From Aliiroseovarius halocynthiae (lineage in GTDB: Bacteria; Pseudomonadota; Alphaproteobacteria; Rhodobacterales; Rhodobacteraceae), in contig NZ_ML660020.1 in the NCBI RefSeq assembly GCF_007004645.1, forward strand, positions 1 through 64,000: a DNA stretch of 64,000 nucleotides, in the 5' to 3' direction. The notes under the pieces were generated by a model that was not told the DNA's origin, ran no database searches, and saw only the letters and a list, made by a program, of their open reading frames with translations. Positions 1-64,000 of the stretch are shown one piece after another (positions within the stretch are counted from its first letter, which is position 1; each line of letters begins with the position of its first letter). The position numbers and the translations under genes were made by a program.

Positions 1-405
1 TGGACCAGTCAGATGAGGCTGCTCAGGCGAGTCTTTCCACTTTGCCCGCCACTCATTTAATTCACCCCTCGATTTAGGGTTCTCCCAAAGTTTCGCCGGA
101 TCGTCAGCAAACTCATGAGCAAAGCGCAATGCCCATAACCGATAATCAGCTTTGGTTCGCTCACCTGTCGGCATTGCAGTGCTGTCGAGAAAATCATCCA
201 CCATCTGAGGGGGCATGTACTGGCTTGAAAACCGTGTTCGTACAGCATCCGCAAACGCAATCAAAAACTCAGGGTCTCGTGGATCTCGAAAAGTAGAAGT
301 CCAGAAATTCGGACCACCGCGCCAAGCATAGAAGTAGTAGAGTGGGCCATTCTTGGTTATCTTTTTGACCCTGTGAACACCTTTGGGGAGACTAGGTGGC
401 GGCAA
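1..405 (-). CDS. Tyrosine-type site-specific integrase, N-terminal part (runs off left edge)
   Basis: An open frame of 135 codons continues without a stop to the window edge. It reads LPPPSLPKGVHRVKK, then a Y-Y-F-Y-A-W-R-G-G-P stretch and a DPRDPEFL segment, the start typical of alphaproteobacterial phage/island integrases. Their N-terminal part binds arm-type and core sites. The catalytic half (R-H-R-Y residues) lies outside the window, so activity cannot be judged. I chose a TTG start at 405-403 because a GGAGG stands 7 nt upstream; no ATG fits. The start overlaps the end of the Xis-like gene upstream, a usual int/xis coupling. This marks the edge of an integrated element. Family call is fairly sure; the start is less so. 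Confidence 0.7.
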   Translation of the reverse strand, partial: MPPPSLPKGVHRVKKITKNGPLYYFYAWRGGPNFWTSTFRDPRDPEFLIAFADAVRTRFSSQYMPPQMVDDFLDSTAMPTGERTKADYRLWALRFAHEFADDPAKLWENPKSRGELNEWRAKWKDSPEQPHLTGP

Positions 406-646
406 TTCTCGCCCTCCGCACTTCGACCAAGTCACATTCATCATCTACACCGGCTATCGCCGCACTCAACCCTTGCACCAAATCAAGTTTCATTCGAACC
501 AATTTGGGGTCGTACCATCCTCTTCTACCAGGCACCGACAGAATTCCCATGTTGCGGCAGAATTCATAGAACGCTGCATTCGGCTCGCAATACCCTAAAG
601 ACCTAGCCAGCTCACGCGAAGAAATCAGACGTATTTCACTTAACAT
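392..646 (-). CDS. Xis-like / helix-turn-helix DNA-binding protein of an integrated element
   Basis: This 84-residue basic protein has a helix-turn-helix-like segment near its start (SSRELARSLGYCEPNAAF) and a G-R-R-G-W-Y-D wing-like stretch. It resembles small excisionase-type or regulatory proteins found beside integrases in Rhodobacteraceae islands. The ATG at 646-644 is preferred over the upstream in-frame ATG because a G-rich ribosome-binding site lies just before it. Its 3' end overlaps the integrase start, so the two are probably translated together and would control excision. The role is inferred from position and fold; sequence alone does not separate an excisionase from a simple repressor. 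Confidence 0.5.
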   Translation of the reverse strand: MLSEIRLISSRELARSLGYCEPNAAFYEFCRNMGILSVPGRRGWYDPKLVRMKLDLVQGLSAAIAGVDDECDLVEVRRARIAAT

Positions 647-836
647 CTTGGTCCCCCGCTGGAGGCCGCGTCGCGCTCTCAAACATCGCCGCTCGCAGGC
701 AAGCTACTATTTGGGAGCCCTATGATCGGATGTTCCTCTTTGCCTCAACCTCCAGCCAAGCTTTTACATCAACGGGCAAATTTACCTTGAACTGAACCTG
801 CAACACAATCATCTCCGGACAAAATTTGTCCATTGT

Positions 837-1166
837 GTGCTCATGAAAGACGCTGATTTGCTACAATTCAAACTTATGCTGCCCGCACCGTTGAAGGCTC
901 GTGTGGAAGAACAGGCGGCGCTGAACCGCCGGAGTCTATCGCAAGAAATTGTAACAGCGCTTGAGGAGAGATATCCACTTCCAAAACCCGAGAAAGTTTC
1001 GGACCCGGCAGCAAAAATTCTGTACTGGCTCGCCGCAAGAATCCGCAGACGGCAGCCGAAACTAGGTTCCCTACGCGACAAACAAGCTGCCCTCTATGAA
1101 GGAATTGCCGCCGATTTGGAAACGCGCATGGAAACTATTGAGGGAACAACAAAAATTGAAAAATAG
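837..1166 (+). CDS. Arc-family ribbon-helix-helix DNA-binding protein
   Basis: The protein is 109 residues. Its first 45 residues form a ribbon-helix-helix domain of the Arc type: a short beta strand (LLQFKLMLP), then KARVEEQAALNRRSLSQEIV and a second helix ending ALEERYP. Such proteins dimerise and insert the beta ribbon into the DNA major groove. The remaining 60 residues are charged, helical and of no recognised family. It diverges from the xis/int pair, so it may repress those genes. A second ATG two codons in (843) is an equally good start. Function as a DNA-binding repressor is inferred from the family; the target is unknown. Confidence 0.65.
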   Translation: MLMKDADLLQFKLMLPAPLKARVEEQAALNRRSLSQEIVTALEERYPLPKPEKVSDPAAKILYWLAARIRRRQPKLGSLRDKQAALYEGIAADLETRMETIEGTTKIEK

Positions 1167-1194
1167 GGAATGCGAGTCATTGATAACAACGTGA

Positions 1195-1437
1195 CTCAAC
1201 GAGGCAAAAAATGACCAACGGGCAACAATCTATTCAAACCGACATTCAAGCAATTGTGTCCGTCGCCATGAGGTCGCAGATGTCCTGTCCGGATCCGATC
1301 TCCCGCAGTTCGTTTCGGTCATCGAATATCCGACGACCAACGCGATCAAGGCCGTATTTAACAGTCCAGAGTACCTTGCGCTTAAACCAGTTCGGGAACA
1401 GGCCTTCAGTCGATACGAGGTTTGCGTGACTGCATAG
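1195..1437 (+). pseudogene. Remnant of a DUF1330 protein (5' end lost)
   Basis: One frame of this stretch, open only from 1195 and without ATG, GTG or TTG, ends with the C-terminal signature of DUF1330 proteins: an F-V-S-V-I-E-Y-P strand, then A-V-F-N-S-P-E-Y-L-A-L-K-P, then F-S-R-Y-E-V-C-V. DUF1330 proteins are about 95 residues with a ferredoxin-like dimeric alpha/beta barrel. Only roughly the last 60 residues are recognisable here, and the N-terminal strand is gone. It sits between the element genes and the HxlR block, so element insertion or deletion may have cut it. The overlapping 72-codon frame starting at 1211 carries no recognisable protein. Confidence 0.5.
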
Positions 1438-1583
1438 GTCAGGACACCCAATACCGAAGTTACTTAACACATCGTACGAGTCCGCGCTGTTTGAAGCATT
1501 TACTGAAACTGAGGTGGCTATCTGCTGTAGGCGTTAGCGCGCCAAGCGGCTGGAGACCTACATCTCGGCAATCAGCCGTTGGC

Positions 1584-1943
1584 CTAATTTTTTCCGTCAT
1601 TCTGTTCCCACCACGCATGCATCGCGCGGAACATATCGGTCAGGGCCATCGCCTTTGGCGTGGCTGAATACTCGACCCTTGGTGGCACCTCAGCATAGAC
1701 CTTTCGATTGACGAGCCCGTCCTTCTCAAGCGCGCGCAGTTGATTCGTAAGCATGGTCTGAGTGACCCCATCGATCATGCGTTTGAGTTCGTTGAACCGT
1801 TTGGTTCCGCGGAAAATCAGGATCTGTAAAACGATCAACTTCCACTTTCCCCCAATCAATTTTGCGATATCCGGCATCGGGCAAAGCGGTTCATTTTCAG
1901 CCACTTGAGGCTGCTGTTCGTTTCGAGATCGGTCCAACGCCAT
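1584..1943 (-). CDS. HxlR-family winged-helix transcriptional regulator
   Basis: The 119-residue protein has the HxlR layout: Cys21-Pro22 near the start, a winged helix (residues ~30-105) with LIGGKWKLIVLQIL, RFNELKRMIDGVTQTMLTNQLRALEKDGLVNR and a wing ending RVEYSATP, then a dimerisation helix. HxlR regulators such as YodB and HypR often sense oxidants or electrophiles through this cysteine. The start at 1943 has GGAGG 11 nt upstream; an upstream ATG at 1970 overlaps that site and is less likely. It diverges from the GST gene with a 119-bp gap holding a perfect palindrome, so it probably controls itself and the detoxification row. Confidence 0.85.
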   Translation of the reverse strand: MALDRSRNEQQPQVAENEPLCPMPDIAKLIGGKWKLIVLQILIFRGTKRFNELKRMIDGVTQTMLTNQLRALEKDGLVNRKVYAEVPPRVEYSATPKAMALTDMFRAMHAWWEQNDGKN

Positions 1944-1983
1944 CGGGTTTTTGCCCTCCAATAGTATCAAAAAGCGTACTACA

Positions 1984-1997
1984 GCAGAAAATTCTGC
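1984..1997. promoter_or_regulatory. Palindrome between the HxlR gene and the GST gene, candidate HxlR operator
   Basis: GCAGAA-AA-TTCTGC is a perfect 6-bp inverted repeat with a 2-nt centre, in the gap between the two divergent genes. HxlR-type regulators bind short inverted repeats in such gaps. The link to this regulator is inferred from position only. Confidence 0.4.
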
Positions 1998-2062
1998 CTA
2001 CTTGTGGAATGATACTGCATTCATATCTTTTCGCCAACCAGCCACATTGGAAGGACGGAACG

Positions 2063-2761
2063 ATGACCCCAACACTCTACCACTTCAGCGGCGCACCGCG
2101 ATCCTGGCGCGTTCTTCTGGCTTTCGCCTTTAAGGGGCTCAAGCTCGAACACCAGTTGTTGAGCTACGCAAATGGTGACCATCGCACAGAGACATTTTTG
2201 GAACTGAACCCGCGTGGGACTACGCCGGTCTTGACCATCGGGACGACCAAACTGCGTGACTCCATCGCCATTCTGGCGTGGCTAGATCACGCATATCCAG
2301 AAACGCCACTTTTTGGCGCGACCCCTGATGAGGCGGCCGAGATCTGGCAAATCGCGATGGAATGCACCGAGTTCCTACGCGAAGCCAGCCATGTGTTGCT
2401 GCTTCAGGCATTTGCATCCAATGGGAAGCCCCCGTCACAGGGCAGCCCCGAGCACGCAACCTTGCAAACAGGTGCCGAGCTTATGCATGCCGAGTGCCGC
2501 TACCTCGAAAAGCTTCTGTCGGACGGACGGCCGTTCTTGGCCGGTGACGCGCCGACAGCTGCTGATGCAATCGCATACCCGGAAATACGCCTTATGGAAC
2601 GTGCTGTGACAACCAAGCACGAGCTGATGGCCGGCATCGGATTTGGCGATCCGCCCGCGCTTTATCCCCTCACCGCGGCTTGGAAAGCCCGGCTCAGCGC
2701 GATGCCGGAAGTGGCCGCAACACTGCCGGAACACTGGAACGTCGGACAAGAAGCCGCCTGA
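2063..2761 (+). CDS. Glutathione S-transferase family protein
   Basis: This 232-residue protein matches the cytosolic GST fold. Residues 1-78 form the thioredoxin-like domain with S9-G-A-P-R-S-W-R at the glutathione site, N49-P-R-G-T-T-P55 containing the cis-proline, and D66-S67 which contacts the glutathione gamma-glutamyl group. Residues ~85-215 form the all-helical substrate domain. It would conjugate or reduce electrophilic compounds in the cytoplasm. The ATG at 2063 follows AAGGACGG. It is first in a same-strand row with DUF899, DUF2182 and NTF2-like genes and diverges from an HxlR regulator, which suggests an inducible stress response. The substrate cannot be told from sequence. Confidence 0.85.
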   Translation: MTPTLYHFSGAPRSWRVLLAFAFKGLKLEHQLLSYANGDHRTETFLELNPRGTTPVLTIGTTKLRDSIAILAWLDHAYPETPLFGATPDEAAEIWQIAMECTEFLREASHVLLLQAFASNGKPPSQGSPEHATLQTGAELMHAECRYLEKLLSDGRPFLAGDAPTAADAIAYPEIRLMERAVTTKHELMAGIGFGDPPALYPLTAAWKARLSAMPEVAATLPEHWNVGQEAA

Positions 2762-2785
2762 TCACATGAACAAAGGAACCCTGAT

Positions 2786-3490
2786 ATGACCAATCCAACG
2801 ATTGCCAGCCGCGCCGAATGGCTTGAGGCACGTAAAGCGCTGCTCGAACAAGAAAAGGCTCACACAAAGCAGAAGGACGCGCTGGCCGAGGCACGCCGCA
2901 ACCTGCCCTGGGTCAAGATTGACAAAACCTATCGCTTTCAAACCACTGAAGGGGAAAAGACACTCGGTCAGCTGTTTGGCCCTCGCTCTCAACTGATCAC
3001 CTATCATTTCATGTTCGGTCCGGAGTGGGAGAACCCCTGTAAAAGCTGTTCGTTCTGGGCAGATAGCTATAATGGGCTTTCCCCGCATCTGGGCGCGCGT
3101 GACGTCGCATTTGTCGCCGTTTCCTCCGCACCGCTTGAACGCCTGACAGCTTTCAAGGACCGCATGGGCTGGGACTTCGAATGGGTCTCGTCCTTCGGGT
3201 CGGACTTCAATTTCGACTATGACGTCGGCTTTGGCCCGGACCGACCAAAAGAGATGTCGCGGGCGTACAACTTCGGCACCATAGCGGACGCGCCCATCGA
3301 CGAGATGCACGGCACCAGTGTATTCGCGAAAGGTGACGATGGCAGCGTCTTCCACACTTATTCAATGTACGGACGCGGTCTGGACACAACCAATGCGGCC
3401 TATTCCTATATTGACCTGACGCCAAAGGGGCGCAGCGAACCGGCCGAAGGCAATCCGATGGCATGGCTGGAATATCACGATGCCTACTGA
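2786..3490 (+). CDS. DUF899 family thioredoxin-like protein
   Basis: The 234-residue product belongs to the DUF899 family, predicted thioredoxin-like proteins. Visible hallmarks are an N-terminal helical segment (EWLEARKALLEQEKAHT), a strand ending YHFMFGP, a C85-K-S-C88 pair in the usual redox position, and F-A-K-G-D-D-G-S-V-F-H-T-Y-S near the C-terminus. No enzymatic reaction is established for the family, though dithiol redox chemistry is likely. It lies 24 nt after the GST gene and overlaps the next gene by 11 nt, so it is part of the same operon. Length is normal for the family. Confidence 0.85.
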   Translation: MTNPTIASRAEWLEARKALLEQEKAHTKQKDALAEARRNLPWVKIDKTYRFQTTEGEKTLGQLFGPRSQLITYHFMFGPEWENPCKSCSFWADSYNGLSPHLGARDVAFVAVSSAPLERLTAFKDRMGWDFEWVSSFGSDFNFDYDVGFGPDRPKEMSRAYNFGTIADAPIDEMHGTSVFAKGDDGSVFHTYSMYGRGLDTTNAAYSYIDLTPKGRSEPAEGNPMAWLEYHDAY

Positions 3491-4211
3491 CGCAGGTATT
3501 GCGAAGCCCCAACGGGGCTTCGTCATTGCGGTCGCGATGACCGTGGCCAGCTGGATCTTTGTTCTGGCTGGCGCTGGTATGGGGATGAGCCCTTGGGGGA
3601 TGTCAGTGCTGGTCATCCCCCGCCACGGGGGTGGCATGATGATGGCGGTAGATTGGACCGCGACCTATGCCGTGCACATGGTCGTCATGTGGTGGATCAT
3701 GATGCTGGCCATGATGCTTCCGGGCGTTCTTCTGGCCATAAGACTTCGGTGGACGTCCGTCCAATGCTCACCGGAATTCTTGGGCGTCTACGCTACAGTT
3801 TGGTTTGGCTTCAGCGTGTTCGCAACAGGCTTGCAATATGCGTTTCAGAGCGCATCGTGGTTCGATGCGATGCGCATGTTGAGCGTGAACAACGCGCTTT
3901 CGGTCTGCTTGCTGGTGGTTGCCGCTCTGCCTCAGGGCCTGCTGCTGCTCCGGGCGCACCGCCGCACATCTGGGACACCTAACGAGCGCGCGCGATCCGC
4001 CTCAAACTATGCAGTCCGATGTCTGATCTACTCTGCCTCCATGATGCTGCTGATGTTTATCGGCGGGCTCATGAATCTTGTCTGGACGGCTGGGCTAAGC
4101 CTTTGGGCGGCAATACAGAAATCGCCGAACGGCACGATCATCGCGCCTGCGAGCGCTCTCATCATCTGCCTGCTGGTTGGTGCCAATATCTTTCTAAACT
4201 CAAAATACTGA
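3480..4211 (+). CDS. DUF2182 domain integral membrane protein
   Basis: The 243-residue protein is very hydrophobic, with about six membrane segments (roughly residues 15-35, 60-85, 100-125, 145-160, 185-205 and 222-240). The M-V-V-M-W-W-I-M-M-L-A-M-M-L-P stretch is the signature of DUF2182, a family of predicted metal-binding membrane proteins of unproven function. It starts inside the end of the DUF899 gene, which implies translational coupling. In other bacteria DUF2182 genes often sit beside DUF1326 genes; none is visible here. Function unknown. Confidence 0.8.
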   Translation: MPTDAGIAKPQRGFVIAVAMTVASWIFVLAGAGMGMSPWGMSVLVIPRHGGGMMMAVDWTATYAVHMVVMWWIMMLAMMLPGVLLAIRLRWTSVQCSPEFLGVYATVWFGFSVFATGLQYAFQSASWFDAMRMLSVNNALSVCLLVVAALPQGLLLLRAHRRTSGTPNERARSASNYAVRCLIYSASMMLLMFIGGLMNLVWTAGLSLWAAIQKSPNGTIIAPASALIICLLVGANIFLNSKY

Positions 4212-4224
4212 AGGGAACCACAAA

Positions 4225-4791
4225 ATGGGCATGCTGACATCCAAAGGTCAAACGCTCACCCGCCGCCTTGCCGTTACAAAGCTATTAACGCTGGGCATTG
4301 CCGGAGCATCTATAAGCGTATCGCAAGCAAATGCGCACCCGGCTGCGCCGTCCAGCCGAGACGACCAAAATGCCATCAACGAGCTGCTCATCGCCTATGC
4401 GACCGCACTTGACGAAGGGCGCATTGAAGATTGTGCGGAATTGTTCGCACAGGCGGAATTTACGATCGAGACCGTTGCAACAGTTCAAGGGGCGAAGGCG
4501 GTGATGGGTTTGTTTTCGGGGATTATCCTGTATGAAGACGGCACCCCCAGAACCAAACATGTTGTCACCAATACAGACATCATCATTGGCAAAGATACGC
4601 AAACAGCAACCGCTAAAAGCTATCTGACAGTGTTTCAACAGGCTGGCGGGGCTCCGCTGCAGCCGATTTTTTCCGGTGCGTATGACGATCAGTTCCAAAA
4701 GACCGATGGCATCTGGCATTTCAAAAAGCGAACGGTTTCAGGCCCTCTTTTTGGTGACATGAGCAAGCACCTTCGACATCCACCGAACTAA
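4225..4791 (+). CDS. SnoaL/NTF2-like protein with Tat-like signal peptide
   Basis: The 188-residue product begins with a twin-arginine-like leader (T12-R13-R14-L-A-V-T-K followed by a hydrophobic run to about residue 35), which predicts export. The mature part has the SnoaL/NTF2-like cone fold: INELLIAYATALDEGRIEDCAELF, a central strand region and W-H-F-K-K-R near the end. Members include steroid isomerases, polyketide cyclases and many uncharacterised proteins, so the reaction is open. It follows DUF2182 by 13 nt and ends the row. An NTF2-like domain exported by Tat is unusual but known. Confidence 0.75.
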   Translation: MGMLTSKGQTLTRRLAVTKLLTLGIAGASISVSQANAHPAAPSSRDDQNAINELLIAYATALDEGRIEDCAELFAQAEFTIETVATVQGAKAVMGLFSGIILYEDGTPRTKHVVTNTDIIIGKDTQTATAKSYLTVFQQAGGAPLQPIFSGAYDDQFQKTDGIWHFKKRTVSGPLFGDMSKHLRHPPN

Positions 4792-4845
4792 CACATCAAA
4801 GCTAACCCGCAGAAAAGCGGATCAAACACATGCCGAGGGCCATTG

Positions 4846-5231
4846 GGCCCGTCAAGAGCGGTGACTTGGCAGTTATTCAATTACATGGATGTGGACTTCT
4901 GCGTTGCCCCCTGAAAAGAGGCATAGGAAAAGCGCGGCGCGGCGGAAACCTTCAACACCAATTAAGGTAGCCAATTTACCATTGGCATTTGGATCGACAC
5001 GCCGATGGGTGCAAAGATCAGTGTGGACGGCAAAGGAGCGTGGCGCGGCAATTGCATGATTGAGCGACTTTGGCGGTCGATGGGGTATGAATGCGTTAAT
5101 CAGAATGCTTTTGAGGCAGGTTCTGAATGCGGGCAGAGATTGGCAAATGGTTGGTCTAATACATCTCTGAACACCCACCCCACGATGAGGCCTATGCCAG
5201 CAAAACAGAACCGATGAGGTTGGCAAACTAG
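4846..5231 (+). pseudogene. Decayed IS3-family transposase (OrfB, rve domain)
   Basis: Reading 4846-5133 in one frame gives a degraded integrase-core sequence: S-R-A-V-T-W-Q, M-D-V-D-F-C-V, then G-S-Q-F-T, I-S-V-D-G-K-G-A-W and I-E-R-L-W-R-S-M-G-Y-E-C-V. These match the conserved NTDQGSQFT, SMDGKGRW and ERLWRS.KYE blocks of IS3 OrfB. Three in-frame stops interrupt the first part. After N-A-F-E-A-G-S-E the frame shifts, and the end continues in another frame as M-R-A-E-I-G-K-W-L-V, then D-E-A-Y-A-S-K-T-E-P-M-R-L-A-N to a stop at 5229. The element is therefore inactive. No inverted repeats or partner orfA were found. Confidence 0.75.
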
Positions 5232-5457
5232 GTGAAACTCCGATCCATCTTAACGGGGCTGCAAACTGGTAGAAAAACGAAGGCAAGCGTAGGCTCAATC
5301 ACGCCTCCAACTCTCCTGCGTGGAGGAGAGCAATTGACCGCTCTTGGGATCATTGACGAGTATATCAGGAAGATTTACATTCAGTTCAAGCGCCGCCTGC
5401 GGTTTATTTCAGCCAAATAGCCATCATTAACCAAGCCATCGAAGCGAACGATTTACC

Positions 5458-6990
5458 ATGACGCAATATCGTGTTCTGCTGGCATATGTGCTGGTAGTTT
5501 CTGCTGTCGCCTTGCCCATTTTGGCAAACCCTTATCTGCCGTTGGTGGACCTGCCGAACCACATCGCCCGTCATTTTATCGTGGCAAACCCGCAATCTGC
5601 GGCAAGCCGCTACTTCGATTATCAGCTCGACTTGACGCCGAACTCTGCTGTCGACCTGTTGTGGAGCCTCACGCGGCATCCCTTAGATCCAGTCAGGTTT
5701 TCTCATTTTGCATTCTTGGTGTATGCTGCAAATCTGGTGGCGGCGTCTATGGTTTTGGCCCGTGCTGTCCACGGACGCTGGCTGGCCTGGCCAGCGGCAA
5801 GCGGGCTGCTTGTCTACAATGCGCCATTCTTCTGGGGATTCCAGAACTTCGTTTTTATGGTGCCTTTCGCGATCTACGGACTAGCCCTTTGGCTGCAAAC
5901 AGAGCGGTATCCGAATTGGTTGCGCGTCGCTGTGTTTGTGCCCATCTGTGTGATACTGTTCTGGGGGCATCTGTTTGCCTTTGGACTTCTGGCCGTGGCA
6001 GTGGTCGGACGAGAATTGCAACGCGTGTTCGAGGCTGGCAAGGCATGGCCCAAGACGTTTTTGGCCAACATCTCACTGGCCATACCTTTCCTGATCCCAA
6101 CAGCCCTACTGACATACGTACTCGCAACTGCGCCGGCCAACCCAGCCGCAGCACCTTCGGTTTTTGGCACATTCACAGATCGTCTCTATATGCTGATTTC
6201 ACCGCTGGGTGAAGCTGCCGGGGCTGGCGCCACTTTGAAACCCGTTGGGGCGATCGTACTTGGCCTGTTGCTTCTACTGTTTTATTTCGGCAAGCGTAGT
6301 GCCGCACCGCATCTGCATGTTGCTCTTCGGATGAAGGGACCACTTATCGCCGTTCTATTGCTTTGCCTGTTGATCCCAGCATCAATCAATGGCGTGACAT
6401 TGGTTCATATACGGTTTCCCTTTGTCTTGATGATCTTGTTTATCGCCGCAAGTCGCTGGCAGAATCTGCACCAGTCCACGGCGCGGGTGATCTCAGTCGC
6501 GATCGCTGCCGCTTTAATTTTACGAGGAGGGGAATTCTATGTGAATGCAGCCGACTACAGTCGGGATGTAAACACGCTGAAACAGGTTCTGAAGGTGGTT
6601 CCCGAAGGTTCACGCATTTTACCCATCCGCAGCCAAGGAAATGAGCGGGATACACGCTTTTGGCATATTCAAGCCTATGCAGTTCCCATGGCCGAAAGCT
6701 TCGTTCCAACTTTGTTTCAAGGTGTCCATTTTCTTCGGTTGAAACCAGAATGGACGGATTCTGCCCATCCAGCCGCTATGTCCATAGACCAACGTCGAAT
6801 TCTCGACGCGAATGGAGGACTAATCGATCAAAATGCGGGTGGGGACGAGGATTTTTGGTTCGATTGGCAAGAAAAATTCACACATCTACTTCTGATAGAT
6901 CCGCCATCCGAAGATTGGCCTGCTGCCAAGAACTTGCAACGGATCGACCAACATGGACGTTTCACACTGTTTGAGATCCTACCAGAATAG
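5458..6990 (+). CDS. Polytopic membrane protein of unknown function, GT-C-like architecture
   Basis: The 510-residue protein has about nine or ten membrane segments in residues 1-360 and a soluble C-terminal domain (~370-510). The first periplasmic loop reads N-P-Y-L-P-L-V-D-L-P-N-H. An acidic residue in this loop, many helices and a C-terminal soluble domain recall GT-C glycosyltransferases such as PMT/ArnT, but no diagnostic motif is seen. It stands alone between an IS3 remnant and the second phosphonate operon. The ATG at 5458 has only a weak ribosome-binding site. Function is unknown; the GT-C idea is a guess from architecture. Confidence 0.6.
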   Translation: MTQYRVLLAYVLVVSAVALPILANPYLPLVDLPNHIARHFIVANPQSAASRYFDYQLDLTPNSAVDLLWSLTRHPLDPVRFSHFAFLVYAANLVAASMVLARAVHGRWLAWPAASGLLVYNAPFFWGFQNFVFMVPFAIYGLALWLQTERYPNWLRVAVFVPICVILFWGHLFAFGLLAVAVVGRELQRVFEAGKAWPKTFLANISLAIPFLIPTALLTYVLATAPANPAAAPSVFGTFTDRLYMLISPLGEAAGAGATLKPVGAIVLGLLLLLFYFGKRSAAPHLHVALRMKGPLIAVLLLCLLIPASINGVTLVHIRFPFVLMILFIAASRWQNLHQSTARVISVAIAAALILRGGEFYVNAADYSRDVNTLKQVLKVVPEGSRILPIRSQGNERDTRFWHIQAYAVPMAESFVPTLFQGVHFLRLKPEWTDSAHPAAMSIDQRRILDANGGLIDQNAGGDEDFWFDWQEKFTHLLLIDPPSEDWPAAKNLQRIDQHGRFTLFEILPE

Positions 6991-7377
6991 GCGTTGAACA
7001 GCACAATTTTCAACTTGCGCCCTTCGTCAGATTTGTTGAAACCAGCGGCGGGCTAATCGAAAGAGAGTTCGGCTCATCTGATTGTTTGAAAATGCAGTGC
7101 ACTGGCTGTGATGCAAACATCGCGCTTCGAGTATATTTTCCTTCCCGTGGAATGGCTTTGCTCCAACCGAAGCAGGCGTCAACGACAGTAGCGAATGCTC
7201 GCCCTGTAGGGTAGCGTTCTCTTTGGCCAACCGACCGTAGCGCAGTTGGATGAATCTGCAGACACTCCAGACTAGTTCGATCTTTGACCCCAAGATTTTA
7301 CAAAACTTTCGTGCTTGGGTCATCTGCGCTTTGTGTTGCCTCGCAATCATTCGGATGAATTTCATCTGGAGAGAGCT
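6991..7377. other. Intergenic stretch without a recognised gene
   Basis: About 390 bp separate the membrane protein gene from the second phnD. A 112-codon frame on the minus strand shows no known domain or good ribosome-binding site. The only feature I can support is the PhnF-like operator at the right end. Confidence 0.5.
7344..7361 (+). promoter_or_regulatory. Candidate PhnF operator upstream of the second phnD
   Basis: The 15-mer TCATTCGGATGAATT (7347-7361) is identical to the core of the perfect palindrome before phnF at 25548-25567. The left arm here is one base short (CAATCAT instead of CAATTCAT). It lies 16 nt before the phnD start, a position where a repressor would block transcription or elongation. 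Confidence 0.5.
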
Positions 7378-8247
7378 ATGAAACTTAAATCAGTTGTTCT
7401 GGGCTTGGGCCTGGCGGCCGCATCCGCATTCGCGGTTACCGCCGAGACATGGAAGCTGGCCGTCACCGACGTTGAAGGCATGGAGCGCCTGCAACTTGAA
7501 TGGGGTCCGTTCAAGGAATCGCTGGAAACAGCGACCGGCGAAACATTCGAATTTTTCGCCGTGAATTCGCGCACCGCCGCAGCAGAAGCCCTGCGCGCGA
7601 AGACGGTTGATTTTGTGGTCACCGGCCCGGCGGAATATGTTGTGATCAACAAGCTGACCAACGCCACACCTTTGATCGGACTTGGTCGCCCAGACTATCA
7701 CTGTGCGATCGTGGTCCGTGCTGACAGCGGCATCAATGTGCCAGCAGACCTGAAAGGCAAGAAGGTTGCTTTCGGTGATATCGGCTCCACATCCAACATG
7801 TTGTGCCCAATGCAGGCCTTGGCAGATCACGGTGTTGATCCTGTGAACGACCTAGAGAAACTGCACACACACCGCAACATCGCGTTTGAAGCCCTGAAAG
7901 CGGGCGACATTGATGCGATGGGCATCAATGCTGGCAAATGGGTCGGCATTCGCAGCAAAGAAACCGAACTGCCCTATGGCGCATTCAAAATCATCGCGCG
8001 TTCGGGCGATCTGCCGAACGACATGATCATGGTCGGTGCGCATGTTCCCGCTTCAAAAGCGGACATGGTAAAAACGGCGATCCTTGAAAACAAAGTCGCT
8101 GTTATCGCGGGCATCACCGCACACGAAGAAAACGACAAATATGTCGGCATGGATTTGGTCGCGATCGAGGACAGCGCCTATGACTATGTGCGCTCGATGT
8201 ATTCCAATGCGGGCTACCCGCAATTCGACAACTTCCTCGGTGAGTGA
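7378..8247 (+). CDS. phnD: Phosphonate/phosphate-type ABC transporter substrate-binding protein, second PhnD
   Basis: This 289-residue protein has a cleavable signal peptide (MKLKSVVLGLGLAAASAFA) and a PhnD-type periplasmic binding fold. A central block reads V-D-F-V-V-T-G-P-A-E-Y-V and a later one K-G-K-K-V-A-F-G-D-I-G-S-T-S-N, where the family binds the phosphonate or phosphite oxyanion. It differs strongly from the other PhnD at 17336-18259, so a different ligand is likely. GGAGAG precedes the ATG. It is first in a seven-gene operon and a candidate PhnF operator lies just upstream. Whether the ligand is a phosphonate, phosphite or a phosphonate ester is not readable from sequence. Confidence 0.85.
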   Translation: MKLKSVVLGLGLAAASAFAVTAETWKLAVTDVEGMERLQLEWGPFKESLETATGETFEFFAVNSRTAAAEALRAKTVDFVVTGPAEYVVINKLTNATPLIGLGRPDYHCAIVVRADSGINVPADLKGKKVAFGDIGSTSNMLCPMQALADHGVDPVNDLEKLHTHRNIAFEALKAGDIDAMGINAGKWVGIRSKETELPYGAFKIIARSGDLPNDMIMVGAHVPASKADMVKTAILENKVAVIAGITAHEENDKYVGMDLVAIEDSAYDYVRSMYSNAGYPQFDNFLGE

Positions 8248-9070
8248 TCTTCGGACAGACACACCGCCCCTGACTTTAGGGGCGGTTCAGACCGGGGCGC
8301 CAGCAAGCGCCCCGGTTTCGCATGGCTTGCCAGACCACGATGTCAGCGCCGAGGGGCTAACCAAATCATTTGGCAAGACACAGATTTTCTCGGACGTTAA
8401 CTTTCGCCTGGTTCGCGGCGAAGCGGTTGCGCTGGTCGGTGCAAATGGCACGGGAAAGTCCACGCTTCTGCGCTGTATCTTGGGGCTGATCCCAATTGAT
8501 GGCGGCACAGTGGAACTGCTGGGCCAAGATGTGAGCGCCGCAAAGGCATCGCAAATGCGTCAACTGCGGTCAAAGACGGGGCTGGTGGCGCAGAAACACA
8601 ACCTGGTGCCGCGGCTGACTGTTTTGTCCAATGTCTTGCACGGCCTGCTGGGCCAACAGAGCGGCCCGCGATACTGGTCACAAAGCTTCGCACCGCAAGC
8701 AGCCCGAGATGCCGCCTTGGCTGCATTGGACAAAGTGGGGCTTGCGCATTTGGCGGGTCGCCGTGCTGATCGATTGTCGGGCGGCCAGTCCCAACGCGTG
8801 GCCATTGCCCGCGCTTTGATCGCGCAACCAAAGCTATTGATTGCAGACGAACCCTGCGCCTCGCTTGACCCGTCCGCCGGTGAAGAAATCATGTCCATGT
8901 TCTTTGACCTTGTACGCAGCGAAGGCGTCACCGTGGTCTTCACGTCCCATCATATCGAGCACGCTTTGACCTATGGCGATCGCGTTCTGGGCTTGGCCGA
9001 AGGCAAGCTTAAACTCGACGCGACAGCGAACTCACTGGCGCCCAGCGACCTAAGAGGTCTTTATGACTGA
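8240..9070 (+). CDS. phnC: Phosphonate-type ABC transporter ATP-binding protein, second PhnC
   Basis: A complete ABC ATPase: Walker A G-A-N-G-T-G-K-S-T (67-75), signature LSGGQ (179-183), Walker B LLIADEP (199-205) and the switch histidine in TSHHIEHA. It would energise uptake with the PhnD and PhnE neighbours. The start is uncertain. GTG 8240 overlaps the phnD stop by 8 nt, as phnE overlaps this gene. But the first ~30 residues (T-P-P-L-T-L-G-A-V-Q-T-G-A-P-A-S-A) merely translate two GC hairpins and look non-protein-like. An in-frame TTG at 8327 would start right before the conserved domain but has no ribosome-binding site. Confidence 0.85.
   Translation: MSDLRTDTPPLTLGAVQTGAPASAPVSHGLPDHDVSAEGLTKSFGKTQIFSDVNFRLVRGEAVALVGANGTGKSTLLRCILGLIPIDGGTVELLGQDVSAAKASQMRQLRSKTGLVAQKHNLVPRLTVLSNVLHGLLGQQSGPRYWSQSFAPQAARDAALAALDKVGLAHLAGRRADRLSGGQSQRVAIARALIAQPKLLIADEPCASLDPSAGEEIMSMFFDLVRSEGVTVVFTSHHIEHALTYGDRVLGLAEGKLKLDATANSLAPSDLRGLYD
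8264..8315 (+). promoter_or_regulatory. Two tandem GC hairpins just after the second phnD, candidate attenuator
   Basis: CCGCCCCT-gacttt-AGGGGCGG (8264-8285) and CCGGGGCGC-cagcaa-GCGCCCCGG (8292-8315) are perfect stems of 8 and 9 bp; the second is followed by TTT. Such hairpins after binding-protein genes usually stabilise that transcript and reduce expression of the genes behind it. A similar hairpin follows the other phnD at 17299-17323. Confidence 0.55.
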
Positions 9071-9869
9071 TACATCCCTTCCCGCCCGGTTCGAGCGCCC
9101 ATCGGCGCTTTCCTTTCTGGGCTATGCGGCCGGCATTCTGATCTTTTTCTGGGCTTTGAACGGCGCGGGATTCTCGCTGGAAAAAGTCCTGTCCTCTCCA
9201 CCGCGTTTTGCGGATTTTGCGGCCCGTGCCTTCCCCCCCAACCTTGACCCCAAAGTGCTGGAGCGGTTGGGCTGGAAAATGGTGGAAACCCTACAAATCG
9301 CCTTCGCAGGTGCTGCGATCGGAGTCATCTTGTCGCTGCCCGTGGCCCTGCTGGCAACCCGCGGGCTGATTTTCGGCAGCGTTATCACAACCACAACACG
9401 CACGGTTCTAAGCTTCATCCGCGCGGTGCCCGACATTGCATGGGCATTGGTTTTCGTTGTCGCCGTTGGCCTTGGGCCATTTGCAGGTGTCTTGGCCATC
9501 ACGATTGACACGATTGGATTTTGCGGCCGTTTCTTTGCCGATGACATGGAAGCCGTCGACAAGGGTCCGGCCGAGGGGCTGACCGCGACAGGCGCCCGCC
9601 GCCTTGACATTGCGGCCTGCGCCACCCTGCCCGCCTCGGCACCCGCCTTCGTATCCACATCGCTTTACGCCTTCGAAAAAGCAGTGCGGTCGTCCACGAT
9701 CCTTGGACTGGTTGGCGCAGGCGGCATTGGGATCGAGCTGAAAGTCGGCTTCGACCTGTTTGACTATCCCACCGCCATGACTGTCATTCTTATGATTGCA
9801 GTCGTGGTTATTCTAATCGAAGCGTTCAGCACTTGGGCGCGCAAATCCATCATTGGTGAACAGCGATGA
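9063..9869 (+). CDS. phnE: Phosphonate-type ABC transporter permease, second PhnE
   Basis: The 268-residue inner-membrane permease has about six membrane segments and the binding-protein-dependent transport fold. The stretch R-A-V-P-D-I-A-W-A-L-V-F-V and the EAA-like loop E-G-L-T-A-T-G-A-R-R-L-D are typical of the PhnE family; this loop docks on the ATPase. It overlaps the ATPase gene by 8 nt and the methyltransferase gene by 4 nt (ATGA). A single permease gene implies a homodimeric channel, unlike the two-permease system at 15481-17276. Confidence 0.88.
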   Translation: MTDTSLPARFERPSALSFLGYAAGILIFFWALNGAGFSLEKVLSSPPRFADFAARAFPPNLDPKVLERLGWKMVETLQIAFAGAAIGVILSLPVALLATRGLIFGSVITTTTRTVLSFIRAVPDIAWALVFVVAVGLGPFAGVLAITIDTIGFCGRFFADDMEAVDKGPAEGLTATGARRLDIAACATLPASAPAFVSTSLYAFEKAVRSSTILGLVGAGGIGIELKVGFDLFDYPTAMTVILMIAVVVILIEAFSTWARKSIIGEQR

Positions 9870-10513
9870 AAACAGATACCGCAGATCAGCATTGGAACGA
9901 CCAATGGGCTGGAATTCAACAAGGCAGCAAATGGCTGACCCCGGAAGAGGACGTAAAACGGTGGGCGGCGGGGCTGGAACCCGGCGCACGCATTCTTGAT
10001 CTTGGGGCCGGGGTAGGCCGTCATGCGCTTGCGCTGGCCGCAAACGGCTTTAACGTCACCGCATTGGACGCCGCGAAAGATGGCATTGCAGCGATTGATG
10101 CGGCGGATATGGGCGTGACCACCACGCTGGGCCGCATGGATGAATTGCCCTTTGGCGATCAAAGCTTTGATCATGTTCTAAGCTGGAATGTGATCTATCA
10201 CGGCGACGAAAACATCTTGCTTAATACAATCGCCGAAATTCGCCGCGTCCTAAGACCAGGCGGCACCTATTTGGGTACGATGCTGTCGAAGCGTCGCCTT
10301 CCATACGAACGTGACAAATATGAAGGCCGCGAGATCAGCCGTAACGCGTGGGTCTTTGACGCACCGGGAACGGACAAGACCCACCCACATTACTTCTGCA
10401 ACGCGGCCGAATTGCTTGCGCTATTCTCGGGCTTTGAAACACGCTGGCTGGAAGATCGCGAACACGAGAAACCCGGTTCCTACCATTGGCACCTGATCAT
10501 GGAACGACTGTAA
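9866..10513 (+). CDS. Class I SAM-dependent methyltransferase in the phosphonate operon
   Basis: The 215-residue protein has a Methyltransf_11-type Rossmann fold. Motif I is I43-L-D-L-G-A-G-V-G-R-H-A-L, an acidic residue follows at L-D-A-A (about 66), then M-D-E-L-P-F-G-D-Q-S-F-D-H-V and V-L-R-P-G-G. The middle region resembles TehB-like and ubiquinone/menaquinone-type methyltransferases, but substrate residues are not diagnostic. It starts within the phnE stop codon (ATGA) and ends 4 nt before phnM, so it is expressed with them. Methyltransferases are not part of the known C-P lyase pathway; its acceptor may be the imported compound or a breakdown product. That role is inference. Confidence 0.82.
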   Translation: MKTDTADQHWNDQWAGIQQGSKWLTPEEDVKRWAAGLEPGARILDLGAGVGRHALALAANGFNVTALDAAKDGIAAIDAADMGVTTTLGRMDELPFGDQSFDHVLSWNVIYHGDENILLNTIAEIRRVLRPGGTYLGTMLSKRRLPYERDKYEGREISRNAWVFDAPGTDKTHPHYFCNAAELLALFSGFETRWLEDREHEKPGSYHWHLIMERL

Positions 10514-10517
10514 GACT

Positions 10518-11729
10518 ATGACGATTTTTACTTTTGAAGGTGGCTCGGTCTATCTGCCGGGCCACATCGCCAAGACCAACGTCACGGTGGAAGACGGACA
10601 CATCGTTGACATCGGCGGCACCGCCCAAGGCGACATCATCGACGCGCGCGGCAAGATCATTGCCCCTGCCCTGATTGATGTCCACGGCGACGCGTTTGAG
10701 CGACAGCTGATGCCACGCCCGGGCGTCTTCTTTCCCACGGATGCTGCCGTGATTGATACGGATCGGCAACTGGCCGCCAACGGGATCGCCACCGCATATC
10801 ACGCCATCACGCTGGGCTGGGAACCGGGCCTGCGCGATGTATCGCGCGGCAAAGAACTGATGGTCGCACTGCAGACGCTTGCCCCACGCTTGCTGGTTGA
10901 AAATCGTGTGCAGCTCAGGTGGGAGACCTTCGCCTTCGAGGCGTTGGACGTCATCACCTGGGCGCTTAAATCCCCGCTGACACCATCCATCGCATTTAAT
11001 GACCATACATCGATGACCATGCGTGCTTATGACGTGCCTATTCAGGATCGCGCGTTCGAGCTGTCCCCGGATTTCTCGATCGCATCTTTGGATGATGAGC
11101 GGATGAAATCGCGCACCGCATCCAAAGCCAAACGCGCCGGGCTGGGCGAAGATGACTACATCGCCTTGTTGGGGAAGGTCTGGGACCGTCGAAGTGATGT
11201 GCCTTCGATGATCGCAGATGTCGCCGAACTAGGGCGTCTGGCTGGTGCTCCGATGCTGTCGCATGACGACACACGCGCAGAAACCCGAAGCTATTTCCGC
11301 GATCTAGGCGCAAATGTCGCTGAGTTTCCGATGGTCATTGAAGCGGCCAAGGCGGCGCGAATGGCGGGTGATCCGATCATCTTCGGCTCTCCTAACGCGG
11401 CACGCGGAGGCAGCCATATCGGGTCTCTTGGGGCCGGAGACATGGTCGAAGCCGGGCTTTGTGATGCGCTGGCGTCCGACTATTTCTATCCAGCGATGCT
11501 GTCCGCTGTGGCCCGTCTTGATGCCGAAAAACGCGCAGATCGCAGCGCCTTGTGGAGCCTCGTGTCATCCGGCCCGGCCAAAGCCATGAAGCTTGATGAT
11601 CGCGGCGATATCGAGGTCGGAAAACGGGCGGATCTTGTCATGGTGGATTGGCCAGAAGGCCAAGCCCCCTCGGTTCTGGGGACATGGGTTGCAGGTCGCT
11701 GCGCATACCGGGGTCATCCTACCGGATGA
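10518..11729 (+). CDS. phnM: Second PhnM-like amidohydrolase (ribose 1-methylphosphonate 5-triphosphate diphosphatase family)
   Basis: The 403-residue protein is an amidohydrolase of the PhnM family. Metal-binding motifs are in place: D54-V-H-G-D58, N161-D-H163, S248-H-D-D-T252 and S320-D-Y322. PhnM removes pyrophosphate from alpha-D-ribose 1-methylphosphonate 5-triphosphate before C-P cleavage. It is a diverged paralogue of the canonical copy at 19218-20402. A pathway needs only one PhnM, so this copy may act on another substrate, or serve under other conditions. It follows the methyltransferase by 4 nt and shares ATGA with the MFS gene. The family is sure; the substrate is not. Confidence 0.85.
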   Translation: MTIFTFEGGSVYLPGHIAKTNVTVEDGHIVDIGGTAQGDIIDARGKIIAPALIDVHGDAFERQLMPRPGVFFPTDAAVIDTDRQLAANGIATAYHAITLGWEPGLRDVSRGKELMVALQTLAPRLLVENRVQLRWETFAFEALDVITWALKSPLTPSIAFNDHTSMTMRAYDVPIQDRAFELSPDFSIASLDDERMKSRTASKAKRAGLGEDDYIALLGKVWDRRSDVPSMIADVAELGRLAGAPMLSHDDTRAETRSYFRDLGANVAEFPMVIEAAKAARMAGDPIIFGSPNAARGGSHIGSLGAGDMVEAGLCDALASDYFYPAMLSAVARLDAEKRADRSALWSLVSSGPAKAMKLDDRGDIEVGKRADLVMVDWPEGQAPSVLGTWVAGRCAYRGHPTG

Positions 11730-12943
11730 TCAACTTGCACCGCGACTACCTGCCCGCAATCGCGTTGGGAATCACCCAGATCATGGGCTATGGCACGCTT
11801 ATGTACGCCTATGCGGTGCTTTTGCCGCATATGGCAGACGATTTGGGGCTATCTTTGTCATCAGCCTTCGGCATCCTGTCCTTGGGCTTGTTTTTCGGCG
11901 GGGCCGTCGCACCCGTATCCGGCGCATTGGTCGATCGCTTTGGCGGAAGATGGGTGATGACAACCGGGTCGGCCCTTGCGGGTATCTCGGTGATGTCACT
12001 TGGTTTTGTGCAGAACACATATGGCCTGTTTGCCGCCATACTGTGCGCTGAAGCAGCTGGCATGATGGTGCTGTACAACGTTGCCTTCGCAAGCGTTGCA
12101 CGGCTGGACCTTCGCGTTCCCACGAAGAAATCCATATCCGTCATCACCCTGTTTGGCGGCGTTGCCTCGACCATTTTCTGGCCGATAACGCTTTGGCTTT
12201 ACAATTGGCAGGGCTGGCAGGCCACGTGGTTCATTCTTGGGATGGCATACGTGCTGGTCTGCGTTCCCTTGCACTTCTTCACCCTCGCGCGTCCAATGAC
12301 AGACGCGGGGACGACCAATCAGGCAGAGCTGGCGGATTGGCCCGAGCTGACGGGCCAAGACCGCAAACGTGGAATGATATGGATGCTCGTGTCCTTCATC
12401 TTTTCAGGCTATCTGATGGGCGCGGTCATGACCCTGTGGGTAACAAACGTGCAAGATCTTGGCCACACGGCCGCCATGGCCGCCTTCGCGGGGGCCGTCA
12501 TTGGCCCGTTCAAGACAGTCGGCCGTTTTTTCGAGATGCTGGTCAGCCGCAATATGTATCCGCTTGTGACCTACGGCCTTAGCCTTGCACTTGTGAGCGC
12601 AGGGTTCGTCACCATACTGACCGTTGGTTTCACGTTGCCCGGACTGTTCATCGCGGCAGCATTATACGGCATGGGCGACGGTATCAAAACCATCGCACGT
12701 GGCACGCTGCCGCTCGCTCTGTTTGGTGCTAAAGGCTATGGTGCGCGACTGGGGTGGATCTCGGTCGTCACAATGGGTTTGAACGCCTCGGCCCCATTTG
12801 TATTTGCGTGGACGACCCAGACCTTCGGGGGCTGGTGGTCGTTTGCAGCGATGGCCGCTTGCATCGCCGTTGCCGTCGCAACCTTCCTTTTGATCCCCGA
12901 CCCAAGACAACCCAATCGGACATTATCCCATGCTTCCACTTAA
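11726..12943 (+). CDS. MFS transporter in the second phosphonate operon
   Basis: The 405-residue membrane protein has about twelve helices in two halves and an MFS-type cytoplasmic loop (G-A-L-V-D-R-F-G-G-R-W after helix 2). It starts at an ATGA overlap with phnM and overlaps the TIM-barrel gene by 14 nt. A longer upstream frame exists but would run into phnM. The direction of transport is not evident: it could export a by-product or import an organic moiety. MFS carriers are not usual members of phn operons, and the substrate is unknown. Confidence 0.85.
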   Translation: MINLHRDYLPAIALGITQIMGYGTLMYAYAVLLPHMADDLGLSLSSAFGILSLGLFFGGAVAPVSGALVDRFGGRWVMTTGSALAGISVMSLGFVQNTYGLFAAILCAEAAGMMVLYNVAFASVARLDLRVPTKKSISVITLFGGVASTIFWPITLWLYNWQGWQATWFILGMAYVLVCVPLHFFTLARPMTDAGTTNQAELADWPELTGQDRKRGMIWMLVSFIFSGYLMGAVMTLWVTNVQDLGHTAAMAAFAGAVIGPFKTVGRFFEMLVSRNMYPLVTYGLSLALVSAGFVTILTVGFTLPGLFIAAALYGMGDGIKTIARGTLPLALFGAKGYGARLGWISVVTMGLNASAPFVFAWTTQTFGGWWSFAAMAACIAVAVATFLLIPDPRQPNRTLSHAST

Positions 12944-13745
12944 AATTGGCGCCTGCCTGAAATCCTCGGAAATTGCAGATCACTACGATTGGCTGTTCGA
13001 CGATGAACGCGATATCGAGCTACAGGATTTCGGCAGCTATGCCGCGCTAAATCACGAGTTTGCAGACCGCATCGCAACCGCCACATCGGCATTGAATGGC
13101 TTCAACGGCCGCCTAGGGATTCACGGACCCTATGAGGGGTTGGATATGGACAACAAGGATCCAGAACTCCGCCCGATCATCACCGCGCGCTTCCTGAAGG
13201 CGCTTGAGGCAGCCGACCGCATCGGGGCACGTCAAATGGTCCTGCATTCGCCCTACACCCGCTGGTATCAATGGAACCGTCTTGCCAAGCCAAACTACTG
13301 GGAAACAAAGTTGGCCCGTGTTCACGATGTCATGACCCCTGTTGTGAAGACTGCCGAGGATTATGGCATCACCCTGGCGATTGAAAACATTCTGGACGTC
13401 GCCCCGGAAAACCGCCGCGCCATGGTGGATAGCTTCGGGTCTGACGCAATCGCGCTGTCCATCGACACCGGTCACGCCCATCTTGCACGCCGCATGTCAG
13501 GTGCGCCGCCCGTAGACTTTTTCGTGCGCGATGCAGGCGATCAACTGCGCCATGTGCATGTGCAAGATCTGGATGGCCATGCAGACCGCCACTGGGCGCC
13601 CGGAGAAGGTGAAATTCACTGGCCCGAGGTGTTCCGGGCACTTGGCGACTGCACCTCTCAACCGCATCTGGTGCTGGAACTGCGTCGCAAGACGGACATT
13701 CCCAAAGGGTTCGAGTATCTCAAGTCGCTTGGGCTTGTCTGCTAG
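12930..13745 (+). CDS. Xylose isomerase-like TIM-barrel protein (AP endonuclease 2 family)
   Basis: The 271-residue protein matches the sugar-phosphate isomerase/epimerase-like family. Candidate metal ligands sit at barrel strand ends: H in G-I-H-G-P-Y, H in L-H-S-P-Y-T, E in A-I-E-N-I-L, D and H in S-I-D-T-G-H-A-H, H in H-V-H-V-Q-D, and E in V-L-E-L-R. This is a full set for a divalent metal site. The family includes isomerases, epimerases, dehydratases and endonucleases. As last gene of the operon it may process a sugar phosphate from the imported compound; it might replace PhnP, which is missing here. Both ideas are inference. Confidence 0.8.
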   Translation: MLPLKIGACLKSSEIADHYDWLFDDERDIELQDFGSYAALNHEFADRIATATSALNGFNGRLGIHGPYEGLDMDNKDPELRPIITARFLKALEAADRIGARQMVLHSPYTRWYQWNRLAKPNYWETKLARVHDVMTPVVKTAEDYGITLAIENILDVAPENRRAMVDSFGSDAIALSIDTGHAHLARRMSGAPPVDFFVRDAGDQLRHVHVQDLDGHADRHWAPGEGEIHWPEVFRALGDCTSQPHLVLELRRKTDIPKGFEYLKSLGLVC

Positions 13746-13748
13746 ATC

Positions 13749-14831
13749 CTACGGATCAAGAGCCGGGCGTGTCTTGGTCAGCAGCCCGGCAATCCACGCA
13801 AGAAGGCTGCCGGCGATGGACAAAAGCAAGATCACGCGGAACAGGTGGTGGGTCGCAATAAAGGCAACATCCGCCCCCATGGAAAGCGAGACCAAGCTCA
13901 TTTCGGTCAAGCCGCCAGGCGCATAGGCAAGCAAGATCTGCTCGGGTGTTTGTTGCAAAACACCATGCAATGCCTGCGCCAGGCCAATTGCGATGGCCAG
14001 CATCATGACGGTCGCAACGGCACTTAACCCGAAGGCTTTAAGAACAAATCGCGGGGCGACTCCGACAAATCGGCCTCCGACGATGGATCCCAGCAACACC
14101 TGAGCACAAATAATAAGCCAAACCGGTGGGCTGCCGGTGGTCCAGCCCAACATATGAACGGCAGCGCTAAGCACCATTGGACCAAGAAAGGTAGGCGCCG
14201 GAAGGGACAGGCCCAGGCCCGCGATACTGCCGATCACGCCACAGGCAAACAATATCGCCAAATCCGTCAGTGTGCTGTGTCCTTTGCCCAACGGGGCGAC
14301 CCCGGAAACATCATGCCCCAACACCACGCGGAACCAAAATGCAATCATCGCAATCACAAGAACGATCCGGGCCGCATGTATCAATACGATGGTGCGTTCG
14401 TCCCCGCCATAGCGCTTGCCGATCTCCATCATCTCGACCACGCCGCCCGGCATGGCTGAGAAAAGCGCCGTCACCGGGCGCATTTGGCCAGCTTTCACAT
14501 AGAAAAGCCCGACAACAGACGCCTGAAGCGCCACGCAAATCGACAGAAACATCAAAGAGAGCGACCATTGCGGGATATGGTCAAAAGTCTGGGTCGTGAA
14601 GCCAGATCCCAGCATCACACCGATTACGGCAACGGTATAAGGGCGAAGCTTTTCAGGGGCTTGAACAGGCACCTTCAGCATGGCGGCGACAAGCGTAAAA
14701 GCCATGGCACCCAGCATCCAGGGCAGTGGCAGGTTCAACACCGCAAAAACGGCACCTCCGACTGCGGCCAGCAGGCAGGTCAAAGCCTGACTTTTCGGAA
14801 CCATCCGAATACTTTTACCTACAATCGACAC
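13749..14831 (-). CDS. AbrB-family (membrane AbrB duplication) transporter-like protein
   Basis: This 360-residue protein is very hydrophobic with two related halves, each starting with a P-(L/A)-P-x-(M/F)-L-G-(A/P)-M block (LPLPWMLGAM; LPAPTFLGPM). That is the signature of the membrane AbrB duplication family, annotated variously as ammonia monooxygenase-like or AbrB regulators despite being membrane proteins. Function is not established. A GTG start is chosen because AAGGGG precedes it; an ATG lies nine codons later. It follows the hexapeptide transferase by 26 nt on the same strand and so is probably cotranscribed with the phosphonate transporter genes. It converges with the TIM-barrel gene. 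Confidence 0.8.
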   Translation of the reverse strand: MSIVGKSIRMVPKSQALTCLLAAVGGAVFAVLNLPLPWMLGAMAFTLVAAMLKVPVQAPEKLRPYTVAVIGVMLGSGFTTQTFDHIPQWSLSLMFLSICVALQASVVGLFYVKAGQMRPVTALFSAMPGGVVEMMEIGKRYGGDERTIVLIHAARIVLVIAMIAFWFRVVLGHDVSGVAPLGKGHSTLTDLAILFACGVIGSIAGLGLSLPAPTFLGPMVLSAAVHMLGWTTGSPPVWLIICAQVLLGSIVGGRFVGVAPRFVLKAFGLSAVATVMMLAIAIGLAQALHGVLQQTPEQILLAYAPGGLTEMSLVSLSMGADVAFIATHHLFRVILLLSIAGSLLAWIAGLLTKTRPALDP

Positions 14832-14857
14832 ACCGCCCCTTCTTCGCAGAATTCACC

Positions 14858-15484
14858 CTATCGATACTTCTCGATGAATTCATCAATGCCGAGCGCCCGG
14901 ATATCCGGCAATGCCGCTTTGTAAACGTCACGGTCCCAATCCCAAACGGCAATCGCCTGTAAGGCTTCGGCTTGCTGATCCGAGAACCTTGGCTTGATCG
15001 GTTTGGCGGGCACCCCGCCAACAACCGTATACGGATCGACATCTTTGGTGACAACAGCCCCTGCCCCGATGACAGCGCCATTGCCAATGGTTACGCCCGC
15101 GGTGACCGTGACGCCGTGGCCGATCCACACGTCATGGCCAATCGTAACCCAGTTCTCTTTACGCCATTCAAAGAAGTCATGATCGTCCTCGCCCAACCCG
15201 TAAGCCTCGGCGCGATACACCGAATGGTGCTGTAGCGCGCGCCATGTCGGATGATTGCCCGGATTGATCCGGGTGGAATTTGCGATCGAGCAGAATTTGC
15301 CAATCGTGGTCCAAACCACATGGCAGTTTTGCGTGATGTAGGAATAATCCCCCATCTGCGCGGCCTTCATCGTCGTGCCTTTGCCCACCTCGGTCCAAGC
15401 ACCCAATTCGCAATCTGTGACCGTCGCCTCGGGGTGAATGGTCGGCGTTTCCGAAAGACGGTTTTTCGATCCTGCACCGCTCAT
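14858..15484 (-). CDS. Hexapeptide-repeat acetyltransferase associated with phosphonate metabolism
   Basis: The 208-residue protein has left-handed beta-helix repeats: P-T-I-H-P-E-A-T-V, then [20 protein letters not shown], and [19 protein letters not shown], with the G-V-P-A-K exit motif. This corresponds to the 'phosphonate metabolism, transferase hexapeptide' family near C-P lyase genes, which is unrelated to the GNAT enzyme PhnO. It likely acetylates an aminophosphonate or a pathway intermediate. It starts within the stop of the permease gene (ATGA at 15484). A longer frame upstream is inside that permease and was rejected. Confidence 0.85.
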
Positions 15485-16338
15485 TTCGCGCCATCCCATT
15501 TGCCGATGATACGCTGGCGTATCAGTCCGGACAGATAGTCGATCGCATAGACCATGGCGATGATCAGGAAGATGATCGACCATGCCTCTTCCCATTTATA
15601 GGCCGAGATCCGGTCCGACAGCAGAAACCCGATACCGCCTGCGCCAACAATCCCAAGAATTGTGCCCGACCGCACGTTGCTTTCAAAGTTGTACAACAGG
15701 ATCGACAGGATCACCGGGTTCACCTGCGGCGCAATTCCGAAACGGATTTGCTGCAAACGCGATCCCCCAGATGCCTTCACACCTTCAACCGGCTTATTGG
15801 ATGTGTTTTCAATCGCTTCCGAAAAGAGCTTCGCGAACGTCCCAATCTCGGAGACGGCGATTGCCAGAATGCCAGGCAGCGGGCCAAGTCCAAATGCGCG
15901 AATAAAGATCAGCGCAAGGATCAGCGTCTCAAACGCGCGGATGACATCATAGCCACGGCGCGCGGATTGGCGCAAGAAGGTGAAGCGGTTGATATTCTTT
16001 GCCCCCAGCAGGGATACCGGAAAAGCGAAGATTGCGCCCAGCAAGGTCCCCATAAAGGCGATCGCCAGTGTTTCACCCAACCCATTCAGAACTTCAGAAA
16101 AGTCGGCCCAATTGTCCCATACATGCGGCGGAAACATAAAGCTTAGGACATTGCCCAAACGCCCCATGCCTTCCCAAATACGCATGGGGCTGAAGTCAAA
16201 CGCCCATAGGCAATAGCAAAACAGTCCAATGAACCCGATCCAAAGCGCAGCGCGGCGCATGCGCACGGTCAGCGGGGCTTGGAATGCCAAAGGCACACGC
16301 GCTTTGGCTGCGTTAATGTCGGTGTGGCTCAGGCTCAT
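15481..16338 (-). CDS. phnE: Phosphonate ABC transporter permease PhnE (second of pair)
   Basis: The 285-residue inner-membrane permease has six likely helices and the EAA-type loop [17 protein letters not shown], followed by the PhnE-typical [16 protein letters not shown]. It overlaps the preceding permease by 4 nt and the following transferase by 4 nt. With its partner it should form a heterodimeric channel served by PhnC and PhnD. Paired permeases are common in alphaproteobacterial phn operons. Confidence 0.9.
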
Positions 16339-17276
16339 GTCCGGTCCTCCAGACCAATCACGCGGTGGCGTAGTTTTTCCGAACCGTAGTCGATGATCGC
16401 AACGGTGATGAAGATGATCACAAACAAGGCGGACAAGTCTGTGTATTCTTGGAAAGACATTGCTGTGCGGAACTCTTGCCCAAGCCCACCGGCCCCGACA
16501 TATCCGATGATCGAGCTGGCGCGCACGTTGATCTCGAACCGCAGCAATGTGTAGCTAAGGATGTTAGGCAACACCTGCGGCACCGCACCATATCGGATCT
16601 GATCGAACCAACTGCCGCCTGCGGCTTTCACACCCTCTAGGGGGCGCATGTCGATGTTTTCGTTCACTTCCGAATATAGTTTGCCCAACGCCCCGGTCGC
16701 ATGAAGGCCAATCGCCAGAACACCCGCCAGTGGACCAACCGAAAAACAGAAGACGAAGATGAGCGCCCAAACAAGTTCCGGGACGGTCCGCGCGATTTCC
16801 AGATACCGGCGTGTTACCCACAACACCCATTTGTTGGGTGCCAGATTGCGAGACGCCGGGAAAGACAGCAAGAAGCCACCGACAACGCCGAAAACCGTTG
16901 CCATGAAGGCGATCAGGACGGTCTCAAGCAAGAGGTTCATCCAGATCTTCCAGCGCCAGAACCAATTGGTCAGATCCGCGCCCAGACTATCCCACCGCAA
17001 GACGGGAATGGTCTGTTCGATATATTCCCCCAATCGCGGGATGCCTGCCGGGATGATCCAGCGCCATTCGCGCGATCCATCTGGCATGCTGACCTGCGTG
17101 ATTTTGAAGAAATCTCCTAGCCAGCTGGTCAGCGCGAATATGACAAGGAAAAGAACTGTACCAATCGCCCAAGCCCGTTGGCTGCGACGGCGTTGAGCCG
17201 CGAAATCGCGCTCAAACTCAGAAATCGTTTCGGATGGCTGCGCGTTCGCGCCCGCCAGTTCTGCGGTCATGGTCAT
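16335..17276 (-). CDS. phnE: Phosphonate ABC transporter permease PhnE (first of pair)
   Basis: The 313-residue permease carries a longer N-terminus than its partner: about 30 soluble residues before the first helix (WAIGTVLFLVIFAL), then a large periplasmic loop. The ATPase-docking loop E-G-V-K-A-A-G-G-S-W-F-D-Q-I-R-Y-G and V-R-A-S-S-I-I-G-Y-V-G-A-G-G-L-G identify the family. The ATG at 17276 or the one two codons later could be used; neither has a clear ribosome-binding site. It is separated from phnD by a strong hairpin, so its level is probably lower than that of PhnD. Confidence 0.9.
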   Translation of the reverse strand: MTMTAELAGANAQPSETISEFERDFAAQRRRSQRAWAIGTVLFLVIFALTSWLGDFFKITQVSMPDGSREWRWIIPAGIPRLGEYIEQTIPVLRWDSLGADLTNWFWRWKIWMNLLLETVLIAFMATVFGVVGGFLLSFPASRNLAPNKWVLWVTRRYLEIARTVPELVWALIFVFCFSVGPLAGVLAIGLHATGALGKLYSEVNENIDMRPLEGVKAAGGSWFDQIRYGAVPQVLPNILSYTLLRFEINVRASSIIGYVGAGGLGQEFRTAMSFQEYTDLSALFVIIFITVAIIDYGSEKLRHRVIGLEDRT

Positions 17277-17290
17277 TTGGCAATGTTCCG

Positions 17291-17323
17291 AATTAAGAAA
17301 AGAGGGCCAAACTGGCCCTCTTT
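17291..17323 (-). terminator. Hairpin with T-tract between phnD and the permease genes
   Basis: AAAGAGGGCCA (17299-17309) and TGGCCCTCTTT (17313-17323) form a perfect 11-bp stem with an AAC loop. On the minus strand it is followed by TTTTCTTAATT. It reads as an intrinsic terminator or attenuator that lets part of the transcripts end after the abundant binding protein. Confidence 0.75.
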
Positions 17324-17335
17324 AGTCCGATCAGC

Positions 17336-18259
17336 TTAGCTGGACGACTTGCGACGCTCGGCTTTGATCCAAGCACGCATGTCTACGATCCACTGATAGC
17401 GATCTGCATCGACACGCTCGAAGCCAACTTTGGGGTTTTTGTCTTCTGGATCGAATGACGAATAGGCCTTGAAACCTTCGACGTCTTCAACCGCGAATTC
17501 TTCAATCGCGACTGTGACATCTTCGATCATATCCGCTGGCAGGTTCTTGCGGAAAGTCCAAGGGCCAGTTGTGATCTCGGGGCTCTGCCAGATTTTGCAG
17601 ATTTGACCCGCGTCGATCATGCCTTTGGCTTCCATACGCTGATAGATGCCGTTCACGTCGTTGTTTTGGTATGTCGACGCCGTGTCAAACGTACCATTGT
17701 ACACGCCCTGAACGTCAGCTTCATGGCTGCCGCCAAAGGTCACCGTGCCGAAATGCTCTTCAGGTTTGAAACCCTCTTTATTGACCATATTCCAGTACGG
17801 AACCGCATAGCCGGAAGTGGAGTCGGGGTCAGCGAAAGCGTGGACTTTGCCCTTCGCATCTTCCAGCGATTTGATGCCAGAGTCGCAGCGGGTCACGACG
17901 ATGGAGTAGTACCCGGTGGTGCCGTCTTGCTTGATGTCGGTCAGAGTTGGGACAACGCCGCCATTGGTCGCGGTGTACGCAGCCGCATAGGAGGACGATC
18001 CCAGACGTGCGATTTCGATTTGATCCGCGGCCAGTGCCTGAATCACACCGTCATAGTTGCCGGCGGTGAAGATCTCGACTTCAATGCCCAGCTTCTTCTC
18101 CAGGTATTTTTCCAGCGGAGTGTAACGGGCGATGCGGTCTTTTTCGTTCTCGCCGGACAGAACGCCGAACTTCAGAACTTTGTAATCGTCTTTCCAGCCT
18201 TCAGCCATTGCTGGAGCTGCGATCAGAGCCGCGAGTGCGGCAGCCGTGATGAAACGCAT
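17336..18259 (-). CDS. phnD: Phosphonate ABC transporter substrate-binding protein PhnD
   Basis: The 307-residue protein has a signal peptide (MRFITAAALAALIAAPAMA) and the PhnD fold: Y-T-P-L-E-K-Y-L-E-K-K-L-G-I near the start, A-R-L-G-S-S-S-Y-A-A-A-Y at the ligand site, and F-A-D-P-D-S-T-S-G-Y as the second oxyanion-binding loop. The S-T-S-G-Y motif is the hallmark of phosphonate-binding PhnD proteins. It binds alkyl- or aminophosphonates in the periplasm. It follows phnC in the same unit and is followed by a hairpin that favours its own expression. Confidence 0.92.
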   Translation of the reverse strand: MRFITAAALAALIAAPAMAEGWKDDYKVLKFGVLSGENEKDRIARYTPLEKYLEKKLGIEVEIFTAGNYDGVIQALAADQIEIARLGSSSYAAAYTATNGGVVPTLTDIKQDGTTGYYSIVVTRCDSGIKSLEDAKGKVHAFADPDSTSGYAVPYWNMVNKEGFKPEEHFGTVTFGGSHEADVQGVYNGTFDTASTYQNNDVNGIYQRMEAKGMIDAGQICKIWQSPEITTGPWTFRKNLPADMIEDVTVAIEEFAVEDVEGFKAYSSFDPEDKNPKVGFERVDADRYQWIVDMRAWIKAERRKSSS

Positions 18260-18289
18260 TTGGATATCTCCCTGTGAGCGTTTGCGGAT

Positions 18290-19093
18290 TTAAGCCAGCA
18301 CCGAAGAATGAACGGATGTAGAGGTGACGGCTTCGTTGAATTCTCTCAGGCCTTCGAGGCCATAGATGTCGCGCACGACATCATCTGTAAGCTGGGCAGC
18401 TGTGCCATCGAAGAACACGCGCCCCTGCCGCATCGCGATAATGCGGTCGCAATAGGCGCGCGCAGTGTCGAGCGTGTGTAAGTTGACCAGAACGGTAATA
18501 CCGTCTTCACGGTTGATGGTTTTCAGGCCGTCCATCACCAAGGTCGCATTGGCGGGATCAAGCGATGCAATCGGTTCGTCCGCGAGCATGATTTTTGGTT
18601 GCTGAACCAACGCCTTGGCAATCGCGACGCGCTGCTGTTGCCCACCCGACAAAGTGCCCGCACGCTGAAGCGCTTGTGGCACCAGATCAAGCCGATCCAA
18701 CGCCTGAATGGCCATCGCCCGCTCTTCGTCGGAAAACCGCATGGCCATAGAGGATACAAAACCGTGCTCGGCCAATCGGCCGATCAAGACATTGGTCAGA
18801 ACGTCAAGACGCTCGACCAGATTGAACTGCTGGAAAATCATCGCGCAATCGCGACGCCATTCGCGCAGCGCTTTTCCTTTAAGAGCCGTTATGTCCCGTC
18901 CTTCGTACAAAATCGCCCCTTCGGTGGGGTCGACAAGTCGGTTGATCAGACGCAGCATCGTGGACTTGCCAGCGCCGGAACGTCCAATCACGCCGACGAA
19001 CTGACCGGAACGAATATCCAATGATACATCGTCCACCGCGCGGGTCTCGCCAAAGTGGCGTGACACCTTTTGAAGGGATAGGTCTGAACTCAT
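18290..19093 (-). CDS. phnC: Phosphonate ABC transporter ATP-binding protein PhnC
   Basis: A complete 267-residue ABC ATPase with Walker [10 protein letters not shown], signature L-S-G-G-Q-Q-Q-R, Walker B I-M-L-A-D-E-P and the switch region V-N-L-H-T-L-D, in the PhnC order. It powers uptake through the two PhnE proteins. The start M-S-S-D-L-S at 19093 is preferred, with GGAGCGATTGAG before it; an in-frame ATG at 19117 lies upstream inside the putative operator. It begins a new unit 124 nt after phnM. Confidence 0.92.
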
Positions 19094-19111
19094 CTCAATC
19101 GCTCCAGAGTG

Positions 19112-19128
19112 ATTCATTCGAACGTTTC
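19112..19128 (-). promoter_or_regulatory. Candidate half-conserved PhnF operator before phnC
   Basis: ATTCATTCG (19112-19120) matches nine bases of the palindrome before phnF; the other arm is degenerate (AACGTTTC). It lies 18 nt upstream of the phnC start, close to the spacing seen at the other two sites. It is the weakest of the three. Confidence 0.3.
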
Positions 19129-19217
19129 TGGAGCTTTTCTAGGCCTTGAAAATAACGGCCAGAATACAGTTGGATGACGTCCCCTTTATGGTTTTACAAC
19201 ATAACGATGACAGTGCC

Positions 19218-20402
19218 CTATTGTGCCGCAATCAGGTCAGACTTTGGTGCGAAATCCAGCACGCCCATCGCGTGGACAAAGCGGCCGTTTCGCATCGTTG
19301 CAACGACACGAGGCATCGCCCCGTGTTCGACAAACGCAAGATCCGCCTTCAGGCCAACCTCAATTCTGCCGCGATCCGTTAACCCAAGCGCCTTCGCCGG
19401 GTTGGACGTGATCAAGGCCGCGGCACCGGCGATGCCATTTGGATCTGTTTCGGCAATTTTCATCACTGCGGCAAGCATTGAAGCTGGGTGGTAATCTGAC
19501 GCCAGAATATCCAACAGCCCGGATGTATGTGCCTCGCGGGCTGACAAGTTGCCGGAATAGCTTTTGCCGCGCATGGCATTTGGCGCGCCCATTGCGGTCA
19601 TCAAGCCGCGTTCGGCGGCGACCTCGGCGGCTTCGAGCGTAACGGGGAATTCGCTGATCACTGCGCCGACATCCGCCATCAGATGTGCCTTTTCACGTGT
19701 ATCATCGTCATGGCTGGCCAATGGCACACCATGCGCGGCACATAGTTTAGATACGGCCTGGACATTGCCCAGAATGACGCTTTGCGGACGTGTCCGCTCT
19801 GCGATCCGTGTCGTTACGATCTGGCGGGCTTCGACCTCGGAAACGCCTTCGCGCGCTGCCAACATGGATATATGTCGTTCGATATCACGGTACTGCCCTT
19901 GACCCGGCGTGTGATCCATCACCGAAACCAAATCAACCTGTTGATCACGGATCAGGTCGGCCAGAACCTCGACCGCATTGTCAAAGGTGATGTCGAACCG
20001 TGCGTGGATTTTGTGATCCACCGCGCACCGATCACGCAGCCCGTGCAATGTGCGAATGGTGCGGCTGGTATGTTCAAATGACCGACGCTCTCCGCTGACC
20101 GCCCCGCGCGAGAAGCTTACAGCGGCATAGGCGGTGGTAATCCCGGACGCGGCAAGACGCGCGTCAAGATGCGCCAGCGCAATTTCCATCGGGAAATCCA
20201 CGCCTGCGCGTGGCTCGATCTCGATCTCGATCATGTCGCCATGCATGTCAATGAAACCCGGCATCACCAAAGCACCCTTGCAATCAAGCCCGGCTGGGTT
20301 TGGCACTTCGCTGATTTCGGCGATTACATCGTTTTGAATCCGCAGTGCGCCATTCGCGATGACACGATCTGGAAGAACCACCGAAAGACTAGACAACCAC
20401 AT
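19218..20402 (-). CDS. phnM: Alpha-D-ribose 1-methylphosphonate 5-triphosphate diphosphatase PhnM
   Basis: The 394-residue amidohydrolase carries D52-M-H-G-D56, M-D-H, the A-S-H-D-D-D metal motif and A-S-D-Y. PhnM cleaves the triphosphate intermediate to alpha-D-ribose 1-methylphosphonate 5-phosphate, the PhnJ substrate. It is the last gene of the phnF-M run and overlaps phnL by 14 nt. ATG 20402 is chosen because GGAGCGTGAAG precedes it; the frame opens five codons earlier. By position this is the canonical PhnM; the copy at 10518-11729 is the diverged one. Confidence 0.92.
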   Translation of the reverse strand: MWLSSLSVVLPDRVIANGALRIQNDVIAEISEVPNPAGLDCKGALVMPGFIDMHGDMIEIEIEPRAGVDFPMEIALAHLDARLAASGITTAYAAVSFSRGAVSGERRSFEHTSRTIRTLHGLRDRCAVDHKIHARFDITFDNAVEVLADLIRDQQVDLVSVMDHTPGQGQYRDIERHISMLAAREGVSEVEARQIVTTRIAERTRPQSVILGNVQAVSKLCAAHGVPLASHDDDTREKAHLMADVGAVISEFPVTLEAAEVAAERGLMTAMGAPNAMRGKSYSGNLSAREAHTSGLLDILASDYHPASMLAAVMKIAETDPNGIAGAAALITSNPAKALGLTDRGRIEVGLKADLAFVEHGAMPRVVATMRNGRFVHAMGVLDFAPKSDLIAAQ

Positions 20403-21105
20403 CTTCACGCTCCTCATTTTCCAAGCCCGGGGTCAGGTCAATCACACGATCTATCAAATGCGCGACGTCATCTGGGTGGTGGAACACACCGATCATCGCC
20501 GTGCCGTCAGCTTTCAACTGTGCAAGCCGCGCAACCAAGGCAGCACGCGCTTTGACGTCCAAAGACGCCGTCGGTTCGTCCAGCAGCAAAAGCTTCTGGG
20601 GCAGAATCAAAGCCCGCGCCAAATTGACTTTCTGCTGTTCACCGCCAGAAAACGTTGTGGGATAAGCGCGCCAAAGATCTTCCTTCACTCCGAAGGCAGA
20701 CAGCCATTTGCGCGCCTCATCCATGGCTGCTTCAGCGGTTTCACCGGCCATTCGAAGTGGCTCTGCGACCAAAGCCTCGGCTGAGACGCGGGGGCGTGCC
20801 ACCAAGAACTGGGTCACAAAGCCAATCTCTTCTCGCCGTAACATGGTGATGTCCACATCCGCAGCGCTTAGCAGGTCAATCGCGCCATGCTGAGAATGAA
20901 AGATGACCTTGCCGGATTGTGCGACATAAGATCGGTAAAGCGTACGCAGAAGCGTCGACTTCCCTGCTCCGTTTTGACCTTTCAGCAGAAGAAACTCTCC
21001 TGCTTTCAGATTGAACGAGACTTGATCAAAGGCCGCCAGATGGTTTCCCAAATGGTGCATCGTGAAGCCCTTGGTCAGGCTTTGAACTTCCAGAACAGTT
21101 GTCAT
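20389..21105 (-). CDS. phnL: C-P lyase ATP-binding subunit PhnL
   Basis: A 238-residue ABC-type ATPase with Walker A G-Q-N-G-A-G-K-S-T, a Q-loop in F-V-T-Q-F, the F-S-G-G-E-Q-Q-K signature and Walker B L-L-L-L-D-E-P. In E. coli PhnL is needed with PhnG, PhnH and PhnI for transfer of the methylphosphonate moiety onto the ribose of ATP, and it can bind the core complex on top of PhnK. It is not a transporter component. It overlaps phnK by 4 nt and phnM by 14 nt. Confidence 0.93.
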   Translation of the reverse strand: MTTVLEVQSLTKGFTMHHLGNHLAAFDQVSFNLKAGEFLLLKGQNGAGKSTLLRTLYRSYVAQSGKVIFHSQHGAIDLLSAADVDITMLRREEIGFVTQFLVARPRVSAEALVAEPLRMAGETAEAAMDEARKWLSAFGVKEDLWRAYPTTFSGGEQQKVNLARALILPQKLLLLDEPTASLDVKARAALVARLAQLKADGTAMIGVFHHPDDVAHLIDRVIDLTPGLENEEREDVVV

Positions 21106-21899
21106 AGCTTTGCGTGCACCAGTTGTTGAGTATAGGCGTGTTGCGGGTCTTGGAAAATTTGATCGGCAAGGCCGGCTTCGACCACTTCACCACGCCGCAT
21201 CACCATGACGCGATCCGCCAAGGTGCGGATCACACCCAGATCGTGGGATACGATCACCATCGTAATTTTCCGCTCTTGCTGAAGACGTTTCAACGTGTCC
21301 AAGACCAAGGCTTGAACGCTGACATCCAAGCCGGTGGTCGGCTCATCAAGCAAAAGCAAGGCGGGCTCTAACGCGATCGCCTTTGCCAGCTGCACACGTT
21401 GCTGCATCCCCCCCGACAGTTCGATGGGTGGGGCGTCCAGACGGTCCACGGGAAATTCAGATGCCTCCAAGGCCTCTTGCGCTTTTTCACGCAGGACCGA
21501 GAAGCGGCGTTCGCCAGCAACCAGCAGACGTTCCGCGACGTTGCCGGAAGACGAATGTTTCATCAACAAACCCAGATGCGGGTTCTGATATACAATCCCG
21601 ATCCGCTTTGCGCAAAGCATCCGACGGGCAAAGCGATCAAGGTCGAACAGATTGCCATCGACCTCGGGTAAATCCAGCGTATAGCTGCCTGAATCTGGCG
21701 TTTCTTCCAGATTGAGCATGCGCAGGAAGGTGGATTTCCCTGAACCACTTTCCCCAACAATGCCAAGAACTTCTCCGGGGAACACCTCGGAAGATACATT
21801 TTTGACTGCCTGCACGTGACCATAGGTTTTGCTGACATTCTGCGCCTTCAGAAGGGGGGCGGCTTTGACCAAACGGGGGGCTTCAATCGTGATCGCCAT
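21102..21899 (-). CDS. phnK: C-P lyase ATP-binding subunit PhnK
   Basis: A 265-residue ABC-type ATPase: Walker A G-E-S-G-S-G-K-S-T, signature L-S-G-G-M-Q-Q-R and Walker B L-L-L-L-D-E-P-T-T-G-L-D. PhnK binds the C-P lyase core at PhnJ and couples ATP hydrolysis to the reaction. The start at 21899 lies in an ATGA overlap with phnJ; the longer frame opening at 21926 would lie inside phnJ. All motifs look active, which suggests the core complex is used even though its PhnJ partner is unusual. Confidence 0.93.
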   Translation of the reverse strand: MAITIEAPRLVKAAPLLKAQNVSKTYGHVQAVKNVSSEVFPGEVLGIVGESGSGKSTFLRMLNLEETPDSGSYTLDLPEVDGNLFDLDRFARRMLCAKRIGIVYQNPHLGLLMKHSSSGNVAERLLVAGERRFSVLREKAQEALEASEFPVDRLDAPPIELSGGMQQRVQLAKAIALEPALLLLDEPTTGLDVSVQALVLDTLKRLQQERKITMVIVSHDLGVIRTLADRVMVMRRGEVVEAGLADQIFQDPQHAYTQQLVHAKL

Positions 21900-22810
21900 C
21901 AGGACATCTCTCCGTTTTTGTACCACGTTTCACCAAATATGGTGTCCGTGCCTTCAGTTTGTTTGATGCTTTTTACGCCAAATTCGCTGTCAGAGATCTC
22001 GTAGGTTGAGGATCCGTCGCCCTGCGGAATCTCGTTCATGAAGAACCCTTTTGCACCAGACCGGACGCAGGTCAGATCACCGTGTTCTTCGACCTTGTAG
22101 GGCACGTCATCAAACACCAGCGGCTCGACCCGTGTAAACGGCGGCACCGCATGGATGCGCTTTTCGCGGCCAGCAGACAGGATCGTCAGATGCTTCGCCA
22201 TATGCAGCTTGGGCACGTCCCAACGCGGGATCGGCGACGGGGTCATCACATGACGGCCATTCACCATCGACGGGTAACTCGCCCCTTGCATCACCCGGCC
22301 CGAACGCACGATCTGTTCGTAAAGCTGAAGCCACATGCGCCCATAATCGGCATCCGCATGCATTTGTCGCGCTATGGACATGTTGGGCTGCACCGGACGC
22401 AACGGCTCTGGGTTTGGAACCTGCAAAACCAGAACCTGATCTTCGCGCAGTTTTTCTTCTGGGATGCGGTGACGAGATTGGATCAGATCTGCATCTAGCG
22501 TGTCCAATGTCGTGGGCGCACCAGACACCCGCGCAAGGAAGCGACGGATCGACGCCGCGTTGACCGAGTCATCTGCACCTTGGTCAATCACCTTCACAGT
22601 CGTTTCCGGGTTGATAAGGGTCAGCGACACCTGCAGCCCCCCTGTCCCCCAGCCACGCGCCATAGGCACTTCGCGGCTGGCATAGGGCATCTGACACCCC
22701 GGCACCGCAACTGCCTTCAACATTTTCCGGCGAATTTCACGCTTTGCCGACGGGTCAAGGAACCCATAACTCATCGGTTCCCAGTCTTTGGTCAGTGTCG
22801 ATAAGCTCAT
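21899..22810 (-). CDS. phnJ: C-P lyase subunit PhnJ lacking three of four canonical Fe-S cysteines
   Basis: The 303-residue protein aligns along its length with PhnJ, which in E. coli cleaves the C-P bond as a radical-SAM enzyme (Gly32, and Cys241-x2-Cys244-x21-Cys266-x5-Cys272 for the cluster and thiyl radical). Conserved blocks are present: V-P-G38-C39-Q-M-P, R-G-W-G-T-G-G, D-Q-G-A-D-D, R-H-R-I-P-E, N-P-E-P-L-R, and A-G-R-E-K-R-I-H-A-V-P-P-F-T-R-V-E. But only two cysteines exist in the whole protein, C39 and C248. The cluster region reads C248-V-R-S and E-I-S-D-S-E-F-G, so Cys244, Cys266 and Cys272 are replaced by Ser, Ile and Gly. No frameshift or stop is seen. The gene overlaps its neighbours by 4 nt. 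Confidence 0.9.
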   Translation of the reverse strand: MSLSTLTKDWEPMSYGFLDPSAKREIRRKMLKAVAVPGCQMPYASREVPMARGWGTGGLQVSLTLINPETTVKVIDQGADDSVNAASIRRFLARVSGAPTTLDTLDADLIQSRHRIPEEKLREDQVLVLQVPNPEPLRPVQPNMSIARQMHADADYGRMWLQLYEQIVRSGRVMQGASYPSMVNGRHVMTPSPIPRWDVPKLHMAKHLTILSAGREKRIHAVPPFTRVEPLVFDDVPYKVEEHGDLTCVRSGAKGFFMNEIPQGDGSSTYEISDSEFGVKSIKQTEGTDTIFGETWYKNGEMS

Positions 22811-23862
22811 TGCGCTGGCTCCGGCTTTGGGGATTTCTTGGCTTTTGCATCACGCATCGCATCCAGAGACGATTGGAAGGTCACGTAGTGGGGCAATTTG
22901 AAGTGAATACAGAAGCCCGAGCTTTCCACACCTTCAGTGTGGTACAGATAGAATTCTTCTTCGGTGGCCGATCCTTTTTCCGCGCCCTTGCTGTTCAAAT
23001 CCAAAGTGGCGGCCGAGATGCATTTCACCTCGTTCCAGCCCAATGTCGCCGCGAAGCCAAGCTCGAGTTTCTCACCTTTCTTGGACACGACCTCTGCTTG
23101 GCTGACCTTTACGCGACCCGCCGAGAACGTCGTTCCATTCGGGTGGGTCACAGCGATCTCGGCCTCGGCCAAGCGCAACTCATTCACGGTTGGATGGGCT
23201 TGGCCATAACCACGCATCGCGGCATAGCCCAACGCCAAGGCGCCGCCGGTTTCGGACCGCGCAAGGGATTGCAGTGTATGTGCCCGTTTTGACGGGAACA
23301 GCAGCGGTTCCCGCGTGACGTCAGGAATGTCTTCCGGTTTTGTGTCGTCCGGCACCGGCAAATCCAACAGATCATTCTCGGCCTGCCACGCCGCCACGGA
23401 CGGTTGATAGGCCGATGAAGGCTTGTCTGCCGCTTCTACCTTTTCAGGGGCATAGGTCGCGCCATTCAAAACATCTGTCGCCAAGATCCGATGCGAATAA
23501 TCCAACGTTGGCCCAAGCACCTGTCCGCCGGGAATATCCTTGAACGCCGCTGAAATCCGGCGATGTGTGAACAGTTGATCCTGTGCAATCGGCGCAGCAA
23601 CTTGCAACCGAGGTTGCGTCGTACGCCATGCCCGCAGAGCCAATACAGCCTCAAACAATTCACCACCGGTTTGCGCCAAAGCCAAAGCCGCAAGGTCTTC
23701 GTCATACAGCGAAGCCTCGCCCATGACCCGATCAATCAGATAAGGCATCGCGGCTTTGACTTCGTCCACGCGCTGTTCTGTAATGTCTCCCATCGCGGCG
23801 CGATACAGACGTTCGGATTGCTCGATTGCGCGTTCTCCACCGCGTGTCGCAACATAGGCCAT
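22807..23862 (-). CDS. phnI: C-P lyase core subunit PhnI
   Basis: The 351-residue protein has the PhnI hallmarks M-A-Y-V-A-T-R-G-G-E-R-A-I at the N-terminus, F-K-D-I-P-G-G-Q-V-L-G-P-T-L-D-Y-S-H-R in the middle and a C-terminal part with E-G-V-E-S-S-G-F-C-I-H-F-K-L-P-H-Y-V. PhnI carries the nucleosidase activity that, with PhnG, PhnH and PhnL, replaces adenine of ATP by the phosphonate. Its length is normal. It starts in an ATGA overlap with phnH and overlaps phnJ by 4 nt. Confidence 0.93.
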   Translation of the reverse strand: MAYVATRGGERAIEQSERLYRAAMGDITEQRVDEVKAAMPYLIDRVMGEASLYDEDLAALALAQTGGELFEAVLALRAWRTTQPRLQVAAPIAQDQLFTHRRISAAFKDIPGGQVLGPTLDYSHRILATDVLNGATYAPEKVEAADKPSSAYQPSVAAWQAENDLLDLPVPDDTKPEDIPDVTREPLLFPSKRAHTLQSLARSETGGALALGYAAMRGYGQAHPTVNELRLAEAEIAVTHPNGTTFSAGRVKVSQAEVVSKKGEKLELGFAATLGWNEVKCISAATLDLNSKGAEKGSATEEEFYLYHTEGVESSGFCIHFKLPHYVTFQSSLDAMRDAKAKKSPKPEPAQ

Positions 23863-24398
23863 CAGAGTTCCTCTACTTTGGTGGATCGTGGAATGCCAAG
23901 CACCTGATCCCCGTCCACAAAAAACAGATCAAACCCCATCGGGTAGCGGATCAATTCTTGGCGCATATGCCAAAATCCTGTCGGCAGCCCCGCGATCTTT
24001 ATGTCGTGATGAAACTCGATGCCCGGGCCAGTCAGGCGCAGTTTTGACCCGACATTCAGGGGCGCGCGCACAACCACGGTTGCGCCGTCATCTGGATACA
24101 GATCACTGCCTTGCGCCACCGACAACAACGCCTCTGCATCCTGAACTGGCCCAAAGAACACAAGATCTGCGTCAGGCAATTCAGCAATCATCGCGCCGGT
24201 TTCCAATACCTGCGGCAGCAATGTTGGATCAGCGCAAAACACGCGACATTCGCGGTCCAACAAAGCGTCAACGATGGAACCTTCGCCCGCTGTTGGCAGC
24301 GTGCGGATCTGCCCCGGACGGCTAAGCGCATTTAACAACGCATCGAATGACTGATTAGCGCGAGTTTCCTCGACCGATGGGAGGGGTGCAGAAAGCAT
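23862..24398 (-). CDS. phnH: C-P lyase core subunit PhnH
   Basis: The 178-residue protein matches PhnH. It begins M-L-S-A-P-L-P-S-V-E-E-T-R-A-N-Q-S-F-D-A-L-L-N-A-L-S-R-P-G, the family opening, and contains L-R-L-T-G-P-G-I-E and a P-M-G-F-D-L-F-F-V-D-G near the end. PhnH is part of the PhnGHIJ core complex and resembles pyridoxal-phosphate enzymes without the cofactor. Start 24398 is an ATGA overlap with phnG; the frame's TTG one codon upstream was not used. Confidence 0.92.
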   Translation of the reverse strand: MLSAPLPSVEETRANQSFDALLNALSRPGQIRTLPTAGEGSIVDALLDRECRVFCADPTLLPQVLETGAMIAELPDADLVFFGPVQDAEALLSVAQGSDLYPDDGATVVVRAPLNVGSKLRLTGPGIEFHHDIKIAGLPTGFWHMRQELIRYPMGFDLFFVDGDQVLGIPRSTKVEEL

Positions 24399-24817
24399 CA
24401 AAATGTCTCCATATCTACGCGAGTCGCTTCCACCTCACACAGCGTGGTGTGGTCTTCAGCATCTTGAAGTTGCTTCTGGGCGGACACGAAGGCGTGGCAG
24501 TCCTCTGTGGCCATATCGCTTTGCATTGCCAGATCGACCAATGCCATTGCCATGGCGGCTTCCAGATCCCGCCCTTTGCGCATGCCATAACCTTGAAGGT
24601 CGCCGCGTTTGATTTGCGCCTCGCTGACCAGAACTTCGCCCAAATGAAACGCCGTCCCCTGCGCGGTATCGCGCATGGGAAGCATCACCAGTCCGGTTTG
24701 GCTTTTCTGGACGTCGATATCCCCCAACTGCGGGATCAGGGTTTCACCAAACGCCTTTAACGCCGCCCCTTTGCTTCTTGCGAGAATGCTAAGTATTTCG
24801 GAGTGAGGCCTATCCAT
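24398..24817 (-). CDS. phnG: C-P lyase core subunit PhnG
   Basis: The 139-residue product begins like PhnG (S-I-L-A-R-S-K-G-A-A-L) and contains V-M-L-P-M-R-D-T-A-Q-G-T-A-F-H-L-G-E-V-L-V-S-E and G-D-L-Q-G-Y-G-M-R-K-G-R-D, conserved family blocks. It belongs to the PhnGHIJ core. It starts 4 nt after phnF and overlaps phnH, placing phnF at the head of the same transcript. Confidence 0.92.
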   Translation of the reverse strand: MDRPHSEILSILARSKGAALKAFGETLIPQLGDIDVQKSQTGLVMLPMRDTAQGTAFHLGEVLVSEAQIKRGDLQGYGMRKGRDLEAAMAMALVDLAMQSDMATEDCHAFVSAQKQLQDAEDHTTLCEVEATRVDMETF

Positions 24818-24821
24818 GGCG

Positions 24822-25538
24822 CTATATCCCGTCCTTTGACATTGAGAATTTCACGCGGAGGGCAGACCAGATCACCTTTTTATAGCTCAGTGGTGTCCCA
24901 TCCAGCAGTTCGTCCAACGCACTGATCACCACCACAGGGCTATCAGCATGTTGCTTTAGAAGTTTGGCCTCATCTGGCCGAGCCAGTCGGCTGTGCAGCG
25001 TCGTTTCCGCACGCACATAATCGCGGATGCCATAGGTTTCATAGGCCTGCGTAGTTGAACCCAACACATCCCGGCGCGCAGCAAAATCAGGGAAGCGTTC
25101 CGCACTGTGATACGAAGCGCCGAAGGCAATAGGAACACCATCTGCATAGGTGATCCTGCGGCTCTCAATGACCAGAGCTCCAGGAACAAGCCCAAGCGCA
25201 TGCGCCACTTTTTCGCTGGATTTTACTTGCGTCGCAGAAAGAAGTTCGCCTGAAATATCAACGCCCTGCGCTTCCAGATTCCTGCGCAAACGTGTGCGGG
25301 ACCCAATGGCGTATTCAAGTAACGGCGCGGCTTCAACAAAAGTCCCCCGCCCTTGCTCGACACTGAGCGAACCCTCTTTCGAAAGCTCCAGAACAGCCCG
25401 TCGGACAGAGTGGCGACCAGCAGAAAACTGCGCGGCCAGCTCTGGCTCTGTCGGCAGCCGATCTCCGGGTTTGAAAACGCCCGCCTCGATATCTTGTTTC
25501 AGCTGGTTTTTGACCAGTCGCCATTTTTCTCTAACCAT
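24822..25538 (-). CDS. phnF: GntR-family regulator of phosphonate genes PhnF
   Basis: The 238-residue protein has a GntR winged helix (residues ~8-70: G-V-F-K-P-G-D-R-L-P-T-E-P-E-L-A, then R-H-S-V-R-R-A-V and G-R-G-T-F-V) and a UTRA-type ligand domain (~90-235). PhnF proteins repress phn operons and respond to phosphate status or a pathway metabolite. ATG 25538 is chosen; the frame also opens at a TTG at 25550. A perfect palindrome lies 10 nt upstream, suggesting autoregulation. It heads the phnF-G-H-I-J-K-L-M operon. Confidence 0.9.
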   Translation of the reverse strand: MVREKWRLVKNQLKQDIEAGVFKPGDRLPTEPELAAQFSAGRHSVRRAVLELSKEGSLSVEQGRGTFVEAAPLLEYAIGSRTRLRRNLEAQGVDISGELLSATQVKSSEKVAHALGLVPGALVIESRRITYADGVPIAFGASYHSAERFPDFAARRDVLGSTTQAYETYGIRDYVRAETTLHSRLARPDEAKLLKQHADSPVVVISALDELLDGTPLSYKKVIWSALRVKFSMSKDGI

Positions 25539-25547
25539 CTTACCAAG

Positions 25548-25567
25548 CAATTCATTCGGATGAATTG
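25548..25567. promoter_or_regulatory. Perfect palindrome before phnF, candidate PhnF operator
   Basis: CAATTCAT-TCGG-ATGAATTG is an 8-bp inverted repeat with 4-nt spacer, 10 nt upstream of the phnF start. Its 15-base core recurs exactly before the second phnD (7347-7361), and one arm recurs before phnC (19112-19120). GntR-family dimers bind sites of this kind. Confidence 0.55.
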
Positions 25568-25866
25568 TTCGTAGGAATGCTCAGTAACACTAGAATGACA
25601 ACAGAATGAAAAAACTATGTGGAGACGTGTTTTATGGTCAAGCCACTGCTGATCAAACCTGAATTTGCGTAGACATAACTTCGATCCAGACAAGTGATGA
25701 TGGGCAATCTCGAGCGGCAGCTGCGCGACACATCTGCGTTGGGTTTGTGGTCACATCGCATCATACAGACAGAACATATCCGCCTGATGACATTATCATT
25801 TTTGCAACAATGCATTCCAACCGTTGCCGTAAGTTCAAGGTATAAAGGCTAACTGGATCGCCGCTT
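25568..25866. other. Intergenic stretch between phnF and the TetR gene, no gene seen
   Basis: About 300 bp, visibly richer in A and T than the flanks. Short frames here have no recognisable domain or ribosome-binding site. It should contain the phnF promoter; I could not place its boxes with confidence. Confidence 0.5.
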
Positions 25867-26520
25867 CTATTGATCTTGCCCACCTTCAAGCCCCGCAATA
25901 ATCAGCTCCACCCCCTGCTCAAAGTTATGCAATCCGTCATATTCGCGCGCGGCGACTTTCTCGGCCATGGCGCGCAGGTTGGGATAGGTCTCGGCGGGGA
26001 TCAGGTGGAGGTGGGCTTGGGTGACCTCGGCGTATTCTTCGGGCGCGAAGGGGAAGTTTAGCTCCTGCAGGGTAAAGCCGTAGATGTGGCTGTCCATCAG
26101 GTTCCAGGCGTGGTCGGCGTCGATCAGCGCGAACCCGGCATTGGTCATTACCGCCAGCGTTGCCTCGACATAGGTCAGTCCGTTGGAGCCCATGTTCGGC
26201 AGCGACAACATCAGTTGGATCGTCCAGGGGTGACGCCGGAATACGGCGCGGGCGTTGTGGGCGCGGGCGCGGAGTTCGTCTTGCCATGGACCGTCCGGAT
26301 TGGGCAGCGGGATTTGCCCGACGGCCCAATCGACCATGCCCATCAACAGCGCGTCTTTGTTCGAGAAGTGATTGTAAAGCGACATCGCTTCGACGCCGAG
26401 GGCGCTGGCAAGCTTGCGCATGGACAGCGAATCGGCCCCGGCTTCGTCTGCCAGTTTCACGGCGGCAGACAGGATCGCCTCTCGTGTCAGTTTCGATGCT
26501 TTTCCCGATTTCTTAACCAC
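25867..26520 (-). CDS. TetR-family transcriptional repressor
   Basis: The 217-residue protein has a TetR DNA-binding domain at residues ~12-60 (T-R-E-A-I-L-S-A-A-V-K-L-A-D-E-A-G, L-S-M-R-K-L-A-S-A-L-G-V, S-L-Y-N-H-F-S-N-K-D-A-L) and a C-terminal domain like that of TetR class C-1 proteins. It diverges from the SDR-like gene, and the 95-bp gap contains two near-identical palindromes, so it probably represses both genes. The inducer is unknown. Confidence 0.88.
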   Translation of the reverse strand: MVKKSGKASKLTREAILSAAVKLADEAGADSLSMRKLASALGVEAMSLYNHFSNKDALLMGMVDWAVGQIPLPNPDGPWQDELRARAHNARAVFRRHPWTIQLMLSLPNMGSNGLTYVEATLAVMTNAGFALIDADHAWNLMDSHIYGFTLQELNFPFAPEEYAEVTQAHLHLIPAETYPNLRAMAEKVAAREYDGLHNFEQGVELIIAGLEGGQDQ

Positions 26521-26551
26521 TTGCGCCTCTTTATCGTTCCTCTCTTGATTT

Positions 26552-26601
26552 ACTTACAGCGTAAGTCTATATCAAGCCTCAAGTTAACTTACAGTGTAAG
26601 T
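26552..26601. promoter_or_regulatory. Two palindromic operators between the TetR and SDR genes
   Basis: ACTTACAGCGTAAGT (26552-26566) and ACTTACAGTGTAAGT (26587-26601) differ at one base. Arms are ACTTAC/GTAAGT, extended to 7 bp in the second copy. Their centres are 35 bp apart. Their sequence, symmetry and place between divergent genes fit TetR operators. Confidence 0.7.
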
Positions 26602-26615
26602 AAAGGATCAAGGAA

Positions 26616-27311
26616 ATGAAACGTATCTGTATCGTCGGGATCTCGGGGAAACTGGGACAATATATGCTGAAACACGCGCTTGAGCGCGGCTATCACGTGA
26701 ATGGCGTGTGCCGGGAAAAGAGCGTAGGTAAACTGGATGCCATCATGGCCGAACATGGGGATCGCATCACATTATTCCCCGGAAAGACCAATGATCGTGG
26801 CGTAATCGAACGCGCCGTGAACGGGTGTGTAGGTGTGCTGACCGTTCTGGCCCCATGGGGCGTGCAGCAATACTCCTCGGGCACCGCGCAGGCCGTCATG
26901 GATTTCGCCGAACCCGATGCCCGGCTGATTTTCTCTTGCGGTTGGCACATCACGATGGATGGCAAGGACCAGTATTCTTGGACGTTTCGTGCTCTTCTTA
27001 TGTTGGCAACGAAGCTGACGCGCTGGCTTCGCTTTGTCGAGATCGACGACCAAGTGTTGGCCTGCGACCTGATCTTTAAATCCAACACCAACTGGACCGT
27101 TGTCCGCGGATCGGACCTTGAAGAAGGTGAAAGCCAGGGGGTGCCGGTCTGGTCCGAGCACGTGCAGGATCCGATATTGGCCTCGAACAAAACCCGGCGA
27201 ATCGACTTTGCACTGTTCATGATTGAAGCACTGACAAACGACGCCCTTATCGGGAAGGCACCGGCGATCTGCGGGGCCGAAACGGAAAGCGCGCTGGCCC
27301 TGGCACACTAA
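26616..27311 (+). CDS. NAD(P)-binding, NmrA/SDR-like oxidoreductase
   Basis: The 231-residue protein opens with a Rossmann fold, I-C-I-V-G8-I-S-G11-K-L-G14-Q, the glycine pattern of atypical short-chain dehydrogenases. Later parts (V-G-V-L-T-V-L-A-P-W-G-V-Q; T-N-W-T-V-V-R-G-S-D-L) match NAD(P)H-binding NmrA-type proteins, some of which are redox sensors rather than enzymes. The classic Y-x3-K pair is not obvious. AAGGA precedes the ATG. It is under two TetR-type operators and is the likely target of the adjacent repressor. Confidence 0.75.
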   Translation: MKRICIVGISGKLGQYMLKHALERGYHVNGVCREKSVGKLDAIMAEHGDRITLFPGKTNDRGVIERAVNGCVGVLTVLAPWGVQQYSSGTAQAVMDFAEPDARLIFSCGWHITMDGKDQYSWTFRALLMLATKLTRWLRFVEIDDQVLACDLIFKSNTNWTVVRGSDLEEGESQGVPVWSEHVQDPILASNKTRRIDFALFMIEALTNDALIGKAPAICGAETESALALAH

Positions 27312-27430
27312 CCGCTGCCACATTCAAACAAATGTAGATGCCTGGGGGCCGCCCTTGGCATCTGCGCCTTCAATCATCACATCCTTGTCTGTGGGGTGAC
27401 TTGAAGACCGGGCAACAACGTCAAAAAACG

Positions 27431-28099
27431 TTAACTTATCAGGTTCTTTTTCATCGCAAGTGCGACCAAATGATAGTTTGTTCTGCACCCCAGCTTCTTC
27501 CGACATGTTGACAAGCGCTCTTTCACCGCTGATTCAGAAACCCCGATTTTGGCAGCAGACTCTTTTACATTTAGATCATGAGCCAGACACTGAAGGACTT
27601 GAAGTTCCGCATTCGTAAACAAGTCACCTCGGGACAGCTTCATGAACAATTCGGTCGCAATCTCGGATATCCGAAGCATTTCCATTTCTGTGTACTCCCG
27701 ATCTGCTCGGGACACGCTGATGAGTGAATGATGATGCCCTGAGGACCGGCAAAAACAAGCGCCATATTTCAAGCCGTGCTCAGCGGCCTTCCGCATGAAC
27801 CGGCGGAAATCCGGAATTGGCACACCAGACCAACGGTAATCCCCTGTCTTAAACAACGCCCACAACAAGATCGGGTCGAGCACGAAGTATCTTTTCGCTT
27901 CGTATTCCTGCTGCCAACTTATCGGATACGTACATTCGAAGTGCTCATACCCCCGGAGTGAAACATTCACGAGCAAACTGAAACCGGACGGTGCGAGGTC
28001 TTCAATCTCGGGCCTGATTTCATCAAATGCGACCGATATCAAATGATCACGTTTTCGAATTTCTGGGTCGGGACTTAATGCGCGTTCATCAATCTGCAT
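27431..28099 (-). CDS. LuxR-family quorum-sensing regulator
   Basis: The 222-residue protein has an N-terminal autoinducer-binding domain (~25-150) with the usual Y-F-V-L-D-P and W-x-G-V-P-I-P-type blocks, and a C-terminal LuxR helix-turn-helix (~155-218: F-T-N-A-E-L-Q-V-L-Q-C-L-A, then A-A-K-I-G-V-S-E-S-A-V-K-E-R-L, K-L-G-C-R-T-N-Y-H-L-V-A). It diverges from an AHL synthase with two palindromes between them, the classic cognate pair layout. It would bind the acyl-homoserine lactone and act on these sites. Confidence 0.88.
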   Translation of the reverse strand: MQIDERALSPDPEIRKRDHLISVAFDEIRPEIEDLAPSGFSLLVNVSLRGYEHFECTYPISWQQEYEAKRYFVLDPILLWALFKTGDYRWSGVPIPDFRRFMRKAAEHGLKYGACFCRSSGHHHSLISVSRADREYTEMEMLRISEIATELFMKLSRGDLFTNAELQVLQCLAHDLNVKESAAKIGVSESAVKERLSTCRKKLGCRTNYHLVALAMKKNLIS

Positions 28100-28118
28100 A
28101 GCTTCTCTTATCCAAACT

Positions 28119-28165
28119 CTGACCAGAGGTCAGCAGCAGCACTCAAATTCCTGACCTCAGGTCAG
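28119..28165. promoter_or_regulatory. Two lux-box-like palindromes in the luxR-luxI gap
   Basis: CTGACC-AGA-GGTCAG (28119-28133) and CTGACC-TCA-GGTCAG (28151-28165) are perfect 6-bp inverted repeats with 3-nt centres, 32 bp apart centre to centre (about three helical turns). They are the best candidates for LuxR-type binding sites controlling both genes. Confidence 0.7.
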
Positions 28166-28248
28166 AATATCCCCATAGGTAGAATTCATTTCTAGACAAC
28201 ACCTAAGTCGCCCCTAAATTCAACACCTAACGAATTTGAGGAAATAGA

Positions 28249-28932
28249 ATGACAACAGATGTGCGCAATATCGGCGTTAGCGGTTCCGGTGAAATCTGCA
28301 GCACCGTTGTCCAGATTCCGTTGAACCTAGTTGGCGTGAATGTCCGAGAATCCCAAGGGTATGAACTTTTCCACCAGTACCTAAAGCTTAGGCAAGATGT
28401 CTTTACTGTTCAGAAGAAGTGGCGCGTCTGGCTTTCCGCACAGAATGACCTTGATCAGTATGACCAGCACGACACATGCTATGTACTCGCTTACGAGCGG
28501 AAAACGATGAATGTTGTCGGTGGCGCTCGTTTGCTGAGAACCGACCGCGGCGGGCAACACCCACTTCCTGGTCGCTTTACCTATATGATTAGGGATGCCC
28601 AGCGCGGGTTATTGGATGGCCTTCCGTCCGAGCTTTGTGACAATGTTCCAGTCTGTTGCGCGGACACATGGGAGCTTACCCGTCTGGTGACCAATGGCTC
28701 GATCGGCGTAGGTAAAGAAGTCCTCCGAGCCTCTAACACATTTCTCGCCTCGCGAAACGCAAAACGCTGCATGTTTCTGGGACCACCTGCATTCATGAAA
28801 ATGGCCCGTTCAATGGGGTATAATCCGGTACCCATGGGAAAAATAGCCGGGAATAGAGATGGTCGTTTTGTTGTCTTCTCGACCGAGGTGATTGCCGAAG
28901 ATGGCGACTATCCCGCGCAGCTGACGGCCTAG
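28249..28932 (+). CDS. Acyl-homoserine-lactone synthase (LuxI family)
   Basis: The 227-residue protein shows the LuxI catalytic set: L-R-Q-D-V-F and W near the start, Y-D-Q-H-D-T-C-Y-V-L with the two acidic residues, G-G-A-R-L-L-R-T with the conserved arginine, and W-E-L-T-R-L-V with the Glu-Arg pair. It makes an N-acyl-homoserine lactone from SAM and an acyl carrier. It has about 25 extra N-terminal residues compared with the shortest family members. GAGGAAATAG precedes the start. Acyl chain length cannot be read from sequence. Confidence 0.9.
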   Translation: MTTDVRNIGVSGSGEICSTVVQIPLNLVGVNVRESQGYELFHQYLKLRQDVFTVQKKWRVWLSAQNDLDQYDQHDTCYVLAYERKTMNVVGGARLLRTDRGGQHPLPGRFTYMIRDAQRGLLDGLPSELCDNVPVCCADTWELTRLVTNGSIGVGKEVLRASNTFLASRNAKRCMFLGPPAFMKMARSMGYNPVPMGKIAGNRDGRFVVFSTEVIAEDGDYPAQLTA

Positions 28933-29035
28933 GAAGGGCGCATCATCTCTGGTGCAGGAAATTCAACAGACACCAAAACGTCCAAAAACACCGTTCTGCG
29001 CAACTGTCCTTGGCCGCGAGCGGGCGCAGCCCAGA

Positions 29036-29944
29036 TCACGGTCTGAAAAACCGAAGAATCCGCCCATCATTTACCGCAAACCCAACCGCGATGACCGCAA
29101 ATCCAACCCAAGCCTCGGAACCGATGCGTTCACCCAAGAAAAGTGCGCCAAGGCCGATGGCGAACGGCGGGATCAAAAGGGTGACCAACATCAGGTTTGC
29201 GGCTCCTGCCCTTACTAGGATGGCGAAGTAGAGCACATATGCCAGCGCGGTCGAGAGGGCTGCGAGGCCCAAGAGGGCTCCCCATGTGGTCACGGACAGG
29301 CTCAGAGATGGCGCTCCGTCGACCATCCAGACAACAGGCGCCATAATCAACGTGCTGGCCGTGACCATGCCCAGCGCATTCATAAGTGGCGGTTGCCCGG
29401 CCAGCATGACGCGCCCCCAAACACTGGCAAAGGCATAGGACAGAGCGGCGCCGAGGATCGCCAGCTGCGCCAGATTGGCGGGGTTGAAGCCCGACATGGC
29501 CTCGGGCCCCATGATGACGCCGACACCGATCAGGCCCAGAAGGGCACCCGTGATTTTGCGCGCGGTCAGGGGTTCGTCGGCCAGCAGCACCCCGGCAACA
29601 ACTGCGCCGAACATGGCCGTGGTGCCATTCAGGATCGAGGCCAACCCGCTTTCAATCTGGGTCTGCCCCCAGAAAATTAGCGAAAATGGGATCGCATTGT
29701 TCAACACACCCATACCCAGATAGCCCAGCCAGATACGGGGGGTGCGCGGGATCGGGATGCGCTTCATCGCGACGATCACCGCAAGAATGGGAATGGTCCA
29801 AAACACGCGGTGCAGCGTAATGGTCAGTGGCGGCACCTCGCCCAGCGCGACCTCGGCAAAGAAAAACGACCCGCCCCAAACGGCGGCCAGAGCGATCAGC
29901 ATGATCCATGCGGTACGGTCCATTTGGAGGGAGGGTTGGGTCAT
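29036..29944 (-). CDS. EamA/DMT-superfamily transporter
   Basis: The 302-residue protein has ten likely membrane helices in two EamA repeats; each repeat ends with the family-typical block (A-V-V-A-G-V-L-L-A-D-E-P-L-T near residue 110; G-L-G-A-L-F-L-G-E-R-I near 270). These carriers export amino acids, nucleosides or other metabolites. The frame opens earlier, but M-T-Q-P-S-L-Q at 29944 starts right before the first helix. The substrate is unknown. Confidence 0.85.
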   Translation of the reverse strand: MTQPSLQMDRTAWIMLIALAAVWGGSFFFAEVALGEVPPLTITLHRVFWTIPILAVIVAMKRIPIPRTPRIWLGYLGMGVLNNAIPFSLIFWGQTQIESGLASILNGTTAMFGAVVAGVLLADEPLTARKITGALLGLIGVGVIMGPEAMSGFNPANLAQLAILGAALSYAFASVWGRVMLAGQPPLMNALGMVTASTLIMAPVVWMVDGAPSLSLSVTTWGALLGLAALSTALAYVLYFAILVRAGAANLMLVTLLIPPFAIGLGALFLGERIGSEAWVGFAVIAVGFAVNDGRILRFFRP

Positions 29945-30139
29945 TTGGCGGTGTCCTTTAGTGGTGCCCCATAGGGATGTCGGGATTTGCCGCGACGGCC
30001 AATCCGTTTCTTGTGGTTTCGGTGGAACCCGCTCTGATAACCTCTTCCCCCACCAATGATTGAATACTATTCTCTGGTGCATTCGATCCGCCTGAGAGAT
30101 TAACGATAGCCGGACAGGTATTTAGAGGGAAACCCGAAG

Positions 30140-30703
30140 TTGGAATGTATGCTAACTATCCTAAAAGGTTGGAATAAACTTGGACATCTAGTTAATGATG
30201 ATGGTGATCAATTTTGGGGCACCGAGATCGATGACCCGAAGCTACGCCACACGCATTCCGTGTTCGCCCCAATTGATTGCGCACCGTTTGCACCCGTTGC
30301 TATCCACGGCCTTGAAATCGACGACCATCCCTACGCGCAGGTATTGAATAGTATAAACGGAGTTAAACTCTTTCGCGGGGATTTCAGCCTCTACGGCCTT
30401 CATCTGTCAGCAGTGCCAGTCACAAAAATCTTCATGCCGTTCTCTCTTCTGGACGAAAACATAAACTATCGGGCATTGTGCATACGCCATGAAGCATTGC
30501 TGATCGGGGGATACAGGTACGAGGGTAAGGAGTTTCACATGCTGCAACAGAAGTCTGGTTCGATTGTGGAAGTCGAAAAGAGCACCCTCGAAGCAATAGT
30601 GATCGACCTTCCGATAGAACAGTATTTGAGCGAACGGCTGTCCAGAATAGCTCGCTCTGAAAAATGGGTTCGTACGTACTCTGAACTAGCGGCGAAGGTA
30701 TAA
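30140..30703 (+). CDS. Hypothetical protein, possibly SUKH (SMI1/KNR4)-like
   Basis: The 187-residue protein has no clear family assignment. Parts resemble the SUKH/SMI1-KNR4 fold: N-G-V-K-L-F-R-G-D-F-S-L-Y-G-L, then I-G-G-Y-R-Y-E-G-K-E-F-H-M-L and S-G-S-I-V-E-V. SUKH proteins often act as immunity proteins against contact-dependent or secreted toxins. No toxin gene is visible next to it, and it looks richer in A and T than its neighbours, which would fit horizontal transfer. A second ATG three codons in is a possible start. The family call is tentative. Confidence 0.5.
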   Translation: MECMLTILKGWNKLGHLVNDDGDQFWGTEIDDPKLRHTHSVFAPIDCAPFAPVAIHGLEIDDHPYAQVLNSINGVKLFRGDFSLYGLHLSAVPVTKIFMPFSLLDENINYRALCIRHEALLIGGYRYEGKEFHMLQQKSGSIVEVEKSTLEAIVIDLPIEQYLSERLSRIARSEKWVRTYSELAAKV

Positions 30704-30748
30704 ATCGTGAGGCAAACAAGTTGCAAAGGTGTCCCCGACACAAGCAAA

Positions 30749-30775
30749 AACAGCCCGCCAATCCGGCGGGCTGTT
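30749..30775 (-). terminator. Intrinsic terminator after cysK
   Basis: AACAGCCCGCC and GGCGGGCTGTT form a perfect 11-bp stem with a 5-nt loop. On the minus strand it is followed by TTTGC, and the stem itself ends in TT, giving a T-run directly downstream of cysK. It may also serve the convergent gene at 30140-30703. Confidence 0.8.
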
Positions 30776-30795
30776 CTTCGTTTATCGCATCGCGC

Positions 30796-31863
30796 CTACA
30801 TCTGCCCGTAAGGCGTCGAGCGCGAGATTTCGAGCTCCTCGTCGCTCATCACATCTTCGACGCCTTCAAACAGCGGTGTGGACAGGTAGCGCTCGCCGGT
30901 GTCGGGCAGCATGACGAGGATGTTGGCGCCTTCAGGCGCATTTTTCGCGGTCTCGATCGCGGTGGCGAAGGTTGCACCGGCCGAGATGCCGACGAAGATG
31001 CCTTCCTCGGCGGCCAGACGTTGGGACCATTTGATACCTTCCGGGCCGGGGACCGATGTCAGTTCGTCGTAAAGCCCGTTGTCCAGCGCCTCCTGCAGCA
31101 CATGGGGGATGAAGTCCGGGGTCCAGCCCTGAATGGGGTGCGGGTTGAAATCCGGGTGGCCTTCGGTCGGCTGGTGATCTTCGTTGCGGGTGTTCACATA
31201 GCCCGAGGCGACCAGCGCCGCGTTGGCCGGTTCGGTCAGGATGATCTTGGTGTCCGGGCGTTCTTTCTTCAGAACACGTCCGATGCCAGTCACGGTGCCG
31301 CCGGTGCCATAACCGGTGACCAGATAATCCAGACGCTCGCCGTCGAAATCGGCAAGGATCTCGCGCGCCGTGGTGTTTTCATGGATGTCAGCGTTGGCGT
31401 CGGTTTCAAACTGGCTGGCAAGGAACCAACCGTTCTCGTCGGCCAGTTCTTTGGCCTTGGAATACATGCCAAAGCCCTTCAACTCTTTCGGCGTCAGAAC
31501 GACCTTAGCGCCAAGGAAGCGCATCAGCTTGCGCCGCTCGACCGAAAAGCTTTCGGCCATCGTCACGACCAGCGGATAGCCCTTGGCCGCGCAAACCATG
31601 GCGAGGCCGATGCCGGTGTTGCCGGACGTGGCCTCGACCACTGTTTGGCCGGGCTTCAGCGCACCCGAGGCTTCGGCAGCTTCGATGATGTTCAGCGCAA
31701 GGCGATCCTTTACGGAACCCGCGGGGTTGAACGCCTCCATCTTGACGAACATGTTCACGCCTTCGGGCGCGATGCGGTTGATGCGGATGACAGGCGTGTC
31801 GCCCACCGTATCCAGAATGCTGTCATAGCGCGTGCCGCGCCCATTGGTCTGTCGGGGTGCCAT
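30796..31863 (-). CDS. cysK: Cysteine synthase A (O-acetylserine sulfhydrylase)
   Basis: The 355-residue enzyme is a type II PLP protein. K52 in N-P-A-G-S-V-K-D-R is the cofactor lysine, T-S-G-N-T-G-I-G binds the substrate carboxylate and G-T-G-G-T-V-T-G binds the PLP phosphate. It joins O-acetylserine and sulfide to cysteine. It is longer than E. coli CysK (323 residues), as are related alphaproteobacterial members. ATG 31863 follows AAAGGACATCATC. A 399-codon frame on the opposite strand is a shadow of this gene. Confidence 0.9.
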   Translation of the reverse strand: MAPRQTNGRGTRYDSILDTVGDTPVIRINRIAPEGVNMFVKMEAFNPAGSVKDRLALNIIEAAEASGALKPGQTVVEATSGNTGIGLAMVCAAKGYPLVVTMAESFSVERRKLMRFLGAKVVLTPKELKGFGMYSKAKELADENGWFLASQFETDANADIHENTTAREILADFDGERLDYLVTGYGTGGTVTGIGRVLKKERPDTKIILTEPANAALVASGYVNTRNEDHQPTEGHPDFNPHPIQGWTPDFIPHVLQEALDNGLYDELTSVPGPEGIKWSQRLAAEEGIFVGISAGATFATAIETAKNAPEGANILVMLPDTGERYLSTPLFEGVEDVMSDEELEISRSTPYGQM

Positions 31864-32224
31864 GATGATGTCCTTTCGCAATATGCGGATCCTTTGTGTT
31901 GGGAAGAACTTAGGCCCTGATCCCGCCCATGCAAAACCCACGTTAGGGAAAAAGACTGAAATTCACGCATCGCGATATGTCCTTGACGCATCGTCCCATA
32001 TTCTGTGCGTGTGGCGTATTTCTGTTCTGCACAAAGGATCGTCGGTATGTGGAAATATCGGGCGGTTCGCCGGATGCGTCATAACGCGCGGGATTTTGCT
32101 GATGCCGACGTCACGTGTTTCTGGCATAGGTGGCAGCGAGCCGCTAATGTATGGCTTGATCAAACGGCTCGAGCCTCGACATCCGAGACTGCCAAGAAGC
32201 CGTGGCAAACAGGGATTGGTGAAG
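31864..32224. other. Intergenic region between cysK and ptsP
   Basis: This 361-bp gap separates the divergent starts of cysK and ptsP and must hold both promoters. A frame running into ptsP is open here but shows no conserved sequence. No other gene or repeat was recognised. Confidence 0.5.
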
Positions 32225-34471
32225 ATGGCAGAAAGCCAGACAAGCGACAGTCGAAAGCTTTTGGTCAGCCTACGCGAGACCCTTGCGGCAGCGTCGGAAG
32301 GGCAAGAGCGGCTGGACCGCATCACATCCTTGATTGCTGAAAGCCTTGGGGTCGAAGTGTGCTCGATCTATCTGTTTCGGGATTCCGAAACGCTGGAGCT
32401 GTGTGCGACGGAAGGGTTGAAGGCAGAAGCTGTGCACCAGACGCGCTTGCGTGTGGGGGAAGGCCTGGTGGGGCGCGTGGCGCGTTCGGGCCGTGTGGTG
32501 AACACCGCAGACGCGCCATCGGAACGCGGGTTCCGCTATATGCCAGAAACCGGAGAAGAGATTTATTCCAGCTTTGTGGGCGTACCGATCCAACGCCTTG
32601 GTGAAAAGCTGGGCGTCCTGGTTACTCAGTCGAAGGATTCTCGCGCCTTCTCGGCTGACGAAATTTACGGCATCGAAGTTGTCGCTATGGTTCTGGCGGA
32701 AATGACCGAACTGGGTGCCTTCGTTGGTGAAGGCGAAGCGATGGGTGCGTTGCATCAGAGGCCCGCAACCTTCAAGGGCGGGATCGGTCAGGAAGGCGCG
32801 GCCGAGGGCCGGGTGTGGCTGCATGAACCGCGCGTGGTGGTCACCAACCCGGTGGCAGATGACCCGGATGTGGAACTGACGCGCCTTGTCGATGCCGTTG
32901 ATACGTTGCGCGTGTCCGTGGACGAGATGCTCGAAAACTCGCGTACGACAGACAAAGAGCAGATGCAGGTACTGGAAGCCTATCGGATGTTCGCCAATTC
33001 CAAAGGCTGGATGCGTCGTATGTCCGATGACATTGCGCGGGGTTTGTCGGCGGAAGCCGCGGTCGAGAAAGAGCAATCCGCGGCGCGTGCACGAATGAGC
33101 CAGGTGCCTGACGCCTATCTGCGCGAACGGTTGCATGATCTGGATGACCTGTCCAACCGCCTGCTGCGCATTCTGACCGGGCAAGGCAAGGATACCGGCG
33201 CCGAGATGCCCGAGAACCCTATCCTGATTGCCACCAACATCGGGCCGGGTGAACTGCTGGAATATGGACGTGGCTTGAAAGGGATCGTGCTGGAAGAGGG
33301 CTCGGTCGCAAGCCATGCGGCAATCGTCGCACGCGCGTTTGCGATCCCGCTGATCATTCAGGCAGGCCATATCGCGACCGAGGCCTTGAACGGCGATCAC
33401 ATTCTTGTCGATGGCGAAGCGGGCGTGGTGCATCTGCGCCCCGAGGACACGATCATCACCGCGTTTCGTGACAAGATGGCGATGGAAGCAAAGCAACAGG
33501 AACGCTATCGCAGCTTGCGCGACAAGCCGGCGATGGGAAAATGCGGCACCGAGGTCAAATTGCATATGAATGCGGGCCTGATGGCGGATCTGCCATCGTT
33601 GGAAAGCTCGGGCGCTTCTGGCGTGGGGCTATTCCGCACAGAGCTTCAGTTTCTGACCGTAGACCGTATTCCACGCCGCGGCGATCTGGCTGCGACCTAT
33701 GCCCGCGTGATGGATGCAGCAAAAGGCAAACGGGTGACGTTCCGCACGCTCGATATTGGGTCTGACAAGGTGCTTCCCTATATGAACCCTCTGGACGAAC
33801 CGAACCCTGCCTTGGGGTGGCGTGCGATCCGGGTTGGGCTGGACAAACCGGGCGTCATGCGAATGCAATTGCAGGCGCTGATCCGCGCCGCGGCTGGGCG
33901 CTGCCTGACCGTGATGTTCCCTTTCATCGCGCAGCTGGATGAATTCCGCGACGCGCGTGAAATGCTGCTGGCCGAGATCGAGCGTGAACGCACGCTTGGG
34001 CATATCCTGCCCGACAAAGTCGAGATCGGCGCGATGCTCGAGACACCCTCGATGGTGTTTGCCCCGCAACAGTTCTTTGAGATGGCCGATTTCATCTCGA
34101 TCGGGGGCAATGATCTGAAGCAGTTTTTCTATGCAGCGGATCGCGAAAACGAACGCGTGCGTCGGCGGTATGACACGCTGAATGTCTCATTCCTGAACCT
34201 GATCGAAGAAATTGTGACGCGGTGCGACGCCGCGCGTACGCCCTTAAGCTTTTGTGGCGAAGATGCGGGTCGTCCTCTGGAAGCGGTCTGTTTTGCCGCC
34301 CTAGGCATGCGGCACTTGTCGATGCGGCCTGCCTCGATCGGACCTGTTAAAAGCTTGATAAGACGTACCAATCTTGAAGATCTGCGCGACGTGATCGACG
34401 AAGCACGTCTGTCAGGAGAGCAATCCGTGCGCCCAACAGTCAAAGCGTGGCTAATTGCGAACGCAGCCTAA
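32225..34471 (+). CDS. ptsP: Phosphoenolpyruvate-protein phosphotransferase PtsP (EI-Ntr)
   Basis: The 748-residue protein has an N-terminal GAF domain (~20-155), a linker helix domain, the phosphohistidine swivel domain with H364 in G-S-V-A-S-H-A-A-I-V-A, and a C-terminal PEP-binding TIM barrel with C677 in S-F-C-G-E-D-A-G. It starts the nitrogen PTS cascade (PtsP to NPr to EIIA-Ntr), which regulates rather than transports. Start 32225 gives the usual family N-terminus. The frame extends ~130 codons upstream, but that part is not protein-like. Confidence 0.92.
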   Translation: MAESQTSDSRKLLVSLRETLAAASEGQERLDRITSLIAESLGVEVCSIYLFRDSETLELCATEGLKAEAVHQTRLRVGEGLVGRVARSGRVVNTADAPSERGFRYMPETGEEIYSSFVGVPIQRLGEKLGVLVTQSKDSRAFSADEIYGIEVVAMVLAEMTELGAFVGEGEAMGALHQRPATFKGGIGQEGAAEGRVWLHEPRVVVTNPVADDPDVELTRLVDAVDTLRVSVDEMLENSRTTDKEQMQVLEAYRMFANSKGWMRRMSDDIARGLSAEAAVEKEQSAARARMSQVPDAYLRERLHDLDDLSNRLLRILTGQGKDTGAEMPENPILIATNIGPGELLEYGRGLKGIVLEEGSVASHAAIVARAFAIPLIIQAGHIATEALNGDHILVDGEAGVVHLRPEDTIITAFRDKMAMEAKQQERYRSLRDKPAMGKCGTEVKLHMNAGLMADLPSLESSGASGVGLFRTELQFLTVDRIPRRGDLAATYARVMDAAKGKRVTFRTLDIGSDKVLPYMNPLDEPNPALGWRAIRVGLDKPGVMRMQLQALIRAAAGRCLTVMFPFIAQLDEFRDAREMLLAEIERERTLGHILPDKVEIGAMLETPSMVFAPQQFFEMADFISIGGNDLKQFFYAADRENERVRRRYDTLNVSFLNLIEEIVTRCDAARTPLSFCGEDAGRPLEAVCFAALGMRHLSMRPASIGPVKSLIRRTNLEDLRDVIDEARLSGEQSVRPTVKAWLIANAA

Positions 34472-34663
34472 GAGCAAATATTTTTGACTCTGATCGCAGC
34501 GTTAGGCGAATCTTCAGACTATTGGAACAATAACAGAACGGCACTGCGGACATTGGGGATCGGTCATCTCATCCGGCACCTCAATCGGTTCGCATAATGG
34601 AATATCATACCGGGTGTCGGTGCTGGACGCAGTATCTGGTCCGACCCGGAAAAGGAGAGGCCC

Positions 34664-35032
34664 ATGCTGTTTCGTGTTCTTTTTACCGGCGTATTCACTG
34701 GCACCATCGGTGCCACCGCCGCATTCTCGCTAGGTCTGGGTGTATTCCCCGCCTTTGCTGCGTACGTGCTTTTCGGTGCACTTGCTGTGATTGGATTGGG
34801 CGTTCTGGTACTTGCATCGCCGCAGCGACCAACACCTTCGCGCCAATGGCCGTCGAGCAAATCGAGGGTCGATCGCACCACACATGTTTGGCATCCACTG
34901 TCGATTAACCGCCGCGCCCCTTACTGGCAAGAACGGCTTGAGCGTATGGCACGACAAACCATCGGCGCACAAGCGAAGCCCGCTGCGGTGTGTGTATTCA
35001 CTTCAGTCCGCCGTGATCAGCCGGATTTCTAA
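34664..35032 (+). CDS. Small hypothetical protein with two membrane helices
   Basis: The 122-residue protein begins with two close hydrophobic segments (residues ~3-27 and 29-50) and continues with a basic, proline-rich cytoplasmic tail. AAGGAGAGG sits 5 nt before the ATG, so it is likely translated. No known domain. It converges with the acetyltransferase gene and has no evident operon partner. Confidence 0.6.
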   Translation: MLFRVLFTGVFTGTIGATAAFSLGLGVFPAFAAYVLFGALAVIGLGVLVLASPQRPTPSRQWPSSKSRVDRTTHVWHPLSINRRAPYWQERLERMARQTIGAQAKPAAVCVFTSVRRDQPDF

Positions 35033-35053
35033 ACAGGGCTGGTGCGGTGCGGC

Positions 35054-35554
35054 CTAGGCTCCATCGTACCGTCGGACCTTTCCGGCAACGCCGCGCCATG
35101 CGCCGTTTCCTTGGCTAAAGGCTAGAACTCGATCAGGATTGGTCGGCGGCGGCATAACCACTCCATCCAACTGGGTAAAACCAAAGCGCTGATAATATGG
35201 CGCGTCTCCAACCAACACCACGCGCTCCCAGCCAAATTGAGCTGCCACCCCAAGGCTTTGGCGGATCAGTAGGCCGCCCAGCCCCTCTCCCTGCCGTGTC
35301 GGGTGCACCGCTATTGGTCCAAGCAGAAGTGCCGCATGCGTCTGATCTCCAACAATTGAAACGGGCCAATACCGGATGGCCCCAGCCAAAACCCCATCAG
35401 CATCCCGTGCAACCATAGACAGCTCGGGAATGGGCGGAACATCGTCCCGTAAACGATAAGAGGATAGCGCCTCGCGACCCGGTGCAAAGCACAGGTCATA
35501 AAGCGCCTCGACCTCCCACCAGTCATCTTGGGTTTCCTGTTCCAGATGATACAG
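35054..35554 (-). CDS. GNAT-family N-acetyltransferase, start codon unclear
   Basis: The body matches GNAT acetyltransferases: L-G-P-I-A-V-H-P-T-R-Q-G-E-G-L-G-G-L-L-I (acetyl-CoA motif A) and G-D-A-P-Y-Y-Q-R-F-G-F. The first ATG in frame is at 35416, but family-like sequence goes on upstream (D-D-W-W-E-V-E-A-L-Y-D-L-C-F-A-P-G-R-E-A-L) to a CTG at 35554, with a stop (TAG) directly before it. No ATG, GTG or TTG occurs in that stretch. Either CTG starts translation, or the 5' end is broken and only a truncated enzyme is made. The acceptor substrate is unknown. Confidence 0.7.
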   Translation of the reverse strand: MYHLEQETQDDWWEVEALYDLCFAPGREALSSYRLRDDVPPIPELSMVARDADGVLAGAIRYWPVSIVGDQTHAALLLGPIAVHPTRQGEGLGGLLIRQSLGVAAQFGWERVVLVGDAPYYQRFGFTQLDGVVMPPPTNPDRVLAFSQGNGAWRGVAGKVRRYDGA

Positions 35555-35721
35555 CTATCTGCCCCTTCTTCGTCTCGCATCGCTGCCCGCATTGGCTCGC
35601 GACCTTTTGACGTGGCCGTCTGCCGGGAAATGTATTAGGCCTGTGAACAGATCATAAGCCTATGACATCATGCGCCTTGTTGGTCTTGTATAGCGTGACA
35701 TACGACAAACGGAAGGGGATC

Positions 35722-36330
35722 ATGATGTTCTATCGGCCCGAAAATGGACATGGATTACCGCACAATCCGTTCAACGCACTGATCGTACCACGCCCGATAG
35801 CGTGGATCACAACACGAGATGCCGACGGACACGCAAACCTTGCTCCATATTCCTTTTTCAACGGCGTGGCGTATGAACCACCACAAGTGATGTTCGCAAC
35901 GACCTCAGGCAAAGAGGATCGAGGGCTTGGGAAAGATTCCCTCGACAATATCCGACAAACCGGCGTTTTCTGCGTGCATATGGTGTCAGAAGACCTAACG
36001 GATGCGATGAACATCAGCGCCAGTGGCTATGCGCGTGACGTCAACGAAATCGAGAAAGCCGGGCTGGAATGGGTGGAATGTGACACCATTAACGCCCCAC
36101 GCTTAACCGCCGCGCCTGCTGCATTGGAATGCAAGCTAACGCAGATCACCCAGCTTCCGGGCGAGGCGAACCATGTCTGTTTTGGACAAGTTACGGGCAT
36201 CCATCTGCGCGACGATTGCCTTGTGGATGGAGTGTTCGACATTACCCGCGCACGGCCTTTGGCACGGTTGGGTTATCGAGACTATTGCGTGGTACAAGAC
36301 CGGTTCGAATTGAAACGGCCCGGCGAATAG
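35722..36330 (+). CDS. Flavin reductase family protein (FMN-binding split barrel)
   Basis: The 202-residue protein has the flavin-reductase-like split-barrel layout: V-P-R-P-I-A-W-I-T-T-R-D near the start, N-L-A-P-Y-S-F-F-N at the FMN phosphate site, and N-H-V-C-F-G-Q-V-T-G-I in the second half. Members reduce FMN or act as flavin-bound oxidoreductases. ATG 35722 follows GGAAGGGG; earlier in-frame ATG at 35662 precedes non-conserved sequence. Partner enzyme not evident nearby. Confidence 0.85.
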   Translation: MMFYRPENGHGLPHNPFNALIVPRPIAWITTRDADGHANLAPYSFFNGVAYEPPQVMFATTSGKEDRGLGKDSLDNIRQTGVFCVHMVSEDLTDAMNISASGYARDVNEIEKAGLEWVECDTINAPRLTAAPAALECKLTQITQLPGEANHVCFGQVTGIHLRDDCLVDGVFDITRARPLARLGYRDYCVVQDRFELKRPGE

Positions 36331-36357
36331 CGCCCGACACTGAAACGGGGCAATATT

Positions 36358-36415
36358 AAGGGGCGCTGCCCCTCGCCCGTTCCGGGCTCACCCCGGGATA
36401 TTTGTGACCTGAAAG
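36358..36415 (+). repeat. Intergenic repeat, copy A
   Basis: A GGGGC-GCT-GCCCC hairpin is followed by a C-rich stretch and CCCCGGGATATTTGTGACC. The same layout recurs at 41025-41085. I recall similar elements after many genes in Rhodobacteraceae genomes; their role is unknown. Confidence 0.5.
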
Positions 36416-36519
36416 TGCGAAGAGGTGGAGAGCCCTGACGCGGCTCTGAGCACCCCAAGGAGCAGTAGGTCGGGGATGTTGCAGGTGTTCTCTGAATGGC
36501 CACCAATAGGGTGAAACCG

Positions 36520-36538
36520 CCCGAGGCCATGCCTCGGG
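36520..36538. other. Perfect stem-loop in the gap before the SulP gene
   Basis: CCCGAGGC-CAT-GCCTCGGG is an 8-bp stem with a 3-nt loop. No T-run follows on either strand, so it is not a standard terminator. The rest of the 36331-36641 gap holds the repeat at its left end, the SulP terminator at its right end, and no recognised gene. Confidence 0.5.
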
Positions 36539-36594
36539 CCTCCCCCAAGCCTGTCGACCGGCAGGTCGCTAGGGCGCGGGAGTGGACCGAATGC

Positions 36595-36617
36595 GAAAAG
36601 GGCGCCCGAAGGCGCCC
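36595..36617 (-). terminator. Intrinsic terminator after the SulP transporter gene
   Basis: GGGCGCC (36600-36606) and GGCGCCC (36611-36617) form a 7-bp stem with a 4-nt loop; on the minus strand TTTTC follows, about 25 nt downstream of the stop. Confidence 0.8.
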
Positions 36618-36641
36618 TGTCTTCTTGACGTATCAGTCAGA

Positions 36642-38300
36642 TCAGTGCCCGCCCAGAATGCCTGTGCGAACGGAATAGTCCACCGCGACCTCGTAGTCGG
36701 GGTCGTCATCGCTGTCGACCATCAGGTGGCCTGCTTTATTCAACAGATCATGGCAATCTCGGCTAAGGTGACGCAATTGCACCTTCTTATCCGACGCTTC
36801 ATATTTCGAAGCCACAGCTTCAATCGCTTGCAAAGCGGATTGGTCGACAACCCGCGACCGAGCAAATTCGATCACCACAAGATCAGGATCATTCTTGACG
36901 TCAAACAGTTCGATAAACCCTTCTGCGGACCCAAAGAACAGCGGGCCTTCCACGTCATAGACTTTTGCTCCGTCTTCTTCGCGCGTGACGGCGTGGATGC
37001 GGGCCGCAGCGTTCCAGGCATAGGCCAGCGCCGACACGATCACCCCGACGACAACCGCTACGGCCAAGTCCTCATAGACGGTTACAGCGGTCACAAGCAA
37101 AATGACGAAGGCGTCGGTACGGGGCACACGGCGCAGGATCTTCAACGAGTTCCAGGCGAAGGTGCCGATCACCACCATGAACATGACACCGACAAGAGCC
37201 GCCAATGGGATCATCTCGATCCAGCTTGAGGCGGCAACGATGAACAGCAACAGGAACACTGCCGCGGCGATCCCCGCGATACGGGTACGGCCACCCGAGC
37301 GAACGTTGATCATCGACTGACCAATCATGGCACAACCGCCCATGCCGCCGAAGAAGCCGGTAATCACGTTCGAGGTTCCCTGAGCGATACATTCTTGCGA
37401 CGCACCACCGCGCTGCCCAGTCATCTCGCCCACAAGGTTCAGGGTCAGCAGGCTTTCAATCAGGCCGATCGCAGCCAAGATGACTGCGTAGGGCAGAATG
37501 ATCCAAAGTGTTTCAAGTGTGAATGGCGCCAAGGCAGTGCCGTACAGCCCCTCGCCCGTGCCAAATGGATTGTGGAAGCTGGGTAGGCCACCTTTGATCG
37601 AAGCCATATCCCCCACGGTCGGCACGTCGATCCCAAAGGCAATTACAAGCCCCGCAACGACACCAATCCCGGCCAAAGGAGCTGGGATAATCGACGTGAT
37701 TTTTGGAAGCCCCCAGATGATCAACATGGTCAGACCAACAAGGCCCAACATCATATAAAGCGGCATACCTGTAAGCCATTCGCCGCCGGCAGCGCCATGC
37801 CCAGCGGCCTCGACCGTTCCCGGCACTTTGAACTGCGTCATTTGCGCTAGGAAAATCACAATAGCCAGGCCGTTCACAAAGCCCAGCATTACGGGGTGCG
37901 GCACAAGTCGGATGAACTTGCCCCAATGCATAACACCGGCAAAGATTTGCAATAGCCCCATCAGAACAACGGTTGCGAACAGATATTCGACACCATGTTG
38001 CGCAACCAGAGCCACCATGACCACGGCCAAAGCGCCCGTCGCACCCGAGATCATACCCGGACGTCCGCCGATGATGGCCGTAATCAGGCCAACCATGAAC
38101 GCAGCATAAAGGCCCACCAACGGGTGCACCCCTGCCACGAAGGCAAAGGCCACGGCTTCGGGCACAAGTGCCAGCGCCACGGTCAAGCCTGACAGAAGTT
38201 CGATCTTGATCCGTGATGGCGTCAGTTCATCGTTCGGCGACAAGCGCAGATCAGGGCGTTCGATTCGATTGGCAAAACTTGCCAGCAGGGCTCGGGCCAC
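36642..38300 (-). CDS. SulP-family anion transporter with STAS domain
   Basis: The 552-residue protein has a SulP/SLC26 membrane domain with about 12-14 segments (residues ~35-420) including L-V-P-E-A-V-A-F-A-F-V-A-G and G-L-Y-A-A-F, and a C-terminal STAS domain (~445-540: V-Y-D-V-E-G-P-L-F-F-G-S-A-E and F-A-R-S-R-V-V-D-Q-S-A). Family members carry sulfate, bicarbonate or dicarboxylates. Several bacterial proteins of this subtype are sodium-bicarbonate symporters, but the ion cannot be assigned here. A terminator follows. Confidence 0.9.
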   Translation of the reverse strand: MARALLASFANRIERPDLRLSPNDELTPSRIKIELLSGLTVALALVPEAVAFAFVAGVHPLVGLYAAFMVGLITAIIGGRPGMISGATGALAVVMVALVAQHGVEYLFATVVLMGLLQIFAGVMHWGKFIRLVPHPVMLGFVNGLAIVIFLAQMTQFKVPGTVEAAGHGAAGGEWLTGMPLYMMLGLVGLTMLIIWGLPKITSIIPAPLAGIGVVAGLVIAFGIDVPTVGDMASIKGGLPSFHNPFGTGEGLYGTALAPFTLETLWIILPYAVILAAIGLIESLLTLNLVGEMTGQRGGASQECIAQGTSNVITGFFGGMGGCAMIGQSMINVRSGGRTRIAGIAAAVFLLLFIVAASSWIEMIPLAALVGVMFMVVIGTFAWNSLKILRRVPRTDAFVILLVTAVTVYEDLAVAVVVGVIVSALAYAWNAAARIHAVTREEDGAKVYDVEGPLFFGSAEGFIELFDVKNDPDLVVIEFARSRVVDQSALQAIEAVASKYEASDKKVQLRHLSRDCHDLLNKAGHLMVDSDDDPDYEVAVDYSVRTGILGGH

Positions 38301-38457
38301 GGGGTCACCTCATTTGGGGAATTGTTCGCGATGGGGCTGTCTAACGGCTTCGGGCCTGTCGGGCAATGCCTCAGATTGCATACGGTCTTGCAAGTAATGC
38401 ATGGCGTGGCAGCAACGTGCGCGATAGGCTGCGGCCAAGACTTAGCAGGAGGCAGGA

Positions 38458-39327
38458 ATGGACACACATATCGGGATCATTGGCGGGTCGGGCATCTATC
38501 AAATGGAGGGGCTTGAAGATGCGAAATGGGTTGATGTCGACAGCCCGTGGGGCATGCCATCAGACCAGATCCTGATCGGCCGGTTGGGCGGCGTCACGAT
38601 GTCCTTTCTTCCACGCCACGGGCGCGGCCATGTTCACAGCCCCTCGGACGTCCCGTATCGTGCCAATATTGATGCCCTCAAGCGATTGGGCGTCACCGAT
38701 GTAATCAGCGTCTCGGCCTGTGGGTCTTTCAGGGAAGAGATGGCTCCGGGTGATTTTGTCATTGTGGATCAGTTCATTGACCGGACGGTTGCGAGGAAGA
38801 AAAGCTTCTTTGGATCAGGCTGCGTGGCACATGTGGGCTTTGCCCATCCGACCTGTCCGCGCCTGTCGACGGCCTGCGCAAATGCCGCGCGCAAAGCTGG
38901 TGTCACGGTCCACGAAGGCGGGACATATTTGGCAATGGAGGGGCCGCAATTTTCGACCCTTGCCGAAAGCCGGATGTATCGCGACCAATGGGGCGCACAT
39001 GTGATCGGCATGACCAACATGCCCGAGGCAAAGCTCGCCCGCGAGGCCGAGCTTTGCTATGCCTCGGTCGCGATGGTGACAGATTTTGATTGCTGGCACC
39101 CCGACCATGACGAGGTGGACGTGGCGCAGGTGATTGCGACGCTGACAGGCAATGGCGACAAGGCCAAACGCATGGTGGCAGGGCTGCCTGCACAGCTTGG
39201 CGTCGACCGCACGCCCTGCCCCCATGGATGCGATCGCGCGCTGGATATGGCCATCATGACTGCACCAGAAAAACGCGCTCCGAACCTTTTGGCCAAACTG
39301 GATGCTATTGCGGGGCGGGTGTTGTGA
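38458..39327 (+). CDS. mtnP: S-methyl-5'-thioadenosine phosphorylase
   Basis: The 289-residue enzyme shows G-I-I-G-G-S-G-I-Y at the start, P-R-H-G-R-G-H at the phosphate site, M-E-G-P-Q-F-S-T-L-A-E-S and G-M-T-N-M-P-E-A-K-L-A-R-E-A at the purine site: the MTA phosphorylase pattern. It splits methylthioadenosine, a by-product of polyamine and AHL synthesis, to adenine and methylthioribose-1-phosphate. AGGAGG precedes the start. It overlaps the next gene by 4 nt (GTGA); apt, which recycles adenine, is the third gene. Confidence 0.92.
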   Translation: MDTHIGIIGGSGIYQMEGLEDAKWVDVDSPWGMPSDQILIGRLGGVTMSFLPRHGRGHVHSPSDVPYRANIDALKRLGVTDVISVSACGSFREEMAPGDFVIVDQFIDRTVARKKSFFGSGCVAHVGFAHPTCPRLSTACANAARKAGVTVHEGGTYLAMEGPQFSTLAESRMYRDQWGAHVIGMTNMPEAKLAREAELCYASVAMVTDFDCWHPDHDEVDVAQVIATLTGNGDKAKRMVAGLPAQLGVDRTPCPHGCDRALDMAIMTAPEKRAPNLLAKLDAIAGRVL

Positions 39328-40352
39328 GCCGTCTGAACGGGATAGACATCGCCCGCTATCTGGCCTTTGTCGGGATGGTCTTGGTGAATTTCCGGCTCGC
39401 ATCCGAGGTCAGCGCCGGACCGGATGTCGGATCGCAGATCACCGACGCTTTGGAAGGCCGTGCAGCGGCTTTGTTTGTCGTATTGGCAGGCGTCGGAGCA
39501 AGCCTTGGTAAAGGCGCATGGCACCTCACCCTGCGGCGCGCGCTTTTTCTGTTTGTCATCGGCATGTTGAACATGCTGATTTTCGAGGCCGACATTCTGC
39601 ATTTCTATGCTCTCTACTTTATCGTCGCGATGGGGTTCATGCGCAGATCAAACAACACGCTGTTGCTGGGGACTGCTGGGTTCGTCCTGATCGGCTTCGT
39701 GGCACAGTTGGTGTTGGACTTCGACCGGGGCTGGAACTGGAATACGCTCAGCTATGCCAACTTCTGGACGATCGAAGGCTTTCTGCGACATTCATTCTTC
39801 AATGGGTGGCACCCCGTTTTTCCGTGGGCGGCATTTCTGCTGTGGGGCATGTGGCTGGGGCGCCAAGCGCTTGGCCGCTGGACGGTCCAGATCGCGATGG
39901 TCTTGGCGGGTGGGCTGGTGGCTGCCGCGGCACATGTCGCCAGCGCGGCCCTGATCGGTGACCCCGAGATTGGCGTATTGATGACAACTGAACCGATCCC
40001 TGCGGGGCCCCTGTACATGTTGGCAGGCGGTGCCACCGCCACCGCCATGCTGGGAGCCGTGCTTATTGCTACACCGATTTTGTTGCCCCTCCCCCTGATC
40101 CGTCGCCTGTGTGACGCCATGATTGTCTCAGGCCGCCAAACCCTGACCCATTATGTCGCGCATATCCTGATCGGGATGGGCACACTCGAGGCCTTTGGCC
40201 TGCTGGATGGTTCGCTGAAGCCCATGCAGATTTTCTGGATCTCGATCGCATATTGTGCATTTGCCGCGTTGTTCAGTTGGCTGTGGTCGCATAAGTTCAA
40301 ACGCGGGCCGCTTGAGGCCATGATGCGCCTGATCACCGAGGGAAAAACATGA
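39324..40352 (+). CDS. DUF418/acyltransferase-like membrane protein
   Basis: The 342-residue protein has about ten membrane segments and begins [21 protein letters not shown], the signature of DUF418/DUF1624-type membrane proteins, some of which transfer acyl groups. Near the end, [12 protein letters not shown] fits the DUF418 C-terminal block. GTG 39324 lies in the mtnP stop (GTGA), and the gene overlaps apt by 4 nt, so all three are coupled. Why a membrane protein sits between two salvage enzymes is not clear. Confidence 0.8.
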
Positions 40353-40879
40353 AATCTGTCAAAGACTATATCCGCACGATCGTGGACTTCCCGCATGAAG
40401 GGATCCTGTTTCGCGATGTGACCACCCTGTTCGCCGATCCGCGCGGGTTTCGCATGGCCGTGGACCAGATGCTGCACCCCTATGCCGGGATGCAAATCGA
40501 CAAAGTTGTCGGGCTTGAGGCGCGCGGCTTTATTCTGGGCGGTGCAATTGCGCACCAGCTGACGCTGGGCTTTGTTCCCATCCGCAAGAAGGGCAAGCTG
40601 CCCGGCGCAACGCTGTCTGAATCCTATACGTTGGAATATGGAGAGGCCGTGATGGAGGTGCATGACGACGCCATCCAACCCGGCGAGAAGGTACTGCTGG
40701 TCGATGATCTGCTGGCAACAGGCGGCACGGCCGAGGCGGGGATCAAACTGATCGAACGCTTGGGCGGCGAGATTGTAGGCTGTTCCTTCATCGTGGACCT
40801 GCCGGAGCTGGGCGGACGCAAAAAACTGGAAGGCCTTGGCATGGGCGTCGACGTTTTGTGCGAATTCGAAGGGCTGTGA
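40349..40879 (+). CDS. apt: Adenine phosphoribosyltransferase
   Basis: The 176-residue enzyme carries the PRPP-binding motif [13 protein letters not shown] and the APRT-typical [12 protein letters not shown] and R-K-K-G-K-L-P-G. It turns adenine and PRPP into AMP. Placed after mtnP, it recovers the adenine released from methylthioadenosine, so the operon is a short salvage route. Length normal. Confidence 0.93.
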
Positions 40880-40960
40880 ACGCTCCATTAACCAATGGAC
40901 ACTAAGGATATTCCTGCCCGGTTGGAGTTCGGGCGCTGCTTGTGCACATGGATAACGTGC

Positions 40961-40991
40961 AACGCCCTGCCTCACCCCGGCGGGGCGTTTT
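40961..40991 (+). terminator. Intrinsic terminator after apt
   Basis: AACGCCC (40961-40967) pairs with GGGCGTT (40983-40989), with an inner CCCC-GGC-GGGG stem possible; TTTTC follows. It ends the mtnP-DUF418-apt unit. Confidence 0.65.
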
Positions 40992-41024
40992 CTTGTGCTT
41001 TCGAGGGCTCACTTTGTGAGCCTG

Positions 41025-41085
41025 AAGGGGCTTTGCCCCTCTGCGCCAAGCGCATTCACCCCAGGATATTTGAGACAAGAAAAAG
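41025..41085 (+). repeat. Intergenic repeat, copy B
   Basis: AGGGGC-TTT-GCCCCT hairpin, then a spacer and CACCCCAGGATATTTGAGAC, in the same order and at similar spacing as copy A at 36358-36415. Both lie just downstream of genes. Confidence 0.5.
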
Positions 41086-41096
41086 AAATCGCACAG

Positions 41097-42506
41097 CTAG
41101 TCCGCAGGAAAGATCACGCCGGGATTCATGATTCCATTGGGATCAAGCGCCTGTTTGATCGCGCGCATGGCGGAAAGACGGGCTGGATCGCCATAGCGCA
41201 TAAGCTCTGCGGTTTTCAAACGCCCCACGCCATGTTCGGCGCTAAACGACCCGCCATACTCTGCCACCAGATCATAGACGGTACTGCGTATCGCATCGCG
41301 CTGGTGACGATAGGTTTCCTTACCCTCGCCCGAGGGGGGGAAGACATTGTAGTGGAGGTTGCCGTCACCCAGATGGCCGAATGCATTCACGCGGAATGCA
41401 CCAATGGCTGCAAGCGCCTGATCCGTGCGTGTTAAAAAGTCTGGGATAGACGACAGCGGCAGCGAAATATCATGTGAACTGATGGCCCCTACGGCTCTGT
41501 TCGCTAATGGGATTTCCTCGCGCAGTTTCCAAAGCGCTGCGCGTTGTCCAGAGGATTGTGCAATGACCCCGTCCGAGACAAGCCCATCCGCAAGAGCAGC
41601 TTCGAATAGCGTCAGCAGGGCAGCTTCCGGTCCATCTGACGGGCCCAAGCCAAGGTCAATCAGAACGGACCAATCCGGGTGCGGGGTAAGCGGCGGTGAC
41701 CCGCCCAACTTCGCCTCGGCCAAGAAGTCCAGCCCGGTCCCTTTGATCAGCTCGAACGCGCTGACCCCTTGCCCAAGCTGCGCCTGCGTCATAGCCAGAA
41801 GATCCAAGGCGGCGGCCGGATCGCGCACGCTAAGAAATGCTGTTCCAGTTTTTGCAGGGCGCGGAAACAAACGCAGGCTGGCGGCGGTGATTACGCCCAA
41901 AGTACCCTCAGCCCCGCACAAAAGCCCGCGCAGATCATAGCCTGTATTGTCCTTTCGCAAGCGCCTCAGCCCGTGATGGATCGAACCGTCGGGTAAAACG
42001 GCCTCGATCCCTAGACACAGGTCGCGCGCATTACCATAGCGCAGTACGTTCACGCCGCCTGCATTGGTCGATAGGCAGCCACCAATGCGACAAGAGCCTT
42101 CGGAGGCCAAAGACAAGGGGAACAGGCGGTCGACATTTTCAGCAGCACTGTGCACATCTGCCAGAATAGCGCCTGCTTCTGCGACCAGCACGTTTTCAGT
42201 CGGGTGAGTGGCCCGGATGTCGGTCATGCGTTCAAGGCTTAGGATCACCGGGCGCGCATCTTTCATCACTTGCCCGCCGACCAACCCCGTGCCTCCGCCA
42301 TAAGGGACGACCGGGACACGCGCCCCATGACACGCCCGCAAGATTACCGAGACGTCGCTTGCCGTTTTAGGCGCGAGTAATAGGCCGCCATTCCCACAGA
42401 ACTGCCCACGTGGCTCTTCCAGATAGGCAGGCGTCAGAGGCCGGAAGGTCGCATCTGGCAACACCGCGCGCAGCTGCGCCTCAAATGCTTCATTTGCTTC
42501 ATTCAC
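41097..42506 (-). CDS. FAD-binding oxidase/dehydrogenase (glycolate oxidase GlcD / D-2-hydroxyglutarate dehydrogenase type)
   Basis: The 469-residue flavoprotein has an FAD-binding type 4 domain (~35-215) with V-V-P-Y-G-G-G-T-G-L-V-G-G, and I-G-G-C-L-S-T-N-A-G-G at the FAD site, and a FAD-oxidase C domain with G-H-L-G-D-G-N-L-H-Y-N and S-A-E-H-G-V-G-R-L-K. Members oxidise D-2-hydroxy acids such as glycolate, D-lactate or D-2-hydroxyglutarate, passing electrons to the respiratory chain. GTG 42506 has AAGGATCAAGG upstream; an ATG thirteen codons before is the alternative. Substrate not determined. Confidence 0.85.
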   Translation of the reverse strand: MNEANEAFEAQLRAVLPDATFRPLTPAYLEEPRGQFCGNGGLLLAPKTASDVSVILRACHGARVPVVPYGGGTGLVGGQVMKDARPVILSLERMTDIRATHPTENVLVAEAGAILADVHSAAENVDRLFPLSLASEGSCRIGGCLSTNAGGVNVLRYGNARDLCLGIEAVLPDGSIHHGLRRLRKDNTGYDLRGLLCGAEGTLGVITAASLRLFPRPAKTGTAFLSVRDPAAALDLLAMTQAQLGQGVSAFELIKGTGLDFLAEAKLGGSPPLTPHPDWSVLIDLGLGPSDGPEAALLTLFEAALADGLVSDGVIAQSSGQRAALWKLREEIPLANRAVGAISSHDISLPLSSIPDFLTRTDQALAAIGAFRVNAFGHLGDGNLHYNVFPPSGEGKETYRHQRDAIRSTVYDLVAEYGGSFSAEHGVGRLKTAELMRYGDPARLSAMRAIKQALDPNGIMNPGVIFPAD

Positions 42507-42556
42507 ACCCTTGATCCTTGCATTTGGGTGAAGGCCATGCACCACACACGGTCGCC

Positions 42557-43141
42557 CTAACCTGCCTGTGTCCGGCCACGCCTGTCTGAGCGCAGGTTGG
42601 CATAGAGAACGTGGTTGCGCCAGCGTCCGTGGATCTGAAGGTAACTTTGCGCCACGCCTTCGTATTTATAGCCTACTTTTTCCAACACCCCACGCGAGGC
42701 TGCGTTCTCGGGCAGGCACCCCGCTTCAAGCCGTGACAGATCAAGCTCGTTGAAAGCATAATGGACCAAAGCTTCAAGCCCTTCGCGCATATAGCCCTGC
42801 CGCGCAAAGCGTTCACCCACCCAATACCCAGTGGTTCCGGCCTGCGATGGTCCGCGACGAATATTGTCTAACGTCAACGCCCCCAACAAGACGCCGTCCT
42901 GCCGGCGAAACATGAAAAGTGGAAGTGCAGTGCCGCCTGCAACAGATCGATTTGCCCAATAGACGCGATTTGTGAAACTTTTCCGCGTCAGGTGATCTGC
43001 GGCCCAGGTCGGTTCCCACGGGGTCAGGAAATCTCGGCTGGCAACCCGAAGGGCGGCCCATGCGCGATAATCGCCATGCATGGGCGGGCGCAAAGTCATA
43101 CGTTCGGTTTCGATCCGAACTTTCTTGGGCCGCACAAACAT
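42557..43141 (-). CDS. RimJ/RimL-type GNAT N-acetyltransferase
   Basis: The 194-residue protein belongs to the GNAT RimJ/RimL class: I-E-T-E-R-M-T-L-R-P-P near the start, Y-W-V-G-E-R-F-A-R-Q-G-Y-M-R-E-G as acetyl-CoA motif A, and C-L-P-E-N-A-A-S-R-G-V-L-E-K-V-G-Y in motif B. It likely acetylates the N-terminus of a protein. It starts in the stop of the M16 peptidase gene (TGATG), so the two are coupled. Confidence 0.85.
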   Translation of the reverse strand: MFVRPKKVRIETERMTLRPPMHGDYRAWAALRVASRDFLTPWEPTWAADHLTRKSFTNRVYWANRSVAGGTALPLFMFRRQDGVLLGALTLDNIRRGPSQAGTTGYWVGERFARQGYMREGLEALVHYAFNELDLSRLEAGCLPENAASRGVLEKVGYKYEGVAQSYLQIHGRWRNHVLYANLRSDRRGRTQAG

Positions 43142-44403
43142 CAAGCTGCGCGCCGTTCCATCAGTGCCTCCAGCGTTTCGGCTTTGGCTGCTGGGCCATA
43201 CACCGCCATCGCCATGGCGCTGTCAGACAAGGACGTGCCGAAATCGCGCATATCTTGCAGGCTCACGGCGTCAATCTTGGCGACCGTATCGGCCAAAGTT
43301 GGCACGTCGCCCCAGATCCCCACCAGTCGCGCCATACGTTCAGCACGGGCCGACGGGCTTTCCAGCCCCATCAAAAGCCCTGCTTTCATTTGCGTTCGGG
43401 CACGCTCCAATTCGCGATCTGACATGTCGCTCGCAGCCCGTTTCAGCTCGTCAATGCACAGACCCGACAGAGCCGAAATGTCATCACCCGATGTGCCCGC
43501 ATAGACGGTTAACATGCCGGTATCGTCATAGGATCCCAGCTGCGAGAAGATCGAATAGCACAGCCCACGCTTTTCACGCACTTCCTGGAACAGGCGCGAA
43601 GACATGCCCCCGCCCAAGGCCGAGCTGAACAGCTGCCCCGCATAGAAGCCGTCGTCGCGATAGGAGGGGGCCTCGAAACCAAGGGTGAAATGCACTTGTT
43701 CCAGAGTATCATTCACCTCGACCCGCGACCCCGAGGTCCAGCGTGCCGTGTCAGGCAGCAACACAGGTCGTGGCGCCAGCCCGCCAAAGGCAGCTTCGGC
43801 AAGGCGCAGAACCGCGTCATGATCGACCGCGCCAGCGGCCGACAAGATCAACTGATCGGGGCCGTAATGCTGAGACACAAAGCCCGACAGATCATCGCGG
43901 CCAAAAGACTTCACGCGCTCGGATGGGCCAAGGATGGTCCGCCCGATGGGCTGATCCGGGAAGGCCGCTTCTTGCAACCAGTCAAAGACCACGTCGTCGG
44001 GCGTGTCCAGCGCCTGTCCAATTTCCTGCAGGATCACGCCACGCTCAATCTCGATCTCGCTCGGGTCGAAAACGGGGTTCAGAACGATGTCGGAAATCAC
44101 ATCCAGCCCCAGCGCCACGTCATCTTTCAGCACACGCACGTAATAGGCCGTCACCTCGCGCGAGGTATAGGCGTTGATATAGCCGCCGACGTCTTCGATC
44201 GCCTCGGCAATCTCAAGCGCGTTGCGCTTTTGGGTGCCCTTGAAGGCCATGTGTTCCAGGAAATGCGCAATGCCGTTTTGGGCAGGCGTTTCATGGCGAC
44301 CACCCGCCATGACCCACACCCCGAGTGAGGCGCTTTCCAGCCCCGGCATGTGTTCTGTGACGACGCGCACGCCGTTGGAAAGACGGTCCAGACGCACGCT
44401 CAT
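43141..44403 (-). CDS. M16-family zinc peptidase (processing peptidase-like)
   Basis: The 420-residue protein has the inverted zinc motif H47-F-L-E50-H51 and the downstream E-R-G-V-I-L-Q-E segment that supplies the third ligand. The C-terminal half carries G-L-C-Y-S-I-F-S-Q. It resembles mitochondrial processing peptidase beta and bacterial homologues, which cleave peptides or leader sequences. It overlaps thrC by 4 nt and the acetyltransferase by 1-3 nt. This thrC-peptidase order is frequent in alphaproteobacteria. Confidence 0.9.
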   Translation of the reverse strand: MSVRLDRLSNGVRVVTEHMPGLESASLGVWVMAGGRHETPAQNGIAHFLEHMAFKGTQKRNALEIAEAIEDVGGYINAYTSREVTAYYVRVLKDDVALGLDVISDIVLNPVFDPSEIEIERGVILQEIGQALDTPDDVVFDWLQEAAFPDQPIGRTILGPSERVKSFGRDDLSGFVSQHYGPDQLILSAAGAVDHDAVLRLAEAAFGGLAPRPVLLPDTARWTSGSRVEVNDTLEQVHFTLGFEAPSYRDDGFYAGQLFSSALGGGMSSRLFQEVREKRGLCYSIFSQLGSYDDTGMLTVYAGTSGDDISALSGLCIDELKRAASDMSDRELERARTQMKAGLLMGLESPSARAERMARLVGIWGDVPTLADTVAKIDAVSLQDMRDFGTSLSDSAMAMAVYGPAAKAETLEALMERRAA

Positions 44404-45797
44404 GCAGGGGTGGCCTTTCCGGTGCGTTCCAGGATCAGCGTTTTCAGCGCGTCCAGATCATTGGCAACGCGGGTCACACGCTCGTCACGGTCAAACAGGT
44501 CGGCCATGCGCGGCGGCAGGGGCGCGTCTTCTCCGCAAGCATCTTTGACGGCGGCGGGGAACTTGGCAGGATGCGCGGTGGCAAGCGTGATCATCGGGCT
44601 GTTGCCCAAGTGTTCGTTTGCAACTTTCACACCAACAGCCGAATGCGGGCAGAGAACTTCGCCGGTCGTGGCAAAGCTGGTCTTGATCTGCGCCATGGTT
44701 TCGTCTTCCGAAGCGCGGCCCGACGTAAACTGTTCCCCCAGAAATTCCATCGCGCCTTGGCTGATCGAGAACCCGCCGTCTTTCAGGTCGTCCATCTGTC
44801 CGGCCACGGCAGCACCGTCGCGGCCATAAGCGTCAAACAGCGCACGTTCGAAATTCGAAGACACCTGAATGTCCATCGACGGGCTGATGGACGGCGTGAC
44901 GCCCGCCTTTGTATAGGCACCCGTTTCCATCGTGCGGTGCAAGATATCGTTTTGGTTGGTGGCGATCACCAGCTGGTCGATGGGCAAGCCCATTTTCTTG
45001 GCGATATAGCCCGCGAAGATATCGCCGAAATTGCCGGTCGGCACGGTGAAGCTGACCTTGCGATGCGGGGCACCCAGCGACACGGCGGACGAGAAATAAT
45101 ATACCACCTGCGCCAGCACACGCGCCCAGTTGATCGAGTTCACGCCCGCCAGCTTCACGCCATCGCGGAAGTCGAAATCGTTGAACATGTCCTTCAGGCG
45201 TGCTTGGCAATCGTCAAAGTCGCCATCGACGGCCAGCGCGTGGACGTTGGCCTCGGACGGCGTCGTCATTTGGCGGCGCTGCACTTCGGACACACGGCCA
45301 TGCGGGAACAGGATGAACAGGTCGACCGCGTCCAGACCTTTGAAAGCTTCGATGGCGGCCGATCCAGTATCGCCCGAGGTCGCACCAACGATGGTCACCT
45401 TTTCACCGCGACGGCTGAGCGCCACTTGGAACAGCTGGCCGATCAACTGCATTGCGAAGTCTTTGAAGGCCAACGTCGGGCCGTGGAAGAGCTCTAACAG
45501 GAAGTGGTTCGGGCCCAGCTGCACCAAGGGTGCACGGGCGTCGTGGCCGAAACCAGCATAGGCCTTGGCGATGATCTGTTGGAACTCTTCATCGGTGAAG
45601 GTGTCGCCCACGAAAGGACGCATCACACGAAAGGCGATTTCCTCGTAAGACAGGCCCGCCAGCGCGGCAATGTCGTCAGTCGACATGGTTGGCACGGTCT
45701 CGGGCACATAGAGGCCGCCGTCACGGGCAAGGCCGGTCAGCATAGCATCTTCGAAGCTGAGAACAGGTGCGTCGCCGCGGGTCGAGATATAGCGCAT
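44400..45797 (-). CDS. thrC: Threonine synthase
   Basis: The 465-residue PLP enzyme begins M-R-Y-I-S-T-R-G and holds the cofactor lysine in G-P-T-L-A-F-K-D-F-A-M-Q, the G-A-T-S-G-D-T-G-S-A-A phosphate loop and N-F-G-D-I-F-A-G-Y. It converts O-phosphohomoserine to threonine. The length fits the long bacterial/yeast class. It lies 14 nt after SURF1 on the same strand. Confidence 0.93.
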   Translation of the reverse strand: MRYISTRGDAPVLSFEDAMLTGLARDGGLYVPETVPTMSTDDIAALAGLSYEEIAFRVMRPFVGDTFTDEEFQQIIAKAYAGFGHDARAPLVQLGPNHFLLELFHGPTLAFKDFAMQLIGQLFQVALSRRGEKVTIVGATSGDTGSAAIEAFKGLDAVDLFILFPHGRVSEVQRRQMTTPSEANVHALAVDGDFDDCQARLKDMFNDFDFRDGVKLAGVNSINWARVLAQVVYYFSSAVSLGAPHRKVSFTVPTGNFGDIFAGYIAKKMGLPIDQLVIATNQNDILHRTMETGAYTKAGVTPSISPSMDIQVSSNFERALFDAYGRDGAAVAGQMDDLKDGGFSISQGAMEFLGEQFTSGRASEDETMAQIKTSFATTGEVLCPHSAVGVKVANEHLGNSPMITLATAHPAKFPAAVKDACGEDAPLPPRMADLFDRDERVTRVANDLDALKTLILERTGKATPA

Positions 45798-45811
45798 CGG
45801 AAGTGAGTCCT

Positions 45812-46480
45812 TCAGGTGTTTCGGCGTTTCTTACGCCAAAGCAAGGTAAGTGTCATCACCGACCATGTTAGGGCCAGCAAAAACCAGGTGCCAACATATT
45901 CAAGATGGCGGTTTGGAATGCTCTCTGACGTGACGGGCAACGGCTGAACACCACGCTCGGGTGGGGCCATCTGGCGCGCGACCACCAGAACGGGTTTCGT
46001 ACCCAGCACCTGAGCCATTTGGTCAATATCCCGCGCAAACCACGTATTGTCGGCAACATCGTTTTCCGGCGTCGCGCGATCCCGTTCATCCGGCCAATGC
46101 AGATTGCCGACCACAGTGACCCGATTGCCGTTTGGCAACGGCAGGCCCTGCCCCACACGAATAAAGCCGCGATCAATCAAGACCGCCCCCTGATCAGTCT
46201 GAAGTGCCGAGATCAAACGATATCCTGCCCCAGCCTGTTTGGTGCTGACCAGCACGCGCAGCGTTTGGCTTGTCATCTCTCCAGCAAGCTCGACAGGAAG
46301 ATACTTGTCGCGGATCGGGTCTGGGTTCTCGGGCAACGATACGGGATCCGCAGCGATGCGGGCATCAATCTCGGCGATCAGGCCCTCTTTCCATTTCATG
46401 CGCTGCAACTGCCATGTGCCCAGCCCGATAAACAGCGCCAGAACAGCGAGGCTGAGAATGATTGCGATGACATTGCGCAT
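45812..46480 (-). CDS. SURF1-family cytochrome oxidase assembly protein
   Basis: The 222-residue protein has one membrane helix at each end (residues ~3-22 and ~195-215) and a periplasmic domain with the SURF1 hallmarks L-G-T-W-Q-L-Q-R-M-K-W-K, L-I-D-R-G-F-I and G-N-L-H-W-P. SURF1 helps insert heme a into subunit I. It follows coxC with a terminator in the gap and precedes thrC. Confidence 0.9.
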   Translation of the reverse strand: MRNVIAIILSLAVLALFIGLGTWQLQRMKWKEGLIAEIDARIAADPVSLPENPDPIRDKYLPVELAGEMTSQTLRVLVSTKQAGAGYRLISALQTDQGAVLIDRGFIRVGQGLPLPNGNRVTVVGNLHWPDERDRATPENDVADNTWFARDIDQMAQVLGTKPVLVVARQMAPPERGVQPLPVTSESIPNRHLEYVGTWFLLALTWSVMTLTLLWRKKRRNT

Positions 46481-46500
46481 GACAAGCTTCCAAAACAGAG

Positions 46501-46530
46501 AAAGGCGCGAGAGTTTCCCCTCGCGCCTTT
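46501..46530 (-). terminator. Terminator between coxC and SURF1
   Basis: AAAGGCGCGAG (46501-46511) and CTCGCGCCTTT (46520-46530) form a perfect 11-bp stem with an 8-nt loop, 26 nt downstream of coxC. On the minus strand the stem ends in TTT followed by CTCTG. Confidence 0.7.
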
Positions 46531-46555
46531 GATTAGGACTATTTTCAGGTCGGGT

Positions 46556-47356
46556 TCAACCGCCCCAGATGTAAACAGCAGCGAACAGGAACAGCCACAC
46601 AACGTCGACGAAGTGCCAGTACCAAGCGGCGGCTTCAAAGCCGACATGGCTTTCCGGGGTGAAGTGACCCTTCATCGCGCGCATCAGGCAGACAAACAGG
46701 AAGATCGTGCCGACGATCACGTGGAAGCCGTGGAAACCCGTGGCCATGAAGAAGTTCACGCCATAGATGTTTCCAGCGAAGTCAAAGGCAGCGTGGCTGT
46801 ATTCGTAAGCTTGGAAGATGGTGAAGATCACACCCAGGATCACAGCCAAGGTCAGACCCCAAACAAGGTCTTTGCGGTTGTTTTCATGCGCGATCGCGTG
46901 GTGCGCCCAAGTTACCGCACACCCGGACAAAAGCAGGATCAGCGTGTTGATCAGCGGCAGATGCCATGGGTCAAACGTCTCGATCCCAACGGGCGGCCAA
47001 ACGCCGTCAATCGCGGGCGAGCCTTCGGTCATTGGGTACATGGCGTGCTTAAAGAAGCTCCAGAACCATGCGACGAAGAACATGACCTCGGACATAATGA
47101 ACAGGATCACACCATAACGCAGGCCGATTTTCACGACCGAAGTGTGGTCGCCGGTTTGGCCCTCATGCACGATATCTGACCACCAAGCGAACATGACGTA
47201 AAGCACGCCAGCCAAGCCGATGAAGAACAGCCATGGATTACCTTCGGCCATCCATTTAACAGCGCCAAACAGCATGACGAATCCAGCCACGGCACCCAAG
47301 AACGGGTTTACCGAAGGCGGCAGAATGTGAAAATCGTGGTTCTTTGCATGTGCCAT
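46556..47356 (-). CDS. coxC: Cytochrome c oxidase subunit III
   Basis: The 266-residue membrane protein has seven helices and subunit III blocks: [15 protein letters not shown] at the start, [16 protein letters not shown], and [12 protein letters not shown] near the end, then [16 protein letters not shown]. It belongs to the aa3-type oxidase. It lies last in the coxB-ctaB-ORF-ctaG-coxC run. Confidence 0.93.
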
Positions 47357-47383
47357 AAGCGTCTAGTCCCTGTTCTTCTGGCG

Positions 47384-47959
47384 TCAGTTTTGCACAGCCG
47401 TCTGCGGTGCATCAAGTGATGCGACCTCTTCGGGCAATTCGGTTTCGTGGAACGTATAGGACAACGTGATCGCGTTCACGTATTTGCCTTCATCGTCCTC
47501 GATCATTTCGGGGTCCACGTAGAAGGTGACCGGCATGGTCACGCGTTCTCCGGGTTGCAGTACCTGCTGTTCAAAGCAGAAGCAGTCGATCTTGGTAAAA
47601 AACCCACCCGCTGAGAAGGGGGCAACATTGTAGCTGGCGGTGCCGGCAACGGGGCGGTCGGTCGGGTTATAGGCCTCGTAGAAGGCCAGTCCAGTTTCAC
47701 CCAGACGGATTTCCATCTCGTGTTGTACGGGTTTGAAATCCCACGGCATGCCGCGTTCTTTCGAGGCATCAAAGCGTACCAGAACTTTGCGATCCAGAAC
47801 GACGTCGGAGGCTTTCTCGGCGACGCCTGTGACACCGCCGAAGCCGGTGACACGGCAGAACCAATCATAGAACGGAACCGAGGCCCAGCTAAGCGATCCC
47901 ATCAGAAGGACCACCCCAACGGCCTTTGCCGCGGTTTTCTGAGGTCTCGACAAGCTCAT
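47384..47959 (-). CDS. ctaG: Cytochrome c oxidase assembly protein CtaG (Cox11 family)
   Basis: The 191-residue protein has one N-terminal membrane helix and a periplasmic domain with the Cox11 copper site C-F-C-F in [23 protein letters not shown] and P-V-T-F-Y-V-D-P. It delivers copper to CuB of subunit I. The start overlaps the small ORF upstream by 4 nt. Confidence 0.92.
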
Positions 47960-48117
47960 TGGCTGGCCTCTGACGTTGCTTCGGGCTGATACAGTTCGCT
48001 GACCTTGGCCACAGTCAGTCCGTAGACAAGGGCCACAAATCCGACCAACACTAGGCCCAGACCGATGTTACGGGACAGACGGCGCTTGTGCATTTCATGT
48101 TCTGCCTTAATCGCCAT
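47956..48117 (-). CDS. Small single-helix membrane protein in the cox cluster (CoxF-like)
   Basis: A 53-residue protein between ctaB and cta[18 protein letters not shown], then one membrane helix ([18 protein letters not shown]) and a short tail. It overlaps both neighbours by ATGA/TGATG junctions, strong evidence that it is translated. Alphaproteobacterial oxidase clusters commonly have such a gene here, sometimes named coxF; a role in assembly is assumed from position only. Confidence 0.75.
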
Positions 48118-49061
48118 CAGCCCCAGCCCCCCAGCCCAATGGGTTTCAGCGAGGCTTCGATCAGCAACGCGCCATAATGAAGGAACAGATATGCCAGCGA
48201 CAGTTTGAACAGGCCGCGTTCGGCCTTGTGCGTGTCGGCTTCGCTGTCGTCATCCGTGCGGCGGAACACATCCCACGCTCCTTTGATGAACATCGCGTTC
48301 AGCACCAGCGCGATCACCATATAGGTGGGTCCGCCGACCGAGGTCAGGCCCAGCGCGATGGCGACAGCGGCCAATGCGAATGTATAGCCAAGGATATGGG
48401 CACGGGTTGCTTTGCGTCCGTGGGTCACGGTCAGCATGGGTACACCAGCATTGGCATAGTCACCCTTGGTGAACAGCGCCAGCGCCCAAAAGTGGGGCGG
48501 CGTCCACGCAAAGGTCAAAGCAAACATCAAAACGCTTTCGATCGAGATCCCACCCGTCGCCACGGCCCAACCGATCATCGGAGGGAACGCACCTGCCGCA
48601 CCGCCGATCACGATGTTCTGCGGGGTCCAGCGTTTCAGCCACATCGTATAGATCACGACATAGAAGAAGATGGTGAAGGCCAGAAGGGCAGCAGCCATCA
48701 GGTTCGCCGCCAGTCCCAACATAACGACGGACATAACAGACAAGGTCATGCCGATGGCAAAAGCTTCGCCTTCTTCTACTTTTCCCGACGGAATCGGACG
48801 GGTCAGCGTACGCTTCATCTTGCGATCGATATCAGCATCCCACCACATGTTCAGCGCACCAGATGCACCACCACCAACAGCGATAAACAGGATCGAGGCC
48901 AAAGCCACAATCGGGTTCACACTACCCGGTGCCACCAACAGGCCCACGAATGCCGTGAACACAACCAAGGACATCACGCGCGGCTTCAGAAGCGCGAAAT
49001 AGTCTCCGAATCCGGCCTCGCCGGTTTCGGTTTTGGTGGTTTGGATGCTGGCGTCAGTCAT
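48117..49061 (-). CDS. ctaB: Protoheme IX farnesyltransferase (heme O synthase)
   Basis: The 314-residue membrane enzyme has about nine helices and the prenyltransferase aspartate motif [19 protein letters not shown], plus [18 protein letters not shown]. It attaches farnesyl to heme b to make heme o. ATG 49061 is the family start; the frame opens 52 codons earlier without conservation. It ends overlapping the small ORF. Confidence 0.92.
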
Positions 49062-49090
49062 AGTGGTATGGCGCTTTGGCTGGATCTTCT

Positions 49091-49117
49091 TGCAAGAAAC
49101 CGCCCCCTGAAGGGCGG
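49091..49117 (-). terminator. Terminator between coxB and ctaB
   Basis: CCGCCC (49100-49105) and GGGCGG (49112-49117) form a stem followed on the minus strand by TTTCTTGC. A second hairpin, GGAAGGG/CCCTTCC (49123-49142), lies just before it. Together they may limit read-through from coxB. Confidence 0.6.
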
Positions 49118-49149
49118 CCCGTAGGAAGGGTGTTACCCCTTCCGTATAA

Positions 49150-50010
49150 TCAGTTGGCCGATGCGACCTGAATGGCAGGAGCGGTCGTCGCATCACCTGC
49201 ATATTCTTCGATCGCACCTTTCAGCCAAGCTTCGTACTCGGCTTCAGTCACGGCTTTCACAGTGATCGGCATATAGGCGTGGTCCTTGCCGCACAGCTCG
49301 GAACACTGGCCGAAATAGATGCCTTCCTTGCCGGGCTCAACTTCGAACCACAGCTCGGCCAGACGACCGGGAACTGCGTCTTGCTTTACGCCGAAGGCTG
49401 GGATGGTCCACGAGTGGATCACGTCCGCAGCAGTGACCTGCATGACAACTTTCTTACCTGTCGGCACGACAACAGCTGTATCGGTGGCCAGCAGATAGTC
49501 GCTTTGGTCATAGCCGTACTCTTCCAGTGCGGATTTATCCAAAAGGAAGCTGTCAAAGCCAAATTCGTGCTCGGGATATTCATAGCCCCAGTACCACTGG
49601 TAACCGGTCACTTTGATAACGACGTCACCCTTGGGGATCACCTGCTGCTGGAACAAAACCGGAAGCGAGAACGCACCGATGAAGGCCAAGATCACAACGG
49701 GGATCAGGGTCCATGCGATTTCGATGGGCGTATGATGCGAGAAGGTCGCGGGCTCGGGGTTGGCGCGGCGGTTGTGGCGCACGATAACGTAGATCAGCAG
49801 TGCCGTTACGAAGATCGTGATCCCAAAGATGATCACATTGATCAGCCCGTCCAGACCCTGCGCAGCTTCGGCGATATTGGTTGCGGCTGGCTGAAAACCC
49901 ATTCCGCCGTCGACCGGCTTACCGATCACTTCGAGGTTTTCCTGAGCCGAGGCGATACCCGCCGTCATCATAGCCGTTGCAGTGGCGAAAAGGCTGCTGA
50001 AACGCATCAT
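49150..50010 (-). CDS. coxB: Cytochrome c oxidase subunit II
   Basis: The 286-residue protein has a signal peptide (to A-S-A-Q), two membrane helices (~45-70 and ~85-110) and a cupredoxin domain. The CuA ligands are in V-I-H-S-W near the start of the domain and [16 protein letters not shown]. The aromatic Y-Q-W-Y-W-G-Y-E-Y receives electrons from cytochrome c. Start at 50010, at the first of two ATG codons, follows GGAAGAGAAAG. Confidence 0.92.
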
Positions 50011-50216
50011 ATTCGTCTTTCTCTTCCCTGTGCGGCGCGGCCCGCCACCGGTGTTTTCCGGTACAGGCTGCTGCGCGCTCATGCCTCTCCCGCACACGGG
50101 GCACGGGAATCCCTTGTTTCTCATTGGTGTGAAACCATATTAGAAAGCTGGGAACAAGGAAAAACCTTCGCAAGTTAATGAACAACGTCGCGTTTAGCGC
50201 AAACTAAAGGCCCCCC

Positions 50217-51641
50217 ATGACCGACACCACCGCATTTCGCCCGTTCGACACCCTGATTGCTCAAGAAGATGCCCAGAAGCTTCTGGCCCAAACTACGAAT
50301 GGCGCCGACGATGGAGAGCTGTTTTTGGAGCGCATGCGTTCCGAGGCTTTGGTCTTTGATGATGGGCGCCTACGCAACGCCAGTTATGATGCATCCGAAG
50401 GGTTCGGGCTGCGGGCGGTGAAGGGTGAAACCACCGGTTATGCCCACTCGACTGAAATCAGCGAGGCGGCCATGAAACGCGCGGGCTCGACCGTGGCTTT
50501 GGCCGTTGGCGACGAGGGCGGAACATGGGCGGATGCCCCTGCCCGCACCAACCGAAAGCTCTATACAGATGCGGATCCGATGGCGGATGCAGGATTTGGC
50601 CTGAAGGTTGAAACCTTGCGCGAAATTGACGCCTTCACCCGCGACCTCGACCCGCGCGTCGTACAGGTCTCGGCCACCCTTGCGGCCAGCTTGCAAGAGG
50701 TGCATATCCTGCGCCCGGATGGCCAACTGGTATCCGACACGCGACCGATGACGCGGCTGAACGTGTCTGTCATCGTAGAAAAAGATGGGCGGCGCGAAAG
50801 CGGTTCTTCCGGTGGCGGTGGACGTGCTGGCCTGACTGGGCTGATGGGTCCGCAACATTGGCAAAGCACCGCGCGCGAGGCGCTGCGCATTGCATTGGTG
50901 AACCTCGACGCGGTGCCTGCGCCCGCAGGCGTGATGGATGTAGTCTTGGGCAATGGCTGGCCCGGCATCCTGCTGCACGAAGCCGTGGGTCACGGGCTGG
51001 AGGGGGATTTCAACCGCAAGGGCACCTCGGCTTTCTCGGGCCTTGTCGGTCAGCAGGTCGCCTCTAAAGGTGTTACCGTTGTCGATGACGGCACCTTGCC
51101 TGATCGTCGCGGCTCGATCAGTGTCGATGACGAGGGCACGCCCTCGGGTCGTACCACCTTGATCGAAGACGGCGTGCTGGTCGGCTATATGCAGGACCGC
51201 CAGAATGCGCGCCTTATGGGTGTTCCTGCGACCGGAAATGGCCGTCGCCAAAGCTATGCCCACGCCCCGATGCCGCGCATGACCAACACCATTATGGAAT
51301 GCGGTGACGCCACACCAGAAGAGGTTTTAGGCCAACTGAAAGACGGCATCTATGCCGTCGGTTTCGGCGGTGGTCAGGTCGATATCACCAACGGAAAATT
51401 CGTGTTCAGCTGCACCGAAGCCTATCGCGTCGAAGGCGGCAAAGTCGGAGCGCCTGTAAAAGGTGCCACATTGATCGGGGACGGTCCGCAAGCGATGAAA
51501 CAAATCCGCGCCATTGGGAATGACATGGCGCTGGACCCCGGCGTTGGCACCTGCGGCAAGGCTGGGCAATCGGTTCCGGTGGGCGTCGGCCAACCGTCGC
51601 TGTTGATCGGCGGTCTAACTGTTGGGGGCTCGGCGGCATGA
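50217..51641 (+). CDS. tldD: Metalloprotease TldD
   Basis: The 474-residue protein has the TldD zinc motif H-E-A-V-G-H-G-L-E-G-D and the C-terminal R-Q-S-Y-A-H-A-P-M-P-R-M-T-N-T block. TldD works with TldE/PmbA as a heterodimeric peptidase that trims unfolded peptides and matures some peptide natural products. No tldE is seen in the window. It diverges from coxB and overlaps the following small membrane protein by 4 nt. Confidence 0.92.
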   Translation: MTDTTAFRPFDTLIAQEDAQKLLAQTTNGADDGELFLERMRSEALVFDDGRLRNASYDASEGFGLRAVKGETTGYAHSTEISEAAMKRAGSTVALAVGDEGGTWADAPARTNRKLYTDADPMADAGFGLKVETLREIDAFTRDLDPRVVQVSATLAASLQEVHILRPDGQLVSDTRPMTRLNVSVIVEKDGRRESGSSGGGGRAGLTGLMGPQHWQSTAREALRIALVNLDAVPAPAGVMDVVLGNGWPGILLHEAVGHGLEGDFNRKGTSAFSGLVGQQVASKGVTVVDDGTLPDRRGSISVDDEGTPSGRTTLIEDGVLVGYMQDRQNARLMGVPATGNGRRQSYAHAPMPRMTNTIMECGDATPEEVLGQLKDGIYAVGFGGGQVDITNGKFVFSCTEAYRVEGGKVGAPVKGATLIGDGPQAMKQIRAIGNDMALDPGVGTCGKAGQSVPVGVGQPSLLIGGLTVGGSAA

Positions 51642-52075
51642 CGCCGCGCCTGTCGCAATGTATTCTAGCAGGGCTCGGAACTAACGCCGCACTACTCGTC
51701 ATAGGAGTGGTATTTCTAGTCCTTGCGTCCTCATTTGAGGGCGCATTACAGACTGATGGTCTGGGCTACGAGACGGTCGGCTTCTTCTTTGGATTTGGCA
51801 TTGCGCTGACATTCGGCAGCCTTATGTCTATCATCCCGACAGGGCTAGCGGCAGCGCTCTATTGGTTTGTCATCCAGCGCTGGCCCGGCAGCTCCGCAAG
51901 CCCGCAGTTTTGGGTCGCACCTGCAATTGGCGTCGCCATTTCGACCAGCCTCGTCATCATTGTTGCCGAAGATTTGACGGGTGATTTTTTGGTTCTCGCC
52001 ACGTTCGCAATCCTACCCGGCCTAGCAGGTGGGATGATTTTCCGGTTTCTTCTAGGCAAAATCGTCAGCGCCTAG
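51638..52075 (+). CDS. Hypothetical four-helix membrane protein
   Basis: The 145-residue protein has four clear hydrophobic segments (residues ~9-30, 47-77, 90-110 and 117-138) and no known domain. It starts at an ATGA overlap with tldD and so is translated with it. Spacing between helices and short loops recall small membrane proteins of unknown role. Confidence 0.6.
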   Translation: MTPRLSQCILAGLGTNAALLVIGVVFLVLASSFEGALQTDGLGYETVGFFFGFGIALTFGSLMSIIPTGLAAALYWFVIQRWPGSSASPQFWVAPAIGVAISTSLVIIVAEDLTGDFLVLATFAILPGLAGGMIFRFLLGKIVSA

Positions 52076-52165
52076 ACGAATACTGGATTCTCTTCAGTCA
52101 TCCGCCATTAGCAACCTATTAACCATTCTTACGGCATGCTGATCCCGCAAAAGACGGAATCACGC

Positions 52166-53347
52166 ATGACTAAGGACCTTTTCCAACCTACCCACCCCAT
52201 ACCCTCACCCAGGACTGTGGACGAGGCTCTGGCGTGGATCCGTCTTTTGCGTTCGCGCCGTGTGGGTGTGTCGACCTTTTTCAGACTACTGGACGAACAT
52301 GGCACAGCAGAGGCTGCGTTAGAGGCGTTGCCAGAAGTCGCAAAGGCTGCGGGCGTGAAAGACTATGCCCCCTGCCCCGAACATGTCGCCGAAGATGAAT
52401 ATCGCCGCGCGCAGATGGCCGGGGCTAAGATGATCTGCTGGGGCAGCCCGGACTATCCGACGCTACTGTCCGAAATCCCAGATCCTCCGCCCTTCTTCTG
52501 GGCGATGGGGGATGAGACGTTGTTGCACAGCCCCATCATCGCACTGATCGGCGCGCGTAATGCGTCCTCGATCGGGACACGCATGGCCCGCAAGCTGGCA
52601 AACGAATTGGGCGAGGCCGGGTTTACTGTCATCTCGGGTCTTGCGCGCGGGATCGACACAGTGGCCCATGAGGCCGCGTTGAAAACCGGCAAAACCATTG
52701 CGGTGATGGCGGGCGGCGTGGACGTAATCTATCCCAAAGAAAATACTGATCTGGCCGAAGACATCGCGCGTGATGGGCTTCGTATCTCAGAGATGCCGCC
52801 GGGTGTGACGCCGCAAGCGCGGCACTTTCCACGCCGGAACAGACTGATCTCGGGTCTGGCCCGCGCCGCCGTGGTGGTCGAAGCCGCTGCGAAATCTGGA
52901 TCCCTTCTGACAGCACGTAACGCTTTAGATCAAGGGCGGGATGTGTTGGCGATCCCAGGGCACCCGTTCGATGCGCGTGCATATGGTTGCAACATGTTGA
53001 TTCGCGACGGCGCGGCTTTGGTCCGCAACGCCGCAGATGTCATCGAGGCGATCGGCCCTGCGATATCTTCCACCACCTCTGACGCGAAAACACCCGCGGA
53101 TGACGCTTCTGCCGCCGCACCACAGGCAGGAACGCGCGACAAACGGACATTGGCAGAAACTGCCAAATTGCACGGTCAGATCCTATCCAGACTGGGATCT
53201 TGCCCCTTGGCCGAGGATCAGTTGATCCGGGATATCGGCCAATCACATGGTCTGGGCTCGCAACAGATTCTACCCGAGTTGGTAAATCTCGAGCTGGACG
53301 GGCGGATCACCCGCCAAGCCGGGGGGCTTCTGTCGAAGCCCTCTTAG
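52166..53347 (+). CDS. dprA: DNA-processing protein DprA
   Basis: The 393-residue protein has an N-terminal helical domain (~15-75), the Rossmann-like DprA core with I-A-L-I-G-A-R-N-A-S-S-I-G-T, V-I-S-G-L-A-R-G-I-D and F-P-R-R-N-R-L-I-S-G-L, and a C-terminal winged-helix domain (~325-390). DprA loads RecA onto incoming single-stranded DNA during transformation. M-T-K-D-L-F at 52166 matches relatives better than ATG 52136. Confidence 0.9.
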   Translation: MTKDLFQPTHPIPSPRTVDEALAWIRLLRSRRVGVSTFFRLLDEHGTAEAALEALPEVAKAAGVKDYAPCPEHVAEDEYRRAQMAGAKMICWGSPDYPTLLSEIPDPPPFFWAMGDETLLHSPIIALIGARNASSIGTRMARKLANELGEAGFTVISGLARGIDTVAHEAALKTGKTIAVMAGGVDVIYPKENTDLAEDIARDGLRISEMPPGVTPQARHFPRRNRLISGLARAAVVVEAAAKSGSLLTARNALDQGRDVLAIPGHPFDARAYGCNMLIRDGAALVRNAADVIEAIGPAISSTTSDAKTPADDASAAAPQAGTRDKRTLAETAKLHGQILSRLGSCPLAEDQLIRDIGQSHGLGSQQILPELVNLELDGRITRQAGGLLSKPS

Positions 53348-53480
53348 CGTATGGGGATTGGTAATATATTTTTACCAATTTAGCGCTAAACCTTTCAAAA
53401 TCGTTACAAAAACTATTGCGCTGCAATGCAGCACCCCCTACGACTCCTGCAATTCCACGAACGGGACAAGGGGAACACTG

Positions 53481-56400
53481 ATGCGCGAATTTCAGAAAAT
53501 CCTGATCGCCAACCGCGGCGAGATCGCCATCCGCGTTATGCGGGCGGCCAACGAGATGGGCAAAAAGACCGTTGCCGTCTATGCCGAAGAAGACAAACTG
53601 GGCTTGCACCGCTTCAAAGCGGACGAAGCTTACCGGATTGGTGAAGGCATGGGCCCTGTCGCGGCTTATCTGTCGATCGACGAGATCATCCGAGTCGCCA
53701 AAGAATGCGGCGCGGACGCGATCCACCCCGGCTATGGCCTGTTGTCGGAAAACCCCGACTTCGTGGACGCCTGTGCGACCAACGGCATCACCTTCATCGG
53801 CCCCAAAGCGGAAACCATGCGTGCGCTTGGCGACAAGGCATCGGCCCGTAAAGTCGCTGTCAAAGCCGGCGTGCCGGTCATCCCCGCCACCGAGGTGCTG
53901 GGCGACGACATGGATGCGATCAAGAAAGAAGCATCCGAAGTCGGATATCCCTTGATGCTGAAAGCATCGTGGGGCGGTGGCGGGCGCGGCATGCGCCCCA
54001 TCTTCAGTGAAGACGAAGTTGAAGAGAGGGTTCTGGAAGGCCGCCGCGAAGCCGAGGCCGCATTTGGCAATGGCGAAGGCTATCTGGAAAAGATGATCAC
54101 CCGCGCCCGTCACGTCGAGGTCCAGATCCTTGGTGACAGCCACGGCAACATCTATCACCTGTATGAACGTGATTGCTCGGTCCAGCGCCGCAACCAGAAA
54201 GTGGTAGAGCGTGCACCTGCGCCATATCTAAGCGAAGCCCAGCGCGAAGAGCTGTGCGAGCTTGGCCGTAAAATCTGCAAGCACGTGAACTATGAATGCG
54301 CGGGCACTGTCGAATTCCTGATGGATATGGAAAGCGGCAAGTTCTATTTCATCGAAGTGAACCCCCGCGTGCAGGTCGAGCACACCGTCACCGAAGAGGT
54401 AACCGGCATCGACATCGTGCAGGCGCAGATCCTGATTGCCGAAGGCAAAACGCTGTCCGAAGCCACCGGCAAAGCCAGCCAGTATGACATCCGCTTGAAC
54501 GGCCACGCGCTGCAAACCCGCGTGACTACGGAAGACCCGCAGAACAACTTCATCCCGGATTATGGCCGCATCACGGCTTATCGCTCGGCCACCGGCATGG
54601 GCATCCGTCTGGACGGCGGCACGGCCTATGCGGGCGGTGTCATCACGCGCTACTATGACTCGCTGCTGACCAAGGTGACCGCTTGGGCCCAGACGCCCGA
54701 AAAGGCGATTGCGCGCATGGATCGCGCGCTGCGTGAATTTCGTGTTCGCGGCGTGTCGACCAACATCGCGTTCGTCGAGAACCTGCTGAAGCACCCGACC
54801 TTCCTGAACAACCAATACACAACGAAGTTCATCGACGAGACACCGGATCTGTTCAAGTTCTCGAAACGTCGGGATCGAGGCACCAAGGTACTGACTTATA
54901 TCGCGGATATCACCGTGAATGGTCACCCTGAAACAGCGGACCGCCCTGCCCCGCCCGCAGATCTGAAGGCGCCCAAAACGCCCGAGCTGCGTGCCGATCC
55001 CGCGGCTGGTACACGCACCCTGCTTGAGGCCGAAGGCCCGCAAGCCGTGGCCGATTGGATGAAAGCGCAGAAACAGCTGTTGATCACCGACACCACCATG
55101 CGGGATGGTCACCAGTCGCTGCTAGCAACGCGCATGCGCTCGATCGACATGATCAAAGTTGCACCCGCCTATGCCGCGAACCTGCCCAGCCTGTTCTCGG
55201 TTGAATGCTGGGGGGGCGCGACCTTCGACGTGGCGTACCGCTTCTTGCAAGAATGCCCATGGCAGCGCCTGCGCGACTTGCGCAGCGCGATGCCGAACGT
55301 GATGACGCAAATGCTGCTGCGCGCCTCGAACGGGGTTGGATATACGAACTATCCGGACAACGTGGTACAGGAATTTGTGCGCCAGGCAGCGGCATCCGGT
55401 GTCGATGTATTCCGCGTATTCGATTCACTGAACTGGGTTGAAAACATGCGCGTCGCCATGGACGCCGTGGTCGAGGCTGGCAAGGTCTGCGAAGGCACAG
55501 TCTGCTATACTGGCGACATTCTGAACCCGGATCGCTCGAAATACGATCTGAAATATTATGTCGGCATGGCGAAAGAGCTTGAGGCCGCAGGCGCCCATGT
55601 TCTTGGTCTGAAAGACATGGCTGGTCTGTTGAAACCTTCCGCGGCTCGCGTGCTGGTGAAAGCCCTGAAGGAAGAGGTCGGCCTGCCGATTCACTTCCAC
55701 ACACACGACACCTCGGGCATCGCGGGCGCGACCATTCTGGCTGCGGCTGATGCGGGCGTGGACGCTGTGGATGCGGCAATGGACGCGTTCAGTGGCGGCA
55801 CATCGCAGGCCTGTCTGGGTTCGGTCGTCGAAGCGCTGCGCAACACCGACCGCGACACCGGGCTGGATATCGGCGCGATCCGCGAGGTCTCGAACTATTG
55901 GGAAGGCGTTCGCCACCAATATGCGGCCTTTGAGAGCGGGCTGGAAGCTCCGGCATCCGAGGTTTATCTGCACGAAATGCCCGGCGGTCAGTTTACCAAC
56001 CTGAAGGCTCAGGCGCGTTCACTTGGGCTGGAAGAGAAATGGCCAGACGTCGCGCAAAGCTATGCGGATGTGAACCAGATGTTTGGAGACATCGTGAAGG
56101 TGACGCCGTCCTCGAAAGTGGTTGGAGACATGGCTCTGATGATGGTCAGCCAAGGCCTGACCCGTGACGAGGTCGAAGACCCCAAGACCGACGTGGCCTT
56201 CCCCGATTCTGTGGTCGACATGATGCGCGGCAATCTGGGCCAGCCCCCTGGCGGCTTCCCGGACAGCATCATCAAGAAGGTTCTGAAGGACGAGGCACCG
56301 AATCTGGAACGCCCGGGCAAGCATCTTGCACCGGTGGATCTGGAAGCCGCGCGTGCTGAGCTGTCGAAAGAGCTGGACGGGTTCAAGGTCGATGACGAGG

Positions 56401-56921
56401 ATCTGAACGGCTATCTGATGTATCCTAAGGTCTTCTTGGACTACATGGGGCGTCATCGTCAGTACGGCCCGGTACGCACATTGCCCACTAAGACCTTCTT
56501 CTATGGCATGGAGCCGGGGGAAGAAATCTCGGCTGAGATTGATCCGGGGAAAACCTTGGAAATTCGCCTGCAGGCGCTTGGTGAAACGGACGAGAATGGC
56601 GAAGTGAAGGTGTTCTTTGAACTAAACGGTCAGCCACGCACGATTCGCGTTCCGAACCGCTTGGTCAAATCCTCGACCGAGGCACGCCCAAAAGCGGCTG
56701 ACGGCAACCCCAACCACGTGGGGGCACCAATGCCGGGCGTTGTTGCGTCGGTCGTCGTCGCTGCGGGGCAAGAGGTCAAAGAAGGTGATCTTCTGTTGAC
56801 CATCGAAGCCATGAAAATGGAAACCGGCATTCACGCCGAACGTGATGCGATCGTCGGCGCAGTTCACGTTCACGCCGGTGGCCAAATTGACGCCAAGGAC
56901 CTGTTGGTCGAACTGGAATAA
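53481..56921 (+). CDS. pyc: Pyruvate carboxylase
   Basis: The 1146-residue multidomain enzyme has biotin carboxylase (1-~455, starts F-Q-K-I-L-I-A-N-R-G-E-I-A-I-R, ATP loop W-G-G-G-G-R-G-M), carboxyltransferase (~535-805, T-T-M-R-D-G-H-Q-S-L and the metal site H-F-H-T-H-D), an allosteric linker, and biotin carrier (~1075-1146) with biotinyl K1112 in E-A-M-K-M-E-T. It carboxylates pyruvate to oxaloacetate, an anaplerotic step. ATG 53481 follows AAGGGGAAC. Its length is typical. Confidence 0.95.
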   Translation: MREFQKILIANRGEIAIRVMRAANEMGKKTVAVYAEEDKLGLHRFKADEAYRIGEGMGPVAAYLSIDEIIRVAKECGADAIHPGYGLLSENPDFVDACATNGITFIGPKAETMRALGDKASARKVAVKAGVPVIPATEVLGDDMDAIKKEASEVGYPLMLKASWGGGGRGMRPIFSEDEVEERVLEGRREAEAAFGNGEGYLEKMITRARHVEVQILGDSHGNIYHLYERDCSVQRRNQKVVERAPAPYLSEAQREELCELGRKICKHVNYECAGTVEFLMDMESGKFYFIEVNPRVQVEHTVTEEVTGIDIVQAQILIAEGKTLSEATGKASQYDIRLNGHALQTRVTTEDPQNNFIPDYGRITAYRSATGMGIRLDGGTAYAGGVITRYYDSLLTKVTAWAQTPEKAIARMDRALREFRVRGVSTNIAFVENLLKHPTFLNNQYTTKFIDETPDLFKFSKRRDRGTKVLTYIADITVNGHPETADRPAPPADLKAPKTPELRADPAAGTRTLLEAEGPQAVADWMKAQKQLLITDTTMRDGHQSLLATRMRSIDMIKVAPAYAANLPSLFSVECWGGATFDVAYRFLQECPWQRLRDLRSAMPNVMTQMLLRASNGVGYTNYPDNVVQEFVRQAAASGVDVFRVFDSLNWVENMRVAMDAVVEAGKVCEGTVCYTGDILNPDRSKYDLKYYVGMAKELEAAGAHVLGLKDMAGLLKPSAARVLVKALKEEVGLPIHFHTHDTSGIAGATILAAADAGVDAVDAAMDAFSGGTSQACLGSVVEALRNTDRDTGLDIGAIREVSNYWEGVRHQYAAFESGLEAPASEVYLHEMPGGQFTNLKAQARSLGLEEKWPDVAQSYADVNQMFGDIVKVTPSSKVVGDMALMMVSQGLTRDEVEDPKTDVAFPDSVVDMMRGNLGQPPGGFPDSIIKKVLKDEAPNLERPGKHLAPVDLEAARAELSKELDGFKVDDEDLNGYLMYPKVFLDYMGRHRQYGPVRTLPTKTFFYGMEPGEEISAEIDPGKTLEIRLQALGETDENGEVKVFFELNGQPRTIRVPNRLVKSSTEARPKAADGNPNHVGAPMPGVVASVVVAAGQEVKEGDLLLTIEAMKMETGIHAERDAIVGAVHVHAGGQIDAKDLLVELE

Positions 56922-56933
56922 GGCCTTAGAGCT

Positions 56934-56963
56934 GATCTGGCCGGGGCTTTTCCCGGCCAGATC
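56934..56963. other. Long perfect stem-loop between pyc and the MAPEG gene
   Basis: GATCTGGCCGGG and CCCGGCCAGATC form a 12-bp perfect stem with loop GCTTTT. No T-run follows, so it may stabilise the pyc transcript or act as a rho-independent-like end without the tail. Confidence 0.6.
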
Positions 56964-56975
56964 AACCGAGGCCCC

Positions 56976-57365
56976 ATGACGTTCCACATCACAGCAATCT
57001 CAGCCGCCCTGATTGGGCTGCTTTACACATGGCTTTCTGCCCGCGTCATCGCACGCAGAATGTCGGCCCGTATCAGCGTTGGCGATGGAGAAGACAAGGC
57101 TCTGATCTATCGTATACGCGCGCAGGGCAACTGTGGGGAATACGCCCCAATAAGCCTTCTTCTACTGCTCTTGGTCGAACTTTCCGGCACACCAACCGGC
57201 GTCACAATCGCCTTGGCAACACTTATCGTTTTGGGCCGAGCATTGCATGCTTTCGCTTTTGTAAAACGCCCGATGAGCTTCCTGGCGCGGCGCGTGGGGA
57301 TGATCATGACCTTTGCAGCGATCAGCCTTGCTAGCCTAGGGCTTTTGGGTCACAGCCTTTTGTAA
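56976..57365 (+). CDS. MAPEG-family membrane protein
   Basis: The 129-residue protein has four membrane helices and the MAPEG hallmarks: R-I-R-A-Q-G-N-C-G-E-Y-A-P after helix 1, then L-G-R-A-L-H-A-F-A-F between helices. The family includes glutathione-dependent transferases and many uncharacterised bacterial proteins. It starts 54 nt after pyc with a strong stem-loop in between. Reaction not assigned. Confidence 0.85.
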   Translation: MTFHITAISAALIGLLYTWLSARVIARRMSARISVGDGEDKALIYRIRAQGNCGEYAPISLLLLLLVELSGTPTGVTIALATLIVLGRALHAFAFVKRPMSFLARRVGMIMTFAAISLASLGLLGHSLL

Positions 57366-57416
57366 CGATACCAAAAACTACTGCTGAAAATCTTTGAAAA
57401 AGAGGTGAAAAGCCCC

Positions 57417-57445
57417 TTGCGGCCCCCCGCCCGGGCCGCTATATC
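57417..57445 (+). promoter_or_regulatory. Promoter of the tRNA-Gly array
   Basis: TTGCGG (57417-57422), 17 nt, then TATATC (57440-57445), ending 16 nt before the first tRNA. The GC-rich spacer with a TATATC -10 box is typical of strong stable-RNA promoters in this group. Confidence 0.6.
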
Positions 57446-57461
57446 CCCCTCACCGAAGGAA

Positions 57462-57536
57462 GCGGGCGTAGCTCAGGGGTAGAGCATAACCTTGCCAAGG
57501 TTAGGGTCGGGCGTTCGAATCGCCTCGCCCGCTCCA
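57462..57536 (+). tRNA. tRNA-Gly (GCC), copy 1 of 5
   Basis: The 75-nt gene folds as a cloverleaf: acceptor GCGGGCG/CGCCCGC, D-arm GCTC/GAGC, anticodon loop TTGCCAA with anticodon GCC, T-loop TTCGAAT and encoded CCA. It reads glycine codon GGC (and GGU). First of an identical tandem set. Confidence 0.95.
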
Positions 57537-57548
57537 ATCGGTTACCCA

Positions 57549-57567
57549 GTCTGGTCACCCACCAGAC
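57549..57567 (+). other. Stem-loop in the tRNA spacer (repeated four times)
   Basis: GTCTGGT-CACCC-ACCAGAC is a perfect 7-bp stem in the first spacer. The same 43-nt spacer follows copies 2, 3 and 4 (hairpins at 57667, 57785 and 57903 onward). It may mark processing sites of the polycistronic tRNA precursor. Confidence 0.6.
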
Positions 57568-57579
57568 ATGCCATAGGAA

Positions 57580-57654
57580 GCGGGCGTAGCTCAGGGGTAG
57601 AGCATAACCTTGCCAAGGTTAGGGTCGGGCGTTCGAATCGCCTCGCCCGCTCCA
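57580..57654 (+). tRNA. tRNA-Gly (GCC), copy 2 of 5
   Basis: Identical in sequence to copy 1, with encoded CCA; separated from it by a 43-nt spacer. Confidence 0.95.
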
Positions 57655-57697
57655 ATCGGTTACCCAGTCTGGTCACCCACCAGACATGCCATAGGAA

Positions 57698-57772
57698 GCG
57701 GGCGTAGCTCAGGGGTAGAGCATAACCTTGCCAAGGTTAGGGTCGGGCGTTCGAATCGCCTCGCCCGCTCCA
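57698..57772 (+). tRNA. tRNA-Gly (GCC), copy 3 of 5
   Basis: Identical to copies 1 and 2; same spacer on both sides. Confidence 0.95.
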
Positions 57773-57815
57773 ATCGGTTACCCAGTCTGGTCACCCACCA
57801 GACATGCCATAGGAA

Positions 57816-57890
57816 GCGGGCGTAGCTCAGGGGTAGAGCATAACCTTGCCAAGGTTAGGGTCGGGCGTTCGAATCGCCTCGCCCGCTCCA
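57816..57890 (+). tRNA. tRNA-Gly (GCC), copy 4 of 5
   Basis: Identical to the others; same spacer on both sides. Confidence 0.95.
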
Positions 57891-57933
57891 ATCGGTTACC
57901 CAGTCTGGTCACCCACCAGACATGCCATAGGAA

Positions 57934-58008
57934 GCGGGCGTAGCTCAGGGGTAGAGCATAACCTTGCCAAGGTTAGGGTCGGGCGTTCGAATCGCCTCGC
58001 CCGCTCCA
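57934..58008 (+). tRNA. tRNA-Gly (GCC), copy 5 of 5
   Basis: Identical tRNA body. The downstream sequence (from 58009) differs from the repeated spacer, so the repeat ends here. Confidence 0.95.
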
Positions 58009-58108
58009 ACTGGATCAGATCTCAAGTTTACATATTTTATGTTGGTGCCTTCTGCTCGATTATGTCGCATGATGTCACACCAATTACATTCGACAGCATG
58101 CAAATAAT

Positions 58109-58137
58109 AAAGGGGACGCGCGCTGCGCATCCCCTTT
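58109..58137 (-). terminator. Terminator after the XRE regulator gene
   Basis: AAAGGGGA (58109-58116) pairs with TCCCCTTT (58130-58137), loop partly self-paired (GCGC). On the minus strand ATTATTTG follows. The rest of the 58009-58171 gap shows no gene. Confidence 0.65.
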
Positions 58138-58171
58138 CCGAAACACCCTTCCCCTCAAAAGGATGTCTGGT

Positions 58172-58534
58172 TCAGGCGCTCAATGACTGGCGCCCGGCAA
58201 GTTCGTGGATCATCGATTGAATCTGCGCACGGATCTTTTCATCCGTAATCGACGACAGAGCCTGTGCGGCCTTTGCTGTCCGTTCGTCCATCGCTTCGCG
58301 CTCAGGCATGCCGGCACGTGGGAGCCCTTCAAAGAAATAGGCTGGTTCGACATCGAGCAGCTGTGCGATTTCGAACATTTTGCTTGCCGACACCCGATTA
58401 TAGCCGGTTTCGTATTTCTGAAGCTGCTGAAATGACAGCCCCAGCTTCTCGGCTACATTTACCTGTGTCATGCCGCGCAGCAAGCGAACTTCGCGAATTT
58501 TCTTACCAACATGAACGTCAACCGGATGTACCAT
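58172..58534 (-). CDS. XRE-family helix-turn-helix regulator
   Basis: The 120-residue protein has an N-terminal Cro/CI-type domain (~9-64): I-R-E-V-R-L-L-R-G-M-T-Q-V-N-V-A-E-K-L-G-L-S-F-Q-Q-L-Q-K-Y-E-T-G, then A-S-K-M-F-E-I-A. The C-terminal 50 residues are helical and charged and may mediate dimerisation. Proteins of this size and type are common in Rhodobacteraceae; targets unknown. It diverges from the LysR-HTH gene. Confidence 0.85.
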   Translation of the reverse strand: MVHPVDVHVGKKIREVRLLRGMTQVNVAEKLGLSFQQLQKYETGYNRVSASKMFEIAQLLDVEPAYFFEGLPRAGMPEREAMDERTAKAAQALSSITDEKIRAQIQSMIHELAGRQSLSA

Positions 58535-58766
58535 TGTTTTTCACCATATAATTGTTTCCCGCTAAGAGAGAGTGGCATCAATTGGCATGAAACCCAATTG
58601 GTGAGCAATGAGCACCTATGTAACATTTTTGATTGCATGATGGGTGATTTGTGTTACGAAGTTCCCCCAAGGCCTATTTTTTAAGGCTTCTTCGCTATCT
58701 TTATTGGCGAAATGGGTGACGCATTTCACCTCTAAGCATTATGTGTTTACCGTCGAGGGAACAAAA

Positions 58767-59645
58767 ATGAGCCATCTGGACGCGCCCGCACTGCTGTATG
58801 AGATGTTGCGCTCATTCGCCTCATTAGCGCGTACGTTGAACCTTTCGCAGACTGTAAAGGAGATCGGCAGCACCCGACAAACGGTGCGCCGCCACATTGC
58901 ACTACTCGAAGAATATATGGGAAACCCACTTTTTTCGTTCGAAAATCGACACTACGAACTGACCGAGACCGGCGAAAATTCCCTTAAAGAGGCGGAAGAG
59001 CTTCTGGCGCGAGGTGCCGCGTGGCTGAACAATGAAAGCCGCCATGTGCAGGGGCTTCATTATCTGGCGTTGCAAGAGGGAAAGATCCCCTATTTCTTGC
59101 AGCAACATCCCCTTACAACGCTTTGGGATACCTCGTCAGAGCTTCTTAAGTTCGGGTTCCACAGCTGGGCTCAGTCCCAAGGCGAGCTAGAAAGCCCAGA
59201 CTTCGCCAGCCTGCGCCCCTATCTGATGGTGTTCCGATACAACGCGCAGAACGGCGATTGGATCTGTACCGAGGTTGGTGAAAAATCCTCGTTCGCCACC
59301 TGGTTCGGGTGGGAGAAGTACCGATCCGCGGTGGGGCGCAGCGCCGTTAACCTGCCGACCGACAAAGGCTATAGCTATCTCTTGACCCAGTCCTTCAACG
59401 ATGTAGCCAATACAAGAAGCGTGCGTCTTGACCACATTCACACCCATATGCCGCACGGTGCAGATGCAAAGCCTACTCCGATCTCTTATCATCGCCTTGT
59501 GATGGCCTGCAGGTATGCTGATGGAGATCTGGCATTGGCGACGCTCATCGACCGGACGCTGAATGTTCAGATTCTGGATCTTCCTGACGAGATGCGTCTG
59601 TCAATGCCTGAAGGGCTGGCCATGGACATCCAAGCGCCCTTCTGA
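58767..59645 (+). CDS. LysR-type helix-turn-helix protein with non-standard C-terminal domain
   Basis: The 292-residue protein has a LysR-like winged helix (~8-70: F-A-S-L-A-R-T-L-N-L-S-Q-T-V-K-E-I-G-S-T-R-Q-T-V-R-R-H-I-A-L-L-E, then P-L-F-S-F-E-N-R-H-Y-E-L-T-E-T-G). The remaining ~220 residues do not show the usual LysR co-inducer domain, and I do not recognise them. ATG 58767 follows GAGGGA; the frame opens 41 codons earlier without conservation. It precedes the unknown gene at 59772. Confidence 0.65.
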   Translation: MSHLDAPALLYEMLRSFASLARTLNLSQTVKEIGSTRQTVRRHIALLEEYMGNPLFSFENRHYELTETGENSLKEAEELLARGAAWLNNESRHVQGLHYLALQEGKIPYFLQQHPLTTLWDTSSELLKFGFHSWAQSQGELESPDFASLRPYLMVFRYNAQNGDWICTEVGEKSSFATWFGWEKYRSAVGRSAVNLPTDKGYSYLLTQSFNDVANTRSVRLDHIHTHMPHGADAKPTPISYHRLVMACRYADGDLALATLIDRTLNVQILDLPDEMRLSMPEGLAMDIQAPF

Positions 59646-59771
59646 AGCGCTCGTTCAAAACTGTGTCAACTTTGCATGGAATCCCCGACAAATTAACAAA
59701 ATTTCGCCTTCATTCGACAAATTGCAACGACTGCGCGAAAATTAGTCATGGCCACCATATAAGAGGTTCCA

Positions 59772-60488
59772 ATGACCATCCACGACACATTCGCCGGTGC
59801 GCAGTACATTACACGCATGCTTGACCTAATAAACGAGAAGGGGGTGATGATCGAAATAGGATCAGATTTCGACCTCTATTCCACATATATTTCCGAGAAC
59901 CGGACCAACTTGCCGCTAGGACTTGCTTTTGATCCGAAAGTGCATGCTCTGACTGAGGATAACGGGTTCTGGATCATAGGGTGGGACAAAGACGAGACCA
60001 TGATGCACTCACAAGCGATGCGCATGTTCGACATGTCCGAAACATTCCTTTCAGACTATCTAAGTGAGAATTATCAGAAGTTTGCGCCGCCCGGATACAC
60101 ATTGGACATGAGCCGCAGTTCCTATCGTCCCGGGCCCGGAGCGAAGCGGATCACCGGGCGGATATGCTATCATGGGGATCTTTGGGTCGAAAGCAGCGAA
60201 CGCTATCGCGGCACGGGTCTTCCCGGAATACTGGCCCGTTTCGCGCTAGCAACAAGCCTGCTGCGATGGTCCCCCGATCACGTGTTTGGCTTTATGGCAC
60301 AACATCACGCTTTCCGCGGGCTTGCCGAACGCGAGGGATACATGCACTGTGAACCCGGTGCGTTGGAATTGCACACGCGCGAAATGAACACAGTGATTCG
60401 CGGTTTCCTGACATATATGTCCCGCGAAGACCTGAGTTATCTGATGGAAATCTGCCCGCGCGAATTCGTGATGTCTCAGGCTGCATAA
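59772..60488 (+). CDS. Protein of unknown function downstream of the LysR-HTH gene
   Basis: The 238-residue protein has no recognised family. The part G-R-I-C-Y-H-G-D-L-W-V, Y-R-G-T-G-L-P-G-I-L-A-R-F-A-L and F-R-G-L-A-E-R-E-G-Y has the strand, acceptor-like R-G-x-G loop and helix order of GNAT acetyltransferases, but this is only a resemblance. AGAGG precedes the ATG. It follows the regulator by 126 nt on the same strand and ends before a terminator, so the two may form a unit. Confidence 0.6.
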   Translation: MTIHDTFAGAQYITRMLDLINEKGVMIEIGSDFDLYSTYISENRTNLPLGLAFDPKVHALTEDNGFWIIGWDKDETMMHSQAMRMFDMSETFLSDYLSENYQKFAPPGYTLDMSRSSYRPGPGAKRITGRICYHGDLWVESSERYRGTGLPGILARFALATSLLRWSPDHVFGFMAQHHAFRGLAEREGYMHCEPGALELHTREMNTVIRGFLTYMSREDLSYLMEICPREFVMSQAA

Positions 60489-60533
60489 CCCGCACGGACG
60501 GGAACTCCCTTCCGTTGCACCAGACCAGATTTG

Positions 60534-60562
60534 GGGCGCTCAGACCACAGCGCCCCTTTTCG
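60534..60562 (+). terminator. Intrinsic terminator before hisB
   Basis: GGGGCGCT (60534-60541) and AGCGCCCC (60550-60557), 8-nt loop, then TTTTCG. It ends the transcript of the gene at 59772-60488. Confidence 0.85.
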
Positions 60563-60631
60563 TTGGGTTTGACGGCTTTTCGCCGCCGTGCTGCCCGCCT
60601 ATAAGACACGCAGGTAACAAAAGGACATCCC

Positions 60632-61219
60632 ATGCGGCGCGCTACGATTACTCGCAAAACCGCTGAGACCGCGATCTCGGTCGAGCTGAACCTCGACGGA
60701 ACCGGCCAGTATGACAACCAGACCGGCGTGGGCTTTTTCGACCATATGCTGGACCAGTTGTCGCGCCATTCGCTGATCGATATGACGATCCGCGCCGAAG
60801 GGGATCTGCACATCGACGACCACCACACCGTCGAGGACACAGGCATTGCCATCGGGCAGGCTCTGGTCGAGGCATTGGGCGACAAGAAGGGCATCCGTCG
60901 CTATGGCGAATGCCACCTGCCAATGGATGACGCGCAGGTACGTGCGGCGCTGGATCTGTCTGCCCGTCCCTTCCTGATCTGGAATGTGGACTTCGCTGCT
61001 CCTAAGATCGGCAATTTCGATACCGAGCTGGTGCGCGAGTTCTTCCAAGCTCTGGCGACCCATGGCGGCATCACGCTGCATATCGACCAGATCCACGGCT
61101 TCAACGCGCACCACGTGGCGGAAGCCGTGTTCAAGGCCGTGGCCCGCGCCCTGCGCGTTGCCGTAGAAACCGATCCGCGCAAAGCGGACGCCATCCCATC
61201 GACAAAGGGTGCGCTGTAA
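60632..61219 (+). CDS. hisB: Imidazoleglycerol-phosphate dehydratase
   Basis: The 195-residue enzyme is the single-function HisB type. Metal motifs H-H in D-D-H-H-T-V-E-D and H-H in F-N-A-H-H-V-A-E-A are present, as is G-V-G-F-F-D-H-M-L. It dehydrates imidazole-glycerol phosphate in histidine synthesis. It begins the hisB-hisH-hisA-hisF block, 24 nt before hisH. Confidence 0.93.
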
Positions 61220-61243
61220 AGCGCATCCGCCCCGGAGACTGAC

Positions 61244-61882
61244 ATGCTGACCGTGATCATCGACTATGACAGCGGCAACCTGCACTCGGCCGAAAAAGCG
61301 TTTCAACGCATGGCCGCCGAAACACATGCAGGTGACGTGATCGTATCCACCAAGCCCGAAGACGTCGCCCGCGCCGACCGCATCGTTCTGCCCGGCGACG
61401 GGGCGTTCCCGGCCTGCCGTCAACAGCTGTCCGACCATCGCGGCATCTATGAAGCGCTGGAACAGGCCGTCATCAAAGAAGGCCGTCCCTTCATGGGCAT
61501 TTGCGTGGGTATGCAGATGCTGGCCACTATCAGCCATGAATATCAGGACACGGACGGGTTTGATTGGGTCAAGGGCCATGTGCGAAAAATTGCGCCAGAA
61601 GATCCTGCGTTGAAGGTGCCGCATATGGGCTGGAATGATCTGGTAATCGACTGCGCGCACCCGGTGTTGGACGGCGTAACAACGGGTGACCACGCCTATT
61701 TCGTGCACTCTTATCACTTCGTGGTCGACAATTCCGACGAACGGCTCGCCCATTGCGATTACGCGGGCGACATCACAGCAATCGTGGGGCGCGACAATAT
61801 GATGGGCATGCAGTTTCACCCTGAGAAAAGCCAGGCAGCCGGGTTACGCATGATCGCGAACTTCCTGACCTGGACACCATAA
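61244..61882 (+). CDS. hisH: Imidazole glycerol phosphate synthase, glutaminase subunit
   Basis: The 212-residue class I amidotransferase has the catalytic C87 in F-M-G-I-C-V-G-M-Q and H192-P-E194 in M-Q-F-H-P-E-K-S-Q. It supplies ammonia to HisF through an internal channel. It lies 24 nt after hisB and is followed by a terminator and the oppositely oriented DUF2147 gene. Confidence 0.93.
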   Translation: MLTVIIDYDSGNLHSAEKAFQRMAAETHAGDVIVSTKPEDVARADRIVLPGDGAFPACRQQLSDHRGIYEALEQAVIKEGRPFMGICVGMQMLATISHEYQDTDGFDWVKGHVRKIAPEDPALKVPHMGWNDLVIDCAHPVLDGVTTGDHAYFVHSYHFVVDNSDERLAHCDYAGDITAIVGRDNMMGMQFHPEKSQAAGLRMIANFLTWTP

Positions 61883-61886
61883 ATGC

Positions 61887-61912
61887 AAAGGGCGCCACAT
61901 CGGGCGCCCTTT
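61887..61912. terminator. Terminator between hisH and the DUF2147 gene
   Basis: AAAGGGCGCC and GGCGCCCTTT form a 10-bp stem with 6-nt loop; T-rich sequence flanks it on both strands, so it may serve both converging genes. Confidence 0.75.
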
Positions 61913-61954
61913 GTCTATGGAGTACTGGTTACAAAAACCGTCGTGAACCCAAAT

Positions 61955-62338
61955 TTACTTCACGCGTGTCCAAGTCTGCTTCTTGCAGATTGGCCCAACA
62001 CAGCCGGCAACCTTCAAAGACGACCCAGACAGCGTCATTTTTGATTTATAGACCTTGCCCGTCGACGGTTGCCAGATCTTACCGCCCGAATATTTACCAC
62101 CGCCATTTGGGCTCATATCCCAGACCAGCTGTTTACCCACATTCGGGGTGCTGATTTCTCCACTTGAATCAAACGCTTTCGAAATCACCCCGCACAAGGC
62201 AGCCCCGCATTGCGAGAAGGTCACATGTGCATATGCCCCATCATCGACCTGCGTTTTCCATACGCCAAGCACAGGATCCGCCAGTGCCGGGCCTGCCAGA
62301 CCAACGGCCAACGCCGCTGCCGCAATCACTTTTTTCAT
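61955..62338 (-). CDS. DUF2147 domain secreted protein
   Basis: The 127-residue protein has a signal peptide (MKKVIAAAALAVGLAGPALA) and the DUF2147 beta-rich domain: V-L-G-V-W-K-T-Q-V-D-D-G-A-Y, C-G-A-A-L-C-G-V-I and V-A-G-C-V-G-P-I-C-K-K-Q-T-W near the end. Four cysteines probably form two disulfides. A periplasmic location is likely. It sits antisense between hisH and hisA, an insertion common in relatives. Function unknown. Confidence 0.85.
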   Translation of the reverse strand: MKKVIAAAALAVGLAGPALADPVLGVWKTQVDDGAYAHVTFSQCGAALCGVISKAFDSSGEISTPNVGKQLVWDMSPNGGGKYSGGKIWQPSTGKVYKSKMTLSGSSLKVAGCVGPICKKQTWTRVK

Positions 62339-62478
62339 AGTTACCTCCCTGTTTTGTTGGGTATCCTGCCGTTCTCACCTGTCTTGTGGCAAGTGTGACG
62401 TCACGGGAGGTCTTACTTGGCTTTCCCCCTTGTCCGTGCAAAAAGCAGCGCAATCGACAGCTTAACGGAGCACCTGCC

Positions 62479-63201
62479 ATGATCCTCTATCCTGCCATCG
62501 ACCTGAAAGACGGCCAATGCGTACGCCTTTTGCGCGGCGAGATGGAAGAAGCGACCGTGTTCAATGACAACCCGGCAGCGCAAGCACGTGCATTTCAAGA
62601 CGCGGGGTGCGAGTGGATCCACCTTGTGGACCTGAACGGCGCTTTCGCAGGCGAGCCCGTAAACGGAGCTGCGGTTGAAGCGATCCTTGGCGCCATCGAC
62701 GTACCCGCCCAGCTGGGTGGCGGCATCCGCGACATGGCCACGATCGAAAGCTGGATCGAAAAGGGCCTGTCCCGCGTGATCCTTGGCACAGTCGCTGTGG
62801 AAAACCCCGATCTGGTCCGCGAAGCAGCGCGTACTTTCCCCGGCAAGGTCGCCGTTGGGATCGACGCCCGCGACGGGCGCGTGGCAACCAAAGGCTGGGC
62901 CGAAGAAACCGATGTGATGGTCACCGACCTTGCCAAGTCGTTCGAAGACGCAGGCGTCTGCGCCATCATCTATACCGACATCAACCGCGACGGCGCGATG
63001 CAAGGCCCAAATACCGAGGCGACAGCCGATCTGGCCCGTGCCGTTTCGATCCCCGTGATCGCCTCGGGCGGCGTAAGCTCGCTGGACGATCTGCGCGCGC
63101 TGAAATCCTGCGGCGCGTCCCTGAACGGCGCCATCTCGGGCCGCGCACTGTATGATGGGGCGATTGATTTAAAAGAGGCGTTGGACGTCCTGAAAGGCTG
63201 A
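62479..63201 (+). CDS. hisA: Phosphoribosylformimino-5-aminoimidazole carboxamide ribotide isomerase
   Basis: The 240-residue TIM barrel has the catalytic D8 in A-I-D-L-K-D-G and the second Asp in G-I-D-A-R-D-G, plus G-G-G-I-R and A-S-G-G-V phosphate loops. It isomerises ProFAR to PRFAR. ATG 62479 follows GGAG; the frame opens 31 codons upstream without conservation. hisF follows after 3 nt. Confidence 0.93.
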
Positions 63202-63204
63202 TAC

Positions 63205-64000
63205 ATGCTGAAAACTCGCATCATCCCCTGTCTCGACGTGGCCGAGGGCCGCACGGTGAAAGGTGTCAATTTCGTCGATCTGATCGACGCGGGCGACCCG
63301 GTGGAACAGGCGCGCGCCTATGATGCCGCCGGCGCAGATGAACTCTGCTTCCTTGACATTAAGGCGACCCATGAAAATCGCGGTACCATGTTTGATCTGG
63401 CCACCCGTACGGCCGAACAGTGCTTTATGCCGCTGACCATCGGCGGCGGTGTCCGCAGCCCGGACGACGTGCGTGACCTGCTGCTGGCGGGCGCGGACAA
63501 GGTCAGCTTCAACTCTGCCGCCGTGGCCGACCCGGATGTGATTGCACGCTCGGCTGATCGCTTTGGCAGCCAATGCATCGTCGTTGCCATCGATGCCAAG
63601 ACCATCGGTCACGATGCAGATGGCAAACCTAACAAATGGGGCATCTTCACCCATGGCGGGCGCAAAGCTGCTCTGGACAAGGACGGCAACCCCATTGATG
63701 CCGTCGAATTTGCCATGCTGATGGAACAGAAGGGCGCCGGTGAAATCCTGTTGACCTCGATGGACCGCGACGGCACCCGCGCGGGCTTTAACCTGCCGCT
63801 GACCCGCGCGATCTCGGACGCGGTGCACGTGCCGGTGATCGCCTCAGGCGGGGTTGGTAATCTGGACCACCTTGTGGAAGGCGTGACAGAAGGCGGGGCA
63901 AGCGCCGTGCTGGCCGCATCCATCTTCCACTTTGGCGACTACACCATCCGCGAGGCCAAGGAACACATGGCCGCCGCAGGCATCCCGATGAGGCTGACAT
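63205..64000 (+). CDS. hisF: Imidazole glycerol phosphate synthase cyclase subunit, 3' end cut by window
   Basis: The first 265 residues are visible: [12 protein letters not shown] at the start, with catalytic Asp, G-G-G-V-R, second Asp in S-M-D-R-D-G-T, and A-S-G-G-V-G. HisF cyclises PRFAR using ammonia from HisH. HisF is usually about 250-260 residues, so only a few codons should be missing beyond the window. Confidence 0.93.

Follow-up and report, generated by a model that had tools for sequence, protein, structure and literature searches.

In the carbon–phosphorus (C-P) lyase of E. coli, the PhnJ subunit (PDB 4xb6, 7z15-7z19; PF06007) carries four cysteines, C241, C244, C266 and C272, for a [4Fe-4S] cluster. 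PMC9947105 assigns R107, H108 and Q124 of PhnJ to ligand contacts at the Zn site, describes the Zn ligands of PhnI and the ATPase residues of PhnK and PhnL, puts a distance of about 30 Å between Gly32 and the cluster site, and states that C-P lyase, discovered more than 35 years ago, still has an unresolved mechanism. A second described system is the operon on plasmid pVV8 of Thermus thermophilus HB8, which shows the gene order C-D-E-G-H-I-J-K-L-M. Its phnJ gene is annotated simply as C-P lyase PhnJ, and the encoded protein reads C-T-V-M at the four cysteine positions. A search of the open-licence literature for cysteine-lost PhnJ proteins found no report.

The window analysed here, a stretch of 64,000 nucleotides from Aliiroseovarius halocynthiae, contains a phnJ gene of the same cysteine-lost kind (21899..22810, minus strand), with an ATG start and an unbroken frame that encodes 303 aa. 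The protein matches Pfam PF06007 with 388.8 bits (cut-off 25) and is 45-49% identical to E. coli PhnJ in structure alignments; NCBIfam is uninformative, as it returned no PhnJ match for the window gene or for E. coli PhnJ. A structure model, used for the fold alone, predicts that the PhnJ fold is present. The translation contains two cysteines in total, C39 and C248, as the preliminary description had stated. Mapped to E. coli PhnJ, the positions 241/244/266/272 correspond to C248 (codon 22067..22069), the sole ligand position kept, S251 (22058..22060), I272 (21995..21997) and G278 (21977..21979), all on the minus strand, so three of the four cysteines are replaced. The residues C-S-I-G had been correctly recognised before, but the x21 spacing given for this region is that of E. 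coli; the window protein has C-x2-S-x20-I-x5-G. The radical-glycine pair Gly32-Tyr33 of E. coli corresponds to G38-C39 (22694..22699, minus strand; translation PG-C-Q), again as first described, and this Cys is a difference from the Tyr found at position 33 of the Thermus protein. With C244, C266 and C272 substituted, the E. coli-type Fe-S cluster has lost its set of cysteine ligands. By profile and fold, the window gene is a member of the PhnJ family without the defining cysteine feature of a radical-SAM C-P lyase, which is four cysteines for [4Fe-4S].

The operon around this gene runs phnF-G-H-I-J-K-L-M-C-D-E-E, and a TIGR03308 hexapeptide transferase gene comes next; all of them are on the minus strand, and the partners G, H, I, K, L and M are all encoded in one operon with phnJ. 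The genes for the GntR-type regulator PhnF (24822..25550) and for PhnH (23862..24401) are recognised by Pfam and, above the cut-off, by NCBIfam. The phnI gene (22807..23862) has a Pfam profile match, and the Zn ligands H219, H328 and H333 (E. coli numbers) are retained in the group. PhnG (24398..24817) matches Pfam and reaches 78.8 bits in NCBIfam, under the cut-off of 89, and the ATPases PhnK (21102..21926, with a listed GTG start that is possibly too early) and PhnL (20389..21105) stay under their NCBIfam equivalog cut-offs. Such scores for G, K and L might be expected for a diverged paralogous system. Matches above cut-off are found for the diphosphatase PhnM (19218..20417; NF011988), the transporter ATPase PhnC (18290..19117; TIGR02315, 330 bits), the binding protein PhnD (17336..18259; TIGR03431, 276 bits), the two PhnE permeases (16335..17276 and 15481..16338; TIGR01097, 256 and 273 bits) and the hexapeptide-repeat transferase (14858..15595; TIGR03308, 278 bits), whose true start is probably later. 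A TIGR03308-like transferase was rejected as a marker of the cysteine-lost type, because a relative is also present in 12 of 16 normal loci. The earlier statement that the frame and the partner genes around phnJ are intact is borne out.

A Pho-box-like site (25595..25612, minus strand), located 62 bases before phnF, matches 11 of the 14 positions of a Pho-box consensus. Sites with at least 11/14 matches occur in 12/22 phnF and 4/21 phnC upstream stretches of the cysteine-lost type, and in 3/15 phnG and 3/8 phnC upstream stretches of the normal type. As consensus matches, these sites are no more than suggestive. Just upstream of the phn operon, the stretch 25867-27311 holds the genes for a TetR-type regulator and a divergent NAD(P)H-binding protein. 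A gene for a LuxR-type regulator with autoinducer-binding and GerE domains (27431-28099, minus strand) adjoins one for a LuxI-type autoinducer synthase (28249-28932, plus strand).

Same-type PhnJ proteins, 75-100% identical to that of the window, are encoded in 24 of 394 genomes of the family, the next best match being 52% identical. The alignment shows that all 24 contain PG-C-Q and have no cysteine at the same three positions, where the replacements are S/T, a small aliphatic residue and G/A, respectively. The question of a clade-wide type, raised in the preliminary description, can thus be answered positively, and a sequencing slip or chance is excluded by this agreement. The order F-G-H-I-J-K-L-M-C-D-E-E is contiguous in 18 of the 24 loci; among the incomplete ones, contig ends truncate L095, L097, L105 and L107, other genes precede C-D in L103, and C-D-E is absent near L106. 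Clusters with PhnC-, PhnE- and PhnM-like genes (about 30-42% identity) are present near the operons L086, L087, L096, L103, L138 and L139, and some of these clusters were read as also holding a methyltransferase and a PhnD-like protein.

The genome of A. halocynthiae encodes a second PhnJ on contig C3, which has all four cysteines (478.8 bits) and is 49% identical to the window PhnJ. Like the window operon, the canonical operon on C3 (L001/L108) contains the core genes and its own transporter; unlike in the window operon, phnF is divergent. The C3 operon carries PhnN and DUF1045. Five genomes carry both types of phnJ on a single contig, at a distance of about 19-25 kb (L090/L114, L092/L115, L100/L119, L101/L120 and L087/L111). 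The preliminary description had considered that a normal PhnJ might be encoded elsewhere and that the window copy is a decaying duplicate; the normal PhnJ exists, but decay is not what the data indicate. The presence of a normal gene in the same genome counts for decay or for an error in sequencing, while agreement of all 24 same-type genes at the cysteine positions, the intact operons and the existence of genomes with cysteine-lost PhnJ as the sole copy found (see below) argue against it. The dN/dS values of cysteine-lost PhnJ are also low, with 0.02-0.13 in six of seven genome pairs and 0.35 in one, compared with 0.01-0.16 for normal PhnJ in the same seven pairs, several dS values being saturated. 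Shared positions, intact operons, sole-copy genomes and dN/dS together rule out a decaying duplicate, and we consider decay or sequencing error an extremely improbable explanation.

In a class-wide sample of 289 genomes the type is present in only two, both from the same family. Of 587 relatives from a scan of genome contigs the best 80 were kept, and 31 of these are without the full cysteine set: L124-L150, whose hosts include Rhodobacterales, Devosia, Hoeflea, Rhizobium, Phyllobacterium, Mesorhizobium and Anaerolineae MAGs, and additionally L183 (Bacillota MAG), L195 (Solibacillus palustris), L198 (Anaerolineaceae MAG) and L201 (Ureibacillus MAG). Relatives of the window type extend to Rhizobiales, Anaerolineae MAGs and T. 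thermophilus HB8. Five plasmid records, pVV8 and four others, read cysteine-lost, and all are annotated as ordinary PhnJ. In Haematobacter massiliensis pOT1-5 (L275), IS66 genes are located between phnM and phnC of the cysteine-lost operon. Within the class to which the Anaerolineae MAG G720 belongs, 6/249 genomes show matches; the six full-length PhnJ are cysteine-lost, and one further match is a fragment. PhnJ is found in 43/200 genomes of the Solibacillus order, with one match each. Reading of 30 of these 43 showed 19 cysteine-lost proteins (17 CTCM or CTCL, 2 CTTM) and 11 with CCCC.

In 37 genomes, a cysteine-lost PhnJ is the only PhnJ found, as determined by a Pfam search in a set of 31 genomes and by single-protein searches elsewhere. 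These 37 comprise 12 of the 31 genomes, 3 of the 24 family genomes, 18 additional ones of the Solibacillus order and 4 additional ones of the G720 class. Another PhnJ match is held by 21/24 family genomes, the exceptions being G134, G357 and G395, of which G395 is 79% complete. A single PhnI above the cut-off is present in each of the first 15 sole-copy genomes, and five weaker PhnI matches in these 15 sit at the expected place of phnG. As 37 genomes showed the cysteine-lost type alone, it is unlikely that a normal PhnJ is required as a partner.

Residue conservation was counted in 134 PhnJ rows, of which 64 are cysteine-lost and 70 intact. Of the lost rows, 46/64 keep one or none of the four cysteines and 18/64 keep two, whereas G32, R107, H108 and Q124 are conserved in 134/134 rows (64/64 lost, 70/70 intact). 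Positions 7, 8, 42, 244, 266, 272 and 275 of PhnJ are the only ones that are more than 70% conserved in the normal type and altered in each of the two lost groups. Conservation extends to the partner proteins of the cysteine-lost loci: the PhnI Zn ligand H219 is present in 55/55, H328 and H333 in 54/55 with one gap, and conservation of the ATPase residues is 55/55 for PhnK and 54/54 and 52/54 for PhnL, with two gaps.

These counts also bear on the proposal in the preliminary description that Cys39 beside the radical glycine takes over the thiyl role. Position 33 is occupied by Tyr in 38/64 and by Cys in 26/64 lost rows, and Cys is also present in 2/70 intact rows, which rules out Cys39 as a general substitute thiyl residue. 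As C39 is invariant in the window subgroup (24/24), a local role is possible there. A single cluster bound by C39 and C248 within one chain is unlikely, considering the distance of about 30 Å between the cluster site and Gly32. Radical chemistry could in principle be kept if the cluster or the radical came from another protein or if the ligands were not cysteines. The invariance of Gly32 in 64/64 lost rows would fit such a role, or equally a purely structural one; the cysteine-lost PhnJ L150, however, contains no cysteine at all, and the large share of rows with at most one ligand further argues against it, making a retained radical mechanism very unlikely.

Phylogenetic trees were calculated with the four cysteine columns left out. 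A tree of 100 PhnJ proteins requires three changes, and so does one of 134 rows. On a 50-row tree, a single clade of all lost rows is rejected (p-AU 0.00044), but a grouping of only the eight Bacillota-type lost rows is not (p-AU 0.293). Therefore, the cysteines were lost at least two times independently, with a separate loss in the Bacillota-type clade, apart from the group of the window, and L183 possibly represents a third (p-AU 0.293). The CTCM forms look like a step toward full loss. Outside the lost clades, which occupy three places in the tree, no row lacks even one of the four cysteines. Two four-cysteine PhnJ proteins of the family, L060 and L061, have Asn or His after the radical glycine, and L060 is found on a separate four-cysteine branch.

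The three broad options of the preliminary description, namely an altered cleavage, a cluster bound in another way and a different reaction, all stay viable. The chief rival explanation starts from the ordinary enzyme. Its four-cysteine site might be non-catalytic, i.e., structural, zinc-ribbon-like or responsive to oxygen or iron, and the lost forms would catalyse the same reaction in a metal-sparing or oxygen-tolerant manner, similar to the C-minus paralogues of ribosomal proteins. Nesting of the Bacillota-type losses in an otherwise canonical clade is in line with this proposal, as are the two-of-four intermediates (CTCM) and the single PhnJ per genome in 43/43 genomes of the Solibacillus order with a match. 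A PHP gene follows phnL in 4/4 Bacillota-type lost loci of the contig scan, as in many four-cysteine relatives, which points in the same direction. PMC9947105 gives the cluster site as distant from Gly32 and the mechanism as unresolved, and PMC11978286 ties the four cysteines to a zinc atom as well as to an Fe-S cluster. On the other hand, according to PMC9947105, PhnJ cleaves the C-P bond in a SAM-dependent radical reaction that is strictly anaerobic, and complete conservation outside the lost clades suggests a strong role of the cysteines where they are kept. On balance, a non-catalytic site in ordinary PhnJ appears unlikely.

Genes for processing of 5-phosphoribosyl 1,2-cyclic phosphate (PRcP) are kept in many, though not all, of the sole-copy genomes. 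PhnN and DUF1045 are found above cut-off in five of six alphaproteobacteria with cysteine-lost PhnJ only (G134, G357, G709, G711 and G718), and some of these genes adjoin the cysteine-lost operon. Both are also inside the cysteine-lost operon of Mesorhizobium AR07. The sixth genome, the 79% complete G395, has neither PhnN above cut-off nor DUF1045. In G720-G724 (three Anaerolineae MAGs, one 'bacterium' and one 'Bacteroidetes' MAG), PhnN above cut-off is absent from all five and DUF1045 from four, the exception being a weak match of 31 bits in G722, barely over the cut-off. None of the 22 genomes searched, normal-type hosts included, has a PhnP above cut-off, so that this protein does not discriminate between the types. 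The best match of the Solibacillus PHP protein is phosphoribosyl 1,2-cyclic phosphate diphosphodiesterase, at 299 bits and thus below the cut-off of 500 bits, and the other three Bacillota-type PHP genes were compared with that of Solibacillus alone. The operons of Rhizobium L141 and Anaerolineae L147 have genes for PhnX and a TIGR03364 oxidoreductase as neighbours. Together, the PRcP genes, PhnX/TIGR03364 and the Pho-box-like sites point to P acquisition in a phosphonate setting as the likely role, with PRcP as the probable product; this is context and not proof.

The same gene context weighs on a possible shift to another class of substrates (P-O, P-N or P-S compounds), or to formation of only a ribosylated intermediate that is finished by another enzyme. 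The window operon has its own binding protein and transporter, the phnD of the normal operon being 34-37% identical to that of the window, and both systems are kept in 21/24 family genomes. Sugar-type ABC transporter genes and a phosphodiesterase-like gene are annotated near the Thermus operon; near L092, a scan shows a phosphodiesterase-like gene, and other genes there are, in our reading, sugar-type ABC transporters. While these observations are in favour of a shift, the PRcP genes are present where the cysteine-lost type is alone (5/6 alphaproteobacteria, 4/4 Bacillota-type loci), PhnX and the TIGR03364 oxidoreductase adjoin the operon in a Rhizobium and an Anaerolineae locus, and the window PhnD exceeds the curated cut-off for phosphonate binding. 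The PhnD pocket, compared for a hint at the substrate, falls in a region where the alignment is loose. A change of substrate class appears unlikely.

The explanation that we tentatively favour, at somewhat less than even confidence, is a functional paralogous complex of the C-P lyase type without a cysteine-ligated [4Fe-4S] cluster in PhnJ, perhaps with non-radical chemistry at the Zn site. In this proposal, PhnG/H/I/L would join the phosphorus compound taken up by the cell to the ribose moiety of ATP, as in E. coli, PhnM would trim the product of this step, and PhnK/PhnL would open and close the complex. In the least certain step, the Zn ion and His114 (E. coli His108) may promote attack of the ribose 2'-OH on the phosphorus, so that R is expelled as leaving group as in a ribonuclease-type transesterification; judged by gene context, the end product would be PRcP. 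Polar cleavage of an unactivated C-P bond is not expected, and the 2'-OH model therefore needs a special R group. Substrates would accordingly have to be phosphonates or P-X compounds whose leaving group is stabilised, and this restriction would account for the retention of the radical type in many hosts.

The findings suggest that C-P lyase chemistry can run, or was changed to run, without a PhnJ cluster. Going further, the cysteine-lost type may be a recurrently evolved C-P lyase, perhaps oxygen-tolerant, that cleaves the C-P bond without a PhnJ-borne iron-sulfur cluster, which is conceivable, although our confidence falls clearly short of even. Natural complexes that lack the cluster ligands and keep the rest provide a direct test of the need for the cluster. 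The phnJ gene serves as C-P lyase marker in ocean surveys (PMC6852614) and as marker of methane-releasing strains (PMC12413358), and glyphosate breakdown is described for Lysinibacillus sphaericus (PMC7017551). As cysteine-lost genes are labelled ordinary PhnJ in the five plasmid records, gene counts may overstate the capacity for C-P lyase activity and methane release. If cluster-free C-P cleavage holds true, the radical-SAM mechanism would not be essential, or a second chemistry would exist for the same step.
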